Positions 1 through 30,536 of a stretch of 30,536 bases of DNA are shown piece after piece. Source of the DNA: Flavobacteriaceae bacterium (GTDB lineage Bacteria > Bacteroidota > Bacteroidia > Flavobacteriales > Flavobacteriaceae). Location of the stretch: assembly GCA_002693605.1 (NCBI GenBank), contig NZQO01000144.1, positions 1 to 30,536 of the forward strand. Reading direction: 5' to 3'. Made by a program: the position numbers and the translations under genes. The notes under the pieces were generated by a model. That model saw nothing but the letters and a program-made list of their open reading frames with translations, did no database searches and was not told where the DNA came from. Each line of letters begins with the position of its first letter. Positions within the stretch are counted from its first letter, which is position 1.

Positions 1-374
1 AAGGTCTTATTGTTCCATACCGACATATGTTCACGATAGCCGTGATGTTCGTGCCATATAAGATGCAACTTCGGATTCCTAATTTTCAGTAACGTAGCGA
101 AAAAATAGGAGGTCGTATGGGCGTGTAAAACTGTTATTCTGTGTTTCCGAATGTATTGTACAGCACGTGCCAAGGCCGATAGATCTAGCGTACTTTGCTT
201 CTCTAATATAACAACCGAAACGGAAGATATTACGGCCTGCTCCAATTTCCCGCCACGCCGGGTTGCCATAAGATGCGATTCTACACCTTCCCAAGCCGAT
301 GCATTTGCCAAATTCACCGCCATTCGCTCTGCCCCGCCCGGCGCCAAAGAATCGATAAGTTGCAGCACTTTCAT
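1..374 (-). CDS. Glycosyltransferase family 4, N-terminal part (cut by window edge)
   Basis: An open frame of 124 codons starts with ATG at 374 and runs off the window without a stop. It begins MKVLQLIDSLAPGGAERM, the classic first strand and glycine-rich loop (LxPGGAER) of GT4 retaining glycosyltransferases, followed by an alpha/beta pattern with a later HAHTTSYFF segment typical of the N-terminal Rossmann half. Its ATG overlaps the TGA of the upstream GT4 by four bases (ATGA), so it is translationally coupled and belongs to the same operon. The nucleotide-sugar-binding C-terminal half and the EX7E motif lie outside the window, so donor and acceptor cannot be guessed. Composition matches the GC-richer flank. 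The family call is fairly secure; the specificity is unknown. Confidence 0.85.
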   Translation of the reverse strand, partial: MKVLQLIDSLAPGGAERMAVNLANASAWEGVESHLMATRRGGKLEQAVISSVSVVILEKQSTLDLSALARAVQYIRKHRITVLHAHTTSYFFATLLKIRNPKLHLIWHEHHGYREHMSVWNNKT

Positions 375-1486
375 TTCAAAATCTCTTTTATAGCCTTCTC
401 AAATGCTTCCAAGGTATATTGCCTGGACCAGGCAGCAGCACTTTCTGACATACTGTTCAATTGCTCGGGTCGTTCGAGCAAGGTACTTATTTTCTCGGCA
501 TCTTGATCCAAGGGAGCCCTCAATAAAATTCCCCTAGCGCCCTGGTCCAGCATCCAAGGTACGCACGAAACCGGTGTCGCGATGGCAATGCCTGCATAGA
601 ACATCATCTCGGCGATCACTTTTGGCCAGCCTTCCGATTTCGATGGTAGCATCAGGAAATGGCTGTTCCTATAAGCCTCCTCAATCGATTCCGAATTCTG
701 GTTGCCGTGCAATCGCACTATATCGCCAAGCTCGCGATTCTTAATGAAGGTCTCCAAAGTCGAACGTTCGGGTCCTTCCCCATAGATATCCAAGCGAACC
801 GCAATGCCCCTGTGTTGCAATTTATCTACCAACTGTATAGCGTAGAGCGGCCGCTTCCCCGGGGTTAAGGACCCCACAAACAAAAATTGCCAAGGCGGGT
901 TAAACAATTTCTTTGGGCTATCCTGCTTCTTAATTTCTGAATAGCTCGCAGTGAAAAACGGCACGATATTCTTAGACTGTCGGGGCCAGTCCCCGTACAC
1001 AAGCACCTTCATATTCCGCGTCAGGAAAGTATTGCCCAAGATCCATTTCTGGAGGCGGTAACTGAGCGGCTGTCTTGCCTTCGGATCCCAATTTCCCGCA
1101 TATTTAGCGCTCTTGGGTGTCTTTGGAAAAAAGACCTGTACCATACAGCCCAATAGGCCCATATTGCCCGGGCACCGCAGATGGATATGATCGGCACGGC
1201 GCATAGCGTGTATAATCTTAACGAAATTAACAGGAATTCTATATAGTGCCCTCAGTGCTTCGGAAACGGAAATAAACGAAAATGCAGATACCTTGGTCAA
1301 GGTGATTTCCGAAGCACTGTAGGCCGTTTGTATCGCAGTAGGGGCCGCTTTTACTACAGGTGCCACTACCTCTACAAAGGAAACGTGCTTTCCCCAAAGA
1401 TTCATTTCCCGAACATAGGGCCCGTAGGCAAACCAACGGTCTCCTTGGCGCGAATGCAAAACGTGCGAAATCAGTACGAATCTCAT
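371..1486 (-). CDS. Glycosyltransferase family 4 (GT-B fold)
   Basis: Predicted cytoplasmic, membrane-associated glycosyltransferase of 371 residues that would add one sugar to the growing glycan. The C-terminal half carries the GT4 signature: a strand and loop reading FVGSLTPGKRP, then IYGEGPE, then LPSKSEGWPKVIAEMM, which contains the two glutamates of the EX7E motif. I place the start at ATG 1486 because it overlaps the upstream GT2 stop by four bases (ATGA) and begins MRFVLISHVL, a normal first beta strand. An in-frame non-ATG codon 36 bases upstream would only add a tail lying inside the neighbouring gene. It is coupled by another ATGA to the partial GT4 downstream. Donor and linkage are unknown. 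Confidence 0.85.
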   Translation of the reverse strand: MRFVLISHVLHSRQGDRWFAYGPYVREMNLWGKHVSFVEVVAPVVKAAPTAIQTAYSASEITLTKVSAFSFISVSEALRALYRIPVNFVKIIHAMRRADHIHLRCPGNMGLLGCMVQVFFPKTPKSAKYAGNWDPKARQPLSYRLQKWILGNTFLTRNMKVLVYGDWPRQSKNIVPFFTASYSEIKKQDSPKKLFNPPWQFLFVGSLTPGKRPLYAIQLVDKLQHRGIAVRLDIYGEGPERSTLETFIKNRELGDIVRLHGNQNSESIEEAYRNSHFLMLPSKSEGWPKVIAEMMFYAGIAIATPVSCVPWMLDQGARGILLRAPLDQDAEKISTLLERPEQLNSMSESAAAWSRQYTLEAFEKAIKEILK

Positions 1487-2478
1487 ACGGCCTTGGGTTT
1501 GTTGAAGAAGAGGGTGAACCATCCAACCGTTCGACCCAGCGCCTCGCGAAATGCATTTGAGTCGAACCTCGTAATACTATTTCCGAAGCGAATAAGCGTC
1601 AGCACTAACGAAGTCAGATGCCATTTCAGTTTAGCCTTAGCCGAAGGATTTGTGTACTTGGTGCGCCACACCAGCCAGCCATTGCGAACCACCATCTTGC
1701 CATAGGCATACGTATTGGGACGACCCGAAGCATCGTGGTGGTGCTCAAGTTGCGCGGCCGTATTTACAAACAAGGATCCCTTATTGGATAGTCGCAAGGT
1801 AAATTCGGCATCCTCGTACAACCCGTATCCTTCAAAATATTCCGAGAAGCGCTCATTGTCCAAGACCGCTTTCCTATAGGAAGCAACGCCGCCCATAAAT
1901 TGCTCCACCGGATATATCTTCCCGGAGGGCGGTAAAAATGACACCGACCTGCCGTGGGAGAAATCGGGCAAGTGCGCTGGTGGCCGGTTGGCATCGAGCC
2001 CCAGTTTCTTCCTAAGCACAAAACGCGCGCCGTCCTTTCGGCAATAGCCATCATAGCAGAATTCCGACAGCTTGGCGCAATACGCCTCCGGTACCTTTCG
2101 CCAGGTTACTTCATTGGCGATATAACCGCCAACTCCCAAGGCCCCTGGGTAAATTTCATACGTCCGTAACAATTTCTTGAAATACGCAGGTTTCAGTATC
2201 GTGTCATCATCCAAAAAACATACAATTTCAATTTCTTCCTCTACCTTCTCGATTCCAAAGTTGCGCTGACGCGTTAACCCTCGATCGGCATCCGAAACTT
2301 TATAATAATCGAGATTTTGATAGGAAGCTTGGCTTAGCATATTTCGCGTATCCTCGTTCCTCGATCCATCGACTACAAGTATCGAATTAGGATACGGGGT
2401 CTGCAATGCTACCGAATCGAGTAATTTCCGTAGGGGTTCGGGCCGCATATAGGTACAGATAATGAGGGCGAAAGTCAT
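1483..2478 (-). CDS. Glycosyltransferase family 2 (GT-A fold)
   Basis: A 331-residue inverting GT2 enzyme. It opens with MTFALIICTYMRPEPL (first strand and nucleotide-binding loop), has VVDGS near residue 35, and the metal-binding DDD at about 90-92 in CFLDDDTILKP. Later MGGVASYRKAVL and YEDAEFTLRLSNKG correspond to the acceptor-side GG(x) and ED motifs. Its ATG lies one base after the stop of the larger GT2 gene upstream, and its stop overlaps the next GT4 (ATGA), so it sits mid-operon. It resembles the C-terminal catalytic domain of that upstream gene in motif layout, and the two may be related. Substrates are unknown. Confidence 0.88.
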   Translation of the reverse strand: MTFALIICTYMRPEPLRKLLDSVALQTPYPNSILVVDGSRNEDTRNMLSQASYQNLDYYKVSDADRGLTRQRNFGIEKVEEEIEIVCFLDDDTILKPAYFKKLLRTYEIYPGALGVGGYIANEVTWRKVPEAYCAKLSEFCYDGYCRKDGARFVLRKKLGLDANRPPAHLPDFSHGRSVSFLPPSGKIYPVEQFMGGVASYRKAVLDNERFSEYFEGYGLYEDAEFTLRLSNKGSLFVNTAAQLEHHHDASGRPNTYAYGKMVVRNGWLVWRTKYTNPSAKAKLKWHLTSLVLTLIRFGNSITRFDSNAFREALGRTVGWFTLFFNKPKAV

Positions 2479-2479
2479 G

Positions 2480-4042
2480 TTACTGGGTACGTTTTCCGAG
2501 TGCGCGCAATTTCTTGGCGTAAAATACAGATTTATTATATTGCAACATACGGTACGGCAACTTTAGCATGCGCAATGGTAATTGCCACTTCGCGCCCTTC
2601 ACGAGGTATCGGATAAAGTATTTGTAGCGGTACTCGGTGCGCTGCCGTGCGCTAAATTGCTTGAATAGCTGGTACATAATGGTGGGGCTGGGCACGGGGC
2701 GGATATAGCGCACGGGGTGGTCTAGCTCCCATGGCTGCTTTTTTCGCTTTTTGCCCATCAATTTTGCCTGGCTCCCCCAAAAACGATAGCCACCGGCCGG
2801 TGGCTTTAGGTGCAGGTTCGCCGAAAACGGATTATGCAGCACGTGCACCCCCAATTTGGTAAGCGAGAGGCCAAAATCGCTATCCTCACCATAACCGCCA
2901 TCGTAATTGATATCATTCCCTACCAATGCGGTCACATACTCGCGTTTTACGCAACTATTGGCATTGCTATAGCTGGTAGCAGCGCCAACGTACCAGCGAT
3001 GGGCGTCCATATCTTCGAGTTTTTCCGTTAAGTCATCCAGATCCTGTTGCTGATTTTCGGCACGAATATCTAGTCCGTTGCAGGCCCCAGCGTTATAGGT
3101 TTGCAATAATCTTAAGTGCCCTTCAATAAAATCGGGCGGTATGCGAATGTCGTCATCGCCAAATACGATATAATCTCCCGTACAGCGATCAATCGCCTCG
3201 TTGCGGGCCCTGCAGCTGCCCTTGGTGGCCTGCCAGTGAAACTGTACCGCAAAGGGGTAGTCCTGTTCCCGGTACAGCGATTCTTCGCGCGTTTCCGGCG
3301 GGGTAGCATCGACCACGACTACCTGGCTTGGCAAATACGATTGATTTTTGAGGTCCTCTAATAGTTTTAAGGTATATTCCTGCCGCAACATAGTGGGAAT
3401 AATATAGCTTACCGTTGGCGCTCCCCGAACTTCGTTTAGTGGCCGTGGGCCTACCTTCGGAAATTCGCCGCGCTTTGCAAATGCTCTTTTTGACGCATAT
3501 AAGGCGCGCCATTCATTTGGTTTCCAAATTCCCTTTCTGAAGAGCATATACCAAGAATGCGCCATCTTAAAATTTTTCCGGTAGAAGGTATAGCGATCCT
3601 TTACGGAAATATGGGGCACGGATATTTCCGCTGCCGTGTATAATCCCTTTACGTACAGTGGAATGGCCCCGCCATTGCGAAGGGCATTATAGGCAAAATC
3701 GAAGGCCTGTAGATCGCGATTTGCATAGTCTGCGTCGAATCCCGGAAGTTGTTCCCAAACCCCTTTGCGAATGGCAAATGCAGCCGGGTTGAGCCGCCAA
3801 CTAATGCACTCGTCCAATCCGTCAAAATCGTACACATACCAGAAAAACACCACCGTCTGGTAAACGATATCCAAAAAGGCATTCTTATATCCCTGTTCGA
3901 AACTACTATGCCAAATATCGCCGGGACCGTGCGAGAGTTTTTCCAGCAACGCCAAATCTGGCTCGCCAACATACAGCAAAATTTCGCCATCTGAATTCGT
4001 GTAGGTTTTAAAAGCAGGCTGCATTTCTAGGTTTCTATCCAT
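2480..4042 (-). CDS. Two-part GT2 glycosyltransferase with degenerate N-terminal GT-A-like half
   Basis: A 520-residue protein, much longer than a usual GT2 of about 300. The catalytic domain starts near residue 210 (VSYIIPTMLRQEYTLKLL), with VVVVDATPPE at 241-250, GSCRARNEAI at 275-284 and the metal site GDDDI at 295-299; GGYGEDSDFGLSL further on is the acceptor-side ED motif. Residues about 80-130 (ISWRLNPAAFAIRKGVW, then PGFDADYANRDLQAF) look like the C-terminal half of another GT2 domain, but no nucleotide-binding half or DXD is visible before it. I chose ATG 4042 (MDRNLEM) over an upstream TTG. The 128 bases before it hold no gene. The next GT2 starts one base after its stop. Confidence 0.82.
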   Translation of the reverse strand: MDRNLEMQPAFKTYTNSDGEILLYVGEPDLALLEKLSHGPGDIWHSSFEQGYKNAFLDIVYQTVVFFWYVYDFDGLDECISWRLNPAAFAIRKGVWEQLPGFDADYANRDLQAFDFAYNALRNGGAIPLYVKGLYTAAEISVPHISVKDRYTFYRKNFKMAHSWYMLFRKGIWKPNEWRALYASKRAFAKRGEFPKVGPRPLNEVRGAPTVSYIIPTMLRQEYTLKLLEDLKNQSYLPSQVVVVDATPPETREESLYREQDYPFAVQFHWQATKGSCRARNEAIDRCTGDYIVFGDDDIRIPPDFIEGHLRLLQTYNAGACNGLDIRAENQQQDLDDLTEKLEDMDAHRWYVGAATSYSNANSCVKREYVTALVGNDINYDGGYGEDSDFGLSLTKLGVHVLHNPFSANLHLKPPAGGYRFWGSQAKLMGKKRKKQPWELDHPVRYIRPVPSPTIMYQLFKQFSARQRTEYRYKYFIRYLVKGAKWQLPLRMLKLPYRMLQYNKSVFYAKKLRALGKRTQ

Positions 4043-4170
4043 TAGTAGGCCCTCTTGGCCCAAATTATTCTATACGAACTGAAAATTCGCTAGGTCCCGC
4101 TCCATATTTCAGTCGTTCTTGGCGAATTTCCGTACGCGCATCACTTATTATCGAAGCTTATTAGTCACAT

Positions 4171-5325
4171 TCATTTTCGGCTGTGTTGCTCAAGCTGTCT
4201 TTCATAAAAAGCTACGCTCTGTCCGGCCACCACCTCAATGCTAAATTTTTCCCTGACCTTTCGACGGGCCTCGGCCCCCAATTGCGTGCGCAGGGCCTCA
4301 TTATTCAATACCCTGACTAGCCGATCGGCAAATAGGGCGTGGTCCTTTGGGTGCACTAGGTAACCGTCCTTGCCATCGTCGATAACCTCTGGTGCCCAGC
4401 CAATGTTGGAGGCCACAACGGCCTTTTCCATAGCCATTGCCTCGATCCAGGAAACGGGAAGGGCCTCGGCAAAAGTAGGGAAAACGCAGACAGTGGCGTG
4501 GGCAATATGTGTTTTAATATGCGAATAGGGAACGGGACCGAGATATTGTACCCGATCGATGGCCTTTTCCGAAAATAAGGGTTTCATCAATTTCCAGGTG
4601 GAAGGGCTGCCCGATTGCCTATCGGCACTATCGTTCCCTACCAACAGTAATCTTGCCTGGGGATGTCTTTCGAGTACCTCGTTGAAAATATGGGGCAGTT
4701 CCAAGAGTCCCTTTTTCCGAATTAAGGTTCCGAAATAAAGGATGGTATTTTCATTGGCAGCGGGCCTAGCAGGCGAAAACTTTGAAAGGTCGATCGAATT
4801 GGGAATGACCGTATAGTCCTTTTTTAGCTGAAACAACTGCTTCGTAAGTTTCCCCGTGAAGTCGCTCACGGAAATGATGGCATCGGCCTTCTTGAGCGCA
4901 GTTTTTTCAAAAAAGCGGTTCCTAGCTTTCACCTGCCGTTGGTCTAAATGGCAGAAATAGGTGTCACTGCCATGTAATTTAACAGATAAGGGGCACTGAA
5001 GTCTCATATAGGCGGTTATTCCCGTCCAATCAGGAGCCTCTACTAAATCTAGCTCACCCTGCATTGTTAGGGCATTTATTTTACGCTGAATTTTTCTACG
5101 GGTAAGCAACCAGGACAATCCCTTTAGCTTTATGTTTTTAATACGGTAAATTTTAATTTCACCCTCATCAATAAAAGCGTCCGCATCTTGCTGATATACA
5201 AGGATTACTACCTTAACCCCTAATTTCGCCAATCCTGTTGCTAAGTTTAAAATGCTCGTCCCCAGCCCTCCCGAGTGACCAGTTTTAGGGTGCGGATATT
5301 CTGGGGTGAGGAAGGCTATCTTCAT
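4171..5325 (-). CDS. Glycosyltransferase family 4 (GT-B fold)
   Basis: A complete 384-residue GT4 enzyme. The N-terminus MKIAFLTPEYPHPKTGHSGG and following LGTSILNLATGLAKLG form the glycine-rich loop of the acceptor domain. The donor domain shows ILYFGTLIRKKGLLELP, LLLVGND and the EX7E region FPTFAEALPVSWIEAMAM, then NIGWAPEVIDDGKDGYLV. Overall it is close to the common bacterial WcaL/WbaZ-like layout, but I do not assign a named gene. The ATG overlaps the upstream GT4 stop by four bases (ATGA). It is the last gene before a 128-base gap, so it may end a tightly coupled block. Donor sugar is unknown. Confidence 0.88.
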   Translation of the reverse strand: MKIAFLTPEYPHPKTGHSGGLGTSILNLATGLAKLGVKVVILVYQQDADAFIDEGEIKIYRIKNIKLKGLSWLLTRRKIQRKINALTMQGELDLVEAPDWTGITAYMRLQCPLSVKLHGSDTYFCHLDQRQVKARNRFFEKTALKKADAIISVSDFTGKLTKQLFQLKKDYTVIPNSIDLSKFSPARPAANENTILYFGTLIRKKGLLELPHIFNEVLERHPQARLLLVGNDSADRQSGSPSTWKLMKPLFSEKAIDRVQYLGPVPYSHIKTHIAHATVCVFPTFAEALPVSWIEAMAMEKAVVASNIGWAPEVIDDGKDGYLVHPKDHALFADRLVRVLNNEALRTQLGAEARRKVREKFSIEVVAGQSVAFYERQLEQHSRK

Positions 5326-6404
5326 TGTATCAATTGTATGTATTTATCAACCATCCTCTCCACGGTAAAGCGTTCGGCGATTTCAGTTCGTGTGTAGCCC
5401 GTAATTTTCTTCTTCCCAAGAATTAAATGCTCCAGTAGAAGAGCCAACTGCGCCCCATTTTGTGCTTCAAACAAAAAGCCATTTTCACCGTCTCGAACAA
5501 CCTCCGTGTTTCCTCCAACCGGAGTGGTGATTACCGGAACGTTGGCGGCCAGGCTCTCCAGCAAGGTAAGGCTAAAACACTCCATATGGGTGGGATGCAA
5601 TAGATAATCATATTTGCAAAACGTCTCTTTCAATGAATCAGAACTTCCCTGGAAACGGAATTGTTTCCCTAACTGAAGCTTAGCAAGCTGTGCAAGCAAA
5701 ACTTCTTTATACGGCCCGTCCCCAAAAACGTCAATAGACATCCTATTCTTCAACGAATTTGGCAGCATCGCTACGGCGGCAATCAAATCCTGTATGCCTT
5801 TCGATTCTCGGAGATGCGAAGCCACTAAGAATTTTGGATTACTTTCGGCACGCTCCTTCCGTTCCACTATTTCAGAAATGAGCACCCCGTTATAAATAGT
5901 CTGAGTTTTACCTCGAATAGAATTGCCAAAATCCTTGATCAGCTCCCGGACCGTATAGTTGGAAACTCCCACGAATACGTTAACATACGAGGCATAGAGA
6001 AACCCCTTTATCCTTTTCTTGATTTGCTTGGAGACGGGATACCCGGCTAAGGGCCTCGGATTATGGTCGACCGCAATGACTACGGCGTCTGTAGCTTTTT
6101 TTACATTTCTGAAAAAGGGGGTACACAATTCCAGGAAATGCGTAAAAACGTGTGAATAGGTTACTGAATTGCCCTTGCAATACTCCAGAAAGGTCGCTTC
6201 TATGCTAATCTGGGTTTTGGGAATAATATTCAACCTGGTATAGGCGCCGTGGGTAGCGGGATTGGGAAAAAACCAGTCGACCGCAATTCCCGAGTCCTTA
6301 CATTTTTTGTCGAACGCCCAAAAGAAGGCATCCATCCCGCCAACCCGATCGGGCAATAGCGCATAATCGCACAGCACCGCTATTCGTTTCGATCTCAAAT
6401 CCAT
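5322..6404 (-). CDS. Glycosyltransferase family 4 (GT-B fold)
   Basis: A 360-residue GT4 enzyme. The start is ATG 6404 (MDLRSKRIAVLCDYALLP), ten bases inside the upstream GT gene and preceded by an A-rich leader; a longer reading from 6452 begins at a non-ATG codon inside that gene and adds nothing family-like. The N-terminal loop is RVGGMDAFFWAF. The C-terminal half has PKFLVASHLRESKGIQDL, VFGDGP, FRFQGSSD and HPTHMECFSLTLLESLA with the EX7E glutamates, followed by PVITTPVGGNTEVV. Overlaps with genes on both sides show translational coupling in the run from 7.8 to 4.2 kb. Substrate is unknown. Confidence 0.88.
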   Translation of the reverse strand: MDLRSKRIAVLCDYALLPDRVGGMDAFFWAFDKKCKDSGIAVDWFFPNPATHGAYTRLNIIPKTQISIEATFLEYCKGNSVTYSHVFTHFLELCTPFFRNVKKATDAVVIAVDHNPRPLAGYPVSKQIKKRIKGFLYASYVNVFVGVSNYTVRELIKDFGNSIRGKTQTIYNGVLISEIVERKERAESNPKFLVASHLRESKGIQDLIAAVAMLPNSLKNRMSIDVFGDGPYKEVLLAQLAKLQLGKQFRFQGSSDSLKETFCKYDYLLHPTHMECFSLTLLESLAANVPVITTPVGGNTEVVRDGENGFLFEAQNGAQLALLLEHLILGKKKITGYTRTEIAERFTVERMVDKYIQLIQ

Positions 6405-7783
6405 TTTTTTAAGGTACTCGCCATACGCTTGCCGGTGCCCTCCAACGGGCAACCTACTTCAAGGGCAGTTAGGGCACTTCGATTTTCACTGTCCGCCTCC
6501 GGATTTTCCAAATAATATCCCACCGCTTCCAATAGCTCCGTTTCATTCTTAACGATTTTCGTCGCTCCGCTTTCTACTAGGTGCTCGATATGGGCGTATT
6601 TCAGAAATCGCTGGTCATTGTACAGCCCGTTTTCAGGATTTCCGAAAACGGGATTGATTACGGGCTTGTTAAACTGCATAAAATCGAGACTCATAGTGGA
6701 GAGCATATTTATATTTAAATCGCAATGCTGCAACAGCGCCCTTAAATCCCGCACATCGCCCTCTGTTGGCACCCGTTGCGACCAGGGCTCTGGATGCCCT
6801 TCCCGGCTCAAGTTCCAATCGGGATAATTCCATATAATGAACGTATACGTATTGGCCAGTTCGCGAAATCGCACCGGATCTTCGGCGGGGGAGGTCCGCA
6901 CCAACAATTGTGCGTTTGGTATTTGATCGGCTCTTATGGCTTCTGCCAAAATACGAATATAGCGTTCGTCATTCTTACTCGTAGAAATATCGCCACAGCT
7001 AAAACAAATGGTCTTTTTCGATTGCTCTAATCCAAAGCGGGAATGGAATTCCGCTTTGGTCGTATGATAGCGGGTCAATATATAAGGCTCGAATTGTGGG
7101 GTACCTACTACTTCAATATTTTCAGGACGCACACGGCTGTAAAATTGCAGCAATTCAGATTTCATCAATTCACTCCAAACCAAGTAATAATCGAAGTCGG
7201 CCGCCATCCTTCCCTTCGAGGCAAGATTGTCCCAGCTAAAAATAAAGGAGGCCATGGGGATTGAAAGCCGCTGGGCCACGTAGGCTAAGGGTGCCAGATA
7301 GGGAGGACGTTGATGCGTAAAAAACAGTAAATCGAAATTCTCGGCTTGCAGCAGATCTGTGTAGGAACGAGTCACCGCCTTATTTCGAAACTGTCTTTGC
7401 TGCTGTTTCGTATAGCGCGCAATCCAGGCTTCGGAATGGAAATGGGCCGTCCACTTCAACAGTAAACGCGTTGCCCGACCGCGCGGGGACCTGGAAGTGG
7501 ATGAATTGGTTAGGAGATTATCGGTAATCCCAAAATTACCCCTTTTGTGCAATTGGAGGTGGGCGAGTTCCTTGGCCTTTCGGAAAAACCAGGTCACGAA
7601 CGATTCCTGTAGTACAGGCAGCTCGATTACCCGACAGTGGATATGTTTCTTATATATTGAATGCGGAAGAAACGAAAGGATTACTACTTCCTCCCATTGA
7701 TGTTGAGCCTCCCGAAGAAAGTCGCTTAGCACGAAATTCCGGAACCCCACCCCATCGGTAATAACGATGCCGAGTTTTGCCAT
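6395..7783 (-). CDS. Unclassified GT-B-fold transferase, candidate terminal or sialyl-type transferase
   Basis: A 462-residue protein without the usual GT4 EX7E motif. The N-terminal half (MAKLGIVITDGVGFRNF) is Rossmann-like. The middle has FSWDNLASKGRMAADFDYY (about 182-200), then WSELMKSELLQFY and IEVVGTPQFEPY (about 223-234), and the C-terminal half has NMLSTMSLDFMQFNKPVINP (about 359-378). That layout resembles the GT-B fold of CDP-glycerol glycerophosphotransferase-like and related UDP-glycosyltransferase families. It follows the asparagine-synthase-like gene after 108 bases, so it is the first transferase downstream of the CMP-nonulosonate genes. Using a CMP- or UDP-activated donor is inference from fold and position only. 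The downstream GT4 overlaps its end by ten bases. Confidence 0.7.
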   Translation of the reverse strand: MAKLGIVITDGVGFRNFVLSDFLREAQHQWEEVVILSFLPHSIYKKHIHCRVIELPVLQESFVTWFFRKAKELAHLQLHKRGNFGITDNLLTNSSTSRSPRGRATRLLLKWTAHFHSEAWIARYTKQQQRQFRNKAVTRSYTDLLQAENFDLLFFTHQRPPYLAPLAYVAQRLSIPMASFIFSWDNLASKGRMAADFDYYLVWSELMKSELLQFYSRVRPENIEVVGTPQFEPYILTRYHTTKAEFHSRFGLEQSKKTICFSCGDISTSKNDERYIRILAEAIRADQIPNAQLLVRTSPAEDPVRFRELANTYTFIIWNYPDWNLSREGHPEPWSQRVPTEGDVRDLRALLQHCDLNINMLSTMSLDFMQFNKPVINPVFGNPENGLYNDQRFLKYAHIEHLVESGATKIVKNETELLEAVGYYLENPEADSENRSALTALEVGCPLEGTGKRMASTLKKWI

Positions 7784-7891
7784 AAGGTGGCAAGATAAAA
7801 AAACGTAGGCAAAGGCAATGGTTTTTTTTAACCCAAGTCCTGTTGTATATTTACCCCTCGCAAGAGAGAGCGCATCGAGAATACTGTGACA

Positions 7892-9598
7892 TTATAGTAA
7901 ACCATCTGGCTCAAACAACAAGGAACAATTAATCCATTGCCAAATATGGAAACTGCTGTCGCGATTGCCTGACAAATATTTTTCCAATTCCTTTTCTAAT
8001 TTATTTGATTGAAACCAGGGATGTCCTTTTAGCGATAATATGCGCTCGGTAGTCCACGATTTTAGGTCGTCGCCCAGCCATTCCCGTTGCGGTGTTTGCA
8101 GCGCCCTTTTAGGAGCGAGACTTATAGATTCAGGCAATAATTCCTTAACCAACAACCGCAGTACATATTTATTCAGATCGCCTTGAATTTTATATTTTCT
8201 AGGCTGCGCGAATGCGAATTCCACCAAACGGTGGTCCAAAAAAGGCTCCCGCAGCTCGGTACTGGCTGCCATAGAAATACGATCGTTAAAGCGTAGCGCT
8301 CGCGGCAACTTGGTATAGAATAGGTCCCGATACTGTAAATTTAACAGTGAATTTTCAAAGGGCTCTCGATATTCTGGCTTTTCGGCCCGGGCCAAAAAAT
8401 CTGCCGAGAGGACCCCTGGACGAAATGGTGATTTTCTGACACCCTGAATGGTTTCACCTTCTGTGTTACGGTAATAATCATATCCGGCCCATTGCTCGTC
8501 CATTCCTTGACCATCCAGCACCACTTTTACACCCCGTTTCCGGGCTTCAGCAAAAAGTGAGGCATACGCCAAGGTAGGAAATCCCCCATAGGGTTCATCC
8601 TGCTGAGATGCCATTAATCTACTCAACTCAGGTACTTGTTGACCCGCTAATTTAACCTTGTGTAACGGATTTGAAGTGTGGACGATTAACTCTTCCACCC
8701 ACGGCAGCTCATCATAACGTTCGTCCCCAGTGTAGAAAGTGAATGCCCGAATGTCTCCCCCTTTTTTGTGCTTGTTTACCAATGCAAGTAATAAGGAGCT
8801 GTCCACCCCCCCACTTATATTAAAACCTAGAGGAACATCGGCACGAAAACGGAGGGCAATACTATCTTCCAAAAGTCCCAGATAAGTAGTGACCGCCTGC
8901 TCCAGTGGTTTTTCTTCGGATTGTTTTTTAATTTCATTTTCAAAATTATACCATTGCGTAATGGAGAATCGCCCTTGTGCAACTACCATCGAATGACCAG
9001 CGGACAATTGAAAAACACCTTCCCAAAAAGTTTCGTGTGGCATACCATAACTGCCATAGGCAAAGTATGTAGCCCACACTTTTTCGTTAGCCACTCGAGA
9101 AAGTCCTGCCTCAAAAAGTGTTTTTAGTTCGGAAGCAAAATAAAATGTATCATCTTGATATGCGTAATAAAAGGGTTTAACACCGAATCGATCGCGCGCA
9201 GCGAAAAGTTGCTTCCCTTTCCTATCCCATATCGCGAAGGCAAACATTCCATTCAACCGTGCTAAACATTCCTCCCCCCAAGAAATGTATGCAGCTAGGA
9301 GTACTTCGGTATCCGATTGGGTTTTGAAGACGTACTCATTTTTGAGGCAACTTCGCAGTTCCTTATAGTTATAGATTTCGCCGTTAAAGACCAGTATATA
9401 TCTCCCATCGGGAGAATGGAACGGCTGGTTGGCCCCTTCCGATAGATCGATAATGGAAAGTCGGTTATGACCAAGTACGATATTATCTTCAGAAAAAATG
9501 CCGGTATTGTCGGGGCCACGGTGCTGTTGTTTTTTCAGCATGGCCGCCATGGTCTTTTGTGAAGCGTTTATTCCAATAATTCCGGCAATTCCGCACAT
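7892..9598 (-). CDS. asnB: Asparagine-synthase-like glutamine amidotransferase (likely glycan carboxyl amidation)
   Basis: A 568-residue class II glutamine-dependent amidotransferase. The start is ATG 9598, which exposes Cys2 as nucleophile after Met removal (MCGIAG). Glutaminase motifs are RGPD at 27-30 and NGEIYNY at 72-78; the ATP-pyrophosphatase loop SGGVDSS lies at 262-268, followed by the AsnB-like tail. The reaction is transfer of glutamine nitrogen to an AMP-activated carboxylate. In O-antigen clusters this family amidates hexuronic acids (WbpS in Pseudomonas aeruginosa is the known case), so UDP-GalNAcA or its polymer is a likely target. The TAATG overlap with neuA instead ties it to nonulosonate synthesis. 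A housekeeping asparagine synthetase is possible but unlikely here. Confidence 0.9.
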   Translation of the reverse strand: MCGIAGIIGINASQKTMAAMLKKQQHRGPDNTGIFSEDNIVLGHNRLSIIDLSEGANQPFHSPDGRYILVFNGEIYNYKELRSCLKNEYVFKTQSDTEVLLAAYISWGEECLARLNGMFAFAIWDRKGKQLFAARDRFGVKPFYYAYQDDTFYFASELKTLFEAGLSRVANEKVWATYFAYGSYGMPHETFWEGVFQLSAGHSMVVAQGRFSITQWYNFENEIKKQSEEKPLEQAVTTYLGLLEDSIALRFRADVPLGFNISGGVDSSLLLALVNKHKKGGDIRAFTFYTGDERYDELPWVEELIVHTSNPLHKVKLAGQQVPELSRLMASQQDEPYGGFPTLAYASLFAEARKRGVKVVLDGQGMDEQWAGYDYYRNTEGETIQGVRKSPFRPGVLSADFLARAEKPEYREPFENSLLNLQYRDLFYTKLPRALRFNDRISMAASTELREPFLDHRLVEFAFAQPRKYKIQGDLNKYVLRLLVKELLPESISLAPKRALQTPQREWLGDDLKSWTTERILSLKGHPWFQSNKLEKELEKYLSGNRDSSFHIWQWINCSLLFEPDGLL

Positions 9599-10296
9599 TA
9601 TAGATTCAATTTTTTTGCCAGTTGCTCGGCCCTTCGCCAATCTTCCATAGTGTCGATATTTACGTGCCGGGCAGGGTTCGATTGCACATAGCCAATCCGG
9701 TCGCCGTATAGTGAATTTCCTTTCAACAACACCTCGGTTTTAGTAAGATAAATGGAACCGTCGCGAATAAAGGCGGGGGGTAATTCTTGCCTTCTTTTTA
9801 TTGGTTTCTTCTCGCCCGTAGCCAACTGCAATATTCCGTCGTGGGCCACCTCAAAAACCCAGTGCGGATTATATTCATGCGGCACTTCAATTACGGACAA
9901 GAGCGAATCGGTATTTCCCGATTTAAAAGTTTCAATGGCTTGGTCGATATCTTCTGAAGTACGAAACGGAGTGGTTACCTGTAATAGGCACACGGCATCA
10001 AAGCTATCTCCCTGATCGCTTAAGGCGGTAAGAGCGTGCTGTACCACTTCTAAAGAACCGGAATCATCCTGTGCGAATCGTTCTGGCCGCACAAAAGGCA
10101 CCGCTGCTCCGGCCTCTTTGGCGAGGGTACGTAGGGTTTCATCTTCTGAAGAGAAGACGACCCTGTCCAGCAGCTTGGCATTCAGGGCAGCTTGAATAGT
10201 ATATAGCAGTAACGGCTTCCCATTAAGTTTCTTACGGTTTTTATTCGGAATACCCTTACTTCCTCCCCGCGCTGGTATGAGCCCCAATATACGCAT
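9598..10296 (-). CDS. neuA: Acylneuraminate cytidylyltransferase (CMP-nonulosonate synthetase)
   Basis: A 232-residue enzyme that activates a sialic-acid-type sugar with CTP, giving CMP-sugar and pyrophosphate in the cytoplasm. The signature loop IPARGGSKGIPNKN occupies residues 7-20; LLQVTTPFRTSEDI and FIRDGSIYLTK follow as in short NeuA proteins. Length matches single-domain bacterial enzymes of about 220-230 residues, so the extra esterase domain of E. coli NeuA is absent. The ATG shares one base with the neuC stop (TGATG), and its own stop shares one base with the next start (TAATG). Whether the sugar is Neu5Ac or another nonulosonate cannot be told from this gene alone. Confidence 0.93.
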   Translation of the reverse strand: MRILGLIPARGGSKGIPNKNRKKLNGKPLLLYTIQAALNAKLLDRVVFSSEDETLRTLAKEAGAAVPFVRPERFAQDDSGSLEVVQHALTALSDQGDSFDAVCLLQVTTPFRTSEDIDQAIETFKSGNTDSLLSVIEVPHEYNPHWVFEVAHDGILQLATGEKKPIKRRQELPPAFIRDGSIYLTKTEVLLKGNSLYGDRIGYVQSNPARHVNIDTMEDWRRAEQLAKKLNL

Positions 10297-11453
10297 CAGT
10301 AGGTAATGGTCTTGTGAAAGCGCAAATCGGCCTCGGCCAGGATATTGGCAATCTTTGCCCCGCTATCGCCATTTCCGTAAAGAGTACTTTGCGTATTTCT
10401 GGGTTGTTCCAACTGTTGCTTAATTGCCTTATAAATGGCGTCTTCGGAATAAGGGACATCCAATACGTTTTCACCTCGTAGACGCCTATGTTGCCTGCTA
10501 CCTATATTTACCACCGGAACCCCTAAAAACGAACATTCGCGTAACCCCACACTGCTGTTACCGATGAGACATTTGCTGTTATAGAGCAATTTTAGAAAGT
10601 CCACAGGTTCCATATTCTTGAAAAAGTGAATATGTTCTGGATCGTGCGTTTCACGATACGATCTAATTCCATTTGAGGTGCCATCTGCGCCAGCGTCTAC
10701 ATTTGGCCAAAACCAAAAAGTGGGAATCTTTAGCGCGTCTACCGTGCGCAATGTCTGCAGCACATTCTCACGGGCCTGCCGGTACTCTGTTGTAACAGGA
10801 TGTTGCATAACCACCAAGTAGCCTTCGGAAATAGAAAATGTTCCGCCAACACCGCCATATTTTTCAATGGGATTAAAATCGAGTTCAGGATCTTCAAGTA
10901 CCTGTGCGGCCAAATCGATAGAGGGACATCCGGTATTGACCACAAAGTCGGGATCCTCGCCCAATTTGATGACGCGTTCGCGCGCTTCGTCCGAAGCTAC
11001 CAAATGGAGATCGGCCAATTTCGTATTGGCGTGCCGCACCTTCTCATCGATATTTCCCGTAACCTCACCTCCCTGTATGTGCACTAAGGGTATATTTTGA
11101 TAGGCCGCGGCAATGGAGGCGGCAATCGTCTCGAAACGATCGGCAATGGTGACCACGGCATCGGGGCGCAGATTGTAAAATACATTGGAAAGCTCCATAA
11201 CACCGAGCCCTGTGGTTTTGGCCATGGCGGTAGGGTTTTCACCCTCCAGCACCATAAACACTTTTTCGGTAATTGTAAATCCGTCTTTTTCGATAAAATC
11301 AACAGCCGTGCCATAGCGATCCAATAGAGCAGACCCTGCAATCACCAATTGCAGCTCCAAATTGGGGTGCGCCTGTATGGCGGACAGGGCAGTCTTAATC
11401 CGGCTATAGGAAGGACGGGCCGTAATGACCACGCAAATTTTACGCTTTGCCAT
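10296..11453 (-). CDS. neuC: UDP-N-acetylglucosamine 2-epimerase, hydrolysing
   Basis: A 385-residue enzyme of the GT-B-like epimerase family, which hydrolyses and epimerises a UDP-HexNAc to the free 2-epimer (ManNAc from UDP-GlcNAc), the first step toward sialic acid. Motifs seen: ARPSYS at 12-17, ADRFE at 104-108, HIQGGEVTGNIDEKVRHA at 125-142 and IGNSSVGLREC in the C-terminal domain. HIQGGExTG is the usual marker of the hydrolysing branch rather than non-hydrolysing WecB. The start overlaps the end of neuB by 14 bases. A relative acting on UDP-diacetylbacillosamine in legionaminic acid synthesis is the alternative; the extra genes for that route are not in this window. Confidence 0.92.
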   Translation of the reverse strand: MAKRKICVVITARPSYSRIKTALSAIQAHPNLELQLVIAGSALLDRYGTAVDFIEKDGFTITEKVFMVLEGENPTAMAKTTGLGVMELSNVFYNLRPDAVVTIADRFETIAASIAAAYQNIPLVHIQGGEVTGNIDEKVRHANTKLADLHLVASDEARERVIKLGEDPDFVVNTGCPSIDLAAQVLEDPELDFNPIEKYGGVGGTFSISEGYLVVMQHPVTTEYRQARENVLQTLRTVDALKIPTFWFWPNVDAGADGTSNGIRSYRETHDPEHIHFFKNMEPVDFLKLLYNSKCLIGNSSVGLRECSFLGVPVVNIGSRQHRRLRGENVLDVPYSEDAIYKAIKQQLEQPRNTQSTLYGNGDSGAKIANILAEADLRFHKTITY

Positions 11454-12465
11454 TAAAAATATCTGAATGGTTAAGAAATTCCCACTGATTCATAGATCGG
11501 TTCACTTTTTGGCCTAAAACTGTCTCGAATGCCATCGCATCAATGCCATGGCCCTTGGGCTTTTTCGCTTCTAGGTCCTCGAAGCGCAATATATGGCCTT
11601 TTGCGATATTTTTATTGATGGCGAGCGACTTTTCGAAAATCCCCTTCAATTCCGTAAAGTCATCCGAACTGGACTTATCAACGGGATTGTTGAGGGCGGT
11701 GCCGATCTTTCGTACCGCTTTGGCTAATTGGGAGATTTCCGGAATTTCCAGGGAAGAAGAGGCATCGGGCCCGGGATCGTTCGCACGATCGAAAACCGCA
11801 TGGAACTCCAGGATTTCAGCTCCCAAGGTCACTGCGGCAATGCCCGTTTCAATGGTCGCAGAGTGATCGGAATACCCTACTGGAACGTGATACCGCTGTT
11901 TTAATTCGGCAATTGCATTTAGCCCGTAATTTTCTGGTCGCGTAGGGTAACTGGTAGTGCATTGCAGAATGGAAAATGGGACCTCTCGCAGTTTCAAAAA
12001 GGCAACTGTTTTGTTCAATTCGTCGAATGAGCTCATTCCAGAGGATAGGATAACCGGTTTCCCGGTCTGCGCAATCCGCTCTAATAGCAAGAAGTTACTT
12101 ACCTCGCCACTCCCAATTTTATAGCGCTTTACCCCCATTTGCTCGAGTAGATCTACCGCGGCATTGCTAAAGGGAGAGCTCATAAACTCCATGTTATGAC
12201 GCTCGCAACGCGCTTTAAGTTGCTTCCATTGATCTAGGGTAAATTCCATCCGCTTCCAATAATCGAATCGCGTTTTATCATTCGAAAAGCGAATGCGAAA
12301 GGGCTCGTGAATACTGCTCTCCGCTTCCGCAATATGGGTTTGGAACTTTATGGCGTCGATTCCGGTAGGGGCTAGGGCATCAATATATGCTAGCGCCGTT
12401 CGAAAGCTACCGTGGTGGGCCTGGGCTATTTCGGCGATTAGAAAAGGCGTGTTTCGACGGGTCAT
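11440..12465 (-). CDS. neuB: N-acetylneuraminate synthase family (NeuB) with C-terminal SAF domain
   Basis: A 341-residue enzyme that condenses phosphoenolpyruvate with ManNAc or a related sugar to form a nine-carbon nonulosonic acid. TIM-barrel motifs in order: EIAQAHHGS at 12-20, DAIKFQTH at 37-44, SSPFS at 96-100, KIGSGE at 116-121, LQCTTSYP at 167-174 and GYSDHS at 197-202. The tail from about 275 (LAINKNIAKGHIL and VLGQK) is the antifreeze-like SAF domain. One oddity: where many NeuB proteins read EKHFT, this one reads LEFHAVFD at 219-226 before GPDASSSL. It is the first gene after a 279-base gap, so it probably heads its own transcript with neuC, neuA and the amidotransferase. Confidence 0.93.
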   Translation of the reverse strand: MTRRNTPFLIAEIAQAHHGSFRTALAYIDALAPTGIDAIKFQTHIAEAESSIHEPFRIRFSNDKTRFDYWKRMEFTLDQWKQLKARCERHNMEFMSSPFSNAAVDLLEQMGVKRYKIGSGEVSNFLLLERIAQTGKPVILSSGMSSFDELNKTVAFLKLREVPFSILQCTTSYPTRPENYGLNAIAELKQRYHVPVGYSDHSATIETGIAAVTLGAEILEFHAVFDRANDPGPDASSSLEIPEISQLAKAVRKIGTALNNPVDKSSSDDFTELKGIFEKSLAINKNIAKGHILRFEDLEAKKPKGHGIDAMAFETVLGQKVNRSMNQWEFLNHSDIFNGKA

Positions 12466-12744
12466 ATTAAAGTGATTTTTACAACATTTGAAGCTTCTTC
12501 CATTCGGAAAGCGCTGTAAAGGTACAAATAGAACCGCAGGTAAATAGGCAATCTACCTAGTCCGACTCAAATCTTCCTTTTCCCATTCGAGGAATTCATA
12601 GTAATAAGATAGTGCAACTAATATTCCGAGGTTTTAGAAAAATTTCGCCGGTATGAATCCATAAATTGCCGAAACCGCTATAACATTTATCGAAAACGCA
12701 GTAATCTGGGAATAAATAAATATATATTCAAACCTTCATGATAA
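12466..12744 (-). other. Intergenic gap before neuB, probable promoter region
   Basis: This 279-base stretch has no open frame with coding character on either strand. It separates the long GT run upstream from neuB and is the longest gap in the window, so a promoter for neuB-neuC-neuA-asnB is expected here. On the minus strand there are pieces resembling the Bacteroidota TTTG (-33) and TAnnTTTG (-7) elements, but no pair with correct spacing is convincing. I see no clear terminator hairpin with a T-tract for the upstream GT2 either. Confidence 0.4.
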
Positions 12745-13644
12745 CTATCCATATTTTGGATGGGGTAGGTTATTAACCCTTCGAATAGTTCGTTTCGAAA
12801 CCGGATTTCTGCTTTTTAGGGCCTTGGGCAATTTCAAAAAAAAGTTAATAACTCCTTTCCAAAAAGCCATAAAAAAATAAATATCCTTTAAGGCATAGCG
12901 CCTCCAATTATGCCATAGCAACTTGATTAATTTTTTCGGCACGAGTAACTTAGGATAAAACACTATAAAATACAAAGCCGAGTTGCAGAGTTGCCTTTCA
13001 AATCGAAACGTGTTGTTCCCAGAAATTTTCCGCATGCTACGATCCACCCGATGATTAACTGTTATGGCCGTGGTATACAAAATCTCATATCCTTTCTCGA
13101 TCAATTGAATGGAAACCGCACCCTCTTCACCATATATATCCATCCAGAGGGGAAACCCATTGGTTAATAAATAGGCATCTCTTTTAATGGCAAAACCACA
13201 GCCTACAAATGAATTGGCTAGATAGCTCACATTAGGTTGGTGGTTACTAAAAGCTTCTTTGTCATTAGGGTAAATCCCTTTTATTTCCTCAAACGCGACA
13301 ACGGCAATATTGGGATTCTGAGAAAAAAGCTGCTTGGTTCTTTGAATAAAATCCATTTGTAGGGGATGCGCGTCATCATCAAACCCAAATATGATTTCTC
13401 CCCGGGCTTTGGAGTAGAGGCAATTTCGGGCCGGTGAAGCTCCGACGGCCTTATCATTTACCTCCCATGAAACATACGGAAATTCCTCAACAAGTGCTTC
13501 CGAACCATCTGTGCAGCCGTCCAGATAAACGAGAACTTGGTGTTTAGCTTCATCTATACAGTTTTTCAATATAGTTAAAGTAAGCGCCAGTTCGTGCTTT
13601 CTATCTTTGGAAACAATGCAAATGGAAATATCAATAGCGTTCAA
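12745..13644 (-). CDS. Glycosyltransferase family 2, TTG start
   Basis: A 299-residue GT2 enzyme. ISICIVSKDRKHELALTLT at 6-24 is the first strand and loop, YLDGCTDGS at 40-48 the next, ASPARNCLYSKARGEI at 69-84 the middle and FGFDDDAH at 86-93 the metal site. GCGFAIKRDAYL and YGEEGAVSIQLIEKG are the acceptor-side motifs. No ATG is available: the only sensible start is TTG at 13644. It lies in the same reading frame as the upstream GT-B gene, separated from it by TGA and one GCC codon. A full GT2 domain fits this start exactly. The gene ends the 21.8-12.7 kb run. Substrate is unknown. Confidence 0.85.
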   Translation of the reverse strand: MNAIDISICIVSKDRKHELALTLTILKNCIDEAKHQVLVYLDGCTDGSEALVEEFPYVSWEVNDKAVGASPARNCLYSKARGEIIFGFDDDAHPLQMDFIQRTKQLFSQNPNIAVVAFEEIKGIYPNDKEAFSNHQPNVSYLANSFVGCGFAIKRDAYLLTNGFPLWMDIYGEEGAVSIQLIEKGYEILYTTAITVNHRVDRSMRKISGNNTFRFERQLCNSALYFIVFYPKLLVPKKLIKLLWHNWRRYALKDIYFFMAFWKGVINFFLKLPKALKSRNPVSKRTIRRVNNLPHPKYG

Positions 13645-13647
13645 GGC

Positions 13648-14892
13648 TCATATTGTTTTGAATTGCCCCTTTAAAGACGAAGCCGAAAGGTACTCCATCA
13701 AATCTGGCCTATCAAGTTTAAAACTATTTTTATCTTCAGCCCATATAGAATACAATTCCTGAAGTCTTTCTGTTATAGTTTCTATATCGTCTGCGGTTGA
13801 TTGCCATGGGTACGCCTCACCCAATAGCCGTACCGTCTCACTGTTTTTGGGCCCGAGGTACAAAATTGGGTTGTTGGCCATTACTAAATGCGGGAATTTG
13901 CCAGGTAAGAAAGGGCTCAATTCGGCTACCGCTTCCAAGATAATATTTACCGAAGCGGATTGTTCCATTCTTTTAACCGTTTCATAGGTCTCATACCCTT
14001 CGCTGATGTGTACAGAAGGCATATGGGCAGCCTTTTCAGAAAGTCTTGGCTGGTGATAGGATGCAGGGCCTATCAACAATAATTGACTTTCCTCCCGAGC
14101 CTGTGCATTTTCCTTGAGAAATTTCACCCAAGCCTCAAGCAACGGAAACGGGTCGCGCTGCTTCATCATGTTGCCGGCGTGTAGCACCGTGAACTTGGAA
14201 GTATCGAAATAGTCCGGTATTGCGGTATCATTATTATCTTGCTCTGAAAATTGATGCGGAATTATGATACTTTTATCGGTAAAGGCAGGAAAAAATTGCG
14301 CCATCCAGTCCTTTAATTTTAGGCTAGGAAAGGCGACATACCTTGCCTTTTCGGAAACTTCCCTAAAAAAATCTTCTTTCTGACGATGACCAGCCTCGGT
14401 CCAATTATAAGGTGGCGGATAGCAATGAAACGGATAGGGGTCGTGAATGTAGGCCATCCATTTGTCGTGCAACTTGGGCACTTGTAGCATGGCGTGATGG
14501 GGCCGAAAACTGGCACCCTTGCTCAAGGTCAGGATCAGGTCCTCTCCCGAATAGTTTTGCTTTATAGCGTTGGCAATGCTTCGCGAATCGTTAAAATAGG
14601 TAAACGAGAACCCAAACCGATTTTCCAAGAAATGAGAGAAATTCGTATCGAATAGCCGTTGTAATACCCGTTGCGTCCGGCTTAAAAAATAATTTGCTGT
14701 AAATTTCCTTTCCCGTATCGCAATGCAATCGATTTCTGGAAGTTTTATATCCTTTCGCGTATAGTGCAGCACACGAACCCCGAATCCCCCCGCAGCGAAA
14801 TTCTGAATTAGGGCCACATTGGCCTTGGAACCACTGCTGTCTTCTACGTCAATAGACTCCGAAATTATTAGAATTCGGTCACGATTTACCAC
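13648..14892 (-). CDS. GT4-like (GT-B fold) glycosyltransferase
   Basis: A 414-residue protein with GT-B layout. The N-terminal half is RILIISESIDVEDSSGSKAN followed by a Rossmann-like pattern, with a central IHDPYPFHCYPPPYNW and VAFPSLKLKDWMAQFF. The donor half begins FTVLHAGNMMKQRDPFPLLE and has LLLIGPASYHQP; the usual EX7E segment is replaced by NIILEAVAELSPFLPGKFP, a pattern of more distant GT4-like proteins. The start is GTG at 14892, seven bases inside the upstream GT2. It stands just outside the AT-rich block: its line 14101-14160 has 31 of 60 G+C, against 16 of 60 in 14881-14940. The next GT2 follows in the same frame. Substrate is unknown. Confidence 0.78.
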   Translation of the reverse strand: MVNRDRILIISESIDVEDSSGSKANVALIQNFAAGGFGVRVLHYTRKDIKLPEIDCIAIRERKFTANYFLSRTQRVLQRLFDTNFSHFLENRFGFSFTYFNDSRSIANAIKQNYSGEDLILTLSKGASFRPHHAMLQVPKLHDKWMAYIHDPYPFHCYPPPYNWTEAGHRQKEDFFREVSEKARYVAFPSLKLKDWMAQFFPAFTDKSIIIPHQFSEQDNNDTAIPDYFDTSKFTVLHAGNMMKQRDPFPLLEAWVKFLKENAQAREESQLLLIGPASYHQPRLSEKAAHMPSVHISEGYETYETVKRMEQSASVNIILEAVAELSPFLPGKFPHLVMANNPILYLGPKNSETVRLLGEAYPWQSTADDIETITERLQELYSIWAEDKNSFKLDRPDLMEYLSASSLKGQFKTI

Positions 14893-15806
14893 TTTTTAAT
14901 TATAGTCTTATAGGGTTTCCAAAAAGGATACATTTGATATTTTATATAATAATAAAGTTTTGTTGAAGAAGAAACGTTAACTATGTTCATAATTTTTCGC
15001 AGTAATCTCTTATCCCTATATGAAATGGCTAAGCCTGTCAAATATTTTAATAATGAAGGTGTCAAAATTTTTTTTACGACCAAATTATTAATTACTAATA
15101 AAATAGCTGCTTTTTTTGAATTTACTCTCTTAGAATCATTCCGCCAAAATTCTCCGGTGTTAGATTTAGGGTGCTTTCTGCCATAAAAAAGCGTTTTATC
15201 AATTGTAACCCCGTTAAAACCATTGCTTAAAATACGGCTATAAAGTTCCCATTCCTCAGCATATTGCAAATTTTCTTCAAAGCGGAAATTATCAAAACAT
15301 CTTCTGTTCCACATCACTGCGCAGGAGTTGAACGGAACTTCATGGGTGAGGAGCTTTTTAACTGTGCTCCTACCATCCAGTTCAATGCTCATATAGTTTT
15401 CTCGTTGATCAAAATTATAGTGGAAATCACCTGTAAACGTTTCCCTGTGGTATCGGCAAAAAGAATATTTGGAATTTTGCAGCTCCTTAACACAATATTC
15501 AAGATTTTGCGGATGCACGATATCGTCATCGTCAAAGAAAATGATATACTCCCCTATTGCCCTGTCTAACCCAAAATTTCGACAGCCGGGTAGTCCCTTG
15601 CCGTAAGCATCGCTTCGCTTATAATAATCAAATCGGTTGTCTTTCAAATAAGGCTGAATTACCTGCGCCGTATTGTCCGTTCCTCCATCATCAATTATCA
15701 AACATTCAAAATTTTTATAAGACTGTTGCTGAATGGACCGCAGCGTCTCTTCAATAAGATGCGCGCGGTTGTAGGTGGCAAGAATGATGGTTACTTTGGC
15801 ATTCAT
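14886..15806 (-). CDS. Glycosyltransferase family 2
   Basis: A 306-residue GT2. VTIILATYNRAHLIEETL at 5-22, LIIDDGGTDNT at 36-46, GCRNFGLDRA at 74-83 and FFDDDDIVHP at 90-99 are the standard GT-A motifs. The C-terminal third is basic and hydrophobic (KYQMYPFWKPYKTI near the end), as expected for a protein held at the membrane. The ATG overlaps the upstream GT2 stop (ATGA). It looks related to the GT2 genes at 15803-16744 and 20855-21802, which share the xRNxG and DDD layout. It is the last gene of the AT-rich block and the composition changes at its 3' end. Sugar specificity is unknown. Confidence 0.88.
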   Translation of the reverse strand: MNAKVTIILATYNRAHLIEETLRSIQQQSYKNFECLIIDDGGTDNTAQVIQPYLKDNRFDYYKRSDAYGKGLPGCRNFGLDRAIGEYIIFFDDDDIVHPQNLEYCVKELQNSKYSFCRYHRETFTGDFHYNFDQRENYMSIELDGRSTVKKLLTHEVPFNSCAVMWNRRCFDNFRFEENLQYAEEWELYSRILSNGFNGVTIDKTLFYGRKHPKSNTGEFWRNDSKRVNSKKAAILLVINNLVVKKILTPSLLKYLTGLAISYRDKRLLRKIMNIVNVSSSTKLYYYIKYQMYPFWKPYKTIIKKW

Positions 15807-16744
15807 TTCGAAGGATATTTTAACAAACTATATCCCCTCCCAGTCAAACGATAAGTAAGATAACCGATTGCTATTAAAAAAATTTTTCTTTTATTAATAG
15901 TTTCAAACTGAGAAATTAAGAAAGAAAAAATATGCTTTGCCAAATTAGATTTTAATACTAAGGAATCACGCATTAATAAAACTAGCCTTTCAACTAAACA
16001 TTCCCTCATTTTAGGATTAAGTATTCTAGATTTCTTTAATAATAGAAAATGTTTTTTATAGGTTCTGAATACCGAGAGTTGTTGATTGGCGTCCCTGTGT
16101 TCGCTTAATGTTTGACTTTGGTAGCGATTGTATTGTTGCAGTGGTTTTTCGCAAAATACCATCCGAGGATTTAAATAAAGATTTCTCAAGTTAAAATCCC
16201 AATCGTCCAAGACCGTAATTTTATCATCAAATTTTACCTTCAAAAATTCTTTTCGCCACATTGGGCCACTTACATACCACGAGACATTACCAATAACATA
16301 ATCTACAATAATATTTTTTGAGACGATTACATTCTGTTTCAAAATTTTCTGAGCTGAAACATCATAGAAATCCATAGGTGCCACAACTACGTCAGCTTTT
16401 GCTCTCTCAATTCCTCGAAATTTTTCCGTTAGCATTTCGGGATACATAATATCATCATCATCAAAAAACTGCACATATTTACCCTTTACCTTCTGTAAAC
16501 CGAAATTTCTGCAAGATGAAGGGCCGGATACTTGGGCAGATGGTCTTTCATAGTAGAAAATGTTCTTTTTCGCCTTTAAGAACTTCTCAATTACAATTTT
16601 GTCTTCCGGATTGGAACCATCGTCAATAATTATACATTCCCAGTCTTGATAATTTTGGTCCAATAAAGAATTAAGCATTTTAATTAATAATATACTTCGG
16701 TTTTTAGTAGGTACAATAACAGAAATAATTGGATTCTTACCCAT
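15803..16744 (-). CDS. Glycosyltransferase family 2
   Basis: A 313-residue GT2 with IISVIVPTKNRSILLIKML at 6-24, ECIIIDDGSNPED at 36-48, GPSSCRNFGLQKVKG at 74-88 and QFFDDDDIMYPE at 92-103. The acceptor side reads SGPMWRKEFL and DDWDFNLRNL. The basic C-terminus (LTGRGYSLLKYPSK) may associate with the membrane. It starts five bases after the upstream GT2 stop and its own stop is shared with the next start by ATGA. Composition is AT-rich, like its neighbours on both sides. It belongs to the same visible subgroup as 14886-15806. Function beyond sugar transfer is unknown. Confidence 0.88.
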   Translation of the reverse strand: MGKNPIISVIVPTKNRSILLIKMLNSLLDQNYQDWECIIIDDGSNPEDKIVIEKFLKAKKNIFYYERPSAQVSGPSSCRNFGLQKVKGKYVQFFDDDDIMYPEMLTEKFRGIERAKADVVVAPMDFYDVSAQKILKQNVIVSKNIIVDYVIGNVSWYVSGPMWRKEFLKVKFDDKITVLDDWDFNLRNLYLNPRMVFCEKPLQQYNRYQSQTLSEHRDANQQLSVFRTYKKHFLLLKKSRILNPKMRECLVERLVLLMRDSLVLKSNLAKHIFSFLISQFETINKRKIFLIAIGYLTYRLTGRGYSLLKYPSK

Positions 16745-16749
16745 TAATC

Positions 16750-17763
16750 TTAATTTAAGCGTAAAAAAGCAAAGATCAACCTAAAGCTTTCCTTTTTACT
16801 GTAATGGCCCGAAAATAAAACACCTGGTTGCTTTCTCATTAACCATAGGAGAATAGCTGGTGACTTTTCAAATAAATCAGATTTAAAATAATTACGTACA
16901 ATCTGATTAAGCTTATCTAATGACGAACTGTTACAACTTCCCTTAACCAGTTCATCATATTTTTGCAAATCTCTCTTAACAATGCGGAAATTTTCCTGGT
17001 AATTTACAAAGGTTAGTTGTTTTCGGTTAAGCTTAAAAAGAAAGTTCGCTGTTTTTCTAGAGAAATTATGGTCATTGCAAAAGTTTGAATAAACCTTTGC
17101 CGTAAGTTCTACAATTTGTTTGTTTTTATCTGGATTAAACCAAAAACCAACTGAAAGACTATTTTTATGGACTCTATATTTATATATGTTAGCATCTATA
17201 TGAATAAACTTAAATTTAGTGGATGCTCTTAACCAAAAATCATAATCTTCGATTAAATGAAATTGTTCATTGTAACCATTTAAAGTTTGGAAAACTTTTT
17301 TGTTATACAAAAAAGCAGCACCTATAGTATTCCCAAACAACAAATGGCTCAAAGGACCTGGAACATGCTCTCTTCTCACTAGGCCGTTTGAAGATATTAT
17401 ATCGTAATTTGCAAAAGCAATGTCTGCATTTCTGAGGGTAATAGAAGCCATTAAAGTTTTTAGAAAATTTGATTTCAGCAGATTATCGTCCGAAGTCCAA
17501 GTAAAATATTCTCCATTGGCAGCCTGATGGCCTATGTTTAAGCTCGCAGGTAATTTTTTGTTAGTTCTATTATGAATGACCTTTATTCGAGAATCTTGTA
17601 ACTTATAGTTTTCGGCAATTTTACCTGAGTTGTCGGTTGAGCAATCATTTACAATTATTAATTCAAAATTCCCATAGGTTTGTTGCAAACAGCTATCTAT
17701 AGCTTTCGTCAAAAAAGCTTCTCCATTATACACCGGCAATATTATAGAAACTAAATAATTCAT
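16750..17763 (-). CDS. Glycosyltransferase family 2, paralogue of the GT2 at 19.9-20.9 kb
   Basis: A 337-residue GT2: VSIILPVYNGEAFLTKAI at 5-22, FELIIVNDCSTDNS at 33-46, LPASLNIGHQAANGEY at 71-86 and TWTSDDN at 88-94 as metal site, then LIEDYDFWLRAS. The first 95 residues match the gene at 19851-20867 at about half of positions by eye, including the unusual SLNIGHxxAxGEYxTWTS stretch, so the two are paralogues. The ATG overlaps the pyruvyltransferase stop (ATGA). Strongly AT-rich. Paralogues in one cluster often add the same or similar sugars to different acceptors; that is inference. Confidence 0.88.
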   Translation of the reverse strand: MNYLVSIILPVYNGEAFLTKAIDSCLQQTYGNFELIIVNDCSTDNSGKIAENYKLQDSRIKVIHNRTNKKLPASLNIGHQAANGEYFTWTSDDNLLKSNFLKTLMASITLRNADIAFANYDIISSNGLVRREHVPGPLSHLLFGNTIGAAFLYNKKVFQTLNGYNEQFHLIEDYDFWLRASTKFKFIHIDANIYKYRVHKNSLSVGFWFNPDKNKQIVELTAKVYSNFCNDHNFSRKTANFLFKLNRKQLTFVNYQENFRIVKRDLQKYDELVKGSCNSSSLDKLNQIVRNYFKSDLFEKSPAILLWLMRKQPGVLFSGHYSKKESFRLIFAFLRLN

Positions 17764-18632
17764 ATAAATTCGCTTGAATTATATTTTTTCGAAAAAGGAT
17801 ATGGAAAAGAACGTAGTAAATCATTCTGAATTTTTAATATAGTCCCAGAGTGTGGTAACTTAGGAAGGTCGTCCAATAATAAAAGTAATTTTTCTGTATT
17901 CATTTTTTTATCAATAACTATTTCATCATAGGGCTCAATTCCTACCGAAAGAAGATAGTCTCGAAATTTGATATTATCACCGTACAGCCTATTACCCAAT
18001 CTCACCCAAATTGCGGGAATATTATACGCGTGAGCAATTATTAGACCGTGCAACGAACTAGAAATCACACAACTACAAGAAAGAATATCTTTTGTGGTCT
18101 TCTCTACGCTCTTTGTAAGCAAGTTTACAATCTTAATATTCGGATCGTGAGAAAATAAGTCCATAGCCATTTTATAGTCCACAAAATGTGGTACGAACCC
18201 TATATTATATTTTTTCTCAGTAACGGGAGTGAATAATCTAGACAATAGAATAGCGGGATCTCCATATATCTCAGGACATTGTTTCCCCAATTCAATAAGC
18301 CTTTTGTGCGTGAGCGGTCCTCGAACGGCTTTAAAGTCAACTGCACCTACAGCATCATCTTTTTGTATAATACCACTTCCCCAGACCACGGTCTTTTCAT
18401 TTGAATAATTCAATATACTGCCTATGGCAAATAAATTCTGTTGTTTTCCACTTCGAGGGTCATACCATTTAGTTTTTTTCCCGGTAAGCTTTTCTATTAA
18501 GTATTTTGACATTAAATCGCCATAATTCTCAACTGGAGGCTTCATAAGTTTTACTATATATTTCTTCGAAAAGAACTTAGGCCGCTTACGGAATTTATCA
18601 ATTGAAAACCAAAACAATGCAATTTTATCCAT
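17760..18632 (-). CDS. Polysaccharide pyruvyl transferase family protein
   Basis: A 290-residue member of the polysaccharide pyruvyltransferase family (GumL/ExoV/CsaB type), which transfers pyruvate from phosphoenolpyruvate to a sugar as a ketal and adds a negative charge. Motifs: ENYGDLMSKYL at 35-45, VRGPLTHKRL at 103-112, YGDPAILL at 123-130 and SSSLHGLIIAHAYNIPAIWV at 191-210; the last is the strongest family mark. I chose ATG 18632 (MDKIALFWF) over an in-frame TTG at 18668 inside the upstream GT4. It sits between a GT4 and a GT2. Some family members act as other transferases, so pyruvate as substrate is likely, not proven. Confidence 0.85.
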   Translation of the reverse strand: MDKIALFWFSIDKFRKRPKFFSKKYIVKLMKPPVENYGDLMSKYLIEKLTGKKTKWYDPRSGKQQNLFAIGSILNYSNEKTVVWGSGIIQKDDAVGAVDFKAVRGPLTHKRLIELGKQCPEIYGDPAILLSRLFTPVTEKKYNIGFVPHFVDYKMAMDLFSHDPNIKIVNLLTKSVEKTTKDILSCSCVISSSLHGLIIAHAYNIPAIWVRLGNRLYGDNIKFRDYLLSVGIEPYDEIVIDKKMNTEKLLLLLDDLPKLPHSGTILKIQNDLLRSFPYPFSKKYNSSEFI

Positions 18633-18654
18633 AGAATTTGCTGGTATGTTAAAC

Positions 18655-19836
18655 TCAGATCGCGTCAACTATTTTTTCGAATTTCATAAGATATTCATCA
18701 GCAGTAAACTTTTTTATCAAAAGTTTGTTTTTTTCCCCCTCTTGTGTTCTCAGTTCTTGGGATGCTATAAGTTTACTAAGTGCGGATTTTACTTGCTCTA
18801 AGTCATTCTCTACAAGAAACTCGCTCTGTCCCAATAAATCTTTACAACCAGGATGATTCGTTGCCACGACTGGAAGGCCATAAAGCATATACTCCATAAC
18901 TGAATTAGGAAGGCCTTCTATTTCCGAGACTAATACCCCGATATCCAAAATGGATAGAATAGTATCAACTGCTTGTCCACTCATCAAACTCACCCTCTTG
19001 CTTAATTCTTTATCATCAATAGCCTGTTGTATCTGGTAAAATTTTTGGGAGGTACGCTTATTAGCATTTCTATTCCCAAGAAATAATAATCTAACCTCTG
19101 AATAATTATCTGTCAACCCCTGGAAAGCGTTAAGAAGCAAAAAATGTAATTTATCAGGTCTATAATGGGCAACCATTCCAATAAGAATATCATCATTATT
19201 AAAACCGAATTTCTCCCTAACTTGAGCATTATTGTGGTGCGTTAATTCTAAAGAGACATATTGTGGCAATATAAACGCCCTGGACTTCTCTAACCTATAA
19301 ACGTTACGAAAGAGTTCCAACCCTGTCTCGGAGTTTGCAATTACTGCTGGAGAATATCTAGCGGCCACACTTTCAAACCAATCTTTGCTAAATGAATCTA
19401 GACCTAGTTGATGCCAAAAAGTAAATTTGGCCGTTGGCAATAATTTATATAAATAAAATGCGATTTTACTGGGAAAATTGAGAAAGGGGAATATGAAATC
19501 GATTTTATAAGGTAATAATCCTTTGCGCATTCTCAACAAATATTTGGCAGACCATACAAACCGCTTTAAATTCTTGGTACTAAGTTCTCGCTTAAACAAA
19601 AGGTATGGTTTTCCAAAGAAGAAAATTTCCCTAACATGGCATTGTTCGGCAAATTCATCAAACTCACGCGTTGTGGAATCTGAAAATGTTAACAAAAGAT
19701 ATACCCTACATTGATATTTTTCAGTCAATATTTTACAAAGTCCCAAACCTTGTCGTTCGGCCCCACCTAAAATGCCAGTATGTAAAATAATTAAAACTCT
19801 CTTTTCTTTAAAATTCACCTCAAATTTTTTTGACAT
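18655..19836 (-). CDS. Glycosyltransferase family 4
   Basis: A 393-residue GT4: VLIILHTGILGGAERQGLGL (residues 14-33) is the typical strand and GGAER loop. The donor half shows ILIGMVAHYRPDKLHFLL, LLFLGNRN and the EX7E region SEIEGLPNSVMEYMLYGLPV, ending with ATNHPGCKDLL. I chose ATG 19836 (MSKKFEVNF), 14 bases after the upstream stop, over a GTG three codons earlier. AT-rich. It precedes the pyruvyltransferase and lies between two paralogous GT2 genes, so this set probably builds one stretch of the repeat. Substrate is unknown. Confidence 0.88.
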   Translation of the reverse strand: MSKKFEVNFKEKRVLIILHTGILGGAERQGLGLCKILTEKYQCRVYLLLTFSDSTTREFDEFAEQCHVREIFFFGKPYLLFKRELSTKNLKRFVWSAKYLLRMRKGLLPYKIDFIFPFLNFPSKIAFYLYKLLPTAKFTFWHQLGLDSFSKDWFESVAARYSPAVIANSETGLELFRNVYRLEKSRAFILPQYVSLELTHHNNAQVREKFGFNNDDILIGMVAHYRPDKLHFLLLNAFQGLTDNYSEVRLLFLGNRNANKRTSQKFYQIQQAIDDKELSKRVSLMSGQAVDTILSILDIGVLVSEIEGLPNSVMEYMLYGLPVVATNHPGCKDLLGQSEFLVENDLEQVKSALSKLIASQELRTQEGEKNKLLIKKFTADEYLMKFEKIVDAI

Positions 19837-19850
19837 CGAAACCACATTTG

Positions 19851-20867
19851 CTAAAATATACTTCTATAGCACAATCTAAAGTAATCTTCTATAGTTATCG
19901 AGAATAACGACTTTCCGGCAATGATGTGTAGTTTGATAAAAAACAAGAAATTTACCGAAATCTTTTTTTCATTTATTGCAGTAACTAATTCTTTTATCAA
20001 GATAGTTTTCAATTTCTGATATCGGATTTGTTTCAAACCAAACGCAATCGTCTTCAAGTCTCTAAAAAAATAGTTCGAAGTTATCGATTTAATGTTATAT
20101 TCTACACCACGTATTAGACGATCAACAAAAAACTGAATGATAAAATCAGGATTTTTCAATTTAACCTCATTAAAAACCCCCTTGTAACATTGTTCAACAT
20201 TCTTAAGAAATTTCCGGTTTAACTCTTTATCTTTTTTAATTTTCATCGTCAGGCTATCGGGGTGATACCTATAAAAATAATAACCTGGATTGTCTATTTT
20301 AACAAACCTACTATTCTTTAAGGATCGAATCCAAAAATCAAAATCCTCCAGTAAGTAAAGTGATTCGTTATAACAGGTGTTGTTTAGATAAACATTTCTC
20401 TTATACAAGAAACAGGGGCCAATGACATTAGTAAATAATAAATAATCGATCGATTTGGCATTTACTTTACCCCTTATTGAACCCTCCTTGTCTATTAATA
20501 AATAATCTGCATATACGATGTCAGCATTTGAATTTTTTAATTTACTAACTAGTGCCTCTAACGCTCCTCTTTGATATAAGTTGTCATGGGATGTCCAAGT
20601 TATATACTCCCCCTTTGCCAGTTTATGCCCAATATTAAGACTATAGGGTAAATTTCTGTTTACTTCATTCGATAGTACCTTAATTCGACTATCCTCCATA
20701 CTCCAATCTGTAGCTATCTTGAGTGTAGCGTCACTAGAACCATCGTCAATTATAATAAGTTCAAAATTGGAATAAGACTGGTCCAGACAACTTTTAATGG
20801 CCTCTTCTAAATAGTCTTCTCCATTATAAACAGGTAGGATAACAGAAATTAGCCCTATCTTTTCCAT
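19851..20867 (-). CDS. Glycosyltransferase family 2 with SHD in place of SDD
   Basis: A 338-residue GT2 from ATG 20867 (MEKIGLISVILPVYNGE); a TTG four codons earlier is less likely. Motifs: LIIIDDGSSD at 37-46, LPYSLNIGHKLAKGEY at 73-88 and TWTSHDN at 90-96. The metal-binding triad reads Ser-His-Asp where its paralogue at 16750-17763 has Ser-Asp-Asp, so the first aspartate is lost while the last remains. LLEDFDFWIRSL is the acceptor-side ED motif. It overlaps the upstream GT2 by 13 bases. Among the most AT-rich genes here: 20041-20100 holds 17 G+C in 60. Activity may differ from its paralogue, or the His may be tolerated. Confidence 0.86.
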   Translation of the reverse strand: MEKIGLISVILPVYNGEDYLEEAIKSCLDQSYSNFELIIIDDGSSDATLKIATDWSMEDSRIKVLSNEVNRNLPYSLNIGHKLAKGEYITWTSHDNLYQRGALEALVSKLKNSNADIVYADYLLIDKEGSIRGKVNAKSIDYLLFTNVIGPCFLYKRNVYLNNTCYNESLYLLEDFDFWIRSLKNSRFVKIDNPGYYFYRYHPDSLTMKIKKDKELNRKFLKNVEQCYKGVFNEVKLKNPDFIIQFFVDRLIRGVEYNIKSITSNYFFRDLKTIAFGLKQIRYQKLKTILIKELVTAINEKKISVNFLFFIKLHIIAGKSLFSITIEDYFRLCYRSIF

Positions 20868-21802
20868 GTCTTTCTCCAAGATGCTATTTTTTTTCTGAAT
20901 TTATTTAGGTAATTATCGCCCCATCGATTTTTTCCAATCGCGTCACTAAAAAAAAAAGAGTAATCCGCGATTAGACCCGGAAATTTGTTGCTTATACGAT
21001 TGTACAAGTACTGTTTTGAAATCTTCACCAACTGCGTACTATGGCCAAACTTTATTTTAAAACGCTGTTCAATTATTATCCAACTGAGAATAGCGTGACG
21101 AATTTTAGCCTCATTATATAAATTACTAATATTATCAACCTCAGATTTTCTATAGTAAACTAAACACTCATCACAATAAATTATTTTTCGAGTTTTGAGT
21201 ATTAATCGAGTAAGAAACTCACCATCTTGATTTACCAGTAATTCATCTAACCACAATCCGCTTTTATGCACCAGTTCCTTGCGAAAGAAATAAGCGTGAA
21301 ATGGAAGAAATCCGCCTGATCGTGACAAAGCCTCTATAAAGAGCTCCATGTTGTAAAAGTTATCGTAAACTTTTAAATTGTTATAAATTTTACTATCCGC
21401 AATATCTGCCACAACCTCCGCCCATTTGCAGATTGCGACGGCACCATCTTCATTTTCTTCAAGTGCTGTTAGCTGAACGTGAATTTTATTTGGTCCTATT
21501 ATGTCATCACTGTCAAGCCATTGTAAATAGTCACCCTCACTCAATTCGAATCCATAGTTTCTACAAACACTAGCACCCTTAGGGCGGTCTGTTGGTCGAT
21601 GGTAATACCGGAACCTGGAATCTTTCAACACGTACGCTTCTACTATCTCAGCCGTACTGTCAGTACTCGCATCGTCCACGATTATACATTCCCAATGCGG
21701 ATAGGTTTGCGCCAAAATACTGTCCAACGTCTCGCCAATAAGGTGGGCCCTATTATAGGTAGGGATAATTATGGAAACTAATTTTGGAGATTTTGACACC
21801 AT
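20855..21802 (-). CDS. Glycosyltransferase family 2
   Basis: A 315-residue GT2: LVSIIIPTYNRAHLIGETL at 8-26, CIIVDDASTDST at 39-50, GASVCRNYGFELSEGDY at 76-92 and QWLDSDDIIGP at 94-104. The later part has FFRKELVHKSG and NQDGEFLTRLIL. The ATG is at 21802, 79 bases after the HU-like gene; that gap holds a 7-bp-arm inverted repeat but no clear terminator, so it may be co-transcribed with the HU gene. Together with the genes at 14.9 and 15.8 kb it forms a visible subgroup (NRAHLI, CRNxG). AT-rich. Sugar specificity is unknown. Confidence 0.88.
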   Translation of the reverse strand: MVSKSPKLVSIIIPTYNRAHLIGETLDSILAQTYPHWECIIVDDASTDSTAEIVEAYVLKDSRFRYYHRPTDRPKGASVCRNYGFELSEGDYLQWLDSDDIIGPNKIHVQLTALEENEDGAVAICKWAEVVADIADSKIYNNLKVYDNFYNMELFIEALSRSGGFLPFHAYFFRKELVHKSGLWLDELLVNQDGEFLTRLILKTRKIIYCDECLVYYRKSEVDNISNLYNEAKIRHAILSWIIIEQRFKIKFGHSTQLVKISKQYLYNRISNKFPGLIADYSFFFSDAIGKNRWGDNYLNKFRKKIASWRKTWKR

Positions 21803-21839
21803 AGCAGAATATCAACGGAAAATTCCTGGGTAAACACCC

Positions 21840-21858
21840 ATATTGCACTGCGCAATAT
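21840..21858. repeat. Inverted repeat, 7-bp arms, after the HU-like gene
   Basis: Arms atattgc (21840-21846) and gcaatat (21852-21858) enclose five bases. It lies in the 79-base gap between the HU-like gene and the next GT2. No T-tract follows on the minus strand, so a terminator is doubtful; it could be a weak attenuating hairpin or an operator for a dimeric protein. Confidence 0.4.
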
Positions 21859-21881
21859 ATAAAGTTATATGTATTTAGGCA

Positions 21882-22277
21882 TTACTTATAGTTCTTTTCC
21901 TTCACGATATCCACACTACTTTTTAACCATTTCCTCAAGCGGGGCGATGGCAGATAGTTGACCGTGAATTTTCGGATGTTCTTTACCGTCAGCTTTTCGG
22001 GACTATCGGCCGGCTCACATTGAAACTTCACCTTAAACCTGCCAAGGTCATCCAAGACCACCGTCTCCCCCTGCTCCAAGTGAAACTTTACCTGCTGCAC
22101 CAGCATAATGAGCACCCCAAATACGTCTCCCTCGGTGTGGGTGGACATATTGGATATCTCCCAACTGATGCGCCGAAGGTCCACTTCGCGTTTGGTAACT
22201 GCCTGTAATATATACTTACATTCCTCCTCATTTTGAATGGTATTCTTTCGTTTGGTGATGCGATACGGGATGGCCAT
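21882..22277 (-). CDS. HU-like DNA-binding protein (Bacteroidota HU-related family)
   Basis: A 131-residue protein, longer than canonical HU (about 90). Residues 24-70 are the helical dimerisation part (VDLRRISWEISNMSTHTEG then VLIMLVQQVKFHLEQG). GETVVLDDLGRFKVKFQ at 70-86 matches the HU strand-turn segment where HU has GFGxF. The tail IRKFTVNYLPSPRLRKWLK at 101-119 is typical of the Bacteroidota HU-related proteins. It should bind and bend DNA as a dimer. It has its own leader after a strong terminator, and flank-like composition (32 of 60 G+C at 22021-22080) inside an AT-rich region. In Porphyromonas gingivalis an HU gene next to the capsule locus affects capsule transcription, so a regulatory role is plausible here. 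Confidence 0.85.
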   Translation of the reverse strand: MAIPYRITKRKNTIQNEEECKYILQAVTKREVDLRRISWEISNMSTHTEGDVFGVLIMLVQQVKFHLEQGETVVLDDLGRFKVKFQCEPADSPEKLTVKNIRKFTVNYLPSPRLRKWLKSSVDIVKEKNYK

Positions 22278-22333
22278 AGATAAAAAACGTTGTTTTATTT
22301 AAAACGCTGTGGAAAATTTAAAAAGATAATAAG

Positions 22334-22341
22334 CAAAACTA
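22334..22341 (-). promoter_or_regulatory. Candidate -7 element for the HU-like gene
   Basis: On the minus strand this octamer reads TAGTTTTG, a full match to the Bacteroidota -7 consensus TAnnTTTG. It lies between the terminator and the HU start, giving a leader of about 50 bases. No -33 TTTG/TTG sits at the ideal distance (a TTG occurs closer, about 12 bases upstream), and the region is A/T-rich, so chance is possible. Confidence 0.35.
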
Positions 22342-22363
22342 AAAAATATAGTACAAGTTTAAT

Positions 22364-22407
22364 AAAAAAGAAGCACAAGTATTACTTAATACTTGTGCTT
22401 CTTTTTT
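22364..22407. terminator. Strong hairpin terminator, perfect 21-bp arms
   Basis: Arms 22364-22384 and 22387-22407 are perfect reverse complements of 21 bases around a two-base centre (CT on the plus strand). The core is gcacaagtatta, flanked by an A-run on one side and a T-run on the other, so it would work in both directions. On the minus strand it ends the transcript that begins upstream of the exporter genes and closes with the GT2 at 22480-23406. It insulates the HU-like gene from the genes before it. Confidence 0.88.
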
Positions 22408-22416
22408 AATGAATAT

Positions 22417-22449
22417 CTACTAATTCGTATTGTATAAGTAAATTAGTAG
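22417..22449. repeat. Inverted repeat, 9-bp arms, next to the terminator
   Basis: Arms ctactaatt (22417-22425) and aattagtag (22441-22449) are perfect complements around a 15-base loop. In the transcript this lies between the GT2 stop and the main terminator hairpin, so the 3' end would carry two stem-loops in tandem, perhaps protecting the mRNA from 3' exonucleases. Confidence 0.45.
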
Positions 22450-22479
22450 TCCAATAGCGGATGGTACTAAGATAAGAAT

Positions 22480-23406
22480 TTAAGATAGACCAAGGTAATG
22501 CGAGCCTATTTTTTGATTAGTGGTATAGCTTATTTCCATATCGGGATACAGTTTCTCATACAGCTCTCGTTCTTGCCTTAATTTTTCGGCGTGTTGCCAT
22601 TTCCCCGTTAATAAGGCCTTTTTCCTGCGTAGGGCTAACTTCTTTATTTTTATAGGTACTTCCCTTATACGCTCTGAATTGACATCGGCATATAAAAGCT
22701 TGATCTTTCGCTCATATTCAATGACTTGATTGGCACTGTTGCGCTGTGCATTTTTTAAAAGCCTATCCTCCCTATCATGTTTGATATAAACCGCCGGCAC
22801 CACGGCAATTTTTAGATTGTGGAATCGCAGTCGTTGACAGTAATTGTCATCTTCTCCATAATGAAAGAACAAAGGATCAAAACCACCCACTTTAAGAAGA
22901 GTAGATTTTGGCAAAAGCCAGGCAGCGGCATTCACGAAGGGGACTTCATAAAAGCGTTGCCAGCGCTGGAAAATGGCATCGCTATAAAAATTAGCATTGT
23001 TATCGTACCCAAGATAATAGGAAAAATTACGATCTAATAACCGACCACTACCATTTAGGTGTACTGGACTTAGAATGCCCAATTCAGGTTCGCATTTATG
23101 TATCTCTATCAATTTTTCGATACCACCTTGTTCTAAATAGGCATCTTGATTTAATAAGAAAACATACTCCGCTCCGTTATTTAGGGCGTACGTAATCCCA
23201 AGATTATTTGCCTGTCCAAACCCAAGGTTTTCGTTCTGTGACAACACCTTCACCTTTGGAAAGTGTTGCTGAATGGAAGAAACCGTTCTATCTGAAGAAT
23301 TGTTATCCACCACAACTATCGAATGATCGCCACAACTTTGAAGGCATTTTTCAATCCAGGGCATCGCGTTATACGCAACTATAATTATGCTTATTTTGCT
23401 TTTCAC
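22480..23406 (-). CDS. Glycosyltransferase family 2 (WbbL-like)
   Basis: A 308-residue GT2 of the rhamnosyltransferase-like type: ISIIIVAYNAMPWIEKCL at 5-22, VVVDNNSSDRT at 31-41, NENLGFGQANNLGI at 58-71, and NQD at 86-88 (LLNQDAYLE) instead of DXD, which is normal for this subgroup. FVNAAAWLLPKSTLLKVGGF and GEDDNYCQRLRF follow. The C-terminal part is long, helical and basic. The start is GTG overlapping the sulfotransferase stop (GTGA). Its composition is nearer the flanks (33 of 60 G+C at 22921-22980) than the sulfotransferase genes before it. It is the last gene before the terminator. Confidence 0.87.
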   Translation of the reverse strand: MKSKISIIIVAYNAMPWIEKCLQSCGDHSIVVVDNNSSDRTVSSIQQHFPKVKVLSQNENLGFGQANNLGITYALNNGAEYVFLLNQDAYLEQGGIEKLIEIHKCEPELGILSPVHLNGSGRLLDRNFSYYLGYDNNANFYSDAIFQRWQRFYEVPFVNAAAWLLPKSTLLKVGGFDPLFFHYGEDDNYCQRLRFHNLKIAVVPAVYIKHDREDRLLKNAQRNSANQVIEYERKIKLLYADVNSERIREVPIKIKKLALRRKKALLTGKWQHAEKLRQERELYEKLYPDMEISYTTNQKIGSHYLGLS

Positions 23407-24089
23407 AATAAATCAAAACACCTTTGGAAACAATTTCTTTTATCTTCAAAACTGTAATTTAGAGAAACTACGTCCTTCCTAAATTGTTCTTCAACCAAAA
23501 TCTTTTCACGCTTTCTATAAAAGGACGAATAATGATATTTCCTTTTCAAGTTTTTTTTACTGTGCTGTTCGAAAGGCTTCGATATGCCTAGAACCTTATT
23601 TAATCTTAATATGTCCTCATTCAGATTCTCAAATCTACCTATAAAATCTAACGTATAAGGGCCGTTTTCAACATCAAAGAAATCTGACTGAGCAATCTTA
23701 TGATCTATTCGGTTATACATTGAGTCCTTATTTTTAAACACTTTCTCAAATTCCCCTCCCTCTAACATATACTGAACAAATGATCCTTTAACATTTCTAT
23801 CTTGCATTATCCATAAATAATCAGAGTAAGCTCGGTCCCAAGGATTTCTCACAAATGTGAACTTAAAATAGCTATTCCATTGTTCAGGAGTCACCAATTT
23901 ATTTTCAAAAAGTTGACGTGAGGTCGCGTGTTGCAAATGAATTTTACTTTTGGGACACCAACCGTACAGCAACTCATAGTTGGGAATGCGCCAATCTAAC
24001 ATTTCATCAGGAAAGAAATGATTTTTTATACTAGTACCAGCAGTTTTGGGAATATGAATAAAAATAAACCTATGTTTATGTGAGATCAT
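23403..24089 (-). CDS. Sulfotransferase family 2 type protein
   Basis: A 228-residue PAPS-dependent sulfotransferase candidate. FIFIHIPKTAGTSIKNHFF at 8-26 is the phosphosulfate-binding loop with the PKTAGTS form of carbohydrate sulfotransferases, and FTFVRNPWDRAYSDYLW at 77-93 supplies the 3'-phosphate-binding Arg and Ser. Later FIGRFENLNEDILRLNKVLG is the family's third motif. I chose ATG 24089, five bases after the methyltransferase stop; an in-frame TTG 60 bases upstream only adds residues inside that gene. It should sulfate a hydroxyl of the glycan. AT-rich. It differs in type from the first sulfotransferase, so two distinct positions are probably modified. Confidence 0.86.
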   Translation of the reverse strand: MISHKHRFIFIHIPKTAGTSIKNHFFPDEMLDWRIPNYELLYGWCPKSKIHLQHATSRQLFENKLVTPEQWNSYFKFTFVRNPWDRAYSDYLWIMQDRNVKGSFVQYMLEGGEFEKVFKNKDSMYNRIDHKIAQSDFFDVENGPYTLDFIGRFENLNEDILRLNKVLGISKPFEQHSKKNLKRKYHYSSFYRKREKILVEEQFRKDVVSLNYSFEDKRNCFQRCFDLL

Positions 24090-24094
24090 ACAGT

Positions 24095-24982
24095 TTATTT
24101 TTGAAAGACTAGCACATCTTGAAAATACGGTCCGGGTATTTCTTTCCAATTTCCTGGATAATAATTTTTCAACTGTAATCCACTTGTCTCTATAAGCTTC
24201 TGTAAGCCTGTCTCTGAAATCCCTATTGCATTCTCTGGAATTTTGAAGTGGGAAGGATAAAACCAGTCATTAGAATCATAAGCATTTTTATCAAATACCC
24301 ATATCATCTGATTTGTGTTATGAAACCTTCCCTTTTCATTCTTACGTGAATCTAGCGTCCGGAAATATGATTCATCTAAGTAAAAAAATGTAATTAATGC
24401 TATACCGCCTGGCTTTAACACTCTATATATCTCTTTAAAATAAAAAATGGCATCTTTTTCATTTAGATGTGTCCATACCGATAGGGCCGTTACCATATCC
24501 ATCGATTCATCATCTATTTCCCAACAACGTCTATTTTCCGAAGTGTTATTTGAGTACATCGCATTGTAAACATCAAAATATTCAAAGTTAAGAAATGGAC
24601 TATCATAATTATTTAGGCAAAAATCTATATTAGCTCGTGCAACGTCAATTCCAAGATATTGACCGTCATTACGCACATAATTTTCGCACGCCATGGCTAA
24701 CAGACCAGTGCCACATCCTATATCCAGAATACGATTACCTTCTTTTTTTTCTAGATGCATATAAAGAAAAGTTTGAAAAATCCCTATTACGTGAGCCCAT
24801 TCAGCATAAGAGGTTTTACCACCAATTCGGTGTTTTTTACTAGGAATTTTATCAAGGACCGCTGTTCTTAAAATATCCTCCTTATCTAATCTCAGAAAAT
24901 CTAAATCAATTTGATTATCATAGTACTTCGCACTTTTCTTAAAATTAATTTTTAAAAGCAAATTAACAATCCTCTTATACAT
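24095..24982 (-). CDS. Class I SAM-dependent methyltransferase
   Basis: A 295-residue methyltransferase. The start is ATG 24982 (MYKRIVNLLLKINF), five bases after the sulfotransferase stop; an upstream TTG would lie inside that gene. Motif I is ILDIGCGTGLLAMA at 85-98, the ribose-binding acidic strand is YLGIDVARANIDF, the post-II region is DMVTALSVWTHL and motif III is VLKPGGIALITFF. The rest is a variable substrate domain ending GPYFQDVLVFQK. It lies between two sulfotransferases and downstream of wzt, so O-methylation of the glycan, perhaps at its growing end, is the natural guess. The acceptor is not evident from sequence. AT-rich (17 of 60 G+C at 24601-24660). Confidence 0.85.
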   Translation of the reverse strand: MYKRIVNLLLKINFKKSAKYYDNQIDLDFLRLDKEDILRTAVLDKIPSKKHRIGGKTSYAEWAHVIGIFQTFLYMHLEKKEGNRILDIGCGTGLLAMACENYVRNDGQYLGIDVARANIDFCLNNYDSPFLNFEYFDVYNAMYSNNTSENRRCWEIDDESMDMVTALSVWTHLNEKDAIFYFKEIYRVLKPGGIALITFFYLDESYFRTLDSRKNEKGRFHNTNQMIWVFDKNAYDSNDWFYPSHFKIPENAIGISETGLQKLIETSGLQLKNYYPGNWKEIPGPYFQDVLVFQK

Positions 24983-24987
24983 AAATC

Positions 24988-25743
24988 TTAAATTTTCCAA
25001 TCATTGCAATCCCAACCTAAAACATTCTCAACATATTGTATATCATTACTATACAATCTACCTAACATTTTTTTTGCCTCTAAAGAAATATTTTCTGAAT
25101 ATTGAATTTTATTCTTAACCACTTCATTATACTTAAACAGACTAGGGTTCAATCTTAGAAAATTGAATATTCGGTCCATTTGGTCTTTTTGATTTTTTAC
25201 AAAATTTTCATACTTAACAAAGTGAATCTGCTTATCCGGGAAAAATTCATATAATTTTTCGACTTGATTTTTATAAAAACCTCGTTCTAGATAGGAATGA
25301 TATAAGTTGTTCGATTTATTCAATTTTAACAAATTCGACAACCCATCTAGGACACAATCCATAAATAATCTTGTCTCATTTCCTCTCATAACTTCCATAT
25401 TCCAATTAGAAAAAGCTCTTTCAATGGGATTTCTTAAAATTACAATTATTTTCATCCTATGATTATATTCGTAAATACGCTGTATACTATTCTCCCAATA
25501 TATATAACTAGGGGTTACCTCTCCGTTGAGTAATCTTCTTTGCGTTATATCAAAACTATTATGATACTGCGAGTAATCGGGCTTATCCGTAAAATATTTA
25601 TCGTTATCAAAAAAATGAGTTTCCTTTATTCTTGGCATATTTATTCCAGAATGTTGCCTAAAATATGCATCTAATGCAGAGGTGCCTGCTTTCTGAACAC
25701 CTACACAAATAAAATCGACTTTGAAATTCCTTTCAAAAAACAT
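24988..25743 (-). CDS. Sulfotransferase, heparan-sulfotransferase-like (Sulfotransfer_1 type)
   Basis: A 251-residue PAPS-dependent sulfotransferase candidate. FICVGVQKAGTSALDAYF at 11-28 is the 5'-phosphosulfate loop; RIKETHFFDND at 38-48 and NGEVTPSYIYW at 73-83 are characteristic of the heparan N-/O-sulfotransferase branch; IIVILRNPIERAFSNWNM at 99-116 is the 3'-phosphate-binding segment with the expected Arg and Ser. It ends DCNDWKI. The ATG shares one base with the wzt stop (TAATG), so export and sulfation are translationally coupled. The role is to place sulfate on a sugar hydroxyl or amine. PAPS-synthesis genes are not in this window. AT-rich. Confidence 0.88.
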   Translation of the reverse strand: MFFERNFKVDFICVGVQKAGTSALDAYFRQHSGINMPRIKETHFFDNDKYFTDKPDYSQYHNSFDITQRRLLNGEVTPSYIYWENSIQRIYEYNHRMKIIVILRNPIERAFSNWNMEVMRGNETRLFMDCVLDGLSNLLKLNKSNNLYHSYLERGFYKNQVEKLYEFFPDKQIHFVKYENFVKNQKDQMDRIFNFLRLNPSLFKYNEVVKNKIQYSENISLEAKKMLGRLYSNDIQYVENVLGWDCNDWKI

Positions 25744-26993
25744 TAATCTTTATTATTAAATTCTGTCTTTAACAAGAACGGTGGCCAAATTTCTTCTTCC
25801 TGTAAGATTTGGAAAGACAGAGCATTATTTATTCTCAAATACGGAGCACGGGTATTGCCAAAACTCACCAGAATATTTATTGAATATATACCCCGTGAAA
25901 GTTGTATATTTTTGTGAATTAATGAGAAGCGGAGCAATTTATTTTTTCTGTCGATACCGGACGTCTTTTTCCAATCTAATATTGCAATCGGACGTTGTTC
26001 CTTATCAAATAATATAATAGAAAATTGAGGGCTAGTATCTTCCTTTTTTATCAACCATTCAAAATAAATTTCCAGATTATCGCCCCAATGTAATTGAGGG
26101 AGGCCGTTCTCGTTGTGATACGGTGTAATAATTTGTATAACTTTCAAATCAATACTCCCGTCGTCGAACACCACATTCATCTCATTATTAGCAAATCGTC
26201 CATAGTACGTATCAATTGCACCCGATACATCTTCCCCCTGCTTAATCGACCCTCCTTTTTCCATCAAAATCGCCCTATTGCAAATACGCGATACCATCGG
26301 CATATTATGGGAAACAAAGACTATGGCCGTATTAGGAAGAATGGCATCGATCCGCTTAAAGCATTTCAGTACAAAACCCAAATCGCCCACCGCCAATACC
26401 TCATCGATGATCAAGACATCGGGTTCCATCTGGGCCGCCACGGCAAACCCCAGGCGTACCTTCATCCCGCTGCTATAGTTCTGTACGGGCATATCGATAA
26501 ACTCCTCGAGCTCGGCAAAGGCAATTATCTCCTCTAATTTAGCGTCAATCTCCTTTCTAGTGAAACCCAAAATGGCGCCATTGTTATAAATATTCTCCCG
26601 GCCGCTCAAAATGGGGCTAAAGCCAGCGCCCAGCTCGATGAGCGCACCTACCCGGCCCTTTATGGTAATCTTTCCCGCATCGGGATTGATAAGCCCATTC
26701 AACATTTTCAGCAGGGTACTTTTCCCCGCACCGTTATGGCCAATGAGTCCCAGGCACTCACCCCGCCGCAATTCAAAACTGATGTCCCTTACCGCCCAAA
26801 ATTCCTTGGGCCGCAATTCGCGTTCGGCCTTGTTGCCCCGTAGCCCGCTCGCCAAATCTTTCATTCCATACCACAGACTCGTCTTCAGGTCCTTACAGAA
26901 TTTCTTGGACAGCCCTTCCACCTTAACCAGCACTTCCGGTTCGGAAGTGGGCGTATTTGTGGGTTGCAGTGTGTCCATCGTCTTGGCAATCAT
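25743..26993 (-). CDS. wzt: O-antigen/capsule ABC exporter ATP-binding protein Wzt with C-terminal reader domain
   Basis: A 416-residue ATPase subunit of the polysaccharide exporter at the inner membrane. From ATG 26993: Walker A GHNGAGKST at 85-93, signature YSSGMK at 173-178, Walker B VLIIDE at 193-198 and switch His at 229 in FVSHNM. Residues about 275-416 form a beta-rich extension (IDLKVIQIITPYHNENG, HWGDNLEIYFEWLIKKED) like the Wzt C-terminal domain, which in E. coli O8/O9a binds the modified chain end before export. The ATPase part is GC-rich (36 of 60 at 26401-26460) and the extension AT-rich (19 of 60 at 25981-26040). ATG 26978 is an alternative start; a TTG at 27041 is less likely. 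Confidence 0.92.
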   Translation of the reverse strand: MIAKTMDTLQPTNTPTSEPEVLVKVEGLSKKFCKDLKTSLWYGMKDLASGLRGNKAERELRPKEFWAVRDISFELRRGECLGLIGHNGAGKSTLLKMLNGLINPDAGKITIKGRVGALIELGAGFSPILSGRENIYNNGAILGFTRKEIDAKLEEIIAFAELEEFIDMPVQNYSSGMKVRLGFAVAAQMEPDVLIIDEVLAVGDLGFVLKCFKRIDAILPNTAIVFVSHNMPMVSRICNRAILMEKGGSIKQGEDVSGAIDTYYGRFANNEMNVVFDDGSIDLKVIQIITPYHNENGLPQLHWGDNLEIYFEWLIKKEDTSPQFSIILFDKEQRPIAILDWKKTSGIDRKNKLLRFSLIHKNIQLSRGIYSINILVSFGNTRAPYLRINNALSFQILQEEEIWPPFLLKTEFNNKD

Positions 26994-27094
26994 AGTTCCG
27001 GTTCGGTATTCAGTAGTAATGGTGTATTTTTTATTTAGCAATTTATTCCAAAGACTTTAATTTCAGCAGCGTTCCCTCACATTTAACATTGCCA

Positions 27095-27940
27095 TTATGC
27101 ACTCAATCGTTCTACGATAATGGGGATCGATATTCTATAAAAAACCAATCCTAGAAAGAGCAGCGGCACACAGGCGGCAAGGACGATAAAATAATACGTC
27201 AAATACTGTGGCGTAAAGCCAACGGCCAAATCGCGTGCCGTTAAAATAACCGGGGTAAAGGGGTTCAGCTCCATTAGCACCTTCATCAAGCCCTCCTTGG
27301 GCATGGCATAGACCACAGGCGTAATGTACATCACGAACTGCAGCCCAAACCCAATAATCTTTCCTACATCATTGTACAGCATTCCTATTGGGGTGAGGAA
27401 CAGGCCAATGGTGGTGCCCAGCAAGATCGCCCCGAAGAGCGCCAACGGAAACAGCCACAAGGTATGGTGGTACCCTACCCCAAAGAGAAAGATAAACCCG
27501 ATGAGCAGTACCACTTTGATGGCACTGTTGAACAGTAACTTGTAGATACCCGATATAATTAACGCCTCCTTGGGAAAATTTATTTTGGTTAAGATGCCCT
27601 GTGCGGCATTGGTGCTGGTCCGGGGGGAATTGATCGATTCGGTCAGGATGGACCATAACAGGGTGCCCGAAAACGCAAAAACCGGATACGGAATACCCGT
27701 ATCGGTTAGTTGAATGGTGCCCGATTTGTTAAGGAAGATCCAGACCACGGCGGTCGTCAAGGGGGTGATGAATGCCCACACGATGCCGAGGTACGATTGC
27801 CTGTACTGGGCCGAAATATCGCGAACGGCCAATTGCCGCGCCAAAAACCGGGAAGCATACATATCGGTTAGGCTCTCGCGTACCAGCCGCCCTATGCGTA
27901 GGTTATTTTCCTTCTGATATACTTTGGTTTCCAAAGCCAT
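27095..27940 (-). CDS. wzm: O-antigen/capsule ABC exporter permease Wzm
   Basis: A 281-residue integral membrane protein of the ABC-2 type. A short cytoplasmic N-terminus with RDISAQYRQSYLGIVWAFI leads into about six hydrophobic segments (AFITPLTTAVVWIFL, VFAFSGTLLWSIL, AIKVVLLIGFIFLFGV, LFPLALFGAILLGTTIGLFL, GFGLQFVMYITPVVY, YFIVLAACVPLLFLGLVF). The order and the ITPVVYAMP and LNPFTPVILTARD stretches fit the polysaccharide exporter permease. It would move the finished, lipid-linked glycan across the inner membrane with Wzt, which begins 101 bases downstream. Its presence, and the lack of any Wzx or Wzy, place this cluster in the ABC-transporter route. A 256-base gap precedes it. Confidence 0.92.
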   Translation of the reverse strand: MALETKVYQKENNLRIGRLVRESLTDMYASRFLARQLAVRDISAQYRQSYLGIVWAFITPLTTAVVWIFLNKSGTIQLTDTGIPYPVFAFSGTLLWSILTESINSPRTSTNAAQGILTKINFPKEALIISGIYKLLFNSAIKVVLLIGFIFLFGVGYHHTLWLFPLALFGAILLGTTIGLFLTPIGMLYNDVGKIIGFGLQFVMYITPVVYAMPKEGLMKVLMELNPFTPVILTARDLAVGFTPQYLTYYFIVLAACVPLLFLGLVFYRISIPIIVERLSA

Positions 27941-28005
27941 AAACGGTGCGACACAACATTGTTTGGGGTGGGGCTAATATACTAATTCTGATGGGATAGG
28001 CGAAG

Positions 28006-28023
28006 GGAAACCCCACTGTTTCC
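28006..28023. repeat. Inverted repeat, 6-bp arms, upstream of wzm
   Basis: Arms ggaaac (28006-28011) and gtttcc (28018-28023) around six bases. It lies 66 bases before the wzm start, in the gap where a promoter for the exporter operon would sit. It could be an operator or chance; no T-tract follows on the minus strand. Confidence 0.3.
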
Positions 28024-28134
28024 AAAACGGCAATTGGATACTATTGAAAAAAACTTTTTTGACGATTTTGAAGAACTAGTATTATAGATGAAACCTTGCT
28101 GAAAATCATGAAAATCCTTCGCTCCTATAGCGCG

Positions 28135-28149
28135 CGGAACTTCGTTCCG
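28135..28149. repeat. Palindrome cggaac-ttc-gttccg after the epimerase gene
   Basis: Perfect 6-bp arms around three bases, about 48 bases past the epimerase stop, in the 256-base gap before wzm. No T-run follows on the minus strand, so a simple intrinsic terminator is not supported; it may be a small repeat-type hairpin at the transcript end. The rest of the gap shows no gene. Confidence 0.4.
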
Positions 28150-28196
28150 AAGATTTCAGAAGTTAGGCTGAACTAGCTGTTATGGAACTAGTGCCG

Positions 28197-29180
28197 TTAA
28201 TCTACCTGAAAGTGATTCCAGGTTACCCGCAGGCCTTCCCGCACCGAAAATAACGGTTGGTAGCCCAGCAATCGCTTTGCCTTGGTGATATCGGCCAGCG
28301 AGTCGCGCACATCGCCCTGCCGCGGTGGACCGTAATCTGCCTCAACGTTCTTGCCCGAGATTTCCTTCAGTTCCTGCCACAGCGTGTTCAGGCTTATCCG
28401 GTCGCCATACGCGACGTTGAAAACCTCATTTACCGCGGCCTCCGTAGCGAAAAAAGCGCGTATGTTGGCCTGCACTGCATTTTCTACATAGGTAAAATCA
28501 CGGGTCTGCTCGCCGTCCCCGTTAATGGTGGGCGCCTTGCCGTCCTTGAGTGCCTGCATAAATAAAGGGATCACTGCCGCATAGGCACCCGTGGGACTTT
28601 GCTTGGGCCCAAAGACATTAAAGTACCGCAGCCCAATTGTTGCCGTGCCGTACGTTCTGTGGAACACATCGGCATACAACTCGTTCACCAATTTCGTGAC
28701 CGCATAGGGAGAAAGGGGCTTGCCAATATGTTCCTCTACCTTCGGCAACGCCTTGCTATCGCCATAGGTAGAACTGGACGCCGCGTACACCGTGCGCCGT
28801 ACCGTGCCGCTCTCGTTCTGCGCCACCAACATATTCAGAAAGCCCGAGACGTTTACCTCGTTCGAGGTAACGGGATCGTTTATAGAGCGTGGTACCGACC
28901 CTAAGGCGGCTTGGTGCGACACAAAATCGATCCCCGCCACGGCCCTCTTGCAGGTTGGCAGATCGCGAATGTCGCCTTCCATAAATTCAAACGCCGGATT
29001 GCCCTCGAAAGCAGCTAGGTTCTTGCGCTGGCCCGTAGCTAGATTGTCCAATACCCGAACCTTTTTCGCTCCGTATTTTAATAAGTACGCCACCAAGTTC
29101 GAACCGATAAACCCGGCCCCTCCCGTCACCAAGAACGAATATTGGGACAACTCTTCCCTATGGTATTTTGTTTCAAACAC
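28197..29180 (-). CDS. UDP-N-acetylglucosamine(uronic acid) 4-epimerase, WbpP/TviC type
   Basis: An extended short-chain dehydrogenase/reductase of about 327 residues that interconverts gluco and galacto forms of UDP-HexNAc or UDP-HexNAcA. FLVTGGAGFIGSNLVAYLL holds the NAD-binding GxxGxxG (20-26). QAALGSVPRSINDP is a hallmark of the WbpP/TviC branch. ASSSTYGD and YAVTK (Y159, K163) give the catalytic Ser-Tyr-Lys. RYFNVFGPKQSPTGAYAAVI follows. No ATG is available. I take GTG 29180, preceded by an A-rich leader; a GTG at 29243 would add 21 residues across a stretch of heptamer repeats. Paired with the dehydrogenase upstream, it should yield UDP-GalNAcA. Confidence 0.88.
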   Translation of the reverse strand: MFETKYHREELSQYSFLVTGGAGFIGSNLVAYLLKYGAKKVRVLDNLATGQRKNLAAFEGNPAFEFMEGDIRDLPTCKRAVAGIDFVSHQAALGSVPRSINDPVTSNEVNVSGFLNMLVAQNESGTVRRTVYAASSSTYGDSKALPKVEEHIGKPLSPYAVTKLVNELYADVFHRTYGTATIGLRYFNVFGPKQSPTGAYAAVIPLFMQALKDGKAPTINGDGEQTRDFTYVENAVQANIRAFFATEAAVNEVFNVAYGDRISLNTLWQELKEISGKNVEADYGPPRQGDVRDSLADITKAKRLLGYQPLFSVREGLRVTWNHFQVD

Positions 29181-29221
29181 AGCTTTTACGTTTTCTTTTT
29201 TTAAAAAATATGCGCGACCAA

Positions 29222-29242
29222 CTGAACACTGAATACGGAACA
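29222..29242. repeat. Three tandem heptamers between dehydrogenase and epimerase
   Basis: ctgaaca, ctgaata and cggaaca follow one another at exact 7-base spacing on the plus strand (29222-29242). This is a short degenerate tandem repeat in the 70 bases between the dehydrogenase stop and the chosen epimerase start. It argues that this stretch is not coding. Confidence 0.55.
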
Positions 29243-29250
29243 CTTCCCAC

Positions 29251-30536
29251 TTACAACCGCCCGTCGGTCATTTCCTTCGGAAAAAATGCCTTCACGTCGA
29301 AAACCACACAGGTTTTTTCCTTGTAGCTTTCCAGCTCGAACGATTTGAATTGCGAATGCGAAACCGCCAGTATAATGGCATCATATGAACCGCGCAAACG
29401 TTCCTTGTCGGTTAGCAACGGAATGCCGAACTCACGCTCCACCTCCTGGGCATTGGCCCACGGGTCGTACACGTCAATGTTCAGGTTGTACTTTTCCAGC
29501 TCGGCAATCACATCGATCACCTTGCTGTTCCGAATGTCGGGGCAATTTTCCTTGAAGGTAATGCCCAGCACAAGCACATTTCCATTCTTCACGCGACATT
29601 CCTTTTGAATCATCAACTTCACCACTTCTTGGGCCACATAATTTCCCATTCCGTCGTTCATGCGGCGGCCGGCTAGGATAATCTCGGGGTTGTAGCCTTC
29701 CTCCTGCGCTTTTTGCGCCAGGTAATATGGGTCTACCCCAATGCAATGACCGCCCACCAGGCCGGGCGAGAATTTCAGAAAATTCCACTTGGTACCCGCA
29801 GCTTCCAATACCGCCTGTGTATCGATATCGAGCCGTCGGAAAATCTTCGAAAGCTCATTAACGAACGCAATGTTGATATCGCGTTGCGAATTTTCTATCA
29901 CCTTGGCCGCCTCGGCCACCTTTATGGACGGCGCCAAGTGCGTGCCCGCGGCTATTACCGATGCGTAGAGCGAATCGACATAGGTTGCCGCCTCGGGCGT
30001 AGACCCGGAGGTTACCTTCAAGATCTTGGTAACGGTATGTTCCTTATCACCCGGATTGATGCGCTCGGGCGAATAGCCGGCGTAAAAATCCCGGTTGAAC
30101 GTTAGGCCCGATTCCCGCGCTAAGATGGGCACGCAAATATCTTCGGTAACGCCGGGGTAAACAGTCGACTCGTAAATTACCACATCGCCCCGCTTTAAAA
30201 CCTGTCCTACGGTTTCGCTCGCCTTGATTAAGGGGGTGAGCACCGGTTGGTTATATTTATTGGTGGGGGTGGGCACGGTAACGATATACACTTGTGCCTC
30301 GGAAATTTCCGAAGGAACGGAAGTTATGGACAATCCCCTATCTGAACTTCCTTCCATTGCTTGCCCAAGCCGTGCCGAATCGATCTCCAGCGTATGGTCC
30401 ACGCCGCGCTGCAACTCCTGAACCCGCCGGGCGTTGATATCGAAGCCGATAACGTGATACTGGTCTGAAAACGCCACGGCTAGCGGAAGTCCCACATATC
30501 CTAATCCGATAATGGCGACGGTTGGTTGTTGTTTCA
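29251..30536 (-). CDS. UDP-N-acetyl-hexosamine 6-dehydrogenase (TviB/WbpA-like), missing only the first base
   Basis: A nucleotide-sugar dehydrogenase of about 428 residues that oxidises C6 of a UDP-HexNAc to the uronic acid with two NAD+. The window ends with the T and G of a start codon followed by codons for KQQPTVAII, so the A of ATG should be base 30537, just outside. GLGYVGLPLAV (from residue 11) is the NAD-binding loop, YSPERINPGD the middle motif, EAAKVIENSQRDINIAFVNE holds the catalytic Lys (about 212), and GGHCIGVDPYYL holds the catalytic Cys (about 265). The RDINIAFVNE and AGTKWNFLKFSPG wording is that of the TviB branch, which works with the 4-epimerase gene next to it. Confidence 0.93.
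   Translation of the reverse strand, partial: KQQPTVAIIGLGYVGLPLAVAFSDQYHVIGFDINARRVQELQRGVDHTLEIDSARLGQAMEGSSDRGLSITSVPSEISEAQVYIVTVPTPTNKYNQPVLTPLIKASETVGQVLKRGDVVIYESTVYPGVTEDICVPILARESGLTFNRDFYAGYSPERINPGDKEHTVTKILKVTSGSTPEAATYVDSLYASVIAAGTHLAPSIKVAEAAKVIENSQRDINIAFVNELSKIFRRLDIDTQAVLEAAGTKWNFLKFSPGLVGGHCIGVDPYYLAQKAQEEGYNPEIILAGRRMNDGMGNYVAQEVVKLMIQKECRVKNGNVLVLGITFKENCPDIRNSKVIDVIAELEKYNLNIDVYDPWANAQEVEREFGIPLLTDKERLRGSYDAIILAVSHSQFKSFELESYKEKTCVVFDVKAFFPKEMTDGRL

Follow-up and report, generated by a model that had tools for sequence, protein, structure and literature searches.

Genes behind a flavobacterial surface-sugar exporter suggest addition of sulfate, often with methyl, that may tag the finished chain for export

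In the Wzm-Wzt systems of Escherichia coli O9a and O8, the methyl-phosphate or methyl cap is made by WbdD, which contains a coiled coil. The consulted parts of two papers describe WbdD as a kinase-methyltransferase that sets chain length (PMC3482155) and known terminators as carrying a coiled-coil ruler (PMC11231755). The caps named for Wzm-Wzt in the excerpted text of a third are methyl, (methyl)phosphate, and Kdo or other unique sugars; sulfate is not among them (PMC9445017). Aquifex aeolicus Wzm-Wzt has a 3-O-methyl-Man/Rha cap, and Trp362 of its Wzt stacks on the methyl cap (PMC9445017). The Klebsiella/Raoultella O12 Wzt has a Kdo cap, a sugar added by a glycosyltransferase rather than a sulfate. 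In the wbsalmo O-antigen cluster of Aeromonas salmonicida, a sulfotransferase-domain gene (ORF19) is listed directly after wzt (ORF18), the only wzt-adjacent sulfotransferase in the literature searched and one left unexplained in the consulted part of its source; the organism is not a member of the Bacteroidota, and in that text the authors propose no cap and found the reported structure free of sulfate (PMC4483657). The sulfated capsules of Cobetia marina and Vibrio KMM 8419 are likewise ABC exported, with PAPS genes and sulfotransferases, but they use group 3 capsule exporters and carry the sulfate in the repeat unit, according to partial texts (PMC11766843, PMC11641403). No described sulfate cap appeared in the titles and opening lines of abstracts of the literature searched.

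The locus compared here lies in a 30,536-nucleotide stretch (contig NZQO01000144.1) of a Flavobacteriaceae genome, referred to below as the window (Table 1). Its wzt, ST2, MT, and ST1 genes form a near-gapless row on the minus strand, an arrangement reported in the first-pass annotation and confirmed by open reading frame coordinates and Pfam matches. The adjoining wzm, within an O-antigen-type cluster, was named from its conserved position and relatives, with no Pfam match at an E value of ≤0.1. Relatives with 42 to 75% identity lie upstream of wzt in 20/20 discovery loci, in divergent orientation in L042 and at a distance of 1.4 kb in L041. At the other end of the row, GT2 overlaps ST1 by 4 bases; the modifier slot ends there and the glycosyltransferase block starts, and GT2 relatives (42 to 50% identity) occur in 8 of the 20 related loci.

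Table 1. Features of the locus, in window coordinates
Feature	Position	Strand	Basis or remark
wzm, membrane half of O-antigen/polysaccharide ABC exporter	27095..27940	-	Conserved place and relatives
wzt, ATPase (nucleotide-binding) part	26217..27041	-	PF00005, 85.6 bits
wzt, C-terminal reader (carbohydrate-binding) domain, residues 276-432	25746..26216	-	Stop codon 25743-25745
Arg403 codon (R128 of the domain)	25833..25835	-	HMMER alignment to 8dky; candidate sulfate contact
ST2, PAPS-dependent sulfotransferase, first gene after wzt	24988..25743	-	PF00685, 53 bits
MT, SAM-dependent methyltransferase	24095..24982	-	PF13649/PF08241, ~52 bits; DIGCGTG motif
ST1, second sulfotransferase, of a family other than that of ST2	23403..24089	-	PF03567, 54 bits
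GT2 glycosyltransferase	22480..23406	-	PF00535, 68.6 bits
NeuB/NeuC/CMP-synthetase genes	9598-12465		

By family and motifs, ST1 and ST2 are sulfotransferases: both match sulfotransferase families above the cut-off and retain intact motifs that we take to bind PAPS. The closest solved structures to ST2 are the sulfotransferase 3rnl and heparan sulfate GlcN 3-O-sulfotransferase 5 (E value of 1.6e-17 for each); a search of solved structures gave no relative of ST1. Pfam catalytic domains occupy most of ST2 (251 aa), MT (~295 aa), and ST1 (~228 aa) and leave no evident room for a coiled-coil ruler, a point against the cap interpretation given below. Unlike the WbdD systems, the window combines sulfotransferases with a small methyltransferase and no recognized ruler, which could be located on another protein.

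The domain fused to the Wzt ATPase has the Wzt carbohydrate-binding fold. Its AF2 model (pLDDT, 84.5) matches 8dky, 5hnp, and 2r5o, so its earlier identification as a Wzt reader domain, with a genuine cap-binding fold, stands; the Pfam Wzt_C score on its own falls below the cut-off. Arg403 aligns with Trp362 of A. aeolicus Wzt, and among window-type readers this position holds R/K in 48/52, S/T in 3/52, and a gap in 1/52 (L143, in which the Wzt frame ends in another sequence and distances are approximate). The residue was basic in 42/42 sulfotransferase loci with a residue at that place and was replaced by S or T in 2/8 loci without a sulfotransferase (Fisher p = 0.023, kinship ignored). Arginine was retained in 6/8 window-type loci without a sulfotransferase, and readers of other types also have R/K there whether a sulfotransferase is present or absent. 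Net positive charge was rejected as a sign of sulfate binding, as the charge of the reader domain was mostly negative and showed no visible difference between loci. In viral contigs, six pattern matches were found, of which none was confirmed as a reader-domain relative.

We tentatively interpret the block after wzt as the terminal-modification, or cap, slot of an ABC-transporter-dependent polysaccharide with a sulfated end that is read by Wzt, and we give this interpretation slightly less than even weight. In the cytoplasm, the residue at the non-reducing end of the lipid-linked chain would receive sulfate from PAPS through ST2 and ST1 and a methyl group through MT, and this terminal modification would stop elongation. 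The Wzt C-terminal domain, with Arg replacing the methyl-stacking Trp, would recognize the sulfated end and license export. Across the Flavobacteriaceae, the slot is refilled by differing sulfotransferase Pfam families or by methyltransferases, presumably with its function kept. Against it, we found no glycan structure for the window or any of these loci.

We determined which gene comes first after wzt in 94 loci from the same bacterial order as the window and took the expectation from 20,000 within-locus shuffles. A sulfotransferase was the first downstream gene in 33/94 loci versus 9.3 expected, a count reached by 0/20,000 shuffles, and an FkbM methyltransferase was first in 14/94 versus 1.9 expected, with the sulfotransferase-FkbM fusion of L068 (503 aa, directly after wzt) counted in both classes. 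SAM methyltransferases were first in 2/94 loci (0.3 expected), GT2 glycosyltransferases in 0/94 (27.2 expected), and GT4 in 4/94 (13.3 expected). The DegT sugar aminotransferase was also enriched (11/94 versus 2.9 expected), and cap enzymes are therefore not the slot's only occupants. Five Pfam families occupied the first position behind readers of the window type: PF00685, PF03567, PF13469, PF17784, and PF09037. Placement of a sulfotransferase next to wzt, as in the first-pass annotation, is far more frequent than chance, with replication in two sets picked by reader alone, and the methyltransferase has counterparts in the post-wzt slot elsewhere.

Rather more doubtful is the explanation that the sulfotransferases, along with MT, act on internal residues in each repeat, that modification genes gather at the wzt end, and that Wzt reads some other feature or the bulk chain. 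ABC-transporter loci containing PAPS and sulfotransferase genes are known to make marine capsules sulfated in the repeat unit in C. marina (Rha2S; PMC11766843) and Vibrio KMM 8419 (PMC11641403), as far as the partial texts go. The enrichment of DegT in the slot also favors internal sulfation, and many loci have two or three sulfotransferases, more than a single sulfated cap needs, which counts against a cap. However, the enrichment is specific to the position after wzt, one shared with FkbM and SAM methyltransferases and avoided by GT2s, and behind one reader type the same slot is refilled by differing sulfotransferase families. The Cobetia sulfotransferase genes, moreover, are described in the consulted text as lying beside RgpF and rhamnose genes (PMC11766843). 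If sulfation is internal, the slot enrichment stays an unexplained regularity.

Among loci with window-type readers, a sulfotransferase lay within 3 kb of wzt on the same strand in 43/51. By set, the counts were 9/11, 13/15, and 21/25, the latter two sets being selected by reader sequence independently of sulfotransferases; the 25 named loci (41 minus 14 duplicates, L152, which has no DNA downstream, and L149, a partial match) are non-independent and include congeners (Aequorivita and Winogradskyella). L149 does carry a sulfotransferase, and one named-locus record bears the alphaproteobacterial name Pseudooceanicola. Stf0 (PF09037) was left out of the genome-wide scan, and a sulfotransferase may therefore have been missed in some of the loci scored as having none. 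Assignments from local profiles were Pfam checked for some genes, and the second gene of L111, with no Pfam match at 1e-3, was counted on its local profile alone. Profile c8 was found to model FkbM via the L068 fusion, and its hits were excluded from the sulfotransferase sets; the L068 gene itself, found by PF00685, was kept. We do not claim that reader type is coupled to sulfotransferases, as the result depended on how type was defined: 49/61 in the largest single-linkage cluster versus 16/26 in the rest (p = 0.10), or 43/50 for the strict window type versus 22/37 in the rest (p = 0.006, grouping drawn after the data were seen). Both tests ignored relatedness, excluded those A and B genomes that lacked sulfotransferases altogether, took R and named loci unfiltered by genome, and dropped loci with <3 kb downstream or (A, B, and R) a Wzt frame of <350 aa.

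It is unlikely that the cap is a methyl group, added by MT, FkbM, or their relatives and read by Wzt, with the sulfotransferases modifying the chain, or its terminal or penultimate residue, without this being read. That Wzt reads methyl and methyl-phosphate caps is established according to the consulted text (PMC9445017), and the window contains MT. The three MT relatives in the collected loci (L147, L154, and L076; 58 to 62% identity, blastp E ≤ 1e-15) are each the first gene after wzt and are followed by an ST1 relative. Eight window-type loci have no sulfotransferase within 3 kb. Four of them (L036, L114, L156, and L159) have an FkbM or other methyltransferase within the first two genes; in the remaining four (L033, L112, L142, and L158), DegT is first. 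Yet many window-type loci start with a sulfotransferase and have no neighboring methyltransferase recognized by our narrow local profiles, and the methyl-stacking Trp is aligned to Arg in this reader family. A special-sugar cap, either a DegT/WbqC amino sugar or a NeuB/NeuC/CMP-synthetase nonulosonic acid comparable to the Kdo of Klebsiella O12, under which sulfate would be a decoration, is very improbable, given that the window has no DegT beside wzt and its NeuB genes lie at a distance of 13 kb, and that L045, with a reader of another type, is the single one of the 20 discovery loci to contain close relatives of both neuB and neuC.

The first-pass annotation had also tied the reader to the modifiers by shared composition and inheritance as a unit. 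GC3 falls from 0.638 in wzm and 0.593 in the Wzt ATPase part to 0.342 in the reader (stop codon included), but the low-GC block extends to ~14.5 kb; this signal is unspecific, and composition alone links nothing. Compared with 51 relatives sharing its reader type, the window's Wzt had a median identity of 84% in the ATPase part and 44% in the reader domain. Relatives of the reader, ST2, MT, and ST1 were together in no other collected locus (blastp E ≤ 1e-15), and inheritance as a unit is not supported. ST2 relatives are first after wzt in 6/8 loci, none of these six with an MT relative. Of the 22 ST1 relatives left in the collected loci after removal of three duplicate rows, 15 are same-strand genes ≤3 kb downstream of a wzt. 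L076, which has both MT and ST1 relatives, has a different reader type from that of the window. Of the suggested co-occurrence, the recurring sulfotransferase slot and the MT-ST1 pair in three loci were retained, and the full four-part set elsewhere was not.

With regard to PAPS supply, APS kinase (E < 1e-50) was present in 30/30 sulfotransferase-bearing genomes versus 2/28 without sulfotransferases, where weak matches in three of the 28 (G010, G063, and G077; E values of 3e-7 to 9e-4 in frames of >600 aa) were counted as absent. The window's genome has APS kinase at an E value of 1.9e-63, and in seven genomes the gene is on the same contig, within ~10 kb of wzt. Only 41/169 sulfotransferase blocks lie ≤3 kb downstream of the examined wzt genes, most being elsewhere in the genomes; these counts are low because matches within 60 bases were merged, and five blocks are longer than one gene. 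In 10/36 sulfotransferase-bearing genomes, no sulfotransferase lies ≤3 kb downstream of the examined wzt genes. This distribution counts against the cap interpretation.

More broadly, sulfate, by itself or together with methyl, may be widespread among marine Flavobacteriaceae as an export-licensing terminal cap, different sulfotransferase families having repeatedly taken over one slot and the Wzt pocket having swapped Trp for Arg; this is a real possibility, albeit one we would wager against. Sulfate would then be a third chemical class of modification cap, besides methyl and (methyl)phosphate, and the L068 fusion would parallel the kinase-methyltransferase WbdD. If true, the proposal would add a new cap chemistry and a transporter domain that selects sulfated glycans, account for the crowding of sulfotransferases right after wzt in marine Bacteroidota, and provide a testable rule by which the gene after wzt names the cap. 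Proteins of 707 to 714 aa sit between two sulfotransferases in L032 and L045; the one in L032, a candidate WbdD-like kinase-methyltransferase, was rejected as such, having two methyltransferase regions, no kinase match, and no solved relative.

Because sulfotransferase, FkbM and DegT genes are enriched, and GT2 and GT4 genes avoided, directly after wzt, we conclude that this position is a modifier slot, with sulfotransferases its commonest occupants among the families tested. A Wzt search covered 149 genomes from the family and order of the window and gave group A (the 21 closest Wzts, window included, 11 of them with the window's reader type, or window-type) and group B (the next 50 listed, with divergent readers), which together reach down to an E value of 5.7e-60. 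For these loci up to 17 kb of downstream DNA was taken, and sulfotransferases were located by four Pfam families. A second set of 23 loci (set R) was found by reader alignment in 397 family genomes, and the same alignment yielded a third set of 41 named loci with 14 duplicates. Against a null that permuted sulfotransferase positions over the same-strand genes within each 15-kb stretch, a sulfotransferase was first after wzt in 33 of 94 loci versus 9.3 expected, a count reached by 0 of 20,000 shuffles, and 45 loci had one in the first three genes (22.7 expected). FkbM (14 versus 1.9 expected) and DegT (11 versus 2.9) were likewise enriched in first position, and GT2 (0 versus 27.2) and GT4 (4 versus 13.3) were depleted.

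Same-strand sulfotransferases lay within 3 kb of wzt in 15/21 group A and 15/50 group B loci; counts per 1.5-kb bin from the wzt stop were 15, 8, 0, 1, 0, 0, 0, 1, 3, 0 and 15, 3, 4, 0, 2, 2, 2, 0, 0, 1, respectively. Window-type readers, counted with local profiles, had a sulfotransferase within 3 kb in 9/11 (A), 13/15 (R), and 21/25 (named) loci and within 150 bases in 8/11, 7/15, and 17/25. Less similar readers in R had one within 3 kb in 3/8 loci (L116, L122, L123). Sulfotransferases occurred in 36/64 genomes, 26 of which had one no more than 3 kb from a wzt, and most sulfotransferase blocks lay elsewhere (only 41/169 within 3 kb of a wzt). About ten genomes also contained long open frames with a sulfotransferase domain, located at a distance from the wzt loci studied (see the table for examples). 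At locus L100 (G042:C13), the wzt match contains stop codons and has an open frame of 262 aa without the reader domain, directly followed by three sulfotransferases.

Features discussed in the text and Pfam families of first genes behind window-type readers (first genes of the remaining window-type loci were assigned by local profile only)
Feature	Source	Position	Strand	Assignment
Wzt reader domain	window	25746-26216	minus	C-terminal carbohydrate-binding domain
ST2	window	24988..25743	minus	PF00685
MT	window	24095..24982	minus	SAM-dependent methyltransferase
ST1	window	23403..24089	minus	PF03567
HU-like DNA-binding gene	window	21882-22277		PF18291
414-aa protein	window	13648-14892		no Pfam match at E 0.01
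503-aa protein	L068	15325-16836		sulfotransferase N-terminal, FkbM methyltransferase C-terminal
714-aa protein	L032	12126-14270		two methyltransferase regions
707-aa protein	L045	4821-6944		related to the 714-aa protein
~843- to 887-aa frames	various	G040:C1:509932, G078:C1:387238, G034:C4:3963, G024:C2:2791829, G073:C5:84967, G045:C8:645965, G068:C1:619274, plus others		sulfotransferase domain
First gene	window, L032, L104, L109, L126, L139, L151			PF00685
First gene	L031, L040			PF03567
First gene	L037			PF13469
First gene	L034, L131, L135			PF17784
First gene	L103			Stf0 PF09037

In L068, a group B locus, the first gene after wzt encodes a single protein that carries both a sulfotransferase and an FkbM domain. 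Eight window-type loci had no sulfotransferase within 3 kb; in four of these the first or second gene is a methyltransferase, and DegT was first in the other four. A WbqC-family gene often lies behind this aminotransferase in the first 3 kb (L034, L142, and others), and the slot DegT could supply the chain end with an amino sugar. The 714- and 707-aa proteins each sit between two sulfotransferases after wzt; no solved relative of the former was found, and L126 has a gap of similar size between its two sulfotransferases.

Supply of the sulfate donor PAPS was assessed by APS kinase in 60 genomes. Strong matches (E<1e-50) were present in 30/30 sulfotransferase-bearing genomes (17 identified by genome-wide Pfam search, 13 by a sulfotransferase at the locus) versus 2/28 without (G041, G076). 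Two other genomes have no sulfotransferase at the locus; G264, which has a window-type reader, lacked the kinase, and G394 had it. The gene lay on the wzt contig, within about 10 kb, in G041, G042, G366, G034, G017, G060, and G084.

In described systems, a non-reducing-end modification halts chain growth and serves as the ligand of the Wzt domain (PMC9445017). The AF2 model of the window's reader best matched solved Wzt cap-binding domains from three organisms, and at the sequence level its profile retrieved the domain of A. aeolicus (E 0.0013). In that alignment, Arg128 of the domain (residue 403) takes the place of Trp362, a residue that stacks against the methyl cap in that species (PMC9445017). 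Of 52 window-type readers, 46 have arginine at this position, two lysine, two threonine, one serine, and one a gap. The serine and one threonine come from two loci (L114, L159) that lack a sulfotransferase within 3 kb and have a methyltransferase first after wzt; the other threonine is in L152, a locus without downstream DNA. Because 6/8 of the window-type loci that lack a sulfotransferase in this interval keep arginine, the residue is no more than suggestive of sulfate reading.

We tentatively favor sulfate as part of the terminal mark at the chain end, as in described Wzt systems, a reading that could well be correct. It fits the slot statistics, the presence of methyltransferases in the same slot, the different sulfotransferase families that have come to fill it, and the sulfotransferase-FkbM fusion, all of which are compatible with terminal sulfate without proving it. 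Sulfation internal to the chain seems somewhat less likely but has points in its favor: multiple sulfotransferases occur in many loci, and repeat-unit sulfation is established in ABC-exported marine capsules (PMC11766843, PMC11641403). Sulfotransferase presence tracks reader type only when the type is drawn strictly (43/50 versus 22/37, p=0.006), and not when it is taken as a single-linkage cluster (49/61 versus 16/26, p=0.10). The only published wzt-adjacent sulfotransferase found in the literature searched is a sulfotransferase-domain gene in an Aeromonas cluster, whose O-antigen is without observed sulfate in the part of that paper available (PMC4483657). Such a case would match the expected look of a rare terminal sulfate, on which the authors are silent in that part.

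The window is a polysaccharide cluster from an assembly that is 68% complete, and most named records matched by its reader are Flavobacteriaceae. Its minus-strand order is ugd and an epimerase, wzm, wzt, ST2, MT, ST1, and GT2, followed by a long glycosyltransferase run, a pyruvyltransferase, and NeuB/NeuC/CMP-synthetase genes. The close packing described in the first-pass annotation was confirmed, with wzt through GT2 overlapping or almost touching. Its proposal that reader and three modifiers are inherited as a unit was not supported: all three MT relatives in the collected loci are first after wzt and followed by an ST1 relative, and because L076 carries this pair with a different reader type, the pair is a module not tied to one reader. 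GC3 falls from 0.64 in wzm and 0.59 in the ATPase part of wzt to 0.34 in the reader and 0.27 to 0.32 in ST2, MT, and ST1, so the claimed shared composition is real, but it provides no specific tie because the low-GC block extends to about 14.5 kb. In all but one of 51 relatives sharing the window's reader type, GC was lower in the reader than in the ATPase part; the means were 0.295 and 0.401, respectively, against 0.315 for the following 3 kb. From ATPase part to reader, the median identity of these relatives to the window dropped from 84% to 44%; based on both declines, the reader belongs to the variable portion of the locus. Within the low-GC block, the HU-like gene has ordinary GC3 (0.629), a pattern that would fit assembly of the block around this gene or next to it. 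Relatives of the 414-aa protein occur in the L036 and L045 clusters (47 to 48% identity) and, in two pieces, in L047 (50 to 61%).
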